64,000 nt of DNA from assembly GCF_000759475.1 (NCBI RefSeq), contig NZ_CP009454.1, positions 1,984,001-2,048,000 on the forward strand, in the 5' to 3' direction. This document shows, piece after piece, positions 1 to 64,000 of this stretch. The notes beneath the pieces were generated by a model. The model saw only the letters and a list, made by a program, of their open reading frames with translations, ran no database searches and was not told the origin of the DNA. This stretch comes from Pantoea rwandensis (lineage in GTDB: Bacteria > Pseudomonadota > Gammaproteobacteria > Enterobacterales > Enterobacteriaceae). A program made the position numbers and the translations under genes. Numbering within the stretch: position 1 is the first letter of the stretch; the number at the start of each line of letters is the position of its first letter.

Positions 1-44
1 CTTTCTTCCTGAGTATCATTCTGCGTCATCGGGGGACGGTGTAA
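1..44 (+). CDS. Iron-siderophore ABC transporter permease, C-terminal tail (partial)
   Basis: Only the last 13 codons are inside the window (reading FFLSIILRHRGTV, then TAA). A hydrophobic stretch followed by a short basic tail is how FecCD-type permeases usually end. The TAA overlaps the ATG of the next gene (TAATG), so the two are translationally coupled. The family is inferred mainly from the downstream ATPase; too little sequence is present for more. Confidence 0.55.
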   Translation, partial: FFLSIILRHRGTV

Positions 45-832
45 TGGAACAGGGTTTACGTCTCAGCCATTTCTACGCCGGTTATCCGAAGCGTAAAGTC
101 ATTGAAGATCTCAACGTCCCGGCACTGCCGCGCGGAAAAATCACCGTGCTGCTGGGCCCGAACGGCTGCGGTAAATCGACGCTGTTGCGTGCGCTGGCCG
201 GCCTGAACAAAGGGCAGGGCGAACTGTGGCTGAACGGCGAAGAGTTAATGACCCAGCCGTTTGCACGCCGTGCGCAGCGCGTGGTATATCTGCCGCAAAG
301 CTTACCGGCGGGCGTGCATCTGCATGTGCTGGAATCGATTATCGTGGCGCAGCGTGCGTCCGGTGGCTTGCACAGCGCGTCGAGTGAAGCCGAGATCATG
401 CACTTGCTGGAACAGTTGGGTATTGCTCATCTGGCGATGCGTTATCTGGATCAGCTGTCTGGTGGTCAGAAACAGCTGGTGGGCCTGGCGCAATCGCTGA
501 TTCGCCGTCCTGAACTGCTGCTGCTGGATGAGCCGCTGAGTGCGCTCGATCTTAATTACCAGTTCCATGTGATGGATTTGGTGCGCCGCGAAACCCGCCT
601 GCGCAATATCGTCACGGTAGTGGTGGTGCATGATATCAACATCGCACTGCGTCATGCCGATCATGCTTTGATGCTGAAAGAGGGCACTCTGCTGGCTGAC
701 GGCGAGCCGTCGCAGGTGATCACGCCGGACACGCTGGCGCAGGTGTATGGCGTGCGCGGGCGTATTGAACACTGCTCGCAGGGCATGCCGCAGGTGATGA
801 TTGATGGTTTAGTGGCGGAATCGCTGGTCTAA
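44..832 (+). CDS. FecE-type iron-siderophore ABC transporter ATP-binding protein
   Basis: This 262-residue cytoplasmic ATPase should power an inner-membrane importer for ferric siderophore, haem or cobalamin. Walker A (GPNGCGKST) is at residues 38-46, the Q-loop near Q85, the ABC signature LSGGQ at 138-142, Walker B (LLLLDEP) at 158-164, and an H-loop follows in VVVHDINIA. Length and motifs match the FecE/FepC/BtuD group. It is the last gene of an operon whose permease ends at its start codon. The substrate cannot be read from the ATPase; the substrate-binding protein lies outside the window. Confidence 0.9.
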   Translation: MEQGLRLSHFYAGYPKRKVIEDLNVPALPRGKITVLLGPNGCGKSTLLRALAGLNKGQGELWLNGEELMTQPFARRAQRVVYLPQSLPAGVHLHVLESIIVAQRASGGLHSASSEAEIMHLLEQLGIAHLAMRYLDQLSGGQKQLVGLAQSLIRRPELLLLDEPLSALDLNYQFHVMDLVRRETRLRNIVTVVVVHDINIALRHADHALMLKEGTLLADGEPSQVITPDTLAQVYGVRGRIEHCSQGMPQVMIDGLVAESLV

Positions 833-919
833 ACGCCGGATAGGACGCTAAGGCTCAACATCAGGAAAGGCCGAGGGTGAATGTCGGTGCGGTTTTTAGC
901 CAATTGCCGTCAGCCATAG

Positions 920-947
920 CCAAAAAGGGCGCACCGGGTGCGCCCTT
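920..947 (-). terminator. Rho-independent terminator of the frmA-fghA unit
   Basis: AAGGGCGCACC (925-935) pairs with GGTGCGCCCTT (937-947), and on the minus strand the stem runs into TTTTT. It lies 28 bases beyond the fghA stop. Confidence 0.75.
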
Positions 948-974
948 ACTGTTATCTACATCAACTGGCGTGAT

Positions 975-1817
975 TTATACCAACAGATGCTTCGCGTGGA
1001 ACCGCAGATGGTCCTCGACAAAGCTGGCGATAAAGAAGTAGCTGTGGTCGTAACCCGGCTGTACACGCAGCTCCAGCGGGAAACCCTGCTCACGCGCTAC
1101 TGCTTCAAGGCGCTCCGGACGTAACTGATCGGCGAGGAACTGATCGCTATCCCCCTGATCGATCAGAATCGGCAAACGCTGTTCCACTTCGCGCATCAGC
1201 AAACAACTGTCCCATTCGCGCCACGTCTGGCGATCTTCACCCAGATAGGCGCTGAACGCTTTTTGTCCCCACGGTACTTCAGTTGGATTCACAATCGGTG
1301 CGAACGCGGAAGCCGAAGCAAAACGGCCACCCTGACGCAACGCCAGCACCAGCGCGCCATGGCCGCCCATCGAATGGCCCATTACCGACTGACGATCGCT
1401 CACCTTGAAGTTGCCCGCCACCAGGGCTGGCAACTCTTCACTGAGATAATCGAACATACGATAGTGCGCCGCCCAGGGTTGCTGCGTGGCGTTGAGGTAG
1501 AAACCTGCGCCCTGACCGAGATCGTAACCACTGTCATTGGCCACTTCGTCACCGCGCGGACTGGTGTCCGGCATTATCAGCACCAGACCCAGCTCAGCGG
1601 CAACACGCTGTGCACCGGCTTTGGTGGTGAAATTCTCGTCGCTACAGGTCAGTCCGGCGAGAAACCACACCACCGGCGGCGGCGTGTCAGCCTGCGGTGG
1701 CGGCAGGAAAATGCTGAAGGTCATCGGGCAGTTCAGCACCGCCGACTGATGACGCCAGCGCTGCTGCCAGCCGCCGAAGATACGATGTTCTTCCAGCAGT
1801 TCCAGAGTGGATGCCAT
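975..1817 (-). CDS. fghA: S-formylglutathione hydrolase
   Basis: This enzyme hydrolyses S-formylglutathione to formate and glutathione, the second step of glutathione-dependent formaldehyde detoxification in the cytoplasm. The 280-residue protein is an esterase-D type alpha/beta hydrolase. The nucleophile elbow GHSMGG puts Ser149 in place, an acid lies in QGDSDQF (about 223-225), and His258 in GYDHSY completes the triad. Length equals the family norm; E. coli homologues are FrmB and YeiG. It starts 12 bases after frmA on the same strand and ends at a terminator, so the two steps are encoded by one transcript. The E. coli yeiG-folE neighbourhood also fits. Confidence 0.95.
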
Positions 1818-1829
1818 AACGCCTCCTTT

Positions 1830-3912
<2,083 letters not shown>

Positions 3913-4016
3913 ATTCTCTTTCCGTAAACAACTTGGTTAATATTATTCACTTTTCGTGAGTGTAATCGTCATGCATGCTAATAACAAGTGCTAAAAGAAT
4001 CTGAACGGGAGTGGGA

Positions 4017-5147
4017 ATGGCGTTTCGTGTCGCGCTGAGCGCGTTTTTAAGTTTAGTGGTTGCCATGGGGATTGGGCGATTTGCTTTCACCCCGCAGGTG
4101 CCGCTGATGATTCAGGACCATCAGCTTACCCTGACCAGCGCCAGTCTGGTGGCGGCGCTCAACTATCTTGGTTACCTGTGTGGCTCCTTCGATGCCATGC
4201 GTGCTCACCAGCGTGTGGAGTGGCGTTTGCAACTGGGTGTCTGGGGCGCGGTGATCCTGACGCTGCTGTCTGCCTGCGTCAGCGGGCCGTGGCTGCACGG
4301 CTTGATCCGCTTCGTGATTGGCGGTGCCAGCGGCTGGGCGATGGTACTGATCGCCGCGTGGAGCAACGAGCAGCTGCTGCATCATGGGCGACCGGGCTTG
4401 TCGGCGGCGGTGTTTGCCGGACCGGGCACCGGCATATTCCTCAGCGGTATGCTGGCGGTGGCGCTGCATGCCAGTGGTGCCAGCGCGGCATTAGGCTGGG
4501 CGGCTTATGGCCTGCTGGCGTTGCTGTTTATCGCTGCCATTGCGCGCTTTTTACCGCGCAGCGGGCAGTTACATCGACCCGATCAGGCACCTGCGCCGCT
4601 GGTGCTCAATGGTAATCTGAAACGCCTGGTGCTGAGCTACAGCCTGGCGGGCTTCGGCTACATTCTGCCCGCAACCTTCTTGTCGCAGATGACCGCCGCG
4701 CGTTTCCCGGACAGTGCGCTGGCGCAGTTTGTCTGGCCGGTGTTTGGCGGCGCGGCGGTGATTGGCATCGTGCTCGGCATTTTGACGCGGCGCTGGGGCA
4801 GCAGCCATCTGCGACTGGCAGTGGTGCTCTGGGCGCAGGCTTTGGGCGTCATCTCCGCGATTGTCCTGCCAGGGTTGGATGGACTGTTAATTAGCGCGCT
4901 GTTAGTCGGCGGCGGGTTCTTATGCGTGGTGCAACTGACGCTGCAATACGGCCGTGAGCTGGCGCCGCATCACGCGCGCTATCTGGCCGGGCTGCTGACT
5001 ACCGGCTACGCGGTTGGGCAATTAGGCGGGCCGCTGCTGTCATGGATCTCCAGCTTGCTGTGGCACCGCCTCGATCCGGCCTTGTGGGTCGCCGGTGGCG
5101 CGCTGATTCTGGCAGGCTTACTGGTGCTGCGCCGTTCGGCACCATGA
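4017..5147 (+). CDS. YbfB/YjiJ-family MFS transporter
   Basis: An integral inner-membrane protein of 376 residues with about 12 hydrophobic segments. The start MAFRVALSAFLSLVVAMGIGRFAFTP is typical of the YbfB/YjiJ group (GIGRFAFTP motif in helix 1). The ATG at 4017 is preferred over a GTG at 4011 because GGGAG lies about 5 bases before it. Substrate is unknown for most of this family. It is divergent from the LysR gene, which is its probable regulator. Confidence 0.85.
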   Translation: MAFRVALSAFLSLVVAMGIGRFAFTPQVPLMIQDHQLTLTSASLVAALNYLGYLCGSFDAMRAHQRVEWRLQLGVWGAVILTLLSACVSGPWLHGLIRFVIGGASGWAMVLIAAWSNEQLLHHGRPGLSAAVFAGPGTGIFLSGMLAVALHASGASAALGWAAYGLLALLFIAAIARFLPRSGQLHRPDQAPAPLVLNGNLKRLVLSYSLAGFGYILPATFLSQMTAARFPDSALAQFVWPVFGGAAVIGIVLGILTRRWGSSHLRLAVVLWAQALGVISAIVLPGLDGLLISALLVGGGFLCVVQLTLQYGRELAPHHARYLAGLLTTGYAVGQLGGPLLSWISSLLWHRLDPALWVAGGALILAGLLVLRRSAP

Positions 5148-5272
5148 AAAGCTTTCATCTCCGATTGGATTGATTGCTGGATTACGCGCGCGTTGTGTTT
5201 CACAATACGCGCTCAGAATTTCCCCCGCAGGCGACGATCTGCGGGCGCATCACCTGCCGGAGAAAGAGTACG

Positions 5273-5938
5273 ATGAGCACCTTAAGTCAGGAAGCCGCCC
5301 TGGTTCACGAAGCGCTGCTGGCGCGTGGCCTGGAAACGCCGTTACGCGCCCCGGTGCGCGAAATGGATGACGAAACCCGCAAGCGTGAAATCGCCGGTCA
5401 TATGACCCAAATCATGCAGCTGCTGAATCTGGATCTGGAAGATGACAGCCTGATGGAGACGCCACATCGCATCGCCAAGATGTACGTGGACGAGATCTTC
5501 TCTGGCCTTGATTACGCCAACTTCCCGAAAATCACCGTCATCGAGAACAAGATGAAGGTCGATGAGATGGTCACCGTGCGTGATATCACCCTGACCAGCA
5601 CCTGTGAGCACCATTTCGTGATTATCGACGGAAAAGCCACCGTCGCTTACATCCCGAAAGAGAAAGTGATTGGTCTGTCGAAGATCAACCGCATTGTGCA
5701 GTTCTTTGCCCAGCGGCCACAGGTGCAAGAGCGTCTGACCCAGCAAGTGCTGGTGGCGCTGCAAACGTTGCTTGGCACCAACAACGTGGCGGTGTCGATT
5801 GATGCGGTGCACTACTGTGTGAAAGCGCGTGGCGTGCAAGATGCCACCAGTGCCACCACCACCACATCGCTGGGTGGGTTGTTCAAGTCCAGCCAGAATA
5901 CGCGCCAGGAGTTCTTACGCGCGGTGCGTCACAGCTAA
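5273..5938 (+). CDS. folE: GTP cyclohydrolase I
   Basis: FolE converts GTP to 7,8-dihydroneopterin triphosphate, the entry step of tetrahydrofolate synthesis. The 221-residue protein is almost the same as E. coli FolE. Zinc ligands lie in TSTCEHHF (Cys111, His114) and VHYCVKARG (Cys182), and the family signature STCEHHFV is intact. The open frame extends upstream to a TTG at 5174, but the ATG at 5273 gives the conserved N-terminus [20 protein letters not shown]. The leader holds two GC-rich hairpins, including CCCGCAG/CTGCGGG at 5224-5245. A terminator separates it from yeiB. Confidence 0.97.
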
Positions 5939-5944
5939 TCCTTT

Positions 5945-5968
5945 GGGCGGCTTATTGCCGCCCGTTTT
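5945..5968 (+). terminator. Terminator between folE and yeiB
   Basis: GGGCGGC (5945-5951) and GCCGCCC (5957-5963) flank a 5-base loop and are followed by GTTTT. The stem starts 7 bases after the folE stop. Confidence 0.65.
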
Positions 5969-5987
5969 CTCTCCTTCAGGTCACTCG

Positions 5988-7148
5988 ATGCAACGCTATC
6001 TTGCGCTGGATTTCATTCGTGGTTGCGCCATTCTCGGCATTCTGTTGCTCAATATCGTAGGGTTTGGCTTGCCTTCGGCAGCCTATCTCAACCCGGCGTG
6101 GCAGGGCGCTGTTTCATTTTCCGATGCCTGGACCTGGGCGATGATGGATGGCCTGGCGCAGCTGAAATTCCTCACGCTGTTTGCGCTGCTGTTCGGCGGC
6201 GGGCTGTATTTGCAAATCCCACGCGGCAGTCGCTGGATGTCGGCGCGCCTGACGTTACTGGTGCTGCTGGGTTTCATTCACAGCATCTTCTTCTGGGAAG
6301 GGGATATCCTGCTGGATTATGGTCTGACCGGGCTGATTATCTGGCGGATGCTGCGTGAAGTGCCCTCCGACAAAGCTTTGCTGCAAACTGGCGTGTTGCT
6401 CTACCTGATTGGTTGCGGCGTGCTGTTGGTGTTCTGGAGCATTTCCAGTCCTGAACCGGGGCGATCGTGGCTGCCGGGTGCCGCCGATATCGAGTATGAA
6501 AGCTACTGGAAACTGGTCGGCGGCTGGGAGGCGATTCAGAACCGTCTTGATCATCTTTCCTCCAGCCTGATGGCACTCGCCGCGCAGTACGGCTGGCAGC
6601 TGGCGGGACTGATGCTGATTGGCGCGGCGTTGATGCGCAGCGGCTGGCTGAAAGGGGAGTTCAGCGTGCAGCACTATCGCCGCTCGGCCGCGCTGCTGCT
6701 GACGATCGGCTGGCTGATTGCCATCCCCGGCATTGTGGCGCAGTGGTTGCTGGGCTGGGAATTCCGCTGGAGCGGCTTTTTGTTGCAGGTGCCGCGCGAT
6801 CTTGCCAGCCCGTTTATCAGCCTCGGTTATGCGGCGCTCTGCTTTGGCTTCTGGCCGCAAATTGGTGTCACGCGTTTCAGCTATGCGCTGCAATGCGTTG
6901 GCCGCATGGCGCTCAGTAACTATCTGCTGCAGACCTTGATCTGTACCACGCTGTTCTACCGTTTCAATCTGTTCCTCAAGTTTGATCGCCTGCATTTGCT
7001 GGCACTGGTCCCGGTTATCTGGTTGGTTAATATCCTGTTTTCAGTGCTCTGGCTGCGCTTTTTCCCGCAGGGGCCGATGGAGTGGATTTGGCGCAAACTC
7101 ACGCGTCTCGCCGCTGGTAAGACGGAGCCTTCCTCCCGCATCAGATAA
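5988..7148 (+). CDS. yeiB: DUF418 inner-membrane protein YeiB
   Basis: A 386-residue polytopic membrane protein with about ten hydrophobic segments. It starts MQRYLALDFIRGCAILGILLLNIVGFG, a hallmark of the DUF418 family (RG.A..GI...N). Length equals E. coli YeiB. The frame is open further upstream into folE, but the ATG at 5988 after TCAGG gives the conserved N-terminus. It lies 49 bases downstream of folE, the conserved folE-yeiB order. Function is unknown; related proteins are suspected of transport or envelope roles. Confidence 0.9.
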   Translation: MQRYLALDFIRGCAILGILLLNIVGFGLPSAAYLNPAWQGAVSFSDAWTWAMMDGLAQLKFLTLFALLFGGGLYLQIPRGSRWMSARLTLLVLLGFIHSIFFWEGDILLDYGLTGLIIWRMLREVPSDKALLQTGVLLYLIGCGVLLVFWSISSPEPGRSWLPGAADIEYESYWKLVGGWEAIQNRLDHLSSSLMALAAQYGWQLAGLMLIGAALMRSGWLKGEFSVQHYRRSAALLLTIGWLIAIPGIVAQWLLGWEFRWSGFLLQVPRDLASPFISLGYAALCFGFWPQIGVTRFSYALQCVGRMALSNYLLQTLICTTLFYRFNLFLKFDRLHLLALVPVIWLVNILFSVLWLRFFPQGPMEWIWRKLTRLAAGKTEPSSRIR

Positions 7149-7178
7149 TGATGTTCATCACAAAGGTTGCAGATTTGT

Positions 7179-7194
7179 ATGTAACCGTTTTCAT
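7179..7194 (+). promoter_or_regulatory. GalR/GalS-type operator upstream of galS
   Basis: The 16-mer ATGTAACCGTTTTCAT fits the consensus GTGKAANCGNTTNCAC except at its two outermost bases. It lies 96 bases before galS and next to a CRP-like site, as expected for autoregulation by GalS. Confidence 0.65.
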
Positions 7195-7197
7195 CCG

Positions 7198-7213
7198 TGT
7201 GACGTGATTCACG
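7198..7213 (+). promoter_or_regulatory. CRP binding site upstream of galS
   Basis: TGTGA-CGTGAT-TCACG matches TGTGA-N6-TCACA at 9 of 10 positions. It adjoins the operator at 7179-7194 and implies cAMP-CRP control of galS. Confidence 0.65.
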
Positions 7214-7289
7214 CAGCTGAACAAAATGCCCTGACAAAATAGCGCCGTTACGCGCTTGTCGCGCATTTTCTCCTCTGTGGAACAGCTGC

Positions 7290-8330
7290 ATGATAACGAT
7301 TCGAGATGTCGCCCGTCAGGCCGGTGTATCAGTAGCCACCGTGTCGCGTGTGCTCAATAACAGCAGTGCAGTTACCCCTGATACCCGCGAAGCCGTGCTA
7401 CAGGCGGTGGAAGCGTTGGGTTATCGCCCTAACGCCAATGCGCAGGCACTGGCCACCCAGGTCAGTGACACCATCGGCGTGGTGGTGATGGACGTATCCG
7501 ATCCCTTCTTTGGCGCATTAGTGAAAGCAGTAGATACCGTAGCCCAGCGTGTTCACAAACACGTATTGATCAGCAATTCCTGGCACCAGGAAGAGAAAGA
7601 GCGCCATGCTATTGAGGTGCTGATCCGCCAACGATGTAACGCTTTAGTGGTCCACGCGAAAACGCTTTCAGACGCTGAATTGACGCATTTTATGGACCAG
7701 GTTCCGGGTATGGTGTTGATAAACCGCACTATTCCGGGCTATGAGCATCGCTGTGTCTGCCTCGATAATGTAACGGGATCTCTGATGGCAACGCGCATGT
7801 TGTTACAACAGGGTCATCAACGCATTGGCTATCTTAGTTCCAGCCACCCGATTGAAGATGTCACACAACGCCGCGAAGGCTGGCTGCAGGCCCTGTCAGA
7901 GCAGGGAATTCGCCCGCAGGAGTCCTGGATTGCCCATGGTGAACCGGATATGCAGGGCGGTGAAGCAGCGATGGTGGAGTTATTGGGTCGTAACCTGCAT
8001 TTAACCGCCATCTTCTCCTACTGTGACGGCATGGCCGCCGGTGCCCTAACCGCATTGAAAGACAATGGTATTCAGGTGCCACAGCACTTCTCCGTCATCG
8101 GCTTTGATGATATTCCCATCTCGCGTTACACAGACCCACAGCTGACAACTGTACGCTATCCTATTGTTTCTATGGCGAAATTAGCCACGGAGCTGGCGCT
8201 AAAGGGCGCAGCCGGAGAACTCGATCCTGATGCCACCCACTGCTTTATGCCGACCCTGGTACGCCGCCATTCGGTCGCTCAGCGGCAAATTGTGGAGTCG
8301 GTCACTAATTCGGGCGATAGCGCTGTGTAA
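7290..8330 (+). CDS. galS: LacI-family galactose regulator (mgl repressor)
   Basis: GalS represses the mgl galactose/methyl-galactoside transport operon and its own gene; galactose or fucose relieves repression. The 346-residue protein has the LacI helix-turn-helix at residues 2-21 ([20 protein letters not shown]), the hinge, and a periplasmic-binding-like domain. The stretch [30 protein letters not shown] is near identical to E. coli GalS, and the C-terminus [14 protein letters not shown] also matches. It precedes mglBAC in the same orientation, as in E. coli. The mgl operator overlaps its stop codon. Confidence 0.96.
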
Positions 8331-8340
8331 CCGTTTCCAA
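8325..8340 (+). promoter_or_regulatory. GalR/GalS operator of mglBAC
   Basis: GTGTAACCGTTTCCAA matches GTGKAANCGNTTNCAC at every defined base except the last. It overlaps the galS stop codon and ends 2 bases before a perfect CRP site. Confidence 0.75.
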
Positions 8341-8342
8341 TC

Positions 8343-8358
8343 TGTGATTACATTCACA
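8343..8358 (+). promoter_or_regulatory. CRP binding site of mglBAC
   Basis: TGTGA-TTACAT-TCACA is a perfect match to the core consensus TGTGA-N6-TCACA. Its position behind galS marks the mgl promoter. Confidence 0.8.
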
Positions 8359-8634
8359 GTTAATTAACATGGCGCTCACTATGATGGCAGCGTCTTACCG
8401 GACTGAAACATCATGTAACGCCGGGTTTTCCTTCTCCGGTCAGGTTTCAGTAGCCGATTGAAATAGTTCACAACACTCTTCAGGAAGCGTTTACGTACAG
8501 GGAAGTCAGGATAGCGATGGTGGCCCGGCTTTGCGTTACGCGTCCGCCCCATAAATGAGTTTGAACCGACTGCGCTGGTTGCCCGCAGGTAGCACAGCGC
8601 GATGATATGCCCTACATAAAAAACCGGAGATACC
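8359..8634 (+). other. Long 5' leader of mglB
   Basis: About 275 bases separate the CRP site from the mglB ATG. The segment holds no credible gene. Part of it must be the promoter and the rest an untranslated leader that ends in the ribosome-binding site ACCGGAGATACC. I see no known riboswitch signature. Confidence 0.5.
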
Positions 8635-9630
8635 ATGAATAAGAAGGTTTTCACGCTCACAGCACTGGTTGCCAGCATGATGTTTGGTGCAACTGCGCAC
8701 GCCGCTGATACCCGCATTGGCGTGACAATTTATAAATACGACGACAACTTTATGTCTATGGTTCGCAAAGACATCGATAGCGAAGCCAAAAAACTGGGCG
8801 GCATCCAGCTGCTGATGAATGACTCGCAGAACAGCCAGTCTACCCAGAACGACCAGATTGACGTACTGATGGCCAAAGGCGTGAAAGCGCTGGCAATCAA
8901 CCTGGTTGACCCTGCTGCAGCGGCAGTGGTGATCGACAAAGCGAAAGCGAATGATGTGCCAGTAGTGTTCTTCAACAAAGAGCCGAACGCCAAAGTGCTG
9001 GCCAGCTACCCGAAAGCCTACTACGTGGGTACCGACTCTAAAGAGTCAGGCATCATCCAGGCCAAACTGATTGAGAAGCACTGGAAAGCGACTCCAGCCT
9101 GGGATCTGAACAAAGATGGTCAGATTCAGTTTGCGCTGCTGAAAGGCGAGCCGGGCCACCCGGATGCTGAAGCGCGTACCAAATACGTGATCGAAACCCT
9201 GAACACCGATGGTTTCAAAACTCAGCAGCTGGCGATGGATACCGCGATGTGGGATACCGCGCAGGCAAAAGATAAAGTTGATGCCTGGCTGTCTGGCCCG
9301 AACGGCAACAAAATTGAAGTGATCATTGCTAACAACGATGCGATGGCAATGGGCGCAGTCGAAGCCCTGAAAGCCCACAACAAAACCAGCATTCCGATAT
9401 TTGGTGTGGATGCGCTGCCAGAAGCGCTGGCGCTGGTGAAATCCGGTGCGATGGCCGGTACCGTGCTGAACGATGCGGAAAACCAGGCGAAAGCCACCAT
9501 TGATATCGCGAAGAACCTGGCCGATGGCAAAGAGCCAACTGCGGGTACGACCTTCAAGATGGAAAACAAAATCGTACGTGTTCCTTACGTACCAGTCGAT
9601 AAAGAAAACCTGTCCCAGTTTGTGAAGTAA
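8635..9630 (+). CDS. mglB: Galactose/glucose-binding periplasmic protein
   Basis: MglB captures D-galactose and D-glucose in the periplasm, delivers them to MglAC, and in E. coli is also the Trg chemoreceptor ligand. The 331-residue precursor has a clear signal peptide ([23 protein letters not shown], cleaved before ADTRIGVT). The mature part is a type 1 sugar-binding protein. The calcium loop appears as DLNKDGQIQ near residue 157. The ribosome-binding site CCGGAGATACC is strong. First gene of mglBAC. Confidence 0.97.
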
Positions 9631-9639
9631 TACGTACCG

Positions 9640-9660
9640 GGCGCGGCATTACGCCGCGCC
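9640..9660 (+). other. Intercistronic hairpin between mglB and mglA
   Basis: GGCGCGGC and GCCGCGCC form an 8-base-pair stem around a 5-base loop, 9 bases after the mglB stop and with no T tract. Such a hairpin would protect mglB mRNA or lower downstream expression, so that more binding protein than ATPase is made. Confidence 0.6.
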
Positions 9661-9700
9661 TTATTGCATCTGACCCACGTTTTATTTAGCCAGGTAAATT

Positions 9701-11221
9701 ATGGCCAGTGAGAATCCGACCGCACAGCGTGAATATCTGCTGGAGATGACGAATGTCTCGAAATCATTTCCAGGGGTGAAAGCCTTAGATAATGTGAATT
9801 TGAAAGTGCGGCCGCACTCAGTCCATGCCTTAATGGGCGAAAACGGCGCCGGAAAATCCACATTATTAAAATGCCTGTTTGGTATTTATAAAAAGGATAC
9901 GGGGAGCATCCTGTTTCAGGGTGAAGAGATTGATTATAAAAGTTCCAAAGAAGCGCTGGAGAATGGCGTTTCAATGGTGCATCAGGAATTAAACCTGGTA
10001 TTACAGCGCAACGTGATGGATAACATGTGGCTTGGCCGCTATCCACGCAAAGGTGTGTTTGTTGATCAGGATAAAATGTATCGCGATACCAAAGCGATCT
10101 TTGATGAATTAGATATTGATATCGATCCACGTGATAAAGTGGCCAATCTTTCTGTTTCGCAGATGCAGATGATTGAAATTGCCAAGGCATTTTCCTATGA
10201 CGCGAAAATCGTCATTATGGATGAGCCGACGTCATCGTTGACCGAAAAAGAAGTGAATCACTTGTTCACTATTATCCGTAAGCTGAAAGATCGTGGCTGC
10301 GGTATTGTGTATATCTCGCACAAAATGGAAGAGATTTTCCAGCTGTGTGATGAGATTACGATTTTGCGTGATGGACAATGGATTGCCACCCAGCCGCTGG
10401 AAGGGCTGGATATGGATAAGATCATCGCCATGATGGTTGGTCGTTCATTGAATCAGCGCTTCCCGGACAAAACCAACGTGCCGGGTGAGACCATTCTTGA
10501 GGTGCGCCATTTAACTTCGCTGCGTCAACCGTCGATCCGCGATATCTCTTTTGACCTGCGCAAAGGGGAGATTCTGGGCATTGCCGGCCTGGTGGGTGCG
10601 AAGCGTACTGACATCGTTGAAACCCTGTTTGGGATTCGTGAGAAGTCTGGCGGTACCATCAAATTGCACGGCAAAGCGATCAATAACCACAGCGCGAATG
10701 AAGCCATTAACCACGGTTTTGCGCTGGTGACGGAAGAGCGTCGTTCAACCGGGATTTATGCCTATCTGGATATTGGTTTTAACTCGCTTATTTCCAATAT
10801 TAAGAAATATAAATCCAGCATGGGTTTGCTTGATAATAAGCGCATGAAGAGTGATACCCAGTGGGTGATTGATTCAATGCGCGTGAAAACGCCGGGTCAT
10901 CATACGCAAATTGGTTCGCTTTCCGGTGGTAACCAGCAGAAAGTTATTATTGGTCGCTGGTTATTAACTCAGCCGGAAATTCTGATGCTGGATGAACCGA
11001 CACGCGGTATTGACGTCGGTGCTAAGTTCGAAATTTATCAGTTGATTTCTGAGTTGGCGAAGAAAGAGAAGGGGATCATTATTATCTCTTCTGAAATGCC
11101 AGAATTGCTGGGAATTACCGATCGTATTTTAGTGATGAGTAATGGCCTGGTAGCGGGCATTGTCGAGACCAAAACGACCTCGCAGAATGAAATCCTGCGT
11201 TTAGCGTCATTACACCTTTAA
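9701..11221 (+). CDS. mglA: Galactose/methyl galactoside ABC transporter ATPase
   Basis: MglA is the fused ATPase of the Mgl importer, with two ABC domains in one 506-residue chain, the E. coli length. The first domain has Walker [10 protein letters not shown] (about 46-54), signature LSVSQMQM and Walker B VIMDEPTS. The second has a degenerate Walker A (GLVGAKRTD, as in other sugar ATPases), signature LSGGNQQK and [13 protein letters not shown]. It lies 70 bases after mglB, behind a hairpin, and 18 bases before mglC. Confidence 0.96.
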
Positions 11222-11239
11222 TGAAGCAAGGGCTTTAAC

Positions 11240-12250
11240 ATGAAAGCGACTACTAAAAAGAATGCGCTAACCTGGTTAAAAGAGGGCGGCATTTACGTTG
11301 TCCTGTTGGTACTGCTGGCAATTATTATTTTCCAGGATCCGACGTTTTTAAGTTTGATGAACCTGAGTAACATTCTGACCCAATCTTCGGTGCGTATTAT
11401 TATTGCACTGGGCGTGGCCGGATTGATCGTGACGCAGGGTACTGACCTGTCAGCCGGACGCCAGGTCGGTCTGGCCGCGGTGGTGGCGGCTACCTTGCTG
11501 CAATCGATGGATAATGCCAACAAGGTGTTCCCACATCTGGACACGGTTCCGATTCCGTTGGTGATTCTGACCGTGTGCATCATCGGTGGAGTGATTGGCC
11601 TGGTGAACGGCGTGATCATTGCCTATCTGAAGGTGACACCGTTTATCACCACGTTGGGCACCATGATTATCGTGTACGGCATCAACTCGCTGTATTACGA
11701 CTTCGTTGGTGCTTCACCGGTTGCTGGTTTTGACTCTGGCTTCTCCACCTTTGCCCAGGGCTTCTTGCGTTTCGGTGATTTTAAGCTGTCATTCATCACC
11801 TTCTACGCGTTTATCGCCATTATCTTCGTCTGGATTCTGTGGAATAAGACGCGCTTCGGTAAGAACATTTTCGCTATCGGTGGCAACCCTGAGGCTGCAC
11901 GTGTTTCAGGTGTTAACGTGCCGCTGAACCTGATTCTGGTCTATGCGCTGTCAGGTGTGTTTTACGCCTTCGGCGGTATGCTGGAAGCGGGCCGTATCGG
12001 CAGTGCCACTAACAACCTCGGCTTTATGTATGAGCTGGATGCGATTGCGGCTTGCGTGGTTGGCGGCGTGTCATTTGCAGGTGGCGTGGGTACCGTGGCA
12101 GGCGTGGTGACCGGTGTGATTATCTTCACCGTTATCAACTACGGTCTGACTTATATCGGCGTGAACCCTTACTGGCAATACATCATCAAGGGCGGCATCA
12201 TCATCTTCGCCGTCGCATTGGATTCACTGAAATACGCACGTAAAAAATAA
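11240..12250 (+). CDS. mglC: Galactose/methyl galactoside ABC transporter permease
   Basis: The inner-membrane channel subunit of the Mgl importer; it pairs with MglA and receives galactose from MglB. The 336-residue protein has about nine hydrophobic helices and the branched-chain/sugar permease motif around GTDLSAGRQVGL. Length matches E. coli MglC. It ends the operon, 28 bases before a strong terminator. Confidence 0.96.
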   Translation: MKATTKKNALTWLKEGGIYVVLLVLLAIIIFQDPTFLSLMNLSNILTQSSVRIIIALGVAGLIVTQGTDLSAGRQVGLAAVVAATLLQSMDNANKVFPHLDTVPIPLVILTVCIIGGVIGLVNGVIIAYLKVTPFITTLGTMIIVYGINSLYYDFVGASPVAGFDSGFSTFAQGFLRFGDFKLSFITFYAFIAIIFVWILWNKTRFGKNIFAIGGNPEAARVSGVNVPLNLILVYALSGVFYAFGGMLEAGRIGSATNNLGFMYELDAIAACVVGGVSFAGGVGTVAGVVTGVIIFTVINYGLTYIGVNPYWQYIIKGGIIIFAVALDSLKYARKK

Positions 12251-12278
12251 GACTTAGCACACAGCAAAACATCACTGC

Positions 12279-12313
12279 AAAAGGCTGCCATTTTATGAAT
12301 GGTGGCCTTTTTA
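12279..12313 (+). terminator. Terminator of mglBAC
   Basis: An imperfect AAAAGGCTGCCATT / AATGGTGGCCTTTTT hairpin ends in TTTTT, 28 bases past the mglC stop. Confidence 0.8.
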
Positions 12314-12327
12314 TTTGTGCACACTGC

Positions 12328-12355
12328 GAAGGGCGAAGGGCGAAGGGCGAAGGGC
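12328..12355. repeat. 7-bp tandem repeat (GAAGGGC x4)
   Basis: Four exact head-to-tail copies of GAAGGGC, starting 14 bases after the mgl terminator and just left of a palindromic element. A slippage-type microsatellite; its copy number may vary between strains. Confidence 0.85.
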
Positions 12356-12373
12356 GGGTGCGGGTACGGGGTG

Positions 12374-12577
12374 GGCCTTAGCCCCTCTGCTGCTGCCGGG
12401 CAGTCCTCGCGCCGCTGACGCGGTGCCTTCGGCTTCCACGTCGTGCCGACGGACCGTTCGGGTAAGGCCGTCCTGGCCAACCTGAATTGCCAGTCGCATC
12501 CCTGCGACTGGCTCCTGGCCCAACGTAAAAGCCTCAGCGCTGCGGATAGCCCTTGCAGCAGCAGAGGGGCTATGGCC
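12374..12577 (-). repeat. Palindromic dispersed element, copy 1 (inverted)
   Basis: A 204-base unit with 23-base terminal inverted repeats (12374-12396 and 12555-12577) that differ at one position. Read on the minus strand it carries the shared segments CCGCAGCGCTGA, CCAGGAGCC, a 10-base-pair hairpin with loop GGGA (12489-12512) and AAGGCACCGCGTCAG followed by GGCGCGAGGAC. The same segments occur in the same order in the copies at 12928-13119 and 35009-35201. The terminal repeat sequence is unlike theirs, yet each copy is complementary to itself. No open reading frame of its own is credible. Confidence 0.75.
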
Positions 12578-12755
12578 TCAAACGTTGTGCCCATTTCTCA
12601 CAACAATGTGGCTTCTGCGGATAGCTCTTGCAGCAGCAAAAGGGCTATGGCCTCATGCGTTGTGCCTGTTTTCTAACAACAATGCGGCTTCTGCGGATAG
12701 CCCTTGCAGCAGCAGAGGGGCTATGGCCTCAAACGTTGTGCCCGTTTTCCAAACA
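12541..12755. repeat. Tandem array of about 76-bp units (3 copies)
   Basis: Units begin with TGCGGATAGC at 12541, 12616 and 12692 (periods 75 and 76). The third is complete for about 60 bases and then diverges. Each unit can form ATAGCCC/GGGCTAT and, in the first two, GTTGTG/CACAAC-type stems. The first unit contains the right terminal repeat of palindromic copy 1, so the array looks like amplification of that element's end. Confidence 0.85.
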
Positions 12756-12927
12756 GATGCTCGGTTAACACATTGGGTTTTTGCAGTGGCAAAGAGAGAT
12801 GGGAATAGCTATGTGTCTGCCTTTAGATCAAATGCATGGCATCCGAGCAACGCCCTTGCAGCCGAGCGGTTAAGGCTTGAAGTTGCCTGCCCTTATTTAA
12901 CAGCAGGCAACAAAGTTCAGGAGCAGG
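12756..12927. other. Unassigned spacer between repeat elements
   Basis: I see no gene here. It contains one 9-base-pair perfect hairpin (GTTGCCTGC at 12882-12890 with GCAGGCAAC at 12903-12911) just before palindromic copy 2. Reading frames through it are products of repeat composition. Confidence 0.5.
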
Positions 12928-13119
12928 CTGGTGCCGCTTTGGGGGCAGGCATTTCGCAGCGCTGAACAGAGTGAGGATGCCAGGATAGCCCGCAGGGATG
13001 CGGGCGGAAGGCGGGGCGGCACATGGATGTGCCATCCCCGCCGTTCCGTAAGGCAGACGAACGGCGTGAAGGCACCGCGTTAGCGGCGCGAGGACCGCCA
13101 GCCCCCAAAGCGGCACCAG
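12928..13119 (+). repeat. Palindromic dispersed element, copy 2
   Basis: A 192-base unit bounded by a perfect 19-base inverted repeat, CTGGTGCCGCTTTGGGGGC at 12928-12946 and its complement at 13101-13119. Inside are hairpin I (GCCCGCA/TGCGGGC, loop GGGA, 12988-13005), hairpin II (GGCGGGG/CCCCGCC enclosing GGCACA/TGTGCC, loop TGGA, 13010-13042) and hairpin III (CCGC/GCGG, 13075-13086). Copy 3 has all three hairpins at matching positions with different stem bases; the shared loops are GGGA or TGGA. Confidence 0.8.
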
Positions 13120-13276
13120 ACAGCGTCACCGTGGCAGCCCAAAGCGGCACCAGACAGCGTCACCCTCGCAGCCCAAAGCGCCACCAGACAGCGTCACCCT
13201 CGCAGCCCAAAGCGCCACCAGACAGCGTCACCCTCGCAGCCCTAAGCGCCACCAGACAGCGTCACCCTCGCAGCCC
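13107..13276. repeat. 34-bp tandem array (5 units) at the right end of copy 2
   Basis: Five 34-base units start at 13107, 13141, 13175, 13209 and 13243, each ending in CAGCCC and differing at one to three positions; a partial sixth follows. The first unit overlaps the right terminal repeat of copy 2. There are no spacers between the units. The array ends 30 bases from the sanA stop codon. Confidence 0.9.
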
Positions 13277-13306
13277 AAAGCGTTACAATAATAGCTTCTG
13301 GCAGCA

Positions 13307-14068
<762 letters not shown>

Positions 14069-14123
14069 CTACTTGAGGTGGGGGCGCTAAGCAAGTTTAC
14101 GCCGGTTGGCTGGCGATATTTTA

Positions 14124-14156
14124 AGCGCAGCCGGTACTGTATTCACCGGCTGCGCT
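14124..14156 (-). terminator. Terminator-like hairpin after maeA
   Basis: A perfect 12-base-pair stem (AGCGCAGCCGGT at 14124-14135 with ACCGGCTGCGCT at 14145-14156) lies 6 bases past the maeA stop. The following bases on the minus strand are TAAAATA rather than a long T tract. Confidence 0.55.
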
Positions 14157-14162
14157 GGCTGA

Positions 14163-15860
14163 TTAGATCGAAGTGCGGCGATAATGACGATACTGCGGCA
14201 GCCAGAAGTTGTTGTTCACGGCTTTCGACAGCACATCTTCTGAAGTGACCACGGCCACACCAGCCAACTGCGCTGCTTTACCCACTTCCATGGCGATCAG
14301 CTTTGATACGCCCTGAATGTGTTTCAATTCTGGCAGCACCGGGCCTTCGCCATCGTTCACCAGCGGTGAACAGTCGGCCAATGCACGGCTGGCGGTCATC
14401 AGCATCGAATCGGTGATGCGAGTGGCACCGGCGGCAATCACACCCAAACCAATACCCGGGAAGATATAGGAGTTATTGCACTGCGCAATTGGGTAGGTTT
14501 TACCTTTCCAGGTCACAGGTGCAAATGGGCTGCCGGTGGCGACCAGCGCTTCACCGTCGGTCCAGGAAATGATATCCGCTGGTGTGGCTTCAACGCGTGA
14601 GGTTGGGTTCGACAGCGGCATCACAATCGGACGCTTGGTGTGCTTGTGCATCTCGCGGATGATCTCTTCGGTGAACAGACCCGGCTGGCCGGACACCCCA
14701 ATCAGAATGTCTGGCTTCGCGTTGCGCACCACATCCAACAGTGAAATAGAATCGCTGGTCACATCCCAGTTCTTCAGATTTTCACTCTTCTGCACCAGTT
14801 TGCTCTGGAAATCGAGCAAATTAGGCAGTTTGTCGGTCAACAGACCAAAGCGATCCACCATCATCACGCGGGAACGCGCTTCGTCGTCGCTCAGACCTTC
14901 GGACTTCATCTGCGCGACGATCTGCTCAGCGATACCGCAGCCGGCGGAACCCGCGCCGAGGAACACCACTTTCTGCTCGCACAAACGGCTGCCCGCTGCA
15001 CGGCTGGCAGCGATCAGGGTGCCCACGGTAACAGCGGCGGTGCCCTGAATATCATCGTTAAAGCAGCATACTTCATCGCGATAACGCTCGAGCAGCGGCA
15101 TGGCGTTCTTCTGCGCGAAGTCCTCAAACTGCAGCAGCACGTTCGGCCAGCGGCGCTTCACTGCCTGAATAAACTCATCAACGAAGGCTTCGTACTCTTC
15201 GCCGGTAATACGCGGATGGCGCCAGCCCATATACAGCGGATCGTTCAGCAGCTGCTGATTGTTCGTTCCCACATCCAGCACCACAGGCAGGGTATACGCC
15301 GGGCTGATCCCGCCACAGGCGGTGTACAAGGACAGCTTACCGATTGGGATACCCATACCGCCGATGCCGAGGTCGCCGAGGCCGAGAATACGCTCGCCAT
15401 CGGTCACCACGATCACTTTCACATTCTGCTTAGTGGCGTTTTGCAGCATATCTTCAATGCGATCGCGGTTGTTATACGAGATGAAAACACCGCGCGCACG
15501 ACGATAAATTTCCGAGAAGTGTTCACAGGCCGCGCCGACGGTTGGGGTGTAAATAATCGGCATCATCTCTTCCAGATGATTATCCAGCAGGCGGTAGAAC
15601 AGCGTTTCGTTGGTGTCCTGGATGTTGCGCAGATAGACGTGCTTGTCGTTATTGTTTTTGAAATCCAGGAACTGACGCCAGGCACGCTCTGCCTGCTCTT
15701 CGATGGTTTCAACGGCTTCGGGTAACAGGCCATTGAGATTGAATTCGTTGCGTTCTTCCAGGGTGAAGGCGCTGCCTTTATTCAGCAGCGGAAATTCCAG
15801 CAGAATCGGACCCGCGTAAGGAATATACAGCGGACGTTTACTTTCGTAGTCGAGTTCCAT
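14163..15860 (-). CDS. maeA: NAD-dependent malic enzyme
   Basis: MaeA oxidatively decarboxylates malate to pyruvate with NAD in the cytoplasm, feeding gluconeogenesis and pyruvate pools. The 565-residue length equals E. coli MaeA (SfcA). The conserved signatures [18 protein letters not shown], the catalytic region [23 protein letters not shown], the metal-binding FEDFAQKNA and [12 protein letters not shown], and the nucleotide-binding [11 protein letters not shown] are all present. It sits between cdd and sanA, which are adjacent in E. coli, so its place here is lineage-specific. It is 160 bases downstream of cdd and probably has its own promoter. Confidence 0.96.
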
Positions 15861-16020
15861 GCAGTGTTTGCTCCGGTTGCAGTGTTTTCTGACGTGTCAC
15901 CGGGAAAAGGTAACGCCAGACCTGTTTCTTGTGAAGTGGTTCTGGCGCCCGATCCTATGAGGATTCTTGCAGATGTACAGCTTTTGTTAATAGAAAGTCA
16001 CAAAAGCGATGAAAGGATCA

Positions 16021-16917
16021 CTAAACTGATGTTTTCGAAACTAAAGTAAGTGAGAAATCTTCACAGCCCAGCGCCGCCAGCGTGGCGCGAGTGGCATCGC
16101 GCTGACTCAATGTACTGTCTTCACATTCGACCAGCACAGCCTGTTGGATGGTATCCAGCGCTTCATTCCGCATGTTCATCATAATTAGCGCAGCCTGCAA
16201 TGGCGGCAAACTCGGGTTAAAGGCCGCGTTTTCTGCATAGCGTCCGGTGAACAGGTTGCCGCTTTGGCTGCGCAAGGCCACGCCACTGTAACTGTGGCTG
16301 TATGGCGCGTGACTCTGGTTCGCGGCTTCTATTGCCGCCTGCTGTAATGCATCACCTTCTGAAGCGAAGCCGTGATGAATCGGTGTCAGCAGACGTTCAG
16401 TGATATTCAGATCGACAGGGCCAAACGCATCGGGCAAATAATCACCCAGCGTACTCACCGCGCGCCCCGGTAAACTGATGCGGATCGCCGTGCCGCTGTT
16501 CAGCTCGTTCATAAACTGACGACAGTGACCGCACGGCGTGTAGTTAACGGTTATCGCATCCAGCTTCTCTTCGCCGTGCAGCCAGGCGTGCGTGATGGCG
16601 CTTTGCTCCGCATGCACGGTTTGTTGCAGCGGCGCATGTTCAAACTCCATGTTGGCACCGAAATACCAGTGACCGCTCACCCCACGCGAAATGGCACCCA
16701 CATTAAAATGAGACACCGGTGCCACCGCACAACAGGCCGCAATCGGCAACAGTGCCAGCGCTAAGGCATCCTCATCCAGCCCCGTCTCCTGCTTCAGACG
16801 CGCCACATCCTGTGGGCGTAGTACGCCGTTAAAATCAGCTGAATCCAGCAAGGAGTGAATCGCAGTTTGCAAGTCAGCGGGCAGGGCGGAGAAAGCAGCA
16901 GTAAATCGTGGATGCAT
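16021..16917 (-). CDS. cdd: Cytidine deaminase
   Basis: Cdd deaminates cytidine and deoxycytidine to the uridines in pyrimidine salvage. The 298-residue protein is the long, two-domain enterobacterial type (294 in E. coli). The zinc and catalytic residues are in HAEQSAI (His and catalytic Glu) and PCGHC (two Cys); the second domain is the degenerate repeat. The start [17 protein letters not shown] aligns with E. coli. It follows yohJ-yohK on the same strand, a conserved order. Confidence 0.96.
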
Positions 16918-17041
16918 GATGTGATGACCTCATTAACGCGTTAGCGGCGATGCGCCGCCTATGGGGTTATATGTGATCTGTGTCGCTATGACAATGCAAG
17001 CTGATTGAGTCGTTTCAACTTTGCGAGATCTCTCGCAAGTT

Positions 17042-17734
17042 TTAGCCCAACCAGTGCATCAACAGCGGGAAAAGGAACGGTGCCAGCAGCGAAGTAATAA
17101 TGCCGCAGATCACCAGTGCCAAAGAGCTAAACGCCCCTTCCTGATAATCGATCTCTGCTGCGCGCGCCGTGCCCAACGCGTGCGATGCGTTGCCAATCGC
17201 CAGGCCGCGTGACGATTTGCTGTGCACGTTAAACAGATTCAGCAGCATATGGCCGAACACCGCACCGAGCACGCCAGCAATCAATACGCAGATGGCGCTG
17301 ATGGCGGGAATACCGTGCAGTGAACCGGATACCGCCATGGCAATTGGCGTGGTAACGGATTTCGGCATAATCGTCGCGGCAATTTCTGGCGTAGCCCCCA
17401 TCCACAGCGCAATAGCCGTGCCGGACACCATCGCCGTAATGCTGCCGATAAAACAGACGCTGATGATGGTTTTCCAGCGCGCGCGAATCTGATGCATCTG
17501 CTCATACAGCGGCAATGCAAGCGCGACCACCGCAGGTTGCAGCAGCTGATTAAGGAAGGTGCTGCCGGCGAAATAGCGGGTGTAAGGGATATGCGTGAGC
17601 AACAGGATCGGAATGACAATCGCCATCGCCACCAACAGCGGATTAATAATCGAGATATTGATTTTGGCTGCCAGCTTACGCGCCAGCAGATACGCCACCA
17701 CGGTGAGCGGCAGTGACCACCAGGCGTCAGTCAT
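17042..17734 (-). CDS. yohK: LrgB-family membrane protein YohK
   Basis: A 230-residue inner-membrane protein of the LrgB/CidB family with about six to seven helices. The signature [21 protein letters not shown] and the C-terminal [21 protein letters not shown] are characteristic. With YohJ (LrgA-like) it forms the pair that in Gram-positive bacteria modulates murein hydrolase export or pyruvate uptake; the role in enterobacteria is not settled. It overlaps yohJ by 8 bases. Confidence 0.92.
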
Positions 17735-18101
17735 GAGGCTGCTCCTTCGGGCGCTGCAAACGTTCGGCGCTCAGGCCAACGATCAGCAGCACCATAAAGG
17801 TACTTACCACGCAGGAGACGACAATCGGTCCAAACTGTGCGCTCAGGATGTCGGTATACCCCATCACGCCGACGCTGATCGGCACAAACAGCAGCGCCAT
17901 ATAGCGGATCAGCAAATGACAGCCCGGTTTCACCCAGCCCACCGGCAGGATTTGCAGTGCCAGCAGGGTAAACAGCAGCAGCATGCCGATAATACTGCCT
18001 GGAATGGTAAACGGCAGCAGGGCAGCAATACCGTTTCCGGCATAGAGCGCGGCATAGATAATCACAAAGGCACGCAAATAGTGCCAGCAAGCAGTTAGCA
18101 C
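17727..18101 (-). CDS. yohJ: LrgA-family membrane protein YohJ (GTG start proposed)
   Basis: A small membrane protein with four hydrophobic helices, holin-like LrgA/CidA family ([36 protein letters not shown]). I place the start at the GTG at 18101: GGAG lies 6 bases before it and the resulting [12 protein letters not shown] matches the beginning of E. coli YohJ. An ATG at 18158 would give 143 residues, but its extra codons run through the metG terminator hairpin, so it is improbable. It overlaps yohK. Confidence 0.85.
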
Positions 18102-18126
18102 GGCAGGCTCCACAACAGAGTATCGA

Positions 18127-18152
18127 TAAAAAAGCCGCCCTGAAGGCGGCTT
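18127..18152 (-). terminator. Terminator of metG
   Basis: AAGCCGCC (18132-18139) and GGCGGCTT (18145-18152) form a stem that on the minus strand runs into TTTTTT, 7 bases after the metG stop. Confidence 0.85.
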
Positions 18153-18158
18153 GTTCAA

Positions 18159-20192
18159 TTACTTAACCTGCATTCCAGGTTGTGCGCCGCTATCAACGGA
18201 CAACACAAACAGGTCGGAACCGCCAGAACCGGCAGACAGCACCATGCCTTCTGACACGCCGAAACGCATCTTACGCGGCGCCAGGTTAGCGACGATGATG
18301 GTCATCTTACCGACCAGCACAGACGGATCGGGGTACGCCGCGCGAATGCCGGAGAAGATTTGACGCTTCTCACCGCCGAGATCCAGTTCCAGACGCAGCA
18401 ACTTGTCAGAACCTTCCACCAGTTCGGCTTTCTCGATCAGCGCCACGCGCATATCAACTTTAGCAAAATCATCGATGGTGATGGCCTCACCAATCGGTGC
18501 GTCAGCCAAAGGACCGGTTACCGCAGGCTTGTTGGCGGCAGCAGCGTCCTCTTTCGAAGCTTCGATCAATCCTTCAACCTTGGCCATTTCGATACGACCA
18601 TACAAGGCTTTGAACGGTGCGACATCGTGATCCAGCAACGGCTGCGCAATCGCATCCCAGCTCAATTCCGTGTTGAGGAAAGCTTCGGTACGCGCGCTCA
18701 GTGAAGGCAGCACCGGCTTCAGCCAGGTCATCAGAATGCGGAACAGGTTAATACCCATTGAGCAGATCGCTTGCAGGTCAGCATCACGGCCTTCCTGTTT
18801 CGCCACCACCCAAGGTGCCTGCTCATCCACATAGCGGTTGGCAAGGTCAGCCAGCGCCATGATTTCACGGATGGCGCGGTTGTATTCGCGGCTCGCCCAG
18901 GCTTCACCAATCTTCTCTGAAGCATCGACAAAGGTCTGATACAGCGCCGGATCGGCCAGTTCGCTCGCCAGTTTGCCGCCAAAGCGTTTAGTGATGAAAC
19001 CGGCGTTACGAGACGCGAGGTTCACCACCTTGTTAACGATATCGGCATTCACGCGCTGTACGAAATCTTCCAGATTCAGGTCGATGTCGTCGATGCGTGA
19101 AGAGAGTTTCGCCGCGTAGTAGTAACGTAGGCTGTCGGCATCCAGATGCTGCAGCCAGGTGCTGGCTTTGATGAAGGTACCGCGCGATTTGGACATCTTC
19201 GCGCCGTTCACTGTCACATAACCGTGCACGAACAGATTGGTCGGCTTGCGGAAGTTGCTGCCTTCCAGCATCGCTGGCCAGAACAGGCTGTGGAAGTAAA
19301 CGATGTCTTTACCGATGAAGTGATACAGCTCGGTAGAAGAATCTTTTTTCCAGAACTCGTCGAAATCGATGTTACCGCGCTTGTCGCACAGGTTCTTAAA
19401 GGAACCCATGTAACCGATTGGCGCATCCAGCCACACGTAGAAGTATTTGCCCGGCGCACCTGGAATTTCGAAACCGAAATATGGCGCATCACGGGAGATA
19501 TCCCACTGCTGCAAGCCCGATTCGAACCACTCCTGCATTTTGTTCGCCACCTGCTCCTGCAATGCACCTGAACGGGTCCAGGTCTGCAACATCGCGCTGA
19601 ATGAAGGCAGGTCGAAGAAGAAGTGCTCGGAATCACGCAGTACAGGCGTCGCGCCAGAGACCACGGATTTCGGATCGATCAGTTCTGTCGGGCTGTAGGT
19701 CGCGCTGCACACTTCGCAGTTATCGCCGTATTGATCCGGTGACTTACATTTCGGGCAGGTGCCTTTCACAAAACGGTCCGGCAGGAACATGCCTTTTTCC
19801 GGATCGTACAGCTGTGAAATGGTGCGGTTCTTGATAAAACCGTTCTCTTTCAGGCGCGTGTAAATCAACTCCGACAGCTGACGGTTTTCGTCGCCGTGGG
19901 TGGAGTGATAGTTGTCGTAGCTGATGTCGAAGCCCGCGAAGTCAGTTTCGTGCTCCTGCTTCATCTCAGCGATCATCTGCTCAGGTGGGATACCAAGCTG
20001 CTGTGCTTTCAGCATGATCGGCGTGCCGTGGGCATCGTCTGCGCAGATGAAGTAAACCTGGTTGCCACGCATTCGCTGGTAACGGACCCAAATGTCAGCC
20101 TGAATATGTTCAAGCATGTGACCGAGATGGATAGAACCGTTTGCGTACGGCAGTGCGCACGTTACCAGAATTTTTTTAGCGACTTGAGTCAT
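18159..20192 (-). CDS. metG: Methionyl-tRNA synthetase
   Basis: MetG charges tRNA-Met and initiator tRNA with methionine. The 677-residue protein has the class I motif [11 protein letters not shown] near the N-terminus, a four-cysteine zinc knuckle ([17 protein letters not shown], about residues 145-161), the KMSKS loop in [11 protein letters not shown], and the C-terminal Trbp111-like tRNA-binding and dimerisation domain (from about [20 protein letters not shown]). The ATG at 20192 gives [20 protein letters not shown] as in E. coli; the frame is open further upstream without homology. It is divergent from mrp, the usual metG/mrp arrangement. Confidence 0.98.
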
Positions 20193-20334
20193 AGTTTGCG
20201 TAGCGTTCCGTGAATAAAAATCGGGCTTAGATGTTACCCGAAGCACCCTCTGGCGTAAACACAACTGGACGGCATCTGATATTATTGAAAGCACACCGCC
20301 GTTATCTGGCGTTATGAAAACACAAGGAGTTGGG

Positions 20335-21447
20335 ATGACTTCACAATCCCGGGAACATCATTCACCCGAAGCATTGCGCGCTGTGGTTATCGGCGTGCTG
20401 AGTGACTTTGAACATCCGACGCTGCATCACAATCTGACTACCCTCAAAGCACTGCGCCATGTGGCGTTACTCGACGGCAAACTGCACATCGAACTGGTGA
20501 TGCCGTTTGCGTGGGCCTCGGCCTTTGAGGAGCTTAAGGCGCAAACCAGCGCTGAGCTGCTGCGTTTAACCCATGCCAGCGCCATTGACTGGCGTTTGCG
20601 GCATGACATCGCCACGCTCAAGCGGGTGAAAAATCATCCCGGCGCGACAGGCGTGAAGAACATCATTGCGGTGAGCTCCGGTAAAGGCGGCGTGGGCAAA
20701 TCCAGTACAGCGGTGAACATGGCGCTGGCGCTGATTGCCGAAGGCGCGAAGGTCGGTATTCTCGATGCCGATATTTACGGCCCGTCGATTCCCAATATGC
20801 TCGGCACCGAAAGCCAGCGTCCGACCTCACCGGATGGCACGCACATGGCACCGATTATGGCGCACGGATTGGCGACCAACTCGATTGGCTATCTGGTCAC
20901 CGATGAGAATGCGATGGTGTGGCGCGGTCCGATGGCCAGCAAAGCGCTGATGCAACTGTTGAACGAGACGATGTGGCCGGATCTCGATTACCTGATTCTC
21001 GATATGCCGCCAGGCACCGGTGATATCCAGTTAACGCTGGCGCAAAACGTACCGGTAACCGGTGCGTTAGTGGTGACGACACCACAGGACATCGCCCTGA
21101 TTGATGCCCGCAAAGGCATTGTGATGTTTGAGAAGGTCAGCGTGCCGGTGTTGGGCATTGTGGAGAACATGAGTATTCACATTTGCAGCGAATGTGGCCA
21201 TCACGAGCCGATATTTGGCACGGGCGGCGCGCAGAAGCTGGCGGCTGATTACCACACGCAGCTGCTGGCGCAATTGCCGCTGCACATCAATCTGCGTGAG
21301 GATCTGGATGATGGTGAGCCGACGGTGATCCGCCGTCCGGACAGCGAATTCACTGCGCTTTATCGTCAGCTAGCCGGTCGTGTGGCCGCCCAGCTCTACT
21401 GGCAGGGCGATGTAATTCCGGCCGATATTGCTTTCCGCGCGGTTTAA
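20335..21447 (+). CDS. apbC: Iron-sulfur cluster carrier ATPase Mrp/ApbC
   Basis: ApbC (Mrp) is a cytoplasmic P-loop ATPase that holds and transfers [4Fe-4S] clusters. The 370-residue protein has an N-terminal MIP18/DUF59-like domain (residues 1-90), a deviant Walker [16 protein letters not shown] and the cluster-binding CxxC in [14 protein letters not shown]. The ATG at 20335 follows AAGGAG by 5 bases, so it is preferred over the ATG at 20314. It is divergent from metG, and its stop overlaps the convergent acetyltransferase by 4 bases. Confidence 0.95.
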
Positions 21448-21896
21448 CGTAGCGTTTTTCCGCTGGCGCGTGTCGTCAGCGGAAAATGCATCAACACATA
21501 TTTTCCCTGTTCGCTCTCACCGGTGGCTTCACGCTGCCAGCCGTGTTTGAGGTAAAACGCCTGCGCGGGCTCATTTAGCATCAGGCATTTCAATGCACCG
21601 GTTGAGGTGAAGCGGCGCTGCACCGCCTCCAGCAGAGCGCTGCCAATGCCGCGACCCTGAAAGTCAGGATCGACATACAGGCTGTGCAGGAAATTGTCGT
21701 TAGGAAGGATGCCGGCAAATCCGGCGCGGTGTCCCTCGACGAACGCCACTAACACCGTTTCACCCAATATCACCCCATCCAGATCTTCCAGCGCCCAATC
21801 ATCGCCATCCAGCCATGTCCAGCTATGACGTCGTGCAGCCAGAAACAGCGTGCGCAGAAAAGGGCGATCGGCTTCCTCAAATAATCGAATGTCCAA
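21444..21896 (-). CDS. GNAT-family N-acetyltransferase
   Basis: A small acetyltransferase, about 150 residues with the TTG start proposed here (GGAG lies 7 bases upstream and the chain begins MDIRLFEEADRPFLR, a typical GNAT beginning). An ATG at 21962 would add 22 residues with no family resemblance. The acetyl-CoA loop is visible as DPDFQGRGIGSALLEAV, followed by LNEPAQAFYLKHGW. The acceptor substrate is unknown. It is convergent with apbC. Confidence 0.8.
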   Translation of the reverse strand: MDIRLFEEADRPFLRTLFLAARRHSWTWLDGDDWALEDLDGVILGETVLVAFVEGHRAGFAGILPNDNFLHSLYVDPDFQGRGIGSALLEAVQRRFTSTGALKCLMLNEPAQAFYLKHGWQREATGESEQGKYVLMHFPLTTRASGKTLR

Positions 21897-22095
21897 GCAG
21901 GGGCTCCAGTTGAAGAATGGCAAATTGCGTGTCGGTCGCCATAAATGCTGACCCGGCATCAAAGCAGGGTTTTATATCGCAACAGTCCCAGGGAAGGTTG
22001 ACCCTACAGCAAAGCAGGATCTTCGCAGGGTGCGCATTGATGCGCATCTGTCGCCATACAGGGCAACTTAGGTAACAATAGCCGACCTAAAAGAT

Positions 22096-22120
22096 AAAGC
22101 CTGTCAAATCATCAGGCTTT
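22096..22120. terminator. Hairpin upstream of ahpC, possible terminator
   Basis: AAAGCCTG and CAGGCTTT form a perfect 8-base-pair stem with a 9-base loop, with A and T runs on both sides. No gene ends close by on either strand, so its role is uncertain. The rest of 21897-22170 shows nothing else I can name. Confidence 0.4.
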
Positions 22121-22170
22121 CTGTGTAGAATGCCGCGGCAAGCCGCATGGAATCTGGCATCAGCACTTTG

Positions 22171-22207
22171 ATAGCTTTTGATTATCTGATTGATAACGAC
22201 TGCATAT
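22171..22207 (+). promoter_or_regulatory. OxyR-like binding site upstream of ahpC
   Basis: Four ATAG-like tetrads, ATAG, TTAT, ATAA and ATAT, start at 22171, 22182, 22193 and 22204. Each is separated by exactly 7 bases, the spacing of the OxyR consensus (ATAG-N7-CTAT-N7-ATAG-N7-CTAT). Peroxide induction of ahpCF by OxyR is established in relatives. The tetrads are imperfect, so the call rests on spacing and context. Confidence 0.6.
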
Positions 22208-22263
22208 TAGAAGTTGGCCCGGAAAAACTGTAACTTGCATCACATCTTTTAACGGAGGTCACC

Positions 22264-22827
22264 ATGTCCATCATTAATACCAAAATCAAACCATTCAAAA
22301 ACGCAGCGTTCAAAAACGGCGAATTCATCGACGTAACCGAGAAAGACGTTGAAGGTAAATGGAGTGTTTTCTTCTTCTACCCGGCTGACTTCACCTTCGT
22401 ATGCCCGACTGAACTGGGTGACGTGGCAGACCATCATGAAGAGCTGCAGAAACTGGGCGTAGACATCTACTCTGTTTCTACTGACACGCACTTTACCCAC
22501 AAAGCCTGGCACGGTTCTTCCGAAACCATCGCAAAAATCAAATACGCGATGATCGGCGACCCAACTGGCGCACTGACCCGTAACTTCGAAATCATGCGCG
22601 AAGACGAAGGTCTGGCAGATCGCGGTACCTTCATTGTTGACCCACAGGGCATCATCCAGGCTATCGAAATCACCGCTGAAGGCATTGGCCGTGACGCATC
22701 TGACCTGATTCGCAAAATCAAAGCGGCTCAGTATGTTGCTTCTCACCCAGGCGAAGTTTGCCCGGCTAAATGGAAAGAAGGCGAAGCAACACTGGCTCCA
22801 TCTCTGGACCTGGTTGGCAAAATCTAA
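22264..22827 (+). CDS. ahpC: Alkyl hydroperoxide reductase subunit C (peroxiredoxin)
   Basis: AhpC reduces hydrogen peroxide, organic peroxides and peroxynitrite; it is a typical 2-Cys peroxiredoxin of 187 residues, the family length. The peroxidatic cysteine lies in [10 protein letters not shown] (about Cys47) and the resolving cysteine in GEVCPAKW (about Cys166). Codon use is strongly biased to abundant codons, a sign of high expression. AACGGAGGTCACC before the ATG is a very strong ribosome-binding site. It is followed by its reductase ahpF 70 bases downstream. Confidence 0.98.
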
Positions 22828-22897
22828 GCAACACCCAGCCATTCGATCTTTCTCAATCGGGTGCTACGGCACCCGATTTTCTTGACAGGAACTCACT

Positions 22898-24466
22898 ATG
22901 CTCGATACCAATTTAAAAACACAGCTCAAGGCTTACCTTGAGAAATTAACGAAACCGGTTGAGTTGATTGCCACACTGGATGATGGCGCTAAATCTGCGG
23001 AGATCCGTTCTCTGCTGACCGATATCGCGAGCTTGTCAGAAAAAGTCAGCTTCCGTGAAGAGAATGATCGTCCGGTTCGTAAACCCTCTTTCCTGATCAC
23101 TAACCCAGGGAGCCAGAGCGGTCCCCGCTTTGCCGGTTCGCCAATGGGACACGAATTTACTTCACTGGTGCTGGCACTATTGCAGACCGGTGGACACCCT
23201 TCGAAAGAGTCGCAGAGCCTGCTGGAGCAAGTAGTGGCTCTGGACACCGACCTGCATTTCGAAACCTATTACTCGCTGTCATGCCATAACTGCCCTGACG
23301 TGGTACAGGCGCTGAACCTGATGGCAGTGCTAAACCCACGCATCAGCCACACCGCGATTGATGGCGGCATGTTCCAGAACGAAATCACTGAGCGCAATGT
23401 GATGGGCGTTCCTGCGGTATTCCTCAACGGCAAAGAGTTCGGTCAGGGTCGTTTGAGCCTGGCGGAAATCGTCGGCAAAGTGGACACCAACGCAGAGAAG
23501 CGTGCGGCAGAAGAGCTGAACAAGCGTGAAGCCTATGAAGTGCTGATCGTCGGCAGCGGCCCAGCGGGCGCAGCGGCAGCGATTTACTCGGCGCGTAAAG
23601 GTATCCGCACGGGCCTGATGGGCGAGCGTTTTGGTGGCCAGGTACTCGACACCGTAGACATCGAAAACTACATCTCAGTCCAGAAAACCGAAGGCGCTAA
23701 GCTGGCGGGTTCACTGCGCGCCCACGTTGATGATTACGATGTTGACGTCATCGACACCCAGAGCGCCATCAAGCTGATTCCCGCTGCCAAAGAGGGCGGT
23801 CTGCACGCGATTGAAACCGCGTCTGGCGCAGTGCTGAAATCACGCAGCATCATCATTGCCACCGGTGCACGCTGGCGCAACATGGGTGTGCCGGGTGAAG
23901 AGCAGTATCGCACCAAAGGCGTGACCTACTGCCCACACTGCGACGGCCCGCTGTTCAAAGGTAAACGCACGGCGGTGATCGGCGGCGGTAACTCTGGTGT
24001 TGAAGCGGCTATCGATCTGGCTGGCCTGGTTGAGCACGTGACGCTGCTGGAATTTGCCAGCGAAATGCGTGCCGACAAAGTGCTGCAGGACAAACTGCGC
24101 AGCCTGAAAAACGTCGATGTGATTCTGAATGCCCAGACCACCGAAGTGAAAGGCGACGGCAGCAAAGTGACTGGCTTGAGTTACATCGATCGTACCAACC
24201 AGACCAGCCATGAAATCGCGCTGAGCGGCATCTTCGTGCAGATTGGTCTGCTGCCCAACACCACCTTCCTCGAAGGCGCGGTGGAACGTAACAAAATGGG
24301 CGAGATCATCATCGACGCCAAATGCGAAACCAGCCTGAAAGGCGTGTTCGCGGCCGGTGACTGCACCACGGTGCCGTACAAGCAGATCATTATCGCCAGC
24401 GGTGAAGGCGCGAAAGCCTCACTCAGCGCGTTTGATTACCTGATCCGCACCCAACCGGCTGAATAA
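22898..24466 (+). CDS. ahpF: Alkyl hydroperoxide reductase subunit F
   Basis: AhpF is the NADH-dependent flavoprotein disulfide reductase that recycles AhpC. The 522-residue protein has an N-terminal tandem thioredoxin-like domain with the CHNC disulfide (Cys129/Cys132), an FAD-binding domain ([18 protein letters not shown]), the CPHC redox centre in [13 protein letters not shown], and the NADH motif [10 protein letters not shown]. Length matches E. coli (521). It lies in one operon with ahpC and ends at a strong terminator. Confidence 0.98.
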
Positions 24467-24490
24467 GTTTTATTGCGATAGCCACGCAGC

Positions 24491-24523
24491 AGCCCCGTAA
24501 CAGATGTTACGGGGCTTTTTTTT
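24491..24523 (+). terminator. Terminator of ahpCF
   Basis: AGCCCCGTAAC (24491-24501) and GTTACGGGGCT (24506-24516) form an 11-base-pair stem followed by eight T residues. Confidence 0.9.
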
Positions 24524-24532
24524 GCCTGTTAT

Positions 24533-24736
24533 TCATCCTAACCAACGGCGTGCTTCCGCATCGCTGATGTCGCGATAATAAATTTTATGCAAACGCTCGC
24601 CGCAACCTTTGCATTGCGCTTCAACATGGGTAGAAAAATAGTGGCGGCCGGAAGGGCAAATTGCGCCTTTACGCGAAATACGAATGTCGTGCCATTTATG
24701 GGCGTGCGGAATAAAGCTGAATAATTTTGAGATCAT
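24533..24736 (-). CDS. Small hypothetical protein with a zinc-ribbon-like CxxC
   Basis: I do not recognise a named family. The 67-residue product starts MISKLFSFIPHAHKWHDIRISRK at an ATG with GGAA 6 bases upstream; a longer reading to 24829 adds a proline-rich stretch unlikely to be translated. It has one CKGCG motif, a further cysteine (ICPSG) and several histidines (HAHKWH, HYF, THVE), which could bind a metal. It is convergent with ahpF and sits between its terminator and an AT-rich gap. Confidence 0.5.
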   Translation of the reverse strand: MISKLFSFIPHAHKWHDIRISRKGAICPSGRHYFSTHVEAQCKGCGERLHKIYYRDISDAEARRWLG

Positions 24737-25047
24737 TATCGATTCCGGAATTGGATAGGCAGTGACTCTCTTCAAGTCCGGAGGGGGATTAGGCCTTGCC
24801 ACAGCGGGCGGGGCGTTGATGTGCATCAATGAATGCGAAGGCGGGTGTTTATTAGTCGATTTTTCAGTGATTAGAATAAATCTGGCAAATTCAGATGAGA
24901 ATTATTTAATGATGATAATTGACCGATATAGCTTTTTTTAAAATTCAGCCTGTCGAATGATTTTAACTATTTTGATTTAGTGCCGTTTTCCGCGTCTTTC
25001 AAAGCACCACGATTTACAACCCCCCGAACTGCCCTTATCCTGTGTGC
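24737..25047. other. AT-rich intergenic segment
   Basis: No gene is visible. From about 24850 to 25015 the base composition is markedly AT-rich, unlike the coding DNA around it. The segment presumably includes the thiM promoter upstream of the riboswitch. Confidence 0.4.
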
Positions 25048-25067
25048 GGCATGTTCACCATGCCATG

Positions 25068-25144
25068 ACTCGGGGTGCCCCTGTTAAACAGGGCTGAGAT
25101 ACACCCGCTGACCTGATCTGGATAATGCCAGCGTAGGGAAGTCA
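25068..25144 (+). ncRNA. TPP riboswitch (THI element)
   Basis: The THI-box landmarks are present in order: ACTCGGGGTGCCC, then GGGCTGAGATACACCC, then ACCTGATCTGGATAATGCC and GCGTAGGGA. Thiamin pyrophosphate binding would reduce expression of the downstream salvage genes thiM and thiD. A separate hairpin GGCATG/CATGCC (25048-25064) precedes it. No clear intrinsic terminator lies between it and thiM, so control at the ribosome-binding site (GTTGGGAG) is more likely. Confidence 0.95.
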
Positions 25145-25189
25145 GATGCCTGACCGCATTCGCCTTCTTGATCGCCGGTTGGGAGTTTT

Positions 25190-25975
25190 ATGACACAGCC
25201 TGACCTTCTTACCCCCGCGCAACTCGCGCAATCCCTACAGCTGCTGCGTCAGCAGGCACCGCTGGTGCACTGCATGACCAATGACGTGGTGCAAACCTTC
25301 ACTGCCAATGTGCTGCTGGCTCTACAAGCCTCGCCTGCGATGGTGATCGATGCGGAAGAAGCCGCGCAGTTTGTGAGCTTTGCCGATGCGCTGCTGATCA
25401 ACGTGGGCACCTTAACCCGCGACCGGCGCGATGCGATGCTGGCGGCGGTGCAATCCGCAGCCAAAGTCGGCACGCCCTGGACGCTCGATCCGGTGGCCGT
25501 CGGCGCACTCTCGTTACGTACCGAATTCTGCCAACAGTTGCTAAGCCTGCATCCCGCCGCGATTCGTGGCAACGCGTCGGAAATCCTCGCGCTGGATAAC
25601 CAGGCTGCCGGCGGACGCGGCGTGGACAGCGTGCATCAGACCGATGCGGCACTGAGCGCGGCACAACAGCTGGCGCAGGATTACCACACGCTGGTGGCGG
25701 TCACTGGCGAAGTCGATTACGTCACCGATGGTACACGCACGCTGGCGATTCCTGGCGGCAGCCCGCTAATGACGCGCGTGGTAGGCACCGGTTGCGCGCA
25801 TTCAGCCGTGGTCGCAGCCTTCAGCAGCTTGCCGGGCGACCGTTTACAGCATGTGGCGGCGGCGTGCCGTGTGATGTCTCTGGCGGGTGAACAGGCGGCA
25901 CGTGCCGTTCAGGGGCCAGGCAGCTTTGTCGCGGCTTTCCTGGATAACCTCTGGACGCTGGAGGTCACCGTATGA
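25190..25975 (+). CDS. thiM: Hydroxyethylthiazole kinase
   Basis: ThiM phosphorylates 4-methyl-5-(2-hydroxyethyl)thiazole, salvaging the thiazole half of thiamin. The 261-residue protein shows [21 protein letters not shown] near the N-terminus, NVGTLTRDR, the TLDPVAVGA loop, GNASEILAL and the anion-hole motif [15 protein letters not shown]. Length equals E. coli (262). Controlled by the TPP riboswitch; its stop overlaps thiD by 4 bases. Confidence 0.97.
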
Positions 25976-26772
25976 AACGCATTAATGCTTTAACCATTGC
26001 TGGTACTGACCCTAGCGGCGGCGCGGGCATTCAGGCCGATCTGAAAGCCTTCTCCGCACTGGGTGCTTATGGCACCAGCGTGATCACCGCGCTGGTGGCG
26101 CAGAACACCTGTGGCGTGCAGTCGGTGTATCGCATCGAACCTGATTTCGTCGGTGCGCAGCTGGATTCCGTGCTGGACGATGTGCGCATCGATGCCGCCA
26201 AAATCGGCATGCTGTCTGAAACCGCGATTGTCGAAGTGGTTGCCGAAAGGCTGAAACGCGCCAGCCTGCCGTTTGTGGTGCTGGATACGGTGATGATCGC
26301 CAAGAGTGGCGATCCGCTGCTGTCGCCCGATGCGGTTGCCAGCGTGCGAGAACTGCTGCTGCCACAGGTGTCGCTGATCACGCCCAATCTGCCCGAAGCC
26401 GCTGCGCTGCTGGGGCGGGATATGGCGCAGGATGAAAAAACCATGCTGATGCAGGGCGATGCGCTGTTGGATCTCGGTTGTGAAGCCGTATTGATGAAGG
26501 GCGGACATCTCAGTGATGCCGAAAGCCCGGATTGGCTAATCACTCGCGCGGGCCGTCAGCGCTTTACCGCACCACGCGTCAATACGCGCCATACCCACGG
26601 CACCGGCTGTTCGCTGTCCGCGGCTTTAGCGGCACTGCGTCCACGTCATGATAACTGGGCGGACACGGTCACCGAAGCCAAAGCCTGGTTGCAGCAGGCC
26701 TTGCTGCATGCGGACTCGCTGGAAGTGGGTAAAGGCATTGGGCCAGTGCACCATTTCCATCAGTGGTGGTAG
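25972..26772 (+). CDS. thiD: Hydroxymethylpyrimidine kinase / phosphomethylpyrimidine kinase
   Basis: ThiD carries out the two successive phosphorylations of hydroxymethylpyrimidine for thiamin synthesis and salvage. The 266-residue protein of the ribokinase fold starts [34 protein letters not shown]. It contains LLTPNLPEA-like [20 protein letters not shown] and the anion hole [15 protein letters not shown]. It is translationally coupled to thiM by a 4-base overlap. Confidence 0.97.
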
Positions 26773-26817
26773 GCAAGCATTAAGGCGTGCCTCTGCGTTG
26801 CAGGATGCAATCTGCAG

Positions 26818-26848
26818 GCCGCCCATCGCAAGGTGGCAGAATTTTTTT
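26818..26848 (+). terminator. Possible terminator after thiMD
   Basis: GCCGCC (26818-26823) pairs with GGTGGC (26832-26837, one G-T) and is followed by AGAA and seven T residues. It lies 45 bases past thiD and separates it from fbaB. Confidence 0.45.
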
Positions 26849-26969
26849 ACTGCGTATCCGTCTGAAAAATGGTGTCAGCAATTTGCCAGCCTGGCGCATT
26901 TCGGTCCAGGCTGTTGGGGGCAAATCGGCCATTGCCGGTTCCATTCCAGCCATTTATTCAGGAGCCATC

Positions 26970-28022
26970 ATGACGGACATCGTACAGTTATTGGGCAAAG
27001 AAGCGGATTCTCTTCTTCAACATCGCTGCATGACCATTCCAGCGGACAGCCTTTATTTACCGGGCGCGGATTTCGTCGATCGCGTGATGATCGACAACAA
27101 TCGTTCTCCTGCCGTATTACGTAATATGCAAACCCTGTACAACACCGGTCGTCTGGCGGGCACCGGCTATCTGTCGATTTTGCCGGTCGATCAGGGTGTT
27201 GAACACTCAGCGGGCGCTTCCTTCGCCGCTAACCCGGCTTATTTTGATCCGAAGAACATCGTTGAGCTGGCGATTGAAGCGGGCTGTAACTGCGTGGCTT
27301 CAACTTATGGCGTGCTGGCCTCGGTATCACGCCGCTATGCGCACCGCATTCCGTTTATGGTGAAACTCAACCACAACGAAACCCTGAGCTATCCCACCCA
27401 ATACGATCAAACCCTGTATGCCAGCGTTGAGCAGGCATTCAATCTGGGTGCGATTGCGGTGGGCGCGACCATCTATTTTGGTTCTGAGCAGTCACGCCGT
27501 CAGATTAAAGAGATCTCGGCCGCCTTTGAGCGTGCACATGAACTGGGTATGGTGACGGTGCTGTGGGCCTATCTGCGTAATGATGGCTTCAAGAAAGACG
27601 GCGTGGATTATCATGCCAGCGCCGACTTAACCGGCCAGGCCAACCATCTGGCGGCGACCATTGGCGCAGACATCGTGAAGCAGAAGATGGCCGAGAACAA
27701 TGGCGGCTACAAGGCGGTGAAATTCGGTCACACCGATGAGCGCGTCTACAGCAAGCTGACCACGGAGAACCCGATCGATCTGGTGCGCTACCAACTGGCG
27801 AACTGCTATATGGGCCGTGCAGGGTTGATCAACTCGGGTGGCGCATCAGCCGGAGACACCGACATTGCCGAATCAGTGCGTACTGCGGTGATCAATAAGC
27901 GTGCGGGCGGGATGGGGCTGATTCTTGGCCGTAAGGCGTTCAAGAAGTCGCTGAAAGAGGGCGTTCAACTGATTAATGCGGTTCAGGATGTCTATCTGGC
28001 GAAAGATGTCACGATTGCGTAA
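26970..28022 (+). CDS. fbaB: Fructose-bisphosphate aldolase class I
   Basis: FbaB cleaves fructose 1,6-bisphosphate through a Schiff-base lysine and serves mainly in gluconeogenesis. The 350-residue protein is close to E. coli FbaB throughout ([67 protein letters not shown]). The ATG at 26970 after CAGGAG gives [22 protein letters not shown]. The frame is open further upstream without homology. It is convergent with rspR. Confidence 0.97.
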
Positions 28023-28039
28023 TTGATTGCCCAAATCCC

Positions 28040-28218
28040 TTCCCGCAAGCGGGAGGGGAACCGATCCAGCGAAGTATCCATTGAAGAATCAATGACAGCA
28101 TTGGGGCGAAATCTTATCTGCAAAGCTCGCTTTACTGGCCAGCACTTCGCTTTTCACTCACCCGCAAACCGCACTTTACTCACGCTCTGCTGTATCCCCC
28201 TTAGTTGTGTGTAAGGGG
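28040..28218. other. Intergenic region with REP-like hairpins between fbaB and rspR
   Basis: The gap between the convergent genes holds two small palindromes, CTTCCCGC/GCGGGAGG-like at about 28040-28057 and CCCCTTA/TAAGGGG at 28197-28218, followed on the plus strand by GGGGTGAGGGC. No T tract follows either. They may act as weak bidirectional terminators. No gene is visible. Confidence 0.35.
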
Positions 28219-28247
28219 CGGGGTGAGGGCATCAAATTGCTGAGGAA

Positions 28248-28934
28248 CTAAGGCGATTCAAACCACTCGCTATTACGCTCAGCAATCGGCGTAATGGTCA
28301 AAATCATCTCCTGCAGATGACGGCGCATCGCCGCTTCTGCCGCTTCAACATCTTGCGCTTTTAACGCCTGGTAGATGTTTTCATGCTGCTGAATCAAGCT
28401 TTCCGGTGGCGACACTTCGCTCAGGGTCAGGAAGCGCACGCGATCCATGGTGGCTTTGATGTTCTCCACCGTTTCCCACGCCAGCAGGCAGTTAATCCCT
28501 TCGGCAATCAGGCGATGAAACTCATCGTCCAGCGTTAAAAACGCCTGGCTGTCGTGGCGTTCAGCAGCTAAGCGTTGCAGCTGTAAGTTATGCTCCAGCG
28601 CCATCAATCCCTCAGGGGTGATCTCCTGCGCAGCACGACGCACCACGGCGATCTCCACCGCTTCACGGATAAAACGGCCGTCAGCCACGCGCTGGGCGGA
28701 AATCTTGCGCACGAATGTGCCACGCTGCGGCAGCACCTGCACCAGGCCCGCTTCCGCCAGTTTGATAAAGGCTTCGCGTACCGGCTGGCGCGACACATTA
28801 AAGCGCGCGGACACTTCCTTTTCCGACAGCAACGAGCCCGGATGAATGGCGCAGGTCACGATATCTTTGCGCAGATAACGATAGATCTGCTGATTTACGG
28901 GTTCGCTGGTGGTTATGGTATAGGCAATCGACAT
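28248..28934 (-). CDS. rspR: GntR/FadR (FCD)-family regulator, RspR-like
   Basis: A 228-residue regulator with an N-terminal winged helix (LSEKEVSARFNVSRQPVREAFIKLAEAGLV, residues 36-65) and a C-terminal FCD ligand-binding domain (DDEFHRLIAEG, histidine-rich metal site). Length and sequence follow E. coli RspR (YdfH), which represses rspAB. It lies downstream of ydfI, the MFS gene and rspB on the same strand and is probably their regulator. The effector is likely a sugar acid such as mannonate or a related metabolite; this is inference. Confidence 0.85.
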   Translation of the reverse strand: MSIAYTITTSEPVNQQIYRYLRKDIVTCAIHPGSLLSEKEVSARFNVSRQPVREAFIKLAEAGLVQVLPQRGTFVRKISAQRVADGRFIREAVEIAVVRRAAQEITPEGLMALEHNLQLQRLAAERHDSQAFLTLDDEFHRLIAEGINCLLAWETVENIKATMDRVRFLTLSEVSPPESLIQQHENIYQALKAQDVEAAEAAMRRHLQEMILTITPIAERNSEWFESP

Positions 28935-29032
28935 GCAGCAATATCCGTATTACGGCTGGCCTACGCCAGCCCGATGAGAAAGGTTCAGTCTAATCAGCAC
29001 GCTGCATCTGCGCTACACATTTGTGAAAGCGC

Positions 29033-30493
29033 TTAAGCCTGCGTCACAAGGGCTTGCACCGTGGCGCGTGCCCCTTGCGTATTAAGCTGGTTATACAACT
29101 CGATGACGCGCGAGACAAAGGCGGTCTGATAACGCAAATCATCGCCAAACACCGCTTGTATCCGCAGTAAAGCTTCGACGCGCTGTGCACCGTCATCGCT
29201 GTGCGCAACGATACTCGCCAATTGTTCTTTCATTGGGTCGCGAATCTCAATCGCCTGCCCTTGCTCATCGACACCGCTCACGTAACGCATCCAGCCCGCC
29301 ACACCGAGCAGCAGATAGTCACAAGAGGTGCCGTTACGCAGATGCCAGCGCACGCTGTCCAGCAAACGCTGCGGCAGCTTCTGTGTGCCATCGGTAGCGA
29401 TCTGGTAAGTGCGATGCTTGATGGCGCGGTTTTCGTAGCGTGCAATCAGCGAGTCGGCATAAGCGGTGAGATCCACGCCCTGAGTGCGCAGTGTCGGGGC
29501 CTGATCCTGCAACATCAGCGCGCGCGCCGCCGTGCGGAAGTGGTTGTCGGCCATGCAATCGCTGATGTGTTCATACCCGGCGAGGAAGCCAAGATAGGCG
29601 AGGAAGGAGTGGCTGCCGTTGAGCATGCGCAGCTTCATCTCTTCGAACGGCAACACATCACTTACCAGTTCAGCACCGGCGTTTTCCCATGCCGGGCGGC
29701 CATTGACGAAGTTGTCTTCGATGACCCACTGGAAGAAAGGCTCGGCTTCCACCGCGACCGGATCGCTGCTGCCTAAGCGTGCTTCCAGCGCATCAAATGC
29801 TGCATCCGTCATCGCGGGGACGATGCGATCCACCATGGTGGAAGGGAAGGTGATGTGCGTTTGAATATACTCTGCCAGTTCGTGGCTGTGGCGTTCTGCC
29901 AGTTGGGTGATGACGTTGCGCGTGACGTGACCGTTCTCAGGCATGTTGTCGCAGGACATCACGCTGAACGGCGGTAATCCACGCTCGCGACGACGGATAA
30001 TCGCCGCCAGAATCAGGCCCGGCAGTGAACGGGGCAGCGTGGGGTTTTCCAGGTCATGCACGATATCAGGATGATCCGGGTTGAGCTTGCCGCTGGAGGG
30101 CATATAGCAATAGCCTTTCTCGGTCACCGTCATCGAGACAATCGCCACATCTGGCTGGCTCATCGCCTCAATCACCGCATCAATGCCGTCGCCTTTGCCA
30201 TGCAGCGCTTGCGTCACCACGCCAATCACGCGGGTGTGCAGGCTGCTATCGGCCATCTCGGTAAGGGTGTAGAGCAAATCCTGCTGGCGCAGCGCCTGAA
30301 TCAATGCGCCGCTGTTGAGATTCACTTCGCAGTAGCCCCAGTCACTGCCTTCCGCCGCCAGTTTATCGGTGGCGAGCGCCTGATGCGCACGATGAAATGC
30401 ACCAAAGCCGATGTGTACCATGCGGGTTTTCAAATGGCTGCGGTCATAAGCGGGACGTTGGACGTCGGCGGGAAGGCGATCAAGCTCTAACAT
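29033..30493 (-). CDS. ydfI: Mannitol dehydrogenase family oxidoreductase (YdfI-like, D-mannonate/fructuronate type)
   Basis: A cytoplasmic NAD-dependent polyol/sugar-acid dehydrogenase of 486 residues, the length of E. coli YdfI. The family motif VHIGFGAFHRAHQA is near the N-terminus and the catalytic region KLRMLNGSHSFLAYLG follows in the middle, with MSCDNMPENG and TFPSTMVDRIVP between. The ATG at 30493 follows AAGGA by 7 bases and gives MLELDRLPADVQRPAYDR. Probable reaction: interconversion of a keto-sugar acid and its alditol acid. It lies 52 bases after the MFS gene. Confidence 0.88.
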   Translation of the reverse strand: MLELDRLPADVQRPAYDRSHLKTRMVHIGFGAFHRAHQALATDKLAAEGSDWGYCEVNLNSGALIQALRQQDLLYTLTEMADSSLHTRVIGVVTQALHGKGDGIDAVIEAMSQPDVAIVSMTVTEKGYCYMPSSGKLNPDHPDIVHDLENPTLPRSLPGLILAAIIRRRERGLPPFSVMSCDNMPENGHVTRNVITQLAERHSHELAEYIQTHITFPSTMVDRIVPAMTDAAFDALEARLGSSDPVAVEAEPFFQWVIEDNFVNGRPAWENAGAELVSDVLPFEEMKLRMLNGSHSFLAYLGFLAGYEHISDCMADNHFRTAARALMLQDQAPTLRTQGVDLTAYADSLIARYENRAIKHRTYQIATDGTQKLPQRLLDSVRWHLRNGTSCDYLLLGVAGWMRYVSGVDEQGQAIEIRDPMKEQLASIVAHSDDGAQRVEALLRIQAVFGDDLRYQTAFVSRVIELYNQLNTQGARATVQALVTQA

Positions 30494-30545
30494 GCGTTTT
30501 CCTTTTAGCAAACGGGGCGCTGAGCGCCCCATTATGGTCAATCTG

Positions 30546-31829
30546 TTATGCGGACACCGGTTTATCTATGGTCTTTGGGCTACGAATCACAAACAGCACT
30601 AACATCGCACCAATCCCGGCGACACAGCCCGCCAGAATAAAGGCGCTATCGAATTTGCCGGTGTGCTGCACGATAAAGCCCGTGACAATCGGTCCAACAA
30701 TCCCGGACAGGCTGCCAATCAGATGGATAAAGCCACTGATGCTGCCGACACGGCTTTTGTGCACCACATCCTGAATAATCGCCCAGTAAATCGCACCGGT
30801 GATGTAGAGGAAGAAGATGGAGATCGACATCATGATCACCGCCGAATTGACCTCTTTAATCGTTCCCGCCAGTGCCACGCAGATCGCGGCAGCCAGCAGC
30901 GAGACCACCAGCACGATTTTGCGCGACAGCAGCAGCTTGCCCGTGATGTTGAAAATCTTATCCGAGATCCAGCCGCCCAATGCCAGGCCGACGAAGCCGA
31001 CAATCCACGGGATCATAGTGGTGATACTCATGGATTTGATGTCCAGACCGTGCGCCTGCACCAGATAGGCCGGGAACCAGCTCAGGAAGAAGAACAGAAT
31101 GTAGTTGTAGCAGAAGAAGGCAAAAGCGGTCACCAGGATAATCGGCTGACGCAGGTAGTAGCCCATGCCGTGCGCTTTGCCGGTCGGATCGATAACATCA
31201 GCCGGTTCTTCCGCTTTCAGTTTTTCGACCAGTGCGCGCTCTTCTGCAGAGACTTTTTTGCTGCGCGCGGGATTATCTGCGGCGAAGTAGAACCACAGGC
31301 ACATCCACACCAGACCAATCAGGCAGATCACCACGAACGCCGGACGCCAGCCGAATGACAAGGCCAGATAACCGACAATCGGACCGGCTACCGCGCCACC
31401 CAACGGTGAACCGGCACTCAGCAAGCCCATCGCGGTAGCCGCCTGTTTTTTCGGGAACCAGCCGTTAATCGCTTTGTTGGCCGAGGCGCAGATCGGGCCT
31501 TCCGCCATGCCGAACAGCACACGCAGAATCATCATCGACCAGAAGCCAGTCGCCAGTGCGGTCATTCCGCAGAATAGCGACCACATACCGACAGCGGTGC
31601 CGAGCACGATGGTAGGGCCGAATTTATCGGTCGCCAGGCCACCGATAAAGTTAAACAGCGCGTAGCCAAAGAAGAAACTACCGAAAATCATGCCGAACTG
31701 TTCGGCGTTGATCATCAGATCTTTTTCTACCAGCGGTACAGTCAGAGAAAGGGCAATACGATCGAGGTAGTTGATCATATAAACCAGGAACAACAGCAGT
31801 ACGAGGGTCCAGCGTAGATTCTTTAACAT
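30546..31829 (-). CDS. MFS transporter, anion:cation symporter family (sugar acid type)
   Basis: A 427-residue inner-membrane transporter with 12 predicted helices. The motif YMINYLDRIALSLTVPL in helix 1 and the loop RVLFGMAEGPICASANKAINGWFPKKQ are characteristic of the ACS group (GudP, GarP, DgoT, ExuT), which import hexuronates, galactonate or glucarate with protons. CGGAG lies 5 bases before the ATG. Placed between rspB and ydfI, it probably imports their substrate. It is not related to YdfJ, the transporter found beside rspAB in E. coli. Confidence 0.88.
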   Translation of the reverse strand: MLKNLRWTLVLLLFLVYMINYLDRIALSLTVPLVEKDLMINAEQFGMIFGSFFFGYALFNFIGGLATDKFGPTIVLGTAVGMWSLFCGMTALATGFWSMMILRVLFGMAEGPICASANKAINGWFPKKQAATAMGLLSAGSPLGGAVAGPIVGYLALSFGWRPAFVVICLIGLVWMCLWFYFAADNPARSKKVSAEERALVEKLKAEEPADVIDPTGKAHGMGYYLRQPIILVTAFAFFCYNYILFFFLSWFPAYLVQAHGLDIKSMSITTMIPWIVGFVGLALGGWISDKIFNITGKLLLSRKIVLVVSLLAAAICVALAGTIKEVNSAVIMMSISIFFLYITGAIYWAIIQDVVHKSRVGSISGFIHLIGSLSGIVGPIVTGFIVQHTGKFDSAFILAGCVAGIGAMLVLFVIRSPKTIDKPVSA

Positions 31830-32022
31830 AGAAACTCCGTTTCCCCGTCATGCTCCAATCTGTCTTTAAGTTGGCTGCGTGATTGCACCCCATTCACTTT
31901 TCGTTGTAAGCGTCTGGGGGCTTAACCACTGGCCGCCTTGATACAGCCTGAAGCATTGAGAGGATTATTATATTGGCCGGCAGGTACGCACCGGATTAAG
32001 GACACCTGGTGTGAAGATTAAC

Positions 32023-33036
32023 TTAACCCATGTGCAGAATCACTTTGCAGCAAGTGCGCGGATCTTTTTCGAACAGCGTCATCGCACGTTCAATCTCCGC
32101 CAGCGGGAAATAGTGCGTGACGAGTTTTTCTGGCTGAATCTGACCTTTCTCCATCCACTCAATCACCTGCGGGAAGCGATGGCTGTTAAGACGCGAAGTG
32201 AACAGCGACAGCTCTTTGCTGGTTAATGCCTGCTGCGTAATGCTGCAAGGTTCACCAGAGAAGCCCAGCAGGCCAATACGCGCCGCCGGAGAGGCGAGGG
32301 CAGCGGCTTCGGCCAGGATGGTGGGATGGCAGGCGGCATCAATGATCAGCGTGGGTTGCACGCCTTCAAGCTGTGCGGCCAGCGGAATGTCGCTGTTGTT
32401 GAACACCTGATCGGCGCCATTTGCTTGCGCCAGCGCCAGACGTTCCGGCAGGCGATCCACCACCAGCACTTTTTCTACGCCGTAGACGCCTTTGAGCACC
32501 TGAATCGCGGTTAAGCCCATCGGGCCTGCGCCGTAAATCAGCGCCACGTCATTGACCTGCGGCTTAAGGAAGGCGGTGATGTTCGCCGCGATGGTGAAGG
32601 GCTCCACCAGGCTGGCCAGTTTGTCGGGAATGGAAGCCGGCAGAGCGAATGCGTTCTTCGCCGGTGCCACCGCGAACTCGCTGAAACCGCCGTCACGGTG
32701 CACACCGATCACCTGCAATTCTTTGCAGACGTTCGGGCGGCCGATGGAGCAAGGGTAGCAGTGCCCGCAGCTCACCACCGGATCCACCGCGACACGCTCA
32801 CCGATACGCGCGGCATCCACGCCTTCACCGACGGCATCGATCAAGCCGAAGAACTCGTGACCAATCACGCGCGGGTATTTGGCGAAGGGATTATGGCCGT
32901 GCCAGATGTGCACATCTGAACCGCAGATACTGGCAAACTGTACTTTGACACGCACTTCGCCTGCGGCAGGTTCTGGCAATGCGCGTTCTGCCAGCACCAG
33001 TTCACCCGGTTGTTCAATTACGACACTTTTCATCAT
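32023..33036 (-). CDS. rspB: Zinc-dependent dehydrogenase RspB-like
   Basis: A 337-residue medium-chain zinc alcohol dehydrogenase closely resembling E. coli RspB. Catalytic zinc residues lie in SICGSDVHIWHGHNPFAKYPRVIGHEFFG, structural zinc cysteines in CGHCYPCSIGRPNVC, and the nucleotide fold in YGAGPMGLTAIQVLKGVYGV. The preferred substrate is probably a sugar-acid alcohol such as L-gulonate; this is inference from the family. It is the first gene of the minus-strand cluster; 193 bases separate it from the MFS gene, room for a second promoter. No rspA (mannonate dehydratase) gene is present nearby. Confidence 0.88.
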   Translation of the reverse strand: MMKSVVIEQPGELVLAERALPEPAAGEVRVKVQFASICGSDVHIWHGHNPFAKYPRVIGHEFFGLIDAVGEGVDAARIGERVAVDPVVSCGHCYPCSIGRPNVCKELQVIGVHRDGGFSEFAVAPAKNAFALPASIPDKLASLVEPFTIAANITAFLKPQVNDVALIYGAGPMGLTAIQVLKGVYGVEKVLVVDRLPERLALAQANGADQVFNNSDIPLAAQLEGVQPTLIIDAACHPTILAEAAALASPAARIGLLGFSGEPCSITQQALTSKELSLFTSRLNSHRFPQVIEWMEKGQIQPEKLVTHYFPLAEIERAMTLFEKDPRTCCKVILHMG

Positions 33037-33124
33037 TTACTCCTTGCCAGATACACGCTCAATCGCTGGATTTGGCATCAACGTGGATGCAATGAATGAA
33101 AAATACGCTTGCTAATACTACCAT

Positions 33125-33405
33125 ACAAGTCGGCGTTAAAGAGTTGTGAAGAGAGTCACAGAGTGCAGGGAGGGTGAACGACGAACTGTGTCGGTTTGGG
33201 AGATGGGGCGGGGGAATTTGAGGTGGGGCTGCAAGAATCAGAATATGCAGAGATGTGAGATGTGGGATGTTCAGCTTGGGTTGAGATGCTTAGGCAGGCC
33301 TAAGGTATTCAAACTGGATGTCGATGTTCAGATTGAGTTTAAGGTCTTCAGGCAGGATTGAGGAGGTGAGTTGGCTTCGAGATGTTCATGCCAAATTTCA
33401 GGCAT
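33125..33405. other. Non-coding G-rich segment next to tRNA-Asn
   Basis: No gene is visible between rspB and the tRNA terminator. The plus strand is rich in G and poor in C over about 250 bases. It contains several loosely similar pieces (GGTCTTCAGGCAGGATTGAG, TGCTTAGGCAGGCC, CGATGTTCAGATTGAG) that look like decayed short repeats. Confidence 0.4.
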
Positions 33406-33430
33406 AAAAAAAGCAGCCTGATAGGCTGCT
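33406..33430 (-). terminator. Terminator of tRNA-Asn
   Basis: AGCAGCCT (33412-33419) and AGGCTGCT (33423-33430) form an 8-base-pair stem that runs into a T tract on the minus strand, just past the tRNA 3' end. Confidence 0.9.
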
Positions 33431-33443
33431 CTTTTCAAGAATT

Positions 33444-33519
33444 TGGCTCCTCTGACTGGACTCGAACCAGTGACATACGGATTAACAGTCCGCCGTTCTA
33501 CCGACTGAACTACAGAGGA
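33444..33519 (-). tRNA. tRNA-Asn (anticodon GTT)
   Basis: A 76-base tRNA with encoded CCA. The minus-strand sequence begins TCCTCTGTAGTTCAG and ends AGTCAGAGGAGCCA; acceptor, D, anticodon and T arms (GGTTCGAGTCC) all pair. The anticodon GTT lies at 33484-33486. The sequence appears the same as E. coli tRNA-Asn. tRNA-Asn genes are frequent island integration sites, but no integrase or att duplication is seen here. Confidence 0.97.
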
Positions 33520-33538
33520 ATCGTTTGGAACGGGGCGC

Positions 33539-33567
33539 ATAGTAACGAGCAGGCTCTGGGTTGTCAA
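33539..33567 (-). promoter_or_regulatory. Sigma-70 promoter of tRNA-Asn
   Basis: On the minus strand a perfect -35 TTGACA (33562-33567) is followed by a 17-base spacer and -10 TACTAT (33539-33544). A GC-rich discriminator GCGCCCC comes next, as in stringently controlled stable-RNA promoters. Confidence 0.85.
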
Positions 33568-33666
33568 AGGCCTTTTCCACATTTTTTACTGACTGCTGAA
33601 TAAAGCGTCAATTTTGCGTTTCTCTTCCCTTTCACGCGGCGAATTACCCTCGATATCGGGCCTGTT

Positions 33667-33682
33667 TGTGATGTAAGTCACT
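33667..33682 (+). promoter_or_regulatory. CRP-like site upstream of the Gfo/Idh gene
   Basis: TGTGA-TGTAAG-TCACT matches the CRP core at 9 of 10 positions, 145 bases before the start codon. The rest of 33568-33827 shows no gene. Confidence 0.5.
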
Positions 33683-33827
33683 AATGCTATGCAAAATTAC
33701 ATTCTGATTTGTCGATTCTGTCGAATACCTCGCATGTATGATCACAGATATTTCATTTCGTCGTTGTCGGAGCCAAAAGCGAAACATATATTCCAGATCA
33801 ATTCCCACCCACAACTCCAGGTGCAGC

Positions 33828-34949
33828 ATGAACAAAGTCAGAATCGGTATGATCGGCAGTGGTTACATTGGTCGTTGTCACGCCATTGCTTACGCGCAGG
33901 CCCCCACTGTTTTCGCACTGAAAGGTGAAATCGTGCGGGAAATGCTGGCAGAGGTGAACCCGGAACTGGCCGCGAAACAGGCGGCAACCTTTGGCTTTGC
34001 CCGTTCAACCGGCGACTGGCATGAGCTGGTGCGCGATCCCAACATTGATGTGGTCGATATCTGCGCGCCGAACTTCCTGCACAAAGAGATGGCGCTGGAA
34101 GCGATTCGTAACGGCAAACACGTTTACTCGGAAAAACCGCTCTCCCTGTCCGTGGCCGATGCAGAAGAGATGGTGCAGGCCGCGCAGCAGGCAGGCGTCA
34201 AAACGCTGGTGGGCTTCAACTACATGAAAAACCCGACCAGCCAGCTGGCGCGTGAAATCATTGCGCGCGGTGAGATTGGAGAAGTGATTCATTTCTACGG
34301 TACGCATAATGAAGATTATCTGGCACGTCCGGAAACACCGCTCGATTGGCACTGCCAAAAAGCGCTGGCCGGTTTAGGTGCGCTGTGCGATTTGGCGGCG
34401 CATATCGTCAATATGGCGCACTATCTGGTCGGGGATATCGAAGAAGTCAGCGGCGATATGATGACGGTGATTAAACAGCGTCCCGATCCGAAAGATCATT
34501 CACGTTTGTTGCCAGTTGAGAACGAAGATCAGGCCAGCGCGCTGCTGCGCTTTAAAAACGGTGCGCACGGTGTGTTTGAAACTTCACGCATCGCCTGCGG
34601 CAGCAAAATGGGCCTGACCTATGTGGTCACCGGCACCAAAGGCACCCTGCGCTACACCCAGGAGCGTATGGCCGAGCTTGAGCTGTATATCCATGATGAA
34701 CCCGCTGGACGTCAGGGCTTCAAAACCATTCTGACCGGCCCGGCCCATCCTGATTACGCCAACTTCTGCGTATCAGCCGGTCATGGTATTGGTTTTAACG
34801 ATCAGAAAACCGTCGAGATCCGCGATTTGATCAACGGTATCGCGGCAGGCGATCGCATGTGGCCTGATTTTGCCGAAGGCTTGCAGGTACAGAAAGTACT
34901 GGAAGCGGTCGCGGTGTCCGCCGTCGAGCGTCGCTGGATGAAGGTGTAA
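33828..34949 (+). CDS. Gfo/Idh/MocA-family oxidoreductase
   Basis: A 373-residue NAD(P)-dependent sugar or inositol dehydrogenase. The N-terminal Rossmann domain starts KVRIGMIGSGYIGRCHAIAYAQ; the catalytic lysine is in SEKPLS (about residue 101). The C-terminal GFO_IDH_MocA domain carries GLGALCDLAAHIVNMAHYLVG. The ATG at 33828 after CCAGG is chosen by homology; the frame is open to 33738. It stands alone between tRNA-Asn and a repeat element, possibly under CRP control. The exact substrate cannot be told. Confidence 0.88.
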   Translation: MNKVRIGMIGSGYIGRCHAIAYAQAPTVFALKGEIVREMLAEVNPELAAKQAATFGFARSTGDWHELVRDPNIDVVDICAPNFLHKEMALEAIRNGKHVYSEKPLSLSVADAEEMVQAAQQAGVKTLVGFNYMKNPTSQLAREIIARGEIGEVIHFYGTHNEDYLARPETPLDWHCQKALAGLGALCDLAAHIVNMAHYLVGDIEEVSGDMMTVIKQRPDPKDHSRLLPVENEDQASALLRFKNGAHGVFETSRIACGSKMGLTYVVTGTKGTLRYTQERMAELELYIHDEPAGRQGFKTILTGPAHPDYANFCVSAGHGIGFNDQKTVEIRDLINGIAAGDRMWPDFAEGLQVQKVLEAVAVSAVERRWMKV

Positions 34950-35008
34950 CGCCTACTCGTCAAGTGCAATCCCTGGATTAATAGCACGCACTCAAGCTAA
35001 TAAGCAGG

Positions 35009-35201
35009 CTGGGGGCCGTTCTGGGGCAGGCACTTCGCAGCGCTGAACGGAATGAGGAAGCCAGGAGAGCCAGCATGGATGCTGGCGAAAGGCGCAGCCG
35101 GAACAGGGATGTTCCGTCTGCGCCGGTCCGTCAGGCTGACGAGTGAAGTGAAGGTACCGCGTCAGCGGCGCGAGGACCGCCAAGCCCAGAACGGCCCCCA
35201 G
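35009..35201 (+). repeat. Palindromic dispersed element, copy 3
   Basis: A 193-base unit bounded by a perfect 17-base inverted repeat, CTGGGGGCCGTTCTGGG at 35009-35025 and its complement at 35185-35201. It shares with copy 2 the segments CTTCGCAGCGCTGAAC, GTGAAGG and GGCGCGAGGACCGCC. Hairpin I is GCCAGCA/TGCTGGC (loop TGGA, 35069-35086). Hairpin II is GGCGCAG/CTGCGCC enclosing CGGAACA/TGTTCCG (loop GGGA, 35091-35124). The outer repeat bases differ from copies 1 and 2. To its right, CCAGAC-GCGTCA-like pieces recur twice before yegS. The remainder of 34950-35307 holds no gene. Confidence 0.8.
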
Positions 35202-35307
35202 ACGGCGACACCACGGGCCCCCTAAAATCCATCACCACCAGCTCTCCAGACTGCGTCATCCCCGGCAACCAACCCGCTCTTATCACCTGCCTCTCAACTG
35301 ACAAACA

Positions 35308-36207
35308 TCACGCCAGCAGTGGGCACTGCGGCGGCAGACGGCAGCTCAGCGCGCCGGGCATCACTTCAATTTCAAATTCACTACCGGTCAGCGGCTCGCC
35401 ATCCAGATTAAACGTCATCTCATGCGGGGAGCGAATGCGTAGCGATTGCAACTGCGCCGAGACAATATTCGGGTTCTCATCATTGCGCGTCAGCGAATGC
35501 AGTAGCGTTGGCAACAGCTCCTGCGCGGTCACAATGCTCAGATTCAGCTGCCCATCATTGATCAACGCATCCGGACACAACTTCTGCCCGCCACCCGCCT
35601 GACGACCATTACCAATGCCGATCACCAATGCATCGCCTTGCCACGCAAAGCCCGGTCCGCTGATCTCACAACTATCCGGCTTCAGCGCATCCACCCGCAT
35701 CAAACCGTGAATAAAGTACGACACGCCGCCCAAAGCCGATTTCAATTTCTCCGGCGTCTCCGTGGTGATACGCGTGCCAAAGCCACCGGTCGCCATATTG
35801 ATAAAATAGCGATCGCCATTCACGCGCGCCAAATCAATCGCGCTGGCTTTGCCCAACACCGCCAGACGCAGTGCCGGTTCCATCTCCGCTGGAATACCGA
35901 CGCTGGTGGCGAAATCATTGGCCGTGCCAAGCGGCAGAATACCCAGCGCCGGACGTTGCTCTTCAGCCACCGCCGCCAGCGCTGTGGCAATCTCATTGAT
36001 GGTGCCATCGCCGCCACCGGCGACCACGGTTTCAGCCTGCAACGCCACCGCTTCCTGCACGTAACGGTCGCCGTCGCCCTTTTCCCAGGTCACGCGCACC
36101 GCCAGATTAAAGCCTTCCTCACGCAGCGTATTAACCGCCGCACGCAAATCTTCATTGCCCGCGCCTTTTCCATTGAGGATCAGCAGCGTCAGTGGTTTGT
36201 TTTGCAT
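35308..36207 (-). CDS. yegS: Lipid kinase YegS
   Basis: YegS is a cytoplasmic diacylglycerol-kinase-fold lipid kinase; the E. coli protein phosphorylates phosphatidylglycerol in vitro. The 299-residue length equals E. coli. The nucleotide loop GGGDGTINE and the following PLGTANDFA motif are intact, as is the C-terminal LDGEPL motif. The ATG at 36207 follows AAGGA by 7 bases; the upstream open frame runs through the trhP terminator. Same strand as trhP. Confidence 0.95.
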
Positions 36208-36282
36208 AATCAGTTCCTTGAGGCGAAATACGATGCAGTGGTTATAGCATAGCTGGACGGGGAACTTTATCGGCGGGCGATG

Positions 36283-36318
36283 AAAAAAAGAAAACCCGCA
36301 CGGGGGAGCCGGGCGGGT
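36283..36318 (-). terminator. Terminator of trhP
   Basis: ACCCGC (36294-36299) and GCGGGT (36313-36318) form the stem; on the minus strand TTTTC and seven T residues follow. It lies about 120 bases past the trhP stop and just upstream of yegS. Confidence 0.6.
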
Positions 36319-36439
36319 GAATGAGGTGGTTCCTGGTACTACCTGCTGTTTATTGTTACTCGTTAGCAGCAGGCGGGATTCTAAAGCGAGGCGCAGTGGC
36401 GGTCTGTGATCCTGTTCTAACTTCGCGCCTTTCTTTTCA

Positions 36440-37807
36440 TTATGTGCGCTTTTTTCCGTGCGGATCGTAGGTGCTGTTGCCATCAGTAAAATTACGCATC
36501 AACAAGGCAAAGGCCAGATCCACCGATTCCGGTACCGGGATCCACACGCGATGTCCATCGCCCGGTGCCACCTCCACCGCCGCGCCTTTATCATTTTGCA
36601 TCGATTCCAGCGTACAGTTCAGATTGCCCTGCGGCGTCATGATCTCCACGGAATCCCCGAGCAGAAACTTATTCTTCACCGCGATCTGCGCCCAGTCACC
36701 GCGACGCTCACCGGTAAATTCCCCGACAAACTGCTGGCGTTCGGAAACGGAGAAACCCTGCTCATAGTTCTGATAACTGTCATGAGTATGACGACGCAGG
36801 AAACCCTCGGTATAGCCGCGATGCGCCAGACCTTCCAGCGTCTCCAGCAGCGCCGGATCGAACGGCTTACCGGCTGCCGCATCATCGATGGCGCGACGAT
36901 ATACCTGCGCGGTGCGAGCACAGTAATAGAAAGATTTGGTACGGCCTTCAATTTTTAATGAATGCACGCCCATCTGGCTCAGGCGCTCGACGTGGGCCAC
37001 CGCGCGCAAATCCTTTGAGTTCATGATGTAAGTGCCGTGCTCATCTTCAAAGGCACTCATCACTTCACCGGGCTTCATCTTCTCTTCTAATAAAAATACG
37101 CGGTCGGTCGTTGCGCCAACGCCCAGCGTGGGCTCCTGCACCTCAACCGGCTGATGGAAACCGACAATATTGCCCACCTCATCCTGTTTGCCTTCTTCTA
37201 CTTTATATTCCCAGCGGCAGGCGTTGGTGCAGGTGCCCTGATTAGGATCGCGCTTGTTGAGATAACCCGACAACAGACAGCGGCCGGAATAGGCCATGCA
37301 CAGTGCGCCGTGCACGAAGATCTCAATTTCCATCTCTGGCACCTGCTGGCGAATCTCAGCAATCTCATCCAGCGACAGCTCGCGCGACAAGATCACGCGG
37401 GTCAGCCCCATCTGCTGCCAGAACTTCACGGTCGCCCAGTTCACTGCATTTGCCTGCACTGACAGATGAATCGGCATCTCAGGAAAGGCTTCGCGCACCA
37501 GCATAATCAGGCCGGGATCGGACATGATCAACGCATCGGGCTGCATCTCCACCACCGGCGTCAGGTCGCGGATAAAGGTTTTCAGCTTGGCGTTATGCGG
37601 CGCGATGTTCACCACCACGTAGAATTTCTTACCCAGCTGGTGGGCTTCTTCAATGCCTTTGGCCAGCACTTCGTGGGTGAATTCATTGTTGCGTACGCGC
37701 AGGCTGTAGCGCGGCTGACCGGCATACACGGCGTCAGCGCCGTAGGCAAAGGCATAGCGCATATTCTTCAGCGATCCCGCTGGAGAAAGGAGTTCAGGTT
37801 TAAACAT
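36440..37807 (-). CDS. trhP: U32-family tRNA hydroxylation protein TrhP (YegQ)
   Basis: TrhP is needed for prephenate-dependent hydroxylation of uridine 34 in tRNA, giving 5-hydroxyuridine precursors. The 455-residue protein is close to E. coli YegQ. It starts [37 protein letters not shown] and has the U32 signature [23 protein letters not shown] plus the cysteine cluster [12 protein letters not shown] that is thought to bind an iron-sulfur cluster. The start at 37807 is by homology; the frame extends five codons further. It is a single-gene unit upstream of yegS. Confidence 0.95.
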
Positions 37808-37947
37808 GGAGGGAAATCTCACTGATGTCAGGTCAGCATGCCATCGGCGATGGCAGGTGCACGAGCCGCATCAAACGGCCCTGCAAAAGGTGGGGAATTG
37901 TAGGCAGGGCCGCCGCTGAAGTAAATTGATCTACATCAAGCTAAGCG

Positions 37948-38655
37948 CTACATCAGGCGACAGACGTCCGCTTCCCAGCGATAACCCATGCCGTACACCG
38001 CGCGAATAAACGGCTGCTCCGCATCGAGATTTTCCAGCTTACGACGCAGGTTTTTGATATGGCTATCGATAGTACGGTCGGTGACCACGCGATAATCGTC
38101 ATAAAGATGGTTCAGCAACTGTTCGCGCGAGAACACTTTACCCGGCTCCAGCGCCAGGGTTTTCAGCAAGCGGAATTCAGCAGGGGTCAGTTCCAGTTGC
38201 TGTTCACGCCAGCTGGCCTGAAAACGCCCTTCATCAATCAGCAGATGCGAGGCGAGTTGCGCCTCTTCGGGCGAACGTTTCACGCGGCGCAGAATGGTTT
38301 TCACACGCGCCACCACTTCACGCGGGCTGAAAGGCTTGCAGATGTAATCGTCTGCGCCAATCTCCAGCCCCAGCAAGCGGTCAATCTCCTCGGTGCGCGC
38401 GGTGACCATGATGATCGGCAGCTCAGAGAAACGGCGGATCTCGCGGCACAGCGTTAAGCCATCACGGCCCGGCAGCATCAAATCCAGCAGCATCAAATCT
38501 GGCGGCGAGTGCTGCACATAGCTCAGCACCTCATTGCCATCCGCAATATGGTGAGTGCGATAGTTGGACGCCTGCAGATAATCAATCATCAGCTGCGCCA
38601 GTTTGGGTTCATCTTCAACAACAAGGATCAGTGGATCGTGATTATCCGGGCTCAT
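37948..38655 (-). CDS. baeR: Envelope-stress response regulator BaeR
   Basis: BaeR is an OmpR-type response regulator that activates mdtABC, acrD and spy in response to envelope stress. The 235-residue protein has a receiver domain with the phospho-acceptor in [12 protein letters not shown] (Asp58) and a C-terminal winged helix ([34 protein letters not shown]). It ends [11 protein letters not shown], as in E. coli. It is the last gene of the mdtABC-mdtD-baeSR operon, 3 bases after baeS. Confidence 0.96.
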
Positions 38656-38658
38656 AAG

Positions 38659-40050
38659 CTATTTCTGGTGAGGAACATACGGCAAGTTTAGCGCGATTTG
38701 CAGCCCACCTAAATCAGAGTGATCCGCAGAAATGCTGCCGCTGTGTGCTTCAACAATGTTTTTACAGATCGCCAGACCCAATCCAGAGCCGCCGCTGGCG
38801 CGATTGCGTGAACTTTCAGCGCGGAAAAAACGCTCAAAAAGATGTGCCTGATGCTCAGCGTCCACGCCAGGCGCGCTATCCGCAAAGCGTAACTGCCAGT
38901 ATTTGCCGTGTTGCTGCAGGCTGACCCGTACTTCGCCACCGGCATCTGTGTAACGCAGGCTATTCTCCAGCAGATTCGTGAACAACTGCATTAAACGATC
39001 GGGATCGCCAAAGCTTTCCGCTTTGGGCGGCAGTGCGAGAGTGAGCGTCAACTCCCGGCTGCGATAGCGCTCGCCGAAACTGCCTGCCACCACTTCCAAC
39101 AGATTCACCACATCCACCGGCTGTTTACGATAGGCGAGGGCGCCCGCGTCAGACAACGACAGCTGATGCAGGTCGTCCACCAGTTTGGTCAGCACCACCA
39201 CTTCGCTCTGCAGTGAGGTGATGGCTTCCGGCGTCAGCTTGCGCACACCATCCTGCATCGCTTCCAGCTCACCGCGCATGATCGCCAGCGGCGTGCGCAG
39301 CTCGTGGGAGATATCGGCCATAAAAGCGCGGCGGTTACTTTCGTTCTTTTCCAGCGAACTGGCGAGCTGGTTAAAATCGCGCGCCAGCTGGCCGATTTCA
39401 TCACTGCTGCCCACTTCCACTCGTGTGGAAAATTTACCTGCCGCCAGCTCGTGGGTGCCATCCACCAGCCGTTTCACCGGGGCCAGCAAGCCACGCGCCA
39501 GCAGCCAGGTGACCAGCGCCGCCAGCAGCGTGGTGAGCGTGACGATCATCCAGCTGGTACGCCGCTGCTGCAGGTCAAAGTTGATATCGGTGCTGCGCGT
39601 TAGCCGCTCAGCGGGCGAGGCGATCACCCAACCCACCACTTTGCCCGTGCTGGTGGTGATGTTGCGACGGGTGCCTTCCGGCGGCACCGGCGAGTGCGGC
39701 CCGGACAACACTTTATACTGCTGATCAATAATCCAGAATTGAGTGCGCCAGCCGTGTGGCGGTAGCTGCGTACTGCTGCCGGGATTTTGTTCCATCGAAC
39801 GCAGAATGGTGAAAATCAGCCGATCGTTGTTCCGCAGGAAATCCCAGTCGCCGTGCTGCTCGTACTGATCCGCCAGTGCATCGCTCAGCAGGGTTAAGCG
39901 TTGCTCATTGCCTTTTTTGATGTAATCGACAAAGCCATGCTCAAAGCTGAGACGCACGCCCCAGTGCATGGTGATGATCACCAGCATGCAGGTGGAAAAT
40001 ATCGCCACAAACAGCTTGGCGCCAATGCCGAGTTTCACCGGCTGCTTCAT
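38659..40050 (-). CDS. baeS: Envelope-stress sensor histidine kinase BaeS
   Basis: BaeS is the membrane kinase partner of BaeR. The 463-residue protein has an N-terminal helix (residues 8-30), a periplasmic region, a second helix near 160-180, HAMP ([18 protein letters not shown]), the phosphorylated His in [16 protein letters not shown], and the ATP-binding N, G1 and G2 boxes ([29 protein letters not shown]). It overlaps mdtD by 4 bases and precedes baeR by 3. Confidence 0.96.
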
Positions 40051-41453
40051 GCTTTTCTCCTGCCTCTGAGATCCACGTTCTTACTCACATCTTTTGGTAC
40101 GCGCCAGAACACCAGTGCCGGCAACACAATCACTAACGCCATGCACAGATAGGTATAAATAAAGGTTTGATGCGCGGCGGCGCTGTTGGTCACGGCACCG
40201 TGTGCGAAGGCACCCAGCAGTAAACCGGCCACCGTGACGCCAATACTCATCGACAACTGCATGATCATCGAGAGCAGGCTGTTGCCGCTGGAGGCCAAAT
40301 CATCCGGCAACTCTTTCAGCGTTAAAGTATTCATTGAGGAGAAGCGGATGGCATTCACCATTCCTTGCAGTAGCAGCACCACTGGCAGCATCCACACCCA
40401 ACCGAGCAGCGCCACGGCCGGGAACAGCAACACCACCAGCGCCAGCGCGACTGTCGCACCGACCAGCGCATTACGGTAGCCGAACAGATTCACGATGCGC
40501 ACCACCACGCGTTTGGTGCCCATGTTGCCCAGCACCATCGGGATCATCATCAATCCGGCGTGGAATGGGCTGTAGCCGAGGCCCACCTGCAGAAAGATCG
40601 GTGTCATAAACGGCAGCATGCCGCTACCGATACGGCCGGTGAAGCTGCCGAGCAGGCCAATCGAATAAATACGGTTGTCGAACAGCTTGAGGCTAAACAG
40701 CGCATTGTCGTTATTGCGGCCGTGCATCAGGTAGAACAGCAGGGAGAACACACCGACCAGAATCAACAGGCCGAGCAGCAGCGGGGAACCGCCGGTGCTG
40801 CGTTGGCCGTCGAGCGCCAGCGTCAACGTTGCCATGCCAACCGCCAGCAGCACGAAGCCGAGGAAATCAAAGCGCTTGGTTTGCATTGTGTAATTCGGCA
40901 TCAGCATCAGGGTGGCAATCGCACCGATAATCCCCACCGGAATGTTGATCAGGAAAATCCAGTGCCAGCTGGCGTACTGCACCAATATCCCACCCAGCGC
41001 CGGGCCGAGCAGCGGACCGATTTGCCCGGGCGTGGTGACAAAGGTCATCGCCGACATGTACTGTTCGCGCGGCACGATTTTCATCACCGTCAAACGCCCT
41101 ACCGGCACCATCATCGCACCGCCCACGCCTTGCACCACACGTGCCATCACCAGTTGATCGAGTGAGGTGGAGAAGGCGCACAGCACCGATCCGATGCTGA
41201 ACAGCACAATGGCGCAGAAGAAAATGTTGCGTACGCCGAAGCGATCCGCCAGCCAGCCGCTGATCGGTAGTGTCACCGCCACCGTGAGCACATACGACAC
41301 GATCACCGAGTGCATATTGAGTGGGCTAACGTTGAGATCGCGCGCCATCGAAGGAATGGCGGTATTCACGATGGTGGTATCCAGCGCCTGCATAAAAAAG
41401 CCGAAGGCGACGATCCACAGTTGCCAGCGCACGGTGGCATTTTGCGAGTTCAT
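40047..41453 (-). CDS. mdtD: MFS transporter MdtD (DHA2 type)
   Basis: MdtD is a 14-helix DHA2-family major-facilitator protein of the inner membrane, 468 residues (471 in E. coli). The start [37 protein letters not shown] carries the DHA2 motif. Despite its name, E. coli MdtD does not add to MdtABC drug resistance and has been linked to iron-citrate export. Its start lies 16 bases after the vapC stop, so it depends on transcription through the inserted vapBC unless vapBC supplies a promoter. Confidence 0.95.
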
Positions 41454-41469
41454 GGAGAGTACCGTTGTG

Positions 41470-41868
41470 TTAAAGCCAGTTTTCGCTGATTAACCCGTTC
41501 ATCCGTGAAAATTCGCGCAGGTTGTTGGTAATGAGTGTTAGCGCTTCACTTCTCGCATGTGCAGCGATGTGCAAATCATTCAGACCAATGGGTGTGCCTT
41601 TCTTTTCAAGCTCAGCGCGGATCGAGCCGTAATGAAATGCTGCCTTTTGATCGTAACTGAGCACGTCCAGACGCGAAATGAAGTCTTCAACCGTGCGTAA
41701 ATTCCTTTCAGGAAAAGCACTTTTTTCCGCGCCATGAACGAGTTCAGCAAGCGTAATTGAAGAGATGACCATGCGCCCGACGTTGGCGTTAAAGCGTTCA
41801 AGAACCTCAATCGGGCGGCGTTTAATGACATAGATGACGATGTTGGTATCCAGCATGTAGCGATGCAT
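41470..41868 (-). CDS. vapC: VapC toxin, PIN-domain tRNA endonuclease
   Basis: The 132-residue toxin belongs to the enterobacterial VapC group that cleaves initiator tRNA-fMet in the anticodon stem-loop. The PIN acidic residues are intact: Asp7 (MLDTN), Glu42 ([10 protein letters not shown]) and Asp98 ([13 protein letters not shown]), followed by TNNLREF. The start overlaps the vapB stop (TAATG), so toxin and antitoxin are coupled. The pair lies between mdtC and mdtD, splitting a normally tight operon. Nothing suggests inactivation. Confidence 0.93.
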
Positions 41869-42101
41869 TAAAAATCTTCCCTGTCAGATTGCTCCTGTGA
41901 CGCACGCTCATTCATAAAATCATCACTTACGCTGGGGCCACCGAGGAAAAAACTATCCCAGGCGTTTTCTATAGGTGTGAGAATGCGCTCTTTGCCAATC
42001 GCACGCACCGTGACATTTTTCACGTTGTCTGGAAAGCGCATGTCAGCAGGAATACGCACGTTTTGCGTACGATTATTGGTAAACACGGTACCTTGAGACA
42101 T
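41868..42101 (-). CDS. vapB: VapB antitoxin
   Basis: The 77-residue antitoxin begins MSQGTVFTNNRTQNVRIPADMRFPDNVK, a swapped-hairpin AbrB/VagC-type DNA-binding domain. Its C-terminal part (DSFFLGGPSVSDDFMNERASQEQ) should wrap the toxin. AAGGAGG lies about 5 bases before the ATG at 42101, which therefore is preferred over the start five codons upstream. It should autoregulate the vapBC promoter in the 71-base gap after mdtC. Confidence 0.92.
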   Translation of the reverse strand: MSQGTVFTNNRTQNVRIPADMRFPDNVKNVTVRAIGKERILTPIENAWDSFFLGGPSVSDDFMNERASQEQSDREDF

Positions 42102-42172
42102 ATAAACCTCCTTCATAGTGACTGGATAAAGTTTACTCGCTTTATGCTATGTAGCAAAGGTGTATAGCATGG

Positions 42173-45100
42173 TCATTCGGTAATCAATGCCGTTTTTTTA
42201 CGTCGACTCAGCTTATCCATCATCAGAAACACCACCGGCGTGGTGTAGAGCGTGAGTAGCTGGCTCATCACCAATCCGCCTGCAATAGTGATGCCCAGCG
42301 GCTGGCGCAGTTCAGCACCATCGCCGCTGGTCAACACTAGCGGCAGTGCACCAAACAGCGCGGCCAGCGTGGTCATCAGAATCGGGCGGAAGCGCAGCTG
42401 ACACGCCATGAAGATCGCGTCACGCGCGCTGAGATTGCCGTTGCGCTGTGCCTCCAGCGCGAAATCCACCATCATGATGGCATTCTTCTTCACGATGCCG
42501 ATCAGCAGCAAAATGCCAATCAACGCAATTAAACTGAACGGCGTATTAAACAGTTCCAGCGCCAGCAGCGCCCCGACGCCCGCCGAGGGCAAAGTCGAGA
42601 GGATGGTCAGCGGATGCACATAGCTCTCGTACAAAATCCCCAGCACGATATACACCGCGGCAATCGCTGCCAGCATCAGATACAGCTGATTGGATTGCGA
42701 CTGCTCGAACACCTGCGCGGTGCCGGCAAAACTGCCGCGCACGCTGGAGGGCACACCGAGCGCCGTCATGGTGCGTTCAACCGCCTCTGAAGCCTGAGAT
42801 AGCGACACGCCTTCCGGCAGGTTGAACGAAATCGTTGAAGCGGCAGACAAACCTTCATGGTTCACCGACAGCGGCGCATTGGCGGGCTGCCATTGGGCGA
42901 ACCAGCTGAGCGGGATCGCTTTGCCATCACTGTTGATCACGAACATCTGATCCAGCGCACTGATATCCTGGGTGTAGCGCGGATCGACCTCCATCACCAC
43001 CTTGTACTGGTTCAGCGGCTGATAAATGGTAGAGATCTGCCGTTGACCGAAAGCATTGTTCAACAGCGCGTTGGCGGTCGAAACCTCAATGCCCAGCCGC
43101 GCCATACTTTCACGGTCGTAGGTCAGATCCATCTCACTGCCTTTGTCTTGCTGATCGGAGTTCACGTCTACCAGCTCCGGCAACGCGGCAAACGCCTGAC
43201 GAATTTTCGGCTCCCACTCACGCAGGTCGGCGAGATTATCCGACAGCAAGCTGTACTGATAGCTGGCATTGGATTCACGTCCACCGATGCGAATATCCTG
43301 CACCGCGTTGAGATACAGGTTGGCGCCAGGCTCTTTCGCCAGCTTGGTGCGCAGGCGCGCAATCACTTCCTGGGCGTTTTCACTGCGCTCCGACAGCGGC
43401 TTGAGCGAGACGAACATCGAACCGCTGTTGGTGCGCGAACCGCCGGTAAAGCCAGTGACGTTATCCACTGCTGGATCGGCCTTGATGATGTTCATAAAGT
43501 CCTGCAGCTTGCCGCGCATCGCCTGGAACGAAATGCTTTGATCTGCCGAGATAAAACCGTTCAGTCGTCCGGTGTCCTGCTCCGGCATAAAGGTTTTGGG
43601 GATCGAGATAAACAGATACACGGTCAACCCAACGGTGGCGAGCAGCAGCATCAGTACCCAGATGGCGTGGTTCAGCACCCATCCCAACGAGCGCGCGTAG
43701 CCGTTTTGCACACTCAGCATCACTTTGGCAAAACCCCGCGTGCGCGGCTGGCTGCGCTTTTCCTGCGGTTTCAACAGGTAGGCGCACATCATCGGCGTCA
43801 GTGTGATGGAGATAAACAGCGAGATGAGGATCGCCACTGACAGCGTGATGGCGAATTCCGAGAAGAAGCGCCCAATAATTCCGCCCAGCATCAGCAGCGG
43901 CAGGAACACGGCAATCAGCGATAGACTCATCGACAGCACGGTAAAGCCCACTTCGCGCACGCCGGTTAGCGCCGCCTGTAGCGGTTTCATCCCTGCTTCA
44001 ACGTGACGCGCGATATTTTCCAGCACCACAATCGCATCATCGACGACAAATCCGGTGGCGATGGTGAGTGCCATCAGCGACAGGTTGTTGAGGCTAAAAC
44101 CGCACAGATACATGGCGGCGAAAGTGCCAATCAGCGAAACCGGCACGGCGGCGGCAGGGATTAAGGTGGCGCGTCCATCCCGCAGGAAAACAAACACCAC
44201 CAGAATCACCAGCACAACCGCAATCATCAATGACTGCTCCACTTCCTGCAGCGAGGCGCGAATGGTGGGGGAACGGTCCTGAGCGATCTGTAAATCGATG
44301 GCGGCGGGGATCACTTCATGCAGTAGCGGCATCTCGCTGCGAATTCGGTCCACGGTTTCAATGATGTTGGCATCCGGCGATTTGCGCACCACCAGCAGCA
44401 CCGCCGGTTTGCCATTGGTCATCCCGGCGTTGCGCACGTCCTGCACCGAATCCTGCACGTTGGCGACATCGCTCAGGCGGACGGCTGCGCCATTGCTGTA
44501 ATGCACCACCAGTGGCTGATATTCGCTGGCGGTTTGCAGTTCATCGTTGGTGCGAACCTGCCAGCGCTGCTGCACATCATCAATCGCCCCTTGCGGACGG
44601 CGCTGGTTGGCGTTGCTGATGGCGGTACGTACCGCATCCAGTGATACCCCTTGGTTAAACAATGCCTGCGGGTTGAGATCGACGCGCACCGCAGGCAGCG
44701 AACTGCCGCCCACGGTCACATCACCGACGCCCTGAATCTGAGACAACTTCTGCGCCAGTTGCGTTGAAGCGTAATCATACAGCTGACCGGGATTATAAAT
44801 GTCCGAGGTCAGCGTCAGGATCATGATCGGTGCATCTGACGGGTTCGCTTTGCGATAGGTCGGACGGCTCGGCATGCCGGTCGGCAGCAGGCTTTGTGCG
44901 GCGTTGATCGCGGCCTGCACGTCACGCGCTGCGCCGTTGATGTCGCGGTCAAAATCAAACACCAGAATCACGCGCGTGCTGCCGAGTGAACTGGTGGAGG
45001 TCATTTCACTGACACCGGCAATGCGCCCCAGCGAACGTTCCAGCGGCGTGGCGACCGAAGCCGCCATAGTTTCAGGTGACGCGCCGGGCAGCGAAGCGGT

Positions 45101-45241
45101 AATCACGATCACCGGGAAATCCAGCTGCGGCAGCGGGGCCACCGGCAGCAGGCGGAAACCGAGAATACCGGCCAGCGCAATCGCCAGCGTCAGCAGCGTG
45201 GTCGCCACTGGCCGATGGATAAACAGTGCGAAGAACTTCAC
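42173..45241 (-). CDS. mdtC: RND efflux inner-membrane transporter MdtC
   Basis: MdtC is one of two RND pump subunits that form a B2C heterotrimer with MdtB and work with MdtA and TolC to export bile salts, novobiocin and other drugs. The 1022-residue protein has the RND layout: helix 1 ([25 protein letters not shown]), two large periplasmic loops, and the proton-relay aspartates in [14 protein letters not shown]. It overlaps mdtB by 4 bases. The vapBC pair begins 71 bases after its stop. Confidence 0.97.
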
Positions 45242-48200
45242 GGCTGCGCCTCAGAACGCTTAAAGCGACGGCGCGTGGCGTGGGCCAGTCGGTCAAACAG
45301 CAGATAGATCACTGGCGTGGTAAACAACGTCAGGATTTGGCTGAGGATCAAGCCGCCGACCATGGCAATGCCTAAAGGATGGCGCAGTTCAGCGCCAACA
45401 CCGGTGCTCAACATCAATGGCAAGGCACCGAGCAGTGCCGCCATGGTGGTCATCAGAATCGGACGGAAACGCAGTAAACAGGCCTGATAGATCGCGTCAC
45501 GCGGTGCCATACCTTGCTCACGCTCGGCGGCCAGCGCAAAGTCGATCATCATGATGGCGTTTTTCTTCACGATACCAATCAGCAAGATAATGCCAATGAT
45601 GGCGATAATATCCAGCTCATTGCCGCTCAGCATCAGCGCCAGCAGCGCGCCCACACCCGCTGTTGGCAGCGTGGAGAGAATGGTGATCGGATGGATAAAG
45701 CTCTCATACAGCACGCCGAGCACGATATACATCGCCACCACCGCCGCGATAATCAGCCACACGGTACTGGTGAGCGCCGCTTCAAACGCCAGCGTGCTGC
45801 CCTGGAACTGCGTCATCATTTCGGCCGGCATGCCGACCTGATCTTCGGCTGCACTGATGGCTTTCACCGCTTCGCCCAGCGAATAGCCTTCGGCGACATC
45901 AAACGAGAAGGTGGCTGACGGGAATTGATCGAGGTGATTAATGCTCAACGCCGCATGACGCTCTTCGATCTGCGCGATGGCACTGAGCGGAACGCTGCCG
46001 CCGTCGGTGCTGGTCAGTCGAATACCGTCGAGACTGGCCAGCCCCGGCGTTTGCTCATTGTTCTGCTCCAGCACCACGCGATACTGATTGGCCTGGGTAT
46101 AAATGGTGGAGATCAATCGTTGACCGAAGGCGTTGTACAGCGCGTTATCGACATCCGCCATGGTGATACCGAGGCGGCTGGCGCTATCGCGATCGACACG
46201 GATAAAGGCTTCCAGCCCTTGATCCTGCCAGTCGCTGCTGACGTCACGCAGCTGCGGCAAGCTATTGAGTTGTGTCAGCAGCTTCGGTACCCAGGTGCTG
46301 AGTGATTCCAGCGAGCCCGATTGCAGCGTGAACTGGTACGGCGTGCGGCTCGCCTGGGTTTCAATGGTCAAATCCTGCACGGGCTGCAGCCACAGTGAGA
46401 CGCCGGGCACTTTATCAATCTCTTGCTGCAGGCGTTTCTGCACTGCGGGAATGCGGTCATCACGCTCGCTGAGCGGTTTGAGATTGATCTGCAAGCGCGC
46501 GCTGTTCAGTGCCGCATTGGTACCATCGACGCCGACAAACGACGTCATGCTCTGCACCGCCGGGTCTTTCATGATGATCGACGCCACATCGCGCGTGCGA
46601 TCCGCCATGCTGCTGTACGACACCGACTGCGGCGCCTGTAAGGTGCCCTGAATAATGCCGTTGTCCTGCTGCGGGAAAAAGCCTTTCGGGATGGCGATCC
46701 ACATCAACACTGTCAGCAGCAGGGTGCCGAGCGCCACCGATAAGGTGATCCACGGATGCTGCAACACGCGGGTTAGCCAGCGGCCATAACCAGCAATCAC
46801 CCGATCAAACATCGCTTCACTGGCTCGCGAGAAGCGATTCTGTTTGCGCAACGATTCGGCGCTGAGCATGCGTGCACACATCATCGGCGTCAGCGTCAAC
46901 GATACTACGGCGGAGATCAGTATCGCCACTGCCAGCGTCACCGCAAACTCACGGAACAGGCGACCAATCACATCGCCCATAAACAGCAGCGGGATCAGCA
47001 CTGCAATCAGCGAGAAGGTGAGGGAGATAATGGTGAAGCCGATTTCGCCCGCGCCTTTCAGCGCCGCCGTCATCGGCTTTTCGCCTTTTTCGATATAGCG
47101 CGAGATGTTCTCGATCACCACGATGGCATCGTCGACCACAAAGCCGGTGGCAATGGTAAGTGCCATTAGCGTCAGGTTATTGATCGAGAAACCGAGGAAA
47201 TACATCGCCGCAAACGTCCCGACCAGCGACAGCGGGACCGCCACGGCCGGGATGATGGTGGCAGGCACGTTACGCAGAAACAGATAGATGATCATCACCA
47301 CCAGGCCAATCGCCAGCATTAATTCGTGCTGGGTATCCGCCACCGATGCACGGATATTGGTGGTGCGGTCGGTGAGCAGTTTCACGTCCACCGATTTGGG
47401 CAGTGTGGCGGTAAGGGAGGGCAGCAACGTACGAATACTGTCAGCGGTGGCGATGATATTGGCACCCGGCTGGCGCTGTACGTTGAGCACAATTGCCTGC
47501 TGGCGGTTAGCCCAGGCCCCGAGCCAGCTGTTCTCCGCACCTTGTTCAATGCTGGCGACATCGCCTAAGCGTACCGGCGCGCCGTTGTTATAGCTGATGA
47601 TCAGCTTGCGGTAATCTTCGGCCGAGGTCATTTGGTCATTGGCCGCCAGCGTAATTGAGCGCGTTGGGCCATCCAGGCTACCTTTGGCGGAGTTAACGTT
47701 GGCGTTGGTGATCGCGGTGCGCACGGTTTCGCTGGTCAAGCCTAATGCGGCCAGCGCCTGGGTATTCATTTTCACGCGTACCGCCGGGCGCTGTCCGCCG
47801 GATAGCGTCACCAGGCCCACGCCGGTGACCTGCGAAATTTTCTGCGCCACGCGCGTTTCGACCATGTCCTGCACTTGCGTCAGCGGCATGCTGGTGGTGG
47901 TGACGGCGAGCGTCATGATCGGTGGATCGGCAGGATTGACCTTACTGTAAACCGGCGGGTTGGGCAGATCGCTGGGCAGCAGATTGGTGGCAGAGTTGAT
48001 CGCCGCCTGTACTTCCTGCTCGGCAACATCCAAAGAGAGGGAAAGCTGGAACTGCAAGGTCACTACGGAGGCACCGCCGGAACTCTGCGATGCCATCTGC
48101 TTCAGCCCTGACATCTGGCCGAACTGGCGCTCAAGCGGGGCGGTAATCGAGGACGTCACCACATCCGGGCTGGCGCCGGGATAGAGCGTGACCACCTGAA

Positions 48201-48360
48201 TCGTCGGGTAATCCACTTCGGGCAGCGCCGATACCGGCAGAAAGCGGTAACCGAGCACGCCTGCCAGCAGAATGGCAATCAGCAGCAGTGTGGTCGCCAC
48301 CGGGCGCAGAATAAACAGGCGTGACGGGCCGCCACTGCTGTCTGGGGGCATCACCTGCAT
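45238..48360 (-). CDS. mdtB: RND efflux inner-membrane transporter MdtB
   Basis: MdtB is the partner RND subunit, 1040 residues, identical in length to E. coli MdtB. It starts [43 protein letters not shown], shows [21 protein letters not shown] in helix 4 and the conserved second half [21 protein letters not shown]. In E. coli MdtB carries most of the proton translocation and MdtC the drug binding. Its stop overlaps mdtC, and its start overlaps the mdtA stop by one base. Confidence 0.97.
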
Positions 48361-49586
48361 TATTGACGCTCTCCGCGCGCAGGCTGGGCGGCGCGCGTGC
48401 TGTGTGTGGCAGTACTTTGCGGTGATACCACTTCAACAGTGGCACCTTCGGTCAGACGGTCCAATCCGTCAGTAACCACGCGCTCACCGGCGTCGAGCCC
48501 GGCACTGATCACCACTTTCTGGCTGTCCTGCAAGCCCGCCGTCACGCGCTTCTTGCTCACTTTGTTTTCGCTATTGACCACCCAGACAAAGTGGCCGTCG
48601 TTGCTCATTTGCAGCGCAGCCGTTGGGATAACCACCGCATCCTGCAGCGTGTCCACTTTCAGGCGCGCGTTGACGAACTGATTGGGGAACAGCGCATCAT
48701 CCTGATTATCGAAGCGCGCTTTGAGTTTGATGGTGCCGGTGGTGGCATCAATCTGGTTATCGAGGCTGAGCAGCGTGCCGCTGGTGAGCAGGGTTTTGTT
48801 ACTGCGATCCCAGGCTTCGACAATCAACGGCTGTCCACTTTTCTGTGCCTTGAGAATCTGGCTAATGTTGTTTTCGGCGACGCTGAACACCACGTCAATC
48901 GGATGGGTTTCGGTGATCACCACTAAGCCAGTGGTATCGCCAGAAGTGATGTAATTACCGACATCAACCTGCTTCAGCCCGACGCGACCGGCGATCGGCG
49001 CGGTAATGCGGCTGTAGGTGAGATTAAGCTGCGCGCTGGCGACGTTACCTTCATCGGCTTTAATCGTGCCCAGCGTTTCACTCACCAGCGAGCGTTGCGT
49101 GTCCAGTTCCTGCTGCGACACCAGTGAGGTTTTCGCCAGTTTTTCATAGCGACTAAGATCGCGACGCGCATTGGCGAGCGTGGCCTGATCTTTTGCCAGC
49201 TGGCCCTGGGCCTGAATTAACGCGACCTGATAAGGGCGGGGATCGATTTCGGCAAGCAGTGCACCCGCGGCCACCTGCTGGCCTTCCTGGAAATGTAAAG
49301 CCATCAGCTGACCGTCAACGCGGCTGCGTACGGTGACGGTATTCGCGGCGGTCACAGTGCCGAGTCCGCTGAGATAGTAGGGCACGCTTTGCGTGGTTGC
49401 GGCAGCCGCCTGCACCGGTGCCAGAGGACGGCGATTGGCGCCGCCTGCGCCACGACCATGATGCTGTTGGCCCTCGGCTTGCGGCTGTTTACTCGGTTCC
49501 GCAGGATGCTGCCACCAGTAATATCCACCGGCCAGTGCGGCGACCGCGACGATAGTTATCAGGCTTGTTTTCAGTCGACTGTTCAT
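48360..49586 (-). CDS. mdtA: RND efflux membrane fusion protein MdtA
   Basis: MdtA is the periplasmic adaptor linking MdtBC to TolC. The 408-residue protein has an N-terminal signal anchor ([18 protein letters not shown]), a lipoyl/hairpin domain ([20 protein letters not shown], then a coiled coil through [33 protein letters not shown]) and beta-barrel domains. It is slightly shorter than E. coli MdtA (415). First gene of the operon; a BaeR-controlled promoter is expected just upstream, but I could not recognise a BaeR box. Confidence 0.96.
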
Positions 49587-49789
49587 CTGCTTGCGTGCTC
49601 TCCAGCGGTTTCGTTTTCCCCAAATGCGAAAGCAAAATGGCCGTTTCGCAAACGAAATGATTGTAGTCGCTCGTACCGGGCAAAAATTGAAGGAATTAAG
49701 AATATCGCCCCTGGCAGGCTAAGTATTCATCTGAATGTTCCTGTAAAGCCCATCCTTTCACGACGGGGGGGTAAGGGGAAGCTTACCAA

Positions 49790-51020
49790 CCTAACATCTT
49801 TTGTGTTTTCACATTTTTCTCAATATTATGTGAAACCATCAAACGCGCATTTAAATACAGGTTCTACCCAACTCCCGAGCAGGTTGAGCTATTGGCTCTA
49901 ACGTTCGGCTGCGTGCGTTTCGTCTATAATTCAATCCTTCGCTGGCGCACCGATGCTTATTATGAGCGACAGGAAAAGATTGGCTATGTTCAGGCTAATG
50001 CCCGGTTAACCGCCCTTAAAAAGGAGCCAGAATTTTCCTGGTTGAAAGATGTTTCCTGCGTTCCTCTCCAGCATTCGCTACGCCACCAACAGACCGCTTT
50101 TTCTCACTTTTTCGCCGGGCGAGCCGCCTACCCAGTCTTTAAAAGTAAACGCCATAAACAGTCGGCGGAATTGACAGCCAGCGCGTTTAAATACCGCGAG
50201 GGTAAGTTGTATATGGCAAAGAGTAAAACGCATTTAGACGTGCGCTGGTCGCGTCCATTACCGTCTGTACCTTCCACCGTCACGATCTCCAAAGATGCTG
50301 CTGGGCGATATTTTGTGTCATGCCTTTGTGAATTTAAGCCTGTATCACTGCCGATCACCGCCTGTACGGTCGGCATTGATGTTGGCTTACATGATTTGTT
50401 CGTAACTGATACTGGATTCAAAACTGGCAATCCCCGTCATACCGCTAAATATGCGAAGCAATTAGCTCTGCTACAGCGTCGATTGAGCAGGAAGCAAAAA
50501 GGCTCAAAGAATCGCGCCAGAGCCAGCGCCAAAGTCGCCCGCATCCACGCTAAAATTGTTGATTGCCGTTTGGATAACCTGCACAAGCTGTCCCGCAAAC
50601 TGATTAACGAAAACCAAGTTGTTTGCGTCGAATCCTTGAAAGTAAAAAACATGATCCGCAACCCGAAACTGTCTAAGCACATATCAGACGCAAGCTGGGG
50701 CGAATTTGTGCGGCAGCTTGAGTATAAAGCTGAATGGTCGGGGAGGTCGCTGGTCGCAATTGACCAGTATTTCCCATCCTCAAAGCGTTGTAGTTGTTGC
50801 GGTTATATATCCAAATCCCTGCCTCTTAATGTTCGTCACTGGCAATGCCCTGAATGCAGCGCTAAACATGATCGTGACGTTAATGCGGCTATCAATATCA
50901 AAACCGCCGGGCTGGCGGGGTTTGCTTGCGGAGAGTCTGTAAATCCTTGATGCCTTCTTCGGTGTCAAGGTTCGACTTTGTGAAACAAGCATCCCCTTTC
51001 TCTAGAGAAGGGAGTTGTCA
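49790..51020 (+). mobile_element. IS200/IS605-family element with tnpB only (IS1341-like)
   Basis: A single tnpB gene and a right end with a hairpin (CCCCTTTCTC/GAGAAGGGAG, about 50990-51013) followed by TTGTCA at 51015-51020, the usual right-end form of this family. No tnpA transposase is present, so movement would need TnpA in trans. The left end is uncertain; 49790 is approximate. It lies between mdtA and an aldo/keto reductase in an accessory segment. Confidence 0.6.
49892..50950 (+). CDS. tnpB: TnpB RNA-guided endonuclease (IS200/IS605 OrfB)
   Basis: TnpB is the RuvC-type nuclease ancestral to Cas12, guided by an RNA from the element's right end. From the TTG at 49892 the chain is 352 residues. 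The RuvC acidic residues are intact at Asp163 (VGIDVGLHDLF), Glu247 (VCVESLKVKNM) and Asp329 (HDRDVNAA), and the zinc cysteines are CSCC (300/303) and CPEC (319/322). The conserved N-terminus KRAFKYRFYPTPEQVELL is encoded in frame from 49841, but the codon before it is ATC (49838) and no ATG, GTG or TTG precedes it. Either translation starts at a non-standard codon or the true start is lost. Confidence 0.85.
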   Translation: MALTFGCVRFVYNSILRWRTDAYYERQEKIGYVQANARLTALKKEPEFSWLKDVSCVPLQHSLRHQQTAFSHFFAGRAAYPVFKSKRHKQSAELTASAFKYREGKLYMAKSKTHLDVRWSRPLPSVPSTVTISKDAAGRYFVSCLCEFKPVSLPITACTVGIDVGLHDLFVTDTGFKTGNPRHTAKYAKQLALLQRRLSRKQKGSKNRARASAKVARIHAKIVDCRLDNLHKLSRKLINENQVVCVESLKVKNMIRNPKLSKHISDASWGEFVRQLEYKAEWSGRSLVAIDQYFPSSKRCSCCGYISKSLPLNVRHWQCPECSAKHDRDVNAAINIKTAGLAGFACGESVNP

Positions 51021-51036
51021 AATTACGTAAACATTT
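50880..51036 (+). ncRNA. Putative TnpB omega/reRNA
   Basis: In this family the guide RNA overlaps the 3' end of tnpB and the right end of the element, with the guide being the flanking DNA. Here the right end finishes TTGTCA at 51020, so the guide would read AATTACGTAAACATTT from 51021. The 5' end of the RNA is an estimate. Inferred from family knowledge. Confidence 0.4.
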
Positions 51037-51117
51037 TGGCAGGAAAACGCATAAGCGCAGCGATTTCATTTGCTAAGCTCAAAGGCAGTCATGTCTCGTT
51101 TCAATAAGGAGAACAAA

Positions 51118-52080
51118 ATGAGTCAACAGAAAACCCGTCAGCTTGGCGACAGTGGTATTCAGGTTCCGCTTCTCACTTTTGGCGGCAACGTTTTCGGCTG
51201 GACAGTCGACGAGAAAACCTCGTTCTCACTGCTCGACGCGCTGGTGGAAAAAGGGCTGTTCTTTATCGATACTGCGGACGTTTATTCGCGCTGGGCACCC
51301 GGTAATGAAGGGGGCGAGTCTGAAACCATCATGGGTAAATGGCTGAAAAAAAGCGGCAAGCGCGACAGTATCGTGCTGGCGACGAAGGTGGGGATGGAAC
51401 TGTCTCCGGAGAAAACCGGGCTAAAACCGGCTTACATCCGTCAGGCAGTGGAAGATTCGCTGCGTCGTTTGCAAACCGATGTGATCGACCTTTATCAGGC
51501 GCACCGCGACGACCAGGATACGCCGCTGGTTGAAACCCTCAAAGCTTTTGATTCGTTGATTAAAGAGGGAAAAGTGCGCGCGATTGGCGCCTCCAACTAC
51601 AACGCAAAACGCTTGCAGGAAGCGCTGGATATCAGCAAGAAAGAGGGGCTGGCGCGCTATGAAACGCTGCAGCCAGAATACAATCTGTATGACCGGCAGG
51701 AGTATGAAAGCGGGCTGGAGCAGGTGGCGGTTAAAAATGGCCTCGGTGTGATTAACTACTACTCACTGGCCAGTGGCTTCCTGAGCGGCAAATACAAAAA
51801 GCCGGAAGACGCCAGCAAAAGTAAACGCGGGCAGGGCATCGTTGAGAAGTACCTGAATGAGCGCGGCAAGCGCATTATTGAAGCGCTGGAGGATGTCGCG
51901 GCTTCGCATGATGCGTCAGCGACGCAGGTGGCTCTGGCGTGGCAGATTGCCCGTCCGAGCATCACCGCACCGATTGTGAGTGCGACCTCGCTGGAACAGA
52001 TTAATGAGCTGGTGAAAGCCACCGAATTAGAGTTGAGTAAGCAAGAGATCGAGGAACTGGCGAGCGCCAGTAAGCTGTAA
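51118..52080 (+). CDS. Aldo/keto reductase
   Basis: A 320-residue NADPH-dependent TIM-barrel oxidoreductase. Catalytic residues are visible in FIDTADVYS (Asp, Tyr), VLATKVGM (Lys) and YQAHRDD (His), and the cofactor-binding loop is VSATSLEQINEL near the C-terminus. AAGGAG lies 6 bases before the ATG at 51118; an open frame continues upstream. It is the group close to general stress or YajO-like reductases; the substrate is unknown. It lies in the accessory segment between tnpB and a porin and has its own terminator. Confidence 0.88.
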   Translation: MSQQKTRQLGDSGIQVPLLTFGGNVFGWTVDEKTSFSLLDALVEKGLFFIDTADVYSRWAPGNEGGESETIMGKWLKKSGKRDSIVLATKVGMELSPEKTGLKPAYIRQAVEDSLRRLQTDVIDLYQAHRDDQDTPLVETLKAFDSLIKEGKVRAIGASNYNAKRLQEALDISKKEGLARYETLQPEYNLYDRQEYESGLEQVAVKNGLGVINYYSLASGFLSGKYKKPEDASKSKRGQGIVEKYLNERGKRIIEALEDVAASHDASATQVALAWQIARPSITAPIVSATSLEQINELVKATELELSKQEIEELASASKL

Positions 52081-52086
52081 TCCACA

Positions 52087-52121
52087 CGGGACGCGACGGC
52101 GTCCCGCTTTATTTTGTTTTT
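52087..52121 (+). terminator. Terminator of the aldo/keto reductase gene
   Basis: CGGGACGC (52087-52094) and GCGTCCCG (52099-52106) form an 8-base-pair stem followed by CTTTATTTTGTTTTTTT. Confidence 0.75.
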
Positions 52122-52299
52122 TTGCCATGCAAAAAATGCCATTTCTGTAAAAAGATATTCATTCATAGACCCTTGTCACAGTTGCGTTAATTAACTATCA
52201 CCCTTCCAATCAGTGCGCACATATTTGCAAAAATTGACATAACGCCAGCACTATCCTCTGTTCGATCCTTTCCCGTAACATCACAAAAGAATAATGATC

Positions 52300-53634
52300 A
52301 TGAACAGAAAAAAAGCAGTGCAGCATATGCCCCGTCTGGCAGCGGGCACCCTGATGTTTGCGATGTTGAGTACATCAGCAATGGCGGCTGATGCATTCAG
52401 CTATGACTCACCTTACATGTTTGGCGATTGGGGTGGTTCCTGAACGCAGCTGGAAAAAGACGGCATTAAATTCGACGTCAACTACACCATGGAGAGCGCC
52501 TCTAACCTGGGCGGCGGCGCGGATACCAACACATCCATGCGCTACAGCGATCAGTGGGCGTTTGGCGCCAACTTTGACCTGGAAAAACTGCTGAACTGGC
52601 AGGATGCACAATTCCAGATGACCATCACTGACCGTAATGGCCAGAACATCTCCGATCAGGTCGCCGACCGTCGTACCGGCATGCTCTCTTCAACGCAGGA
52701 AGTATACGGCCGTGGACAAACCTGGCGCCTGACGCAGTTCTGGTTGAGTAAAGGCCTGTTTGATGACGCGGTAAACCTGAAAGCCGGCCGCGTCACCGTG
52801 GGTGAAGACTTCGATAACTTTGACAGTAAGTTCCAGAACCTTGCTTTTGGTAGTGGTCAGGCGGGTAACTGGCGTGGCGATCGTTGGTTCAACTGGCCTG
52901 TCTCCCAATGGGGCGGTCGTGTGAAATTCAACATCACACCGGAAGTGTTCTTCCAGGTCGGCTTCTATAACCAGAACAGCGCTAACTACGATCGCGGCGA
53001 TGGCTTCCGTCTGGATACCAGCAACTCTGAAGGCAACATGGTGCCGGTGGAACTGGGCTGGAAACCGACTTTCGGTGCCGACAAACTGCCGGGTAACTAC
53101 CGTATCGGGTATTACTACTCGTCTGCCAACAGCGATAACTACGGCAGCTGGCGCGATGGGGCTTATCAGAGCCAGGATCACGCCTACGGCGGTTATGTGC
53201 TGTTGCAACAGCAGTTGACAGCGCAAGGCGGGGACGCCAGCCGTGGTTTGGGTGTGACGGTGCAGGCGGTGATGAACGACCACAAAACGTCGAAAACCGA
53301 CAATTACCAGTCCATCAGTTTCACCTGGAAAGGGCCGTTTGATGCGCGTCCACAGGATGAAATCGGTGTCGGTGCGGCGCGTATTCACGTTAACAGCGCC
53401 TATACCCGTTCGCTGCGTGAGCAGAACAACGCTAACGGCGAAACTGACTTCAACAGCCCGACCTATCTGCCGATTCAGGATGGCTCGGAGTATAACTATG
53501 AGATCTATTACAATGCTCAGCTGACCAAATGGCTGCAGCTGCGTCCGAACCTGCAGTATGTGGTGGCGCCGGGTGCAGTGAGCGAAGTGAAAGATGCGTT
53601 TGTCGGTGGCATCGCGGCGAATATTAACTTCTGA
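52300..53634 (+). pseudogene. OprB-type carbohydrate porin with an in-frame TGA
   Basis: The reading frame encodes an outer-membrane carbohydrate-selective porin of about 444 residues. It begins MNRKKAVQHMPRLAAGTLMF, with a signal peptide ending in AMA before ADAFSYDSPYMFGDWGG. The 48th codon (52441-52443) is TGA; the frame then continues intact as TQLEKDGIKFDVNYTMESASN to the proper C-terminus AANINF ending in Phe. Family members have Arg at this position (GG.RTQL), so a CGA to TGA change explains the stop. Translation from the next ATG (52489) would lack a signal peptide and could not reach the outer membrane. A sequencing error cannot be excluded. Confidence 0.85.
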
Positions 53635-53650
53635 TTCGCGGATGCACATG

Positions 53651-53682
53651 AAAATGGCGGCCAGATGGGCCGCCATTTTTTT
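53651..53682 (+). terminator. Terminator of the porin gene
   Basis: AAAATGGCGGCC (53651-53662) and GGCCGCCATTTT (53668-53679) form a 12-base-pair stem followed by a T tract. Located 17 bases past the porin stop. Confidence 0.85.
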
Positions 53683-53772
53683 GTCGCTTACCTATAGCGC
53701 CACAACGCCATTCGCCTCTGCCAGCGAGTCAGTCAATTCAGCGGTAAGCGATGGAGCAGGTCGCGGTAGCGA

Positions 53773-55125
53773 TTAACGGAACATCACTTCTGCCCAGCGC
53801 GCCAGACCGGCGGTGACCGAGCCAAAGTCATCGCCACCGGCAATCGGCGTGTCTGGCAATGCTTGCTGTAATGCCGCACGCAGCACCGGCGACCGTGCGC
53901 TGCCGCCGGTCAGGTAAATCACTTCCGGCTTGGTTTCACAGGTGGCGAGTGCCAGATGCACTTGCTCGAGGATACGTTCCAGTGGCTGGTTGATGGCTTC
54001 TTCCAGCTGGGCGGCACTGATTTCAGCCTGCAATGACTGGGCGATAAACGCCAGTGACGCTTCGGTCTCCGGCAACTCGGACAGCGCGATTTTGCTCTCT
54101 TCAGCGGCACGCACCAGACGATAGCTTAGCTTCTGTTGCCACACTTTCAGCAGGTGCGCCACTTTATCGCCCTGCTCGGCATCGCGAATCAAATCGCGCA
54201 GCAATTTACCGCTCGCGGCAGAGTAGAAGTCGCTTTGCGCCGGAACATCGTTAATCGCCACCGCATTCCACCACGGCAGTGCGGGCAGGGCGGTGCCTTT
54301 TTGCGTGTTACCACCGAGACCCAGCAGAGGCATCAGGGTTTTGAACGCGAGGATAATGTCGAGATCGTTACCGCCCACGCGGCAACCACTGTGGCCCAGC
54401 AAACTTTCACGACGGTCGGTTTTATTGCGCCACTCTGGGCCCATCAACAGCATCGAGCAGTCGGTCGTACCGCCGCCGATATCCACCACCAGCACACGCG
54501 TCTCTTTCTCCAGCGTGGCTTCAAAGTCCAGCCCGGCGGCAACCGGTTCAAACTGGAATTCCACGTCGCGGAAACCCGCACGCTTCGCCGCACGCAGCAG
54601 AATACCCTGCGCCTGCTGGTTTGCCTCTTCGCCGCCAAGGCCCTGGAAGTTGATCGGGCGGCCGATCACGGCTTGCTCAATCGGACGGTCTAGTTGGGTT
54701 TCGCCCTGCTGGCGAATGTGCAGCATCATGGCGCACACCAGATCTTCGAAGAAGGCGATTTGCTGTGGTTTAAGGCCGTTGGCGCCAAGGAAAGATTTCG
54801 GTGATTTCACGAACCACACTTCTTCCGGATCCACCATATATTGTTGCAGCGCGGTCAGGCCGAACTGCACGCTTGCCGCGGTCACTTCGATATCTTCTTC
54901 GCGGTTATAGCGCAGGGCACGCTGGAGCAGCGCGGTACCCTCGGTGTCCGGTGTCGGCACCTGATGATGGCGGTGCAGCCATTCGCTGATCGCTTCACGC
55001 GTGGGTGCACAAATCATGGAGGGAAGCAGGCGCTGACCCTTCTCCAGTGTCAGCAGGCGCGGTGTACCGTTATCGCTGACCGCGATAGAACAGTTGGCCG
55101 TGCCGTAATCGAATCCAATGAACAT
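53773..55125 (-). CDS. yegD: Hsp70-family chaperone-like protein YegD
   Basis: YegD is a 450-residue actin-ATPase-fold protein related to DnaK but lacking the long substrate-binding domain. The phosphate loops are MFIGFDYGTANCSIAVSDNG at the N-terminus and VVDIGGGTTDCSM in the middle; YLTGGSARSP near the C-terminus is the adenosine motif. The ATG at 55125 follows GGGGG by 4-5 bases and gives the E. coli length. Its cellular role is unknown. It lies 63 bases after dgcE on the same strand, and is convergent with the porin. Confidence 0.94.
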   Translation of the reverse strand: MFIGFDYGTANCSIAVSDNGTPRLLTLEKGQRLLPSMICAPTREAISEWLHRHHQVPTPDTEGTALLQRALRYNREEDIEVTAASVQFGLTALQQYMVDPEEVWFVKSPKSFLGANGLKPQQIAFFEDLVCAMMLHIRQQGETQLDRPIEQAVIGRPINFQGLGGEEANQQAQGILLRAAKRAGFRDVEFQFEPVAAGLDFEATLEKETRVLVVDIGGGTTDCSMLLMGPEWRNKTDRRESLLGHSGCRVGGNDLDIILAFKTLMPLLGLGGNTQKGTALPALPWWNAVAINDVPAQSDFYSAASGKLLRDLIRDAEQGDKVAHLLKVWQQKLSYRLVRAAEESKIALSELPETEASLAFIAQSLQAEISAAQLEEAINQPLERILEQVHLALATCETKPEVIYLTGGSARSPVLRAALQQALPDTPIAGGDDFGSVTAGLARWAEVMFR

Positions 55126-55188
55126 TTTATCCCCCATGCCAGAAAAAAAGGGGGCGACTTTAGCGCAGCCAGCGCGGACTGGCAATGA

Positions 55189-57753
55189 TCACATTTGTAC
55201 TTCCTGATAAACGTGATATTGACCACGGCCCGCATGTTTCGCGCTGTAGCAGGCGACATCCGCCTGTGACATCACCACATTGCGGATGCAGTTGTGCTGA
55301 TCAATCTGTGTCATCCCGGCGCTGGCGCCCACCTGATAAGGATGATCGTGCCACAGGAAGGTGTATTCGTTGACCGAAGTGACAATGCGTTGAACCACAT
55401 CGCGCACCTGGTCAACGTGACTGTTCGGCAGCAGCACGCCAAATTCATCGCCACCCAAACGCGCCAGCATATCGCTGCTGCGCAGGTGTTTTTGCATCAA
55501 CTCCGCCAGTTCACGTAGCAGGGCGTCACCTGCCGCATGACCTGCGTTGTCATTCACCGCTTTGAATTTATCCAGATCGATAAACACCAGCACATGCTGA
55601 GTGTTGTTGGCCGCAGCATCGTTCACCACGCTTTTCAGTTGCTGTTCAAAGCTATGGCGATTCGGTAGCCGCGTCAGCATATCGTGCGAAGCACTGTAGC
55701 TGAGGCGTTTCATCATTTTGCGTGATTCACTGACATCCTGGATAACCATCACCGCACCGATGCTGGCACCGGTGAGGGTTTTCAATGAGGTAATGCTGTA
55801 GTGAATTTCCACCTGCACACCCTCGGGCGTGTGCAATACCAGCTCTTCTTCCAGATCGGGTGAGGTTTTTTCTCCCGGTAAGTTACACAGCAGCAAATTC
55901 TCTACGCGCGGACCGTTAGCACCGCGCGTGATATTTAACAGTTCGCTTAACGCCACTCCCGCCGCTTTTTCCTGCGGCCAGCCGCTCAGCGTTTCGGCCA
56001 CCGGGTTCATAAAGGTCACGCGCATCTCATCGTCGGTACTGATCACCGCTTCGCCAATCGAATCGAGGGTGATCGCCATCCGCTCTTTTTCCTGGAACAG
56101 CGCTTCGTTGAGCGCGCGCAGAGGGGTAATGTCCTGACAGATGCCGAGCATGCGCTCGATTTGACCATCCTGACTGAGAATTCGGTTTGCCTCGGTGCGC
56201 ACATAGCGCGGGCCGCCGGGCAGATTGACGCGATATTCCAGGTGGAAAGCGCTGCGCCGTTCGATCGCCTGCTGCACGGTCAGCGCGGCGTTTTCACGCT
56301 CGGCGGGATCCAACAGATGCAGCCACAGGTCATAGGTGGGCACCTGATGGGGTCCGAGCGCGAACAGTTCATACATGCGTTTATCCCATAGCATTTCGCC
56401 GCTCAACAGGTTCCACTCCCACACGCCGATACCGCCCGCCTCGTTAGCCAGCGTGATGCGTTCCATCAGGCGGCGATTCACCTGTTCACTCTGTTTGAGT
56501 TCAGAAATATCGACTATCTGCGCAATAAAATAGAGCGGCTGGTATTCAGCATCGCGCACCATGGAAACCGTCAGGCGCGCCCAGACGATTTCGCCATCTT
56601 TGCGGAAATAGCGCTTCTCCATGGTGTAAGTCATGATGTCACCCGCCACCAGACGTTCCAGCTGTTGCAGGTCGCTGTTGAGATCGTCGGGATGGGTAAT
56701 TTGCTGGAAAGTGAGTTTTTTCAGTTCGTCAGCCGGAAAGCCCAGCGTGTGGCACAGCGACTGATTGACCTGCTGCCAGCCACCGTTGGGCGACACCAGC
56801 GCCATGCCAATCGCCGAGTACTCCATTGCATTACGGAAGCGGGTTTCACTCTCGCTGATATGATGCTTTTCGCGCTGGAACGCATCCATCACCAGCGCCA
56901 TGACATGGCTGGGAAGGAGCACTAACAAGAACGGCAGCCAGGTACTGACCTGGCCGAGCAACAAGCCGTTTTGCGCCAGATTAACAAAGTTAAACGCCAG
57001 CAGAATCGAGATGAAACTCGCATTCAGGAAGAACAGCACAAAGGCTTCGAATTTCGGTAGCCGCACGGCGCACCAAAACAGGATCACCACGATAAAAGTG
57101 AACGGCCACGGCAGAAATCGCAGCGATAAGTAACTGGCGAGCAGGGTGACGATCAGGGTCAACAGGGTTTCCAGCTGATGGCCGGGGCTGATTAATTGGC
57201 GCAGTGGCTTATTGGGCCACAGTAACAGCACGGGGCCAAATGCCAGTACGCCGATCACCTCGGAGATCACCCAGGTCGAAAAGAAGGGCAGAGACGCGCG
57301 ATGGCCCACATGCAGCATCCATACTGCCACCACACCGCCAATCAGGGGGGCAATCAAACCGGCGCATAAGGCGAATCGCACCCAATCGAGTAGCGAATTC
57401 AGGGGATTTCTGCGATCCAGCAGTGCGCGCAGCATCAAACCCCCGAGAATGGCCTGCACCATATTCAGGATGGCAAATTTAAGGTTACTTAGCGCCGGAC
57501 CAATGACGATTAAGTTGGCCAGCGAGGTGCCAATGACACAGCTTAGCAGCAACAACGGCACATGTTTTGAGGGGGCGCGGAATACCACTACCGTCATCAG
57601 GGCGGTAGAGTACCAAAGTGGGGAAATACGTCCGCTGACCACAATCAGTTCGAGACAAAATAGCGTCAGTAAAAAGGCCAAAGCACCCAGAAACAGTACG
57701 TTGAGCCATTTTCTTTGCGGTCGATCCTGTGAGGTTAATATTTCCAGTGTCAT
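55189..57753 (-). CDS. dgcE: Diguanylate cyclase DgcE (MASE1-PAS-GGDEF, no EAL domain)
   Basis: DgcE makes cyclic di-GMP and in E. coli promotes curli and biofilm. Counted from the ATG at 57753, the 854-residue protein has an N-terminal MASE1 membrane domain (about residues 15-290), PAS/PAC repeats (HISESETRFRNAMEYSAIGMALVSPNGG; ERITLANEAGGIGVWEWNLLSGE; ERMAITLDSIGEAVISTDDE), and a GGDEF domain. GGDEF is intact and preceded by the inhibitory RxxD (RSSDMLARLGGDEF). E. coli DgcE continues with a degenerate EAL domain to 1105 residues; here the chain stops right after GGDEF at GRGQYHVYQEVQM. Confidence 0.9.
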   Translation of the reverse strand: MTLEILTSQDRPQRKWLNVLFLGALAFLLTLFCLELIVVSGRISPLWYSTALMTVVVFRAPSKHVPLLLLSCVIGTSLANLIVIGPALSNLKFAILNMVQAILGGLMLRALLDRRNPLNSLLDWVRFALCAGLIAPLIGGVVAVWMLHVGHRASLPFFSTWVISEVIGVLAFGPVLLLWPNKPLRQLISPGHQLETLLTLIVTLLASYLSLRFLPWPFTFIVVILFWCAVRLPKFEAFVLFFLNASFISILLAFNFVNLAQNGLLLGQVSTWLPFLLVLLPSHVMALVMDAFQREKHHISESETRFRNAMEYSAIGMALVSPNGGWQQVNQSLCHTLGFPADELKKLTFQQITHPDDLNSDLQQLERLVAGDIMTYTMEKRYFRKDGEIVWARLTVSMVRDAEYQPLYFIAQIVDISELKQSEQVNRRLMERITLANEAGGIGVWEWNLLSGEMLWDKRMYELFALGPHQVPTYDLWLHLLDPAERENAALTVQQAIERRSAFHLEYRVNLPGGPRYVRTEANRILSQDGQIERMLGICQDITPLRALNEALFQEKERMAITLDSIGEAVISTDDEMRVTFMNPVAETLSGWPQEKAAGVALSELLNITRGANGPRVENLLLCNLPGEKTSPDLEEELVLHTPEGVQVEIHYSITSLKTLTGASIGAVMVIQDVSESRKMMKRLSYSASHDMLTRLPNRHSFEQQLKSVVNDAAANNTQHVLVFIDLDKFKAVNDNAGHAAGDALLRELAELMQKHLRSSDMLARLGGDEFGVLLPNSHVDQVRDVVQRIVTSVNEYTFLWHDHPYQVGASAGMTQIDQHNCIRNVVMSQADVACYSAKHAGRGQYHVYQEVQM

Positions 57754-57899
57754 GCACGAATCCAGCAGCGCGCATTCGTTACACGTCGAAAAATGCGCCA
57801 ATCATTCTCTGTTTTCATGCTAGCACATCTGTATAAGATGTCTGCGCAGAATCTGGTTTAGCCCTGATTCAATGAAAGTTTTGGCCCTGACAAAAAAGA

Positions 57900-58514
57900 T
57901 TAATCGCGAAACAGATCGGCGCGCGTGTAGGGTTTTTCTAATCCGGCGAGATGGGCGGAAAAACGTTCAAGAAATTGCTGCGTGGTGGCAACGCGGCCAT
58001 GGCCCATCAACACCAGCGGTACCAGCAGGGCGACACACACTTGTGCCAGGCTAAAACCTTTCAATGCGGTGCGACGCTGTGTGACCAGGAAAGCGCTGCT
58101 CAGCGTGAAGCCTAGCATCAGGCCGGTAAGCACTTCACTGAAGGAATGCGCGTGGATCACCAGGCGTGACAGGCCGACCATCATCGGAATCAGATAGCCA
58201 ATACCAATGGTTAGTGTGCGCCAAAAGGTCGGGAAGCGGCCCGAAACCAGCCACATCATCACCGGCCAAAGCGTTGCTGACATGGCGCTGTGGCCGCTGA
58301 ATCCGGTGAAGTTAAATCTGGCGCTGCCAATGCCAAATCCGAGAAACAGGATTTTAGACAGGCTAACCAGCAGGCCCGCCAGGCCAAACGCGAGCAGCCA
58401 ATACCAGACAGTCTGGCGGTTGTCGCTTTTCCACGGCAACACCAGCGCGATAATCACGGCGGTCGGGATCAGCAACATGCTGTCACCAAAATAGGTCAGG
58501 GTTTTCCAACTCAT
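57900..58514 (-). CDS. PAP2-superfamily membrane protein, atypical motif
   Basis: A 204-residue inner-membrane protein with five to six helices. Two PAP2 phosphatase motifs are visible: FSGH (motif 2, normally PSGH) and SRLVIHAHSFSE (motif 3, normally SR-x5-H-x3-D; the last residue is Glu). Motif 1 (K-x6-RP) is not recognisable. It may dephosphorylate undecaprenyl or lipid phosphates like LpxT/PgpB, or it may be a catalytically altered relative. It lies between dgcE and udk on the minus strand. Confidence 0.75.
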   Translation of the reverse strand: MSWKTLTYFGDSMLLIPTAVIIALVLPWKSDNRQTVWYWLLAFGLAGLLVSLSKILFLGFGIGSARFNFTGFSGHSAMSATLWPVMMWLVSGRFPTFWRTLTIGIGYLIPMMVGLSRLVIHAHSFSEVLTGLMLGFTLSSAFLVTQRRTALKGFSLAQVCVALLVPLVLMGHGRVATTQQFLERFSAHLAGLEKPYTRADLFRD

Positions 58515-58636
58515 ATTTTTCCTTGGGCTTTATTGAGTCAACCTGGGTGGTACACCACTCAGGCAGGAGAACAGTGTATCGATTAAGCATCTGGCTGCAA
58601 AAGGGGATATTCTGAAAAGCGGCGGGCCCATTTCTC

Positions 58637-58665
58637 TGGCATCAAACCGGTGAAATACCTATAAT
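58637..58665 (+). promoter_or_regulatory. Possible sigma-70 promoter of udk
   Basis: A perfect -10 TATAAT at 58660-58665 is preceded 17 bases upstream by TGGCAT, a weak -35. It lies 79 bases before the udk ATG. Confidence 0.45.
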
Positions 58666-58743
58666 TGCCGCCAACTAACCCTCTCAATCGGCCCATTGCG
58701 GTTTCGGCTTCAATTGGCTCCAGTTATCAGGTCTTAAAAAAGT

Positions 58744-59382
58744 ATGACTGACAAGTCTCATCAGTGCGTGATCGTTGGCATCGCAGGTGCATCCGCATCC
58801 GGAAAAAGTCTTATCGCCAGCACGCTCTATCGTGAAATCCGTGACCAGGTCGGTGACGAGCATATCGGTGTGATCCCCGAAGATGCCTACTACAAAGATC
58901 AGAGCCACCTCACCATGGAAGAGAGGGTGAAAACCAACTATGACCATCCCAGCGCCATGGACCACGATCTGCTGTTGCAGCATCTGCGCGCGTTAAAGGC
59001 GGGTCAGGATATTGAGTTACCGGTTTACAGCTACGTTGAACACACGCGCACCAGTGACTGTATTCATCTTAAGCCGAAAAAAGTGATCATCCTTGAGGGC
59101 ATTCTGCTGCTGACCGATGCGCGTCTGCGTCAGGAGATGAACTTCTCCATCTTCGTGGATACTCCGCTGGATATCTGTCTGATGCGTCGCATGAAGCGCG
59201 ATGTGAATGAGCGTGGTCGTTCCATGGATTCGGTGATGAGCCAGTATCAGAAGACCGTGCGTCCAATGTTCCTGCAGTTTATTGAGCCATCCAAACAATA
59301 CGCTGACATTATCGTGCCGCGTGGCGGGAAGAACCGCATCGCCATCGATATTCTCAAAGCCAAGATTAACCAATATCTTTGA
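58744..59382 (+). CDS. udk: Uridine kinase
   Basis: Udk phosphorylates uridine and cytidine to the monophosphates in pyrimidine salvage. The 212-residue protein has the P-loop [11 protein letters not shown] at residues 11-21, the substrate region [11 protein letters not shown], and [12 protein letters not shown]. Length and sequence match E. coli Udk (213). It is the first gene of udk-dcd-asmA on the plus strand, the conserved E. coli order. Confidence 0.97.
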
Positions 59383-59469
59383 AATTACTGCGTCCGGATG
59401 GACGTGACGCGTGAAGGTTGTCACAACAGTGGCGACCTTTCGCTACACTTAAAGCATGGAGACTCTGCG

Positions 59470-60051
59470 ATGAGATTATGCGATCGCGACATTGAAGCCT
59501 GGCTCGACAACGGTAAACTGGCGATTGACCCGCGCCCACCGGTTGAGCGCATTAATGGCGCTACCGTGGATGTGCGCCTCGGCAACCAGTTCCGCACTTT
59601 CAGTGGTCACACTGCACCGTTTATTGATTTGAGTGGCCCAAAACACGAAGTCAGCGCCGCACTGGATCGCGTCATGAGCGATGAGATTGTGCTGCCGGAA
59701 GGGGAAGCGTTCTTCCTGCATCCGGGTGAGTTAGCGCTGGCAGTGACGCTGGAATCGGTCACGATTCCGGATGATCTGGTGGGTTGGCTGGATGGCCGCT
59801 CCTCGCTGGCGCGTCTGGGCTTGATGGTGCACGTGACGGCACACCGTATCGATCCAGGCTGGCAGGGCCGCATCGTGCTGGAATTCTACAACTCCGGTAA
59901 GCTGCCGCTGGCTCTGCGCCCGGGCATGCTGATTGGCGCATTGAGCTTCGAGCCATTGTCTGGCCCGGCGGCACGCCCCTACAACCGCCGCGAAGATGCT
60001 AAATATCGTGGTCAGCAGGGTGCCGATGCCAGCCGTATCGACAAAGACTGA
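59470..60051 (+). CDS. dcd: dCTP deaminase
   Basis: Dcd deaminates dCTP to dUTP, the main source of dUMP for thymidylate in enterobacteria. The 193-residue length equals E. coli. The start [24 protein letters not shown], the nucleotide motif [25 protein letters not shown] and the C-terminus [18 protein letters not shown] are intact. GGAG precedes the ATG at 59470 by 8 bases. It lies 87 bases after udk. Confidence 0.97.
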
Positions 60052-60079
60052 TGTTCGCCTAATGATTCAACGTGCGGTA

Positions 60080-60177
60080 AAGCGGTAAGAGGGTGAATCC
60101 CCGTTAGCTGGCATCAGTGTGTGACTGGGGTAAATGAACGCAGCCAACGCCGCTGCAGCATGAAGAATGACGGTGAT
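60080..60177 (+). repeat. ERIC-like (IRU) repeat upstream of asmA
   Basis: The segment contains the ERIC landmarks in order: GTGAATCCCC, GTGACTGGGG, CGCAGCCAACGC, GCAGCATGAAGAATGACGG. They agree with the right half of the enterobacterial repetitive intergenic consensus as I remember it. The left arm is only partly conserved. Its right end lies 8 bases before the asmA ATG, so it shapes the asmA translation start region. Confidence 0.7.
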
Positions 60178-60185
60178 GAGGGATT

Positions 60186-61988
60186 ATGAGAAGAGTGATA
60201 ACGACGCTGGCCATCCTGTTAGTGGTGGTCGTGGCGGGCATGACGGCACTGGTGTTGCTGGTCAATCCCAACGACTTTCGTACCTATATGGTACAGCAGG
60301 TAGAACAGCGCAGTGGTTATCAACTTGAAGTCAGCGGTGGCCTGCGCTGGCACGTCTGGCCGCAACTCAGTATTCTCGCCGGGCGCATGAGCCTGACCGC
60401 ACCTGGCGCCAGTCAGCCGATGGTCACCGCAGAAAATATGCGTCTGGATGTCAACCTCTGGCCGCTACTCTCGCATCAGCTAAGCGTGAGCCAGGTGATG
60501 CTGAAAAATGCCGTGATTCGCGTCACGCCTGACAGCGCCGCCCAGAAACCGAGCGGTTCACCGGTGGCACCCACGGACGCGGAGCCGGTGGTGACGCGTA
60601 CCAATGGTTGGTCATTCGATATTGCTAAACTGCGCCTCGCCGATAGTCTGCTGATCTGGCAGCAACCCGGCGGCGACGAATACAACTTCCGTAATCTCAA
60701 TCTCAGCCTCGATCAGGATGCCAGCAAAAACGCCAGCATCGAACTCGCCACGCGCATTTCACGCAATCAGCGCAATGTGAGCGTCAACCTGAAAGGGCAA
60801 ATGAATGTGGCGCAGTATCCGCATCGGCTGGTGGGGCAGATAGAGGAGATGGATTACACGCTGGATGGCGCTAACCTCCCGCCGCAGGGCATCAAAGGGG
60901 CGCTTAGCGGGCAGGGCGAGTGGAATGCCGATAAACAGCAATTCGCGTTGCAAAAGATGCAGCTGACGGCCAACGACAGTACGCTGGATGGCAGTGCCGA
61001 AGGGCGTTTAATGTTGCCGCAGCAGCTCAATCTGGCTTTACACGCTACGACGTTGAATCTTGATAATCTGATGGCCAGCGCGCCCGCCAGCGACAACAGC
61101 ACCCCGCAGCATGCCAGCGTGATGCGCACGCCAGTGATCGCTGAACCACGCACGCGTACCAACGCTGACTCGCCGTTGAATCTGATGGATTTAACGCTGA
61201 GCCTGAATGCGGATTCCAGCGTGTGGCGCGGATTGACGTTGAACAATCTGCAGATCGATGCCAGCAATCAGGAAGGGTTGATGACCCTGAACAAACTGCA
61301 GGGGAAAATCGGCGATGGGCACTTCTCGATTCCGGGCAGCATTGATATCCGCCAGCCGGCGACGAAAGTCGCCTTGCAGCCGGAAATTGAAAACATCGCC
61401 ATTGCACCATTAATGAAAGCGCTGGAACTGCCGGAGAGTTTGCAGGGCACGGTCTCTCTGAAAGGCGATCTCAGCGGCACGGGCCTAAGCGTGGATGAAG
61501 CGAAGCGTAACTGGCAGGGTAACGCCGAGCTAGAGGCCACCAACCTGCAACTCGCTCAGCTTAATCTGCAACAGATGGTGCGCCGTGCCGTGGCGCGCGT
61601 GAGTAATAGCGTAACCAATGATGAGCCTGACGATCAGGGGATTCAGCAGCTGAGCGGTCGTATTAGCCTGAACCAGGGCAAGGTTGTCATGCCCGATCTG
61701 CAGGGTGGCAGTAGCCGCCTGGCAGTGCAGACCAAAGGCATCGTTGATGTGGTGAACCAGCAACTCGACGTCACCATCAATATGATGCTGCGCGGCTGGA
61801 AAGGTGACGATAAGCTAGCGAGTCTGCTCAACGGTCAGGCGATTCCACTGCGGATGTACGGTGGCTGGAACAACCTGCAATATTCACTACCGGTTGACGA
61901 TGTGGTGCGCCAGCAGTTGCAGAGTGAAGCGAAGTCGCGCCTGAACGAGTGGCTGGATCGCCAAAAGCCTGCGGTGCTACAACCTTAA
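60186..61988 (+). CDS. asmA: AsmA, outer-membrane assembly-related AsmA-like protein
   Basis: AsmA is an inner-membrane-anchored periplasmic protein of the bridge-like lipid-transfer superfamily; loss alters outer-membrane protein assembly and lipid homeostasis. The 600-residue protein (617 in E. coli) has a single N-terminal helix (TTLAILLVVVVAGMTALVLLV), then MVQQVEQRSGYQLEVSGGLRWHVWPQLSI and repeated beta-rich segments. The C-terminal domain includes NLQLAQLNLQQMVRRAVARV. Third gene after udk and dcd. Confidence 0.94.
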   Translation: MRRVITTLAILLVVVVAGMTALVLLVNPNDFRTYMVQQVEQRSGYQLEVSGGLRWHVWPQLSILAGRMSLTAPGASQPMVTAENMRLDVNLWPLLSHQLSVSQVMLKNAVIRVTPDSAAQKPSGSPVAPTDAEPVVTRTNGWSFDIAKLRLADSLLIWQQPGGDEYNFRNLNLSLDQDASKNASIELATRISRNQRNVSVNLKGQMNVAQYPHRLVGQIEEMDYTLDGANLPPQGIKGALSGQGEWNADKQQFALQKMQLTANDSTLDGSAEGRLMLPQQLNLALHATTLNLDNLMASAPASDNSTPQHASVMRTPVIAEPRTRTNADSPLNLMDLTLSLNADSSVWRGLTLNNLQIDASNQEGLMTLNKLQGKIGDGHFSIPGSIDIRQPATKVALQPEIENIAIAPLMKALELPESLQGTVSLKGDLSGTGLSVDEAKRNWQGNAELEATNLQLAQLNLQQMVRRAVARVSNSVTNDEPDDQGIQQLSGRISLNQGKVVMPDLQGGSSRLAVQTKGIVDVVNQQLDVTINMMLRGWKGDDKLASLLNGQAIPLRMYGGWNNLQYSLPVDDVVRQQLQSEAKSRLNEWLDRQKPAVLQP

Positions 61989-62000
61989 TCTACCTGTGAT

Positions 62001-62033
62001 GCCGTTATGCCTGGTTTGATTGGGCATAACGGC
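62001..62033. terminator. Hairpin between convergent asmA and yegH
   Basis: GCCGTTATGCC (62001-62011) and GGCATAACGGC (62023-62033) form a perfect 11-base-pair stem between the two convergent stops. There is no T tract on either side, so it may be a weak bidirectional terminator or a barrier to 3' decay. Confidence 0.5.
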
Positions 62034-62038
62034 GTCGG

Positions 62039-63604
62039 TTACGGTGCCAACTCAGGCGCGGGCACAATTTCCACTTTCTGTACCCGATGATTTTCCACCT
62101 GCAGCGTGCGCAATAAATAATCCCCCACCTGTAACTCTTCTCCCTCTTCAGGCACATGTTGCAGGCTGTCCATTAATAATCCGGCCAGCGTGTGGTAATT
62201 CCGTTTCTCATCCAGTGGCAAGTGCACATAGGCTGCCAAATCCTCTAAAGGAATATGTCCGTTCGCCACCCAACCGCCATGCGGCAATGGCTGGATATCA
62301 TAGCGCGCATCAATCTCCTCGCCTTCATTCGGCAGATTCCCGGCGATCGTCTCCATCAGGTCGCTCAGGGTGACCACGCCTTCCACCGATCCAAACTCAT
62401 CGACCACAAACGCAAAATGGGTGCGGGCGTGACGGAACTGCTCCAGTGCCTGCAATAACGTCAGGCGTTCGGGAAAGATCAGCGGCTGCTTCACCAAAAC
62501 ACGTAAATCGAGAGAGTGGCTATGCAGCGACTGATGAAGCAAATCAATCACATGCACCACGCCGAGCGGGTCTTGCCCGCGTTCGGTAATCAAAATGCGG
62601 GTGTGCTGATTGTTATCCAGCTTAGTCATAATCGCAGCCGGATCTTCACTCAGATCGATGTGCTCAATATCGTGGCGTGACGTCATGATGCTGCTAATGT
62701 GCCGCTGCCCTAAGCCGAGTACGCGGGCAATCATGCGCCGCTCCTGGCGATTGAATAACGCGCCTTCATCGCTGTCGCTGAGCAATGAGGCGGTATCGGC
62801 GTCCAGTTCGGCACGCTGGGCTTCACCACGCAATATGCGCAGCACGGCTTCTGAGGTGCGCTGGCGCAGCGGGCGTCCGGCGGTGAGGAAGCGGCGGCGA
62901 TTAAACAGCGCCAGCTGATTAAACATCTCGATCACTATTGAGAAACCAATCGCCGCGTAGAGATAGCCCTTTGGAATAATAAAGCCGAGGCCTTCCGCGA
63001 CCAGACTGAAGCCAATCATCAGCAGGAAACTCAGGCAGAGAATTACGATGGTGGGATGACCATTCACAAATCGCGTGAGCGGTTTACTCGCCAGCAGCAT
63101 GAGCAAAATGGCAATAGTGACCGCCGCCATCATCACCGGCAGCTCGTTCACCATGCCGACAGCGGTAATCACCGCATCAAGCGAGAAGATGGCATCCAGC
63201 ACCACAATTTGCGCGACCACTGGCCAGAATTTAGCACCGTTCTTATTTTGACCGCTCTCTTCGTCGCTCCCCTCCAGGCGACTATTGAGTTCCGTCGTCG
63301 CTTTATAAAGAAGAAACAGCCCGCCGGAGAGCAGCAGCAGATCGCGGGCGCTGAAATTGTGCTGGAACAGGGTAAACAGCGGTTGCGTGAGAGTCACCAG
63401 CCAGGAAAGCGATGCCAGCAACACCAGTCGCAACAGCAACGCCAACAGTAAACCGATCACGCGCGCACGGTCACGCGCTGCAGGCGGTAACTTTTCGACC
63501 AGGATGGCAATAAAAACCAGGTTATCAATACCCAGCACCAGCTCGAGAACGATTAGCGTGACTAATCCTGCCCAGAGCGACGGATCGAGGATCCACTCCA
63601 TCAT
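62039..63604 (-). CDS. yegH: TerC / CBS / CorC-HlyC membrane protein YegH
   Basis: A 521-residue inner-membrane protein. The TerC domain (about residues 1-230) has seven helices and starts [35 protein letters not shown] paired CBS domain follows (about 310-430), then a CorC/HlyC domain ([12 protein letters not shown] at the end). The start is taken as the ATG at 63604, AGGTG lying 8 bases upstream; the next codon is also ATG and gives the E. coli N-terminus. Metal-ion related transport is suspected from the domains. It sits at the border of the capsule/EPS locus, as in E. coli beside wza. Confidence 0.93.
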
Positions 63605-63713
63605 GCTTTCATCACCTGAATGTCTGAAAATGCGTTTTGTCTGATGATAGTGAATCAACAGGCAAGGTACAAATGAGGCAAATCGCGCTATATCACCCCG
63701 TTGCCCTGGGTTT

Positions 63714-63727
63714 TAGGCATATTCTGA
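63714..63727 (-). promoter_or_regulatory. RcsAB-box-like site
   Basis: On the minus strand TCAGAATATGCCTA agrees with the RcsAB consensus TAAGAATATTCCTA at 12 of 14 positions. RcsAB boxes activate exopolysaccharide operons (wza, ams, cps) in this order. The site lies between yegH and the expected start of such a cluster beyond the window. Confidence 0.45.
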
Positions 63728-63757
63728 GAAGCGACATTTCGTCGATAAGATGAATGT

Positions 63758-63919
63758 ATGGATAAACTTCACCGCATCGTGATAGTGACGATTAATTCTA
63801 ATATTCACGCGCAAGCGTACGTTTTAAATGCGAAGCAGTCCGAAGGTGAGTATCGAATTATTCTGAATTTTACGCAGGAATGGGCTGAAAGAGATGGCAT
63901 CAATACTTATGGCTGGTAG
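63758..63919 (+). CDS. Possible small protein of 53 residues
   Basis: A short open frame from ATG at 63758 to TAG encodes MDKLHRIVIVTINSNIHAQA followed by YVLNAKQSEGEYRIILNFTQ and EWAERDGINTYGW. I do not recognise it. Composition looks protein-like (no repeats, mixed polar and aliphatic residues), but there is no strong ribosome-binding site and coding potential cannot be tested by eye. It could be a leader peptide or simply part of an untranslated leader of an exopolysaccharide operon. Confidence 0.35.
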   Translation: MDKLHRIVIVTINSNIHAQAYVLNAKQSEGEYRIILNFTQEWAERDGINTYGW

Positions 63920-64000
63920 TCTTTTTCCTAAAATAGTGCAGGGGACACGGGGCCTACTTGTAAACAAGCCAGTAATAACTAGTATAGCAACGTGTTAGTA
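63920..64000. other. Window end, probable leader of a downstream operon
   Basis: The sequence is AT-rich and has a small palindrome CTTGTAAACAAG (63957-63968). I find no complete JUMPstart/ops element. No gene start is visible before the window ends. Confidence 0.3.

What the first reader, a model, noticed from the sequence alone, without database searches (positions are those of the whole stretch)
12374..13119. Family of palindromic elements with covarying stems and conserved loops
Three units (12374-12577 inverted, 12928-13119, and 35009-35201 some 22 kb away) share the segments CGCAGCGCTGA, CCAGGA, CCGCGTYAGCGG and GGCGCGAGGAC in the same order. Between them lie hairpins whose stems differ from copy to copy but remain perfectly paired: hairpin I is GCCAGTCGCA/TGCGACTGGC, GCCCGCA/TGCGGGC or GCCAGCA/TGCTGGC, with loop GGGA or TGGA. 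The 17-23 base ends also differ between copies yet are self-complementary within each. Covariation of this kind implies selection on a folded nucleic acid, or a copying mechanism that rewrites both arms together. I do not recognise the family.
Basis: seen in the sequence. Interest (0 to 1): 0.85.

Follow-up and report, generated by a model that had tools for sequence, protein, structure and literature searches.

The report
Transposon-borne paired RNA hairpin elements
These repeats look like decayed copies of a small jumping element that lands in the stop signals at the ends of genes and carries folded RNA modules whose loops resemble binding sites for the bacterial regulator CsrA, so it may spread decoys for that regulator around the genome.

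Summary
All three copies are present, and the genome has 14 strong copies. They are modules of a dispersed repeat of Pantoea-type genomes. The core resembles Rfam TwoAYGGAY (RF01731; B and C pass the gathering score, A is not listed), already proposed in print to bind CsrA (PMC4333381, passages). Stems covary (94.3% of cells paired over 136 distinct copies). G-U cells outnumber A-C cells 240 to 5 outside three apical positions, which points to RNA. GGA lies in loop I in 135 and loop II in 132 of 136 copies.

They lie in units with IS4-type 18-bp inverted ends (both ends in 34, one in 29, none in 31 of 94 loci). Of 31 two-ended units, 19 have target duplications (shuffled mean 0.96), mostly in terminator-like sites. 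An IS4-family transposase gene with the same end has 8 copies in this genome. So this is an IS4-type MITE carrying probable CsrA-binding RNA modules. Mobility is well supported; expression and CsrA binding are inferred. Of the window copies only C keeps a recognisable end.

The parts
12374..12577 (-). Module A (type 2): terminal arms plus core 12403-12544; left half of a divergent pair
   Evidence: pattern match; R1 match G000:C1:1996403-1996544, E 1.5e-21, used to build the model; fold
12489..12512 (-). Hairpin I of A, loop GGGA
   Evidence: sequence, fold
12461..12482 (-). Hairpin II of A, GGA in the loop
   Evidence: sequence, fold
12928..13119 (+). Module B (type 1): terminal arms plus core 12955-13095; right half of the divergent pair with A
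   Evidence: pattern; R1 E 3.4e-26, used to build the model; fold
12981..13062 (+). Rfam RF01731 TwoAYGGAY match in B (43.6 bits, gathering 43)
12988..13005 (+). Hairpin I of B, loop GGGA
13010..13042 (+). Hairpin II of B, ATGGAT at the tip
35009..35201 (+). Module C (type 1): terminal arms plus core 35036-35177
   Evidence: pattern; R1 E 1.5e-25, used to build the model; fold
35062..35139 (+). Rfam RF01731 TwoAYGGAY match in C (56 bits, gathering 43)
35069..35086 (+). Hairpin I of C, loop TGGA
35091..35124 (+). Hairpin II of C, AGGGAT at the tip
35293..35310 (-). Probable remnant of the IS4-type 18-bp end (CTCAACTGACAAACATCA, 3 mismatches), right of C
   Evidence: the only match with up to 4 mismatches in the 64-kb window; background 2 in 649 kb

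Best explanation
Copies A, B and C are RNA modules of a non-autonomous IS4-type transposable element (a MITE). A two-module unit with both ends is about 520-820 bp. It has 18-bp inverted ends shared with an IS4-family insertion sequence, two modules pointing away from each other (usually one of type 1 and one of type 2), and no transposase. I infer that an IS4-type transposase inserts units into the hairpins of intrinsic terminators, mostly between convergent genes, duplicating ~9-14 bp. Read-through transcripts of the flanking genes would then contain a module. Each module folds into a long stem with two adjacent hairpins that expose GGA in the loop, where I infer that CsrA binds. A unit would thus act as a CsrA-binding 3' tail or decoy, and its spread would add CsrA sites. 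Shown by sequence comparison: modules, divergent pairing, RNA-type covariation, ends, target duplications, terminator-like sites, and an IS4 element with the same end in this genome. Inferred: movement by that enzyme, transcription, CsrA binding, any effect on regulation. In the window A and B have no recognisable ends and C keeps one.
For: Module: 94.3% paired cells, covariation score 0.398 vs shuffled 0.138; changes on both sides also within each type (12 and 18 pair positions); G-U 240 vs A-C 5; GGA in loops in 135 and 132 of 136. Unit: 73 of 73 pairs divergent, 66 of 73 type 1 + type 2; 52 of 71 between convergent genes vs 89 of 538 background neighbours. Ends: both 34, one 29, none 31 of 94 loci, background 2 in 649 kb; the end lies 42 nt from the type-1 core in 33 of 41 cases; exact-end pattern in 24 of 60 genomes, reversed control in 0. 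Target duplications: 19 of 31 units (shuffled mean 0.96, max 6), 11 of 11 IS copies. Sites: hairpin plus A/T tract in 19 of 31 units and 9 of 11 IS copies vs 12 of 293 random sites. Driver: 8 copies in this genome with the same end, Pfam Nterm_IS4 and DDE_Tnp_1. Of 20 two-ended elements found by the end alone, 10 hold modules. Compact module-free sites at the A/B locus in 15 of 30 loci. IS4-type ends also flank RF01731 modules in three other genera. One csrA gene.
Against: 31 of 94 loci show no IS4-type end. In this genome 12 of 16 module loci show none at up to 5 mismatches, A and B among them. A near-full-length driver homologue is found in only 3 of 60 genus genomes, one of them split, although 24 of 60 carry perfect ends. 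No sigma-70-like promoter in two units, so expression is unproven. CsrA binding is untested. In other genera few RF01731 repeats that I read show such ends (3 of 28 loci L250-L277; 2 of 40 stretches L278-L317). Two of five covariation measures do not exceed shuffles. Hairpin energy alone does not set the sites clearly apart (26 of 31 vs 178 of 293 random sites).
Confidence: 0.6

Rival explanations
1. The modules serve as replacement 3' ends: by inserting into terminators the unit must restore termination or shield mRNA ends, and the stems are kept for that; GGA loops are incidental.
For: Insertion at terminator-like sites between convergent genes. Hairpins with A/T tracts are visible beyond the type-2 arm in many printed flanks; the scan found one such site in one of two units, which is no more than its shuffles give (mean 1.0).
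Against: The module itself ends without a U-tract. Termination does not explain why GGA is kept in both loops while stems change. No terminator-like site in the other scanned unit.
Confidence: 0.2
2. The palindromes are DNA features (cruciforms or protein sites, REP/BIME-like), with arms kept identical by template switching between quasi-palindrome arms.
For: Long, nearly perfect palindromes; in some insertions the loop of the flanking hairpin looks inverted on one side (L077, L125).
Against: Strand asymmetry: G-U 240 vs A-C 5, which template switching would not give. GGA is on the same strand of the module in 135 and 132 of 136 copies.
Confidence: 0.07
3. The folded RNA or DNA is a cis-acting part of transposition (for example control of transposase or end pairing), not a regulator decoy.
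For: The type-1 module lies at a fixed 42 nt from the end in 33 of 41 cases.
Against: Of 20 two-ended IS4-type elements found by the end alone, 10 hold no module (one of them the IS of G006). None of the 8 IS copies of this genome overlaps a module match.
Confidence: 0.08
4. Dispersed small RNA genes of the CsrB/RsmZ type, multiplied by ordinary duplication and transcribed from their own promoters.
For: Several GGA hairpins; divergent pairs would suit a central promoter.
Against: No promoter-like site in two units; ends and target duplications speak for transposition.
Confidence: 0.05

Closest known systems
TwoAYGGAY RNA (Rfam RF01731; Weinberg et al. 2010, PMC2864571, a table row seen; CsrA binding proposed in PMC4333381, passages seen)
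   Same: Two adjacent hairpins with AYGGAY-type loops; B and C pass the gathering score; 5 of 14 matches in this genome pass
   Different: The outer stem of the model is not matched in B and C (positions 43-128 of 168). Divergent pairing, IS4-type ends and terminator targeting are not mentioned in the passages I saw
IS4 subgroup insertion sequences (De Palmenaer et al. 2008, PMC2266710, passages seen)
   Same: Ends of the form -AATR, target duplications of 10-13 bp, size 1400-1650 bp (1421 bp for L206), insertion specificity in the target arms of some members
   Different: The units encode no transposase and carry RNA modules
YPAL / RU-2 of Yersinia (Delihas 2007, PMC2759123 and PMC2229807, passages seen)
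   Same: Mobile intergenic palindrome whose targets span or adjoin dyad symmetry; by my reading it also has two GGA-loop hairpins
   Different: Its relatives match Rfam Ysr224 in 12 of 12 loci, 7 over the gathering score, and none match RF01731 at E up to 0.1. Its 4 matches listed for this genome lie elsewhere
CsrB/CsrC/RsmZ sponge RNAs (recalled; named in a PMC4333381 passage)
   Same: Several GGA hairpins on one RNA
   Different: Two loop sites per module, many dispersed copies, no promoter found in two units scanned

Membership tests
TwoAYGGAY (RF01731) | Score at or above the Rfam gathering score | tested here: met
   B 43.6 and C 56 vs 43; A is not listed
TwoAYGGAY (RF01731) | Match over the full model including the outer stem | tested here: not met
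   B and C match positions 43-128 and 43-123 of 168; full-length matches occur in several relatives
IS4-type MITE | Inverted ends shared with an autonomous IS4 element | tested here: met
   Family level: both ends 34, one 29, none 31 of 94; same end on the IS4 copies. In the window only C's right end
IS4-type MITE | Target-site duplication of the driver's length | tested here: met
   19 of 31 units, 11 of 11 IS copies; not seen for A, B, C
IS4-type MITE | Moved in trans by the IS4 transposase | not testable with these tools
   inferred from shared ends and targets
CsrA-binding RNA | GGA in hairpin loops, two sites close together | tested here: met
   135 and 132 of 136 copies; 28-30 nt between the GGAs in 131 of 136
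CsrA-binding RNA | Transcribed and bound by CsrA | not testable with these tools
   no expression or binding data
YPAL/RU-2 | Sequence similarity to RU-2 | tested here: not met
   The 4 RU-2 matches listed for this genome are not at module positions; only 3 candidates per genome were scored
REP/BIME with RAYT transposase | GTAG/CGTC-tagged REPs and a RAYT gene | not tested
   not searched

The most novel reading that the evidence does not exclude
An IS4-type transposon family has turned CsrA-binding RNA into cargo. By landing in terminators it hangs paired CsrA-binding hairpins on the 3' ends of many transcripts, so copy number sets a genome-wide, evolving CsrA buffer. TwoAYGGAY-type modules more widely (26 of 154 sampled genera of the family), with IS4-type ends already seen in three further genera, would be cargo of dispersed mobile repeats.
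Probability: 0.4. Interest if true: 0.82.

Novelty: new variant of a known kind. Interest (0 to 1): 0.62.

Why it matters
It joins three things that the passages I read treat apart: an RNA family of unknown function (TwoAYGGAY), IS4-type elements with hairpin targets, and CsrA. If CsrA binds, a selfish element would be spreading binding sites for a global regulator in up to dozens of copies per genome (53 modules in one genome, where the count reached the scoring cap). That makes it directly testable whether mobile repeats buffer or rewire post-transcriptional control. It also suggests how a transposon can tolerate landing in gene ends.

Tried and rejected
Own promoter in the spacer: no sigma-70-like site in two units. 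YPAL identity: rejected. Terminal arms as duplicated target hairpins: rejected, because the arms lie inside the IS4-type ends. Template switching as the source of covariation: disfavoured. Other genera: I fetched 40 stretches from 10 genomes and aligned six families. I first took two of these families (G363, G371) to end in other sequences; a later check found IS4-type ends in 2 of the 4 G363 stretches, so that reading is withdrawn and the boundaries stay unresolved. Literature: (search listings) and passages of PMC2864571, PMC4333381, PMC2759123, PMC2229807, PMC2267715, PMC9208149, PMC10969869, PMC2266710; no whole paper was read. Dropped rows: one search used the 31 two-ended loci of the 78 assessed (the three further two-ended loci were not tested) and 11 of 13 PF13006 loci (L209 and L212 left out for poor or missing ends). 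One search used 150 of the 160 matches (136 distinct) and none of the 33. Gene context used 71 of 120 loci (39 lacked a gene on one side, 10 were too far), with genes called by a simple greedy ORF rule. One search read 30 of 60 matched genomes, with modules found by a pattern of up to 2 mismatches per anchor. Caps in the genome search make copy counts lower bounds. The E. coli IS4 end (TAATGCCGATCAGTTAAGG) was recalled and only a lead; the test was the IS copies of this genome.

Full report
1. Observation. The three units are real and at the stated places. A pattern of two outer conserved segments finds exactly these three in 64 kb, with none in 100 shuffles. Folding gives for each a long terminal stem and, inside it, two adjacent hairpins. 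A covariance model from nine copies finds 14 strong matches in the 4.33-Mb genome (E at most 1.7e-18) and two weak ones; nine of the 14 built the model and five are new.

2. Known RNA family. Rfam matches B (43.6 bits) and C (56 bits) to TwoAYGGAY, gathering score 43; A is not listed. The same family has 14 matches in this genome at E up to 10, 5 over the cut-off; among 14 control genomes it rang in one, below the cut-off. TwoAYGGAY came from a bioinformatic screen (PMC2864571, a table row seen) and was proposed as CsrA-binding from motif matches (PMC4333381, passages).

3. Distribution. In the genus, 53 of 60 sampled genomes match at E up to 0.01, with up to 53 copies (the number scored per genome was 53). 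In the order, 27 of 295 genomes match, in 7 of 99 genera (10 scored per genome). RF01731 itself matches 38 of 246 genomes of the family, in 26 of 154 genera, 20 genomes over the cut-off, often with several copies. In 18 relatives tested by Rfam, 14 match RF01731 at E up to 0.05 and 12 pass the gathering score.

4. RNA evidence. On 136 distinct copies 94.3% of 4993 cells pair, against 78.3% in shuffles and at most 42.1% in slid controls; the covariation score is 0.398 against 0.138. Two of the five measures (pairs with a change on both sides; further pair types) do not exceed the shuffles (203 and 82 of 500 reach them). Relatedness inflates the others, because two module types dominate. Within type 1 and type 2 taken apart, 12 and 18 positions still show changes on both sides. 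G-U or U-G cells number 242 and A-C or C-A cells 64; leaving out three apical positions where the loop varies, 240 against 5. On the other strand the G-U cells would be mismatches, so pairing is kept on this strand, as RNA. GGA lies in loop I in 135 of 136 and in loop II in 132 of 136, 28-30 nt apart in 131 of 136. AGGA before hairpin I is kept in 119 and CGAGGAC at the 3' end in 130 of 136. Terminal arms pair better on average with their own partner than with arms of other copies.

5. Unit. Among 120 named loci with 193 modules, 73 hold a pair and all 73 are divergent; 66 join type 1 and type 2, 5 are type 2 twice and 2 have one unassigned module. Of 71 loci with genes within 600 nt on both sides, 52 are convergent, against 89 of 538 neighbouring pairs in the same loci. 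Beyond the arms lies TAATGCTTGTCAGTTAAG, inverted at the two sides (up to 4 mismatches): both ends in 34, one in 29, none in 31 of 94 loci with enough flank. The same search gave 2 background hits in 649 kb. The end lies 42 nt from the type-1 core in 33 of 41 cases. Two-ended units with two modules are 519-823 bp (28 units), with one module 334-448 bp (6 units).

6. Insertion. Of 31 two-ended units, 19 have direct flank repeats (at least 85% identical, best length 9-14 bp); partner shuffling gives 0.96 on average and at most 6. Twelve of 31 have flanks that are inverted repeats (shuffled mean 0.77, max 3), as expected inside a hairpin. The joined flanks give a hairpin and an A or T tract of four or more in 19 of 31 units and 9 of 11 IS copies, against 12 of 293 random sites; the tract carries most of this contrast, because hairpin energy alone is common in this DNA (26 of 31 against 178 of 293). 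Clear examples are L076, L073 and L089. At the A/B locus (permease to DUF218), 30 orthologous loci were read of 60 matched genomes: a pair in 5, this genome included, one module in 1, no module in 23, and 1 without the permease. Fifteen of the 23 have only 47-100 nt between the genes, with terminator-like palindromes visible in the printed sequence. One of the 23 (L321) keeps what looks like a remnant of a module end.

7. Driver. The IS4 N-terminal domain is found in 5 of 60 genomes; this genome has 8 copies. Each is bounded by the exact unit end on one side and TAATGCCGATCAGTTAAG on the other. The 11 IS copies examined, from this genome and three others, all have target duplications of 10-14 bp. 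The protein has Nterm_IS4 and DDE_Tnp_1. Ends, duplication length and size fit the IS4 subgroup (PMC2266710, passages). Of 30 loci found by the end alone, 20 have a partner end; 10 of these hold module cores and 10 do not, among them the IS of G006 and seven elements of 118-149 bp. Against: near-full-length homologues occur in 3 of 60 genomes, one split, and fragments in 8 more, while 24 of 60 have perfect ends, so most genomes with perfect ends lack the driver in the sampled assembly.

8. Other genera. IS4-type ends flank RF01731 modules on both sides in L257 and L258 (one genus, 633 bp) and in L311 (another genus, 449 bp), and on one side in L272 (a third) and L313. The other RF01731 loci read there show none (3 of 28 loci L250-L277 and 2 of 40 stretches L278-L317 have an end), so IS4 is one vehicle and other vehicles are likely.

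9. Window copies. A and B have no recognisable end or target duplication. C has one end with 3 mismatches at 35293-35310, the only such match in the window. They are best read as old, decayed units.

10. Mechanism. Supported by comparison: an IS4-type non-autonomous element that targets terminator-like hairpins and carries RNA modules kept for pairing and GGA loops. Inferred: read-through transcription (no promoter-like site found in two units), CsrA binding (one csrA gene is present), and titration or 3'-end control.

11. Relation to known systems. By the Rfam test two of three window copies are RF01731; at family level the unit is an IS4-type MITE. It is not YPAL/RU-2: RU-2 relatives match Ysr224 in 12 of 12 loci (7 over the gathering score), none RF01731. 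I found no report of the combination (listings), in an open-licence library only.

Noticed in passing
window 12529-12760: About three tandem copies of the 5' arm of the type-2 module lie between A and B.
   Followed up: partly
window 13095-13290: About five tandem copies of the 3' arm of the type-1 module (CACCAGACAGCGTCACC...) follow B; similar arm repeats follow type-1 modules in other Pantoea loci (e.g. L114, L116, L157).
   Followed up: partly
G000:C1:2673787, 3517259, 3517518, 398855 (L369 for the first): Relatives of the Yersinia YPAL/RU-2 repeat occur in this genome and in 12 of 154 sampled genera of the family; Rfam names the strand opposite to the GGA hairpins Ysr224. By my reading RU-2 also has two GGA-loop hairpins.
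   Followed up: partly
L278-L317: In other genera RF01731 modules are in multi-copy repeats; several end in a 3' hairpin whose stem changes from copy to copy yet stays paired by eye (e.g. L310-L313, L289-L294).
   Followed up: partly
L257, L258 (1104-1736), L311 (482-930), L272, L313: IS4-type ends flank RF01731 modules outside the window's genus.
   Followed up: partly
L224, L225, L229, L230, L239, L245, L247: Short (118-149 bp) IS4-ended elements without RNA modules; some carry other palindromes.
   Followed up: no
L077, L125 flanks: In some insertions the loop of the flanking terminator hairpin looks inverted on one side.
   Followed up: no
window 25061-25156: TPP riboswitch.
   Followed up: no
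window 33447-33519: tRNA gene on the minus strand.
   Followed up: no
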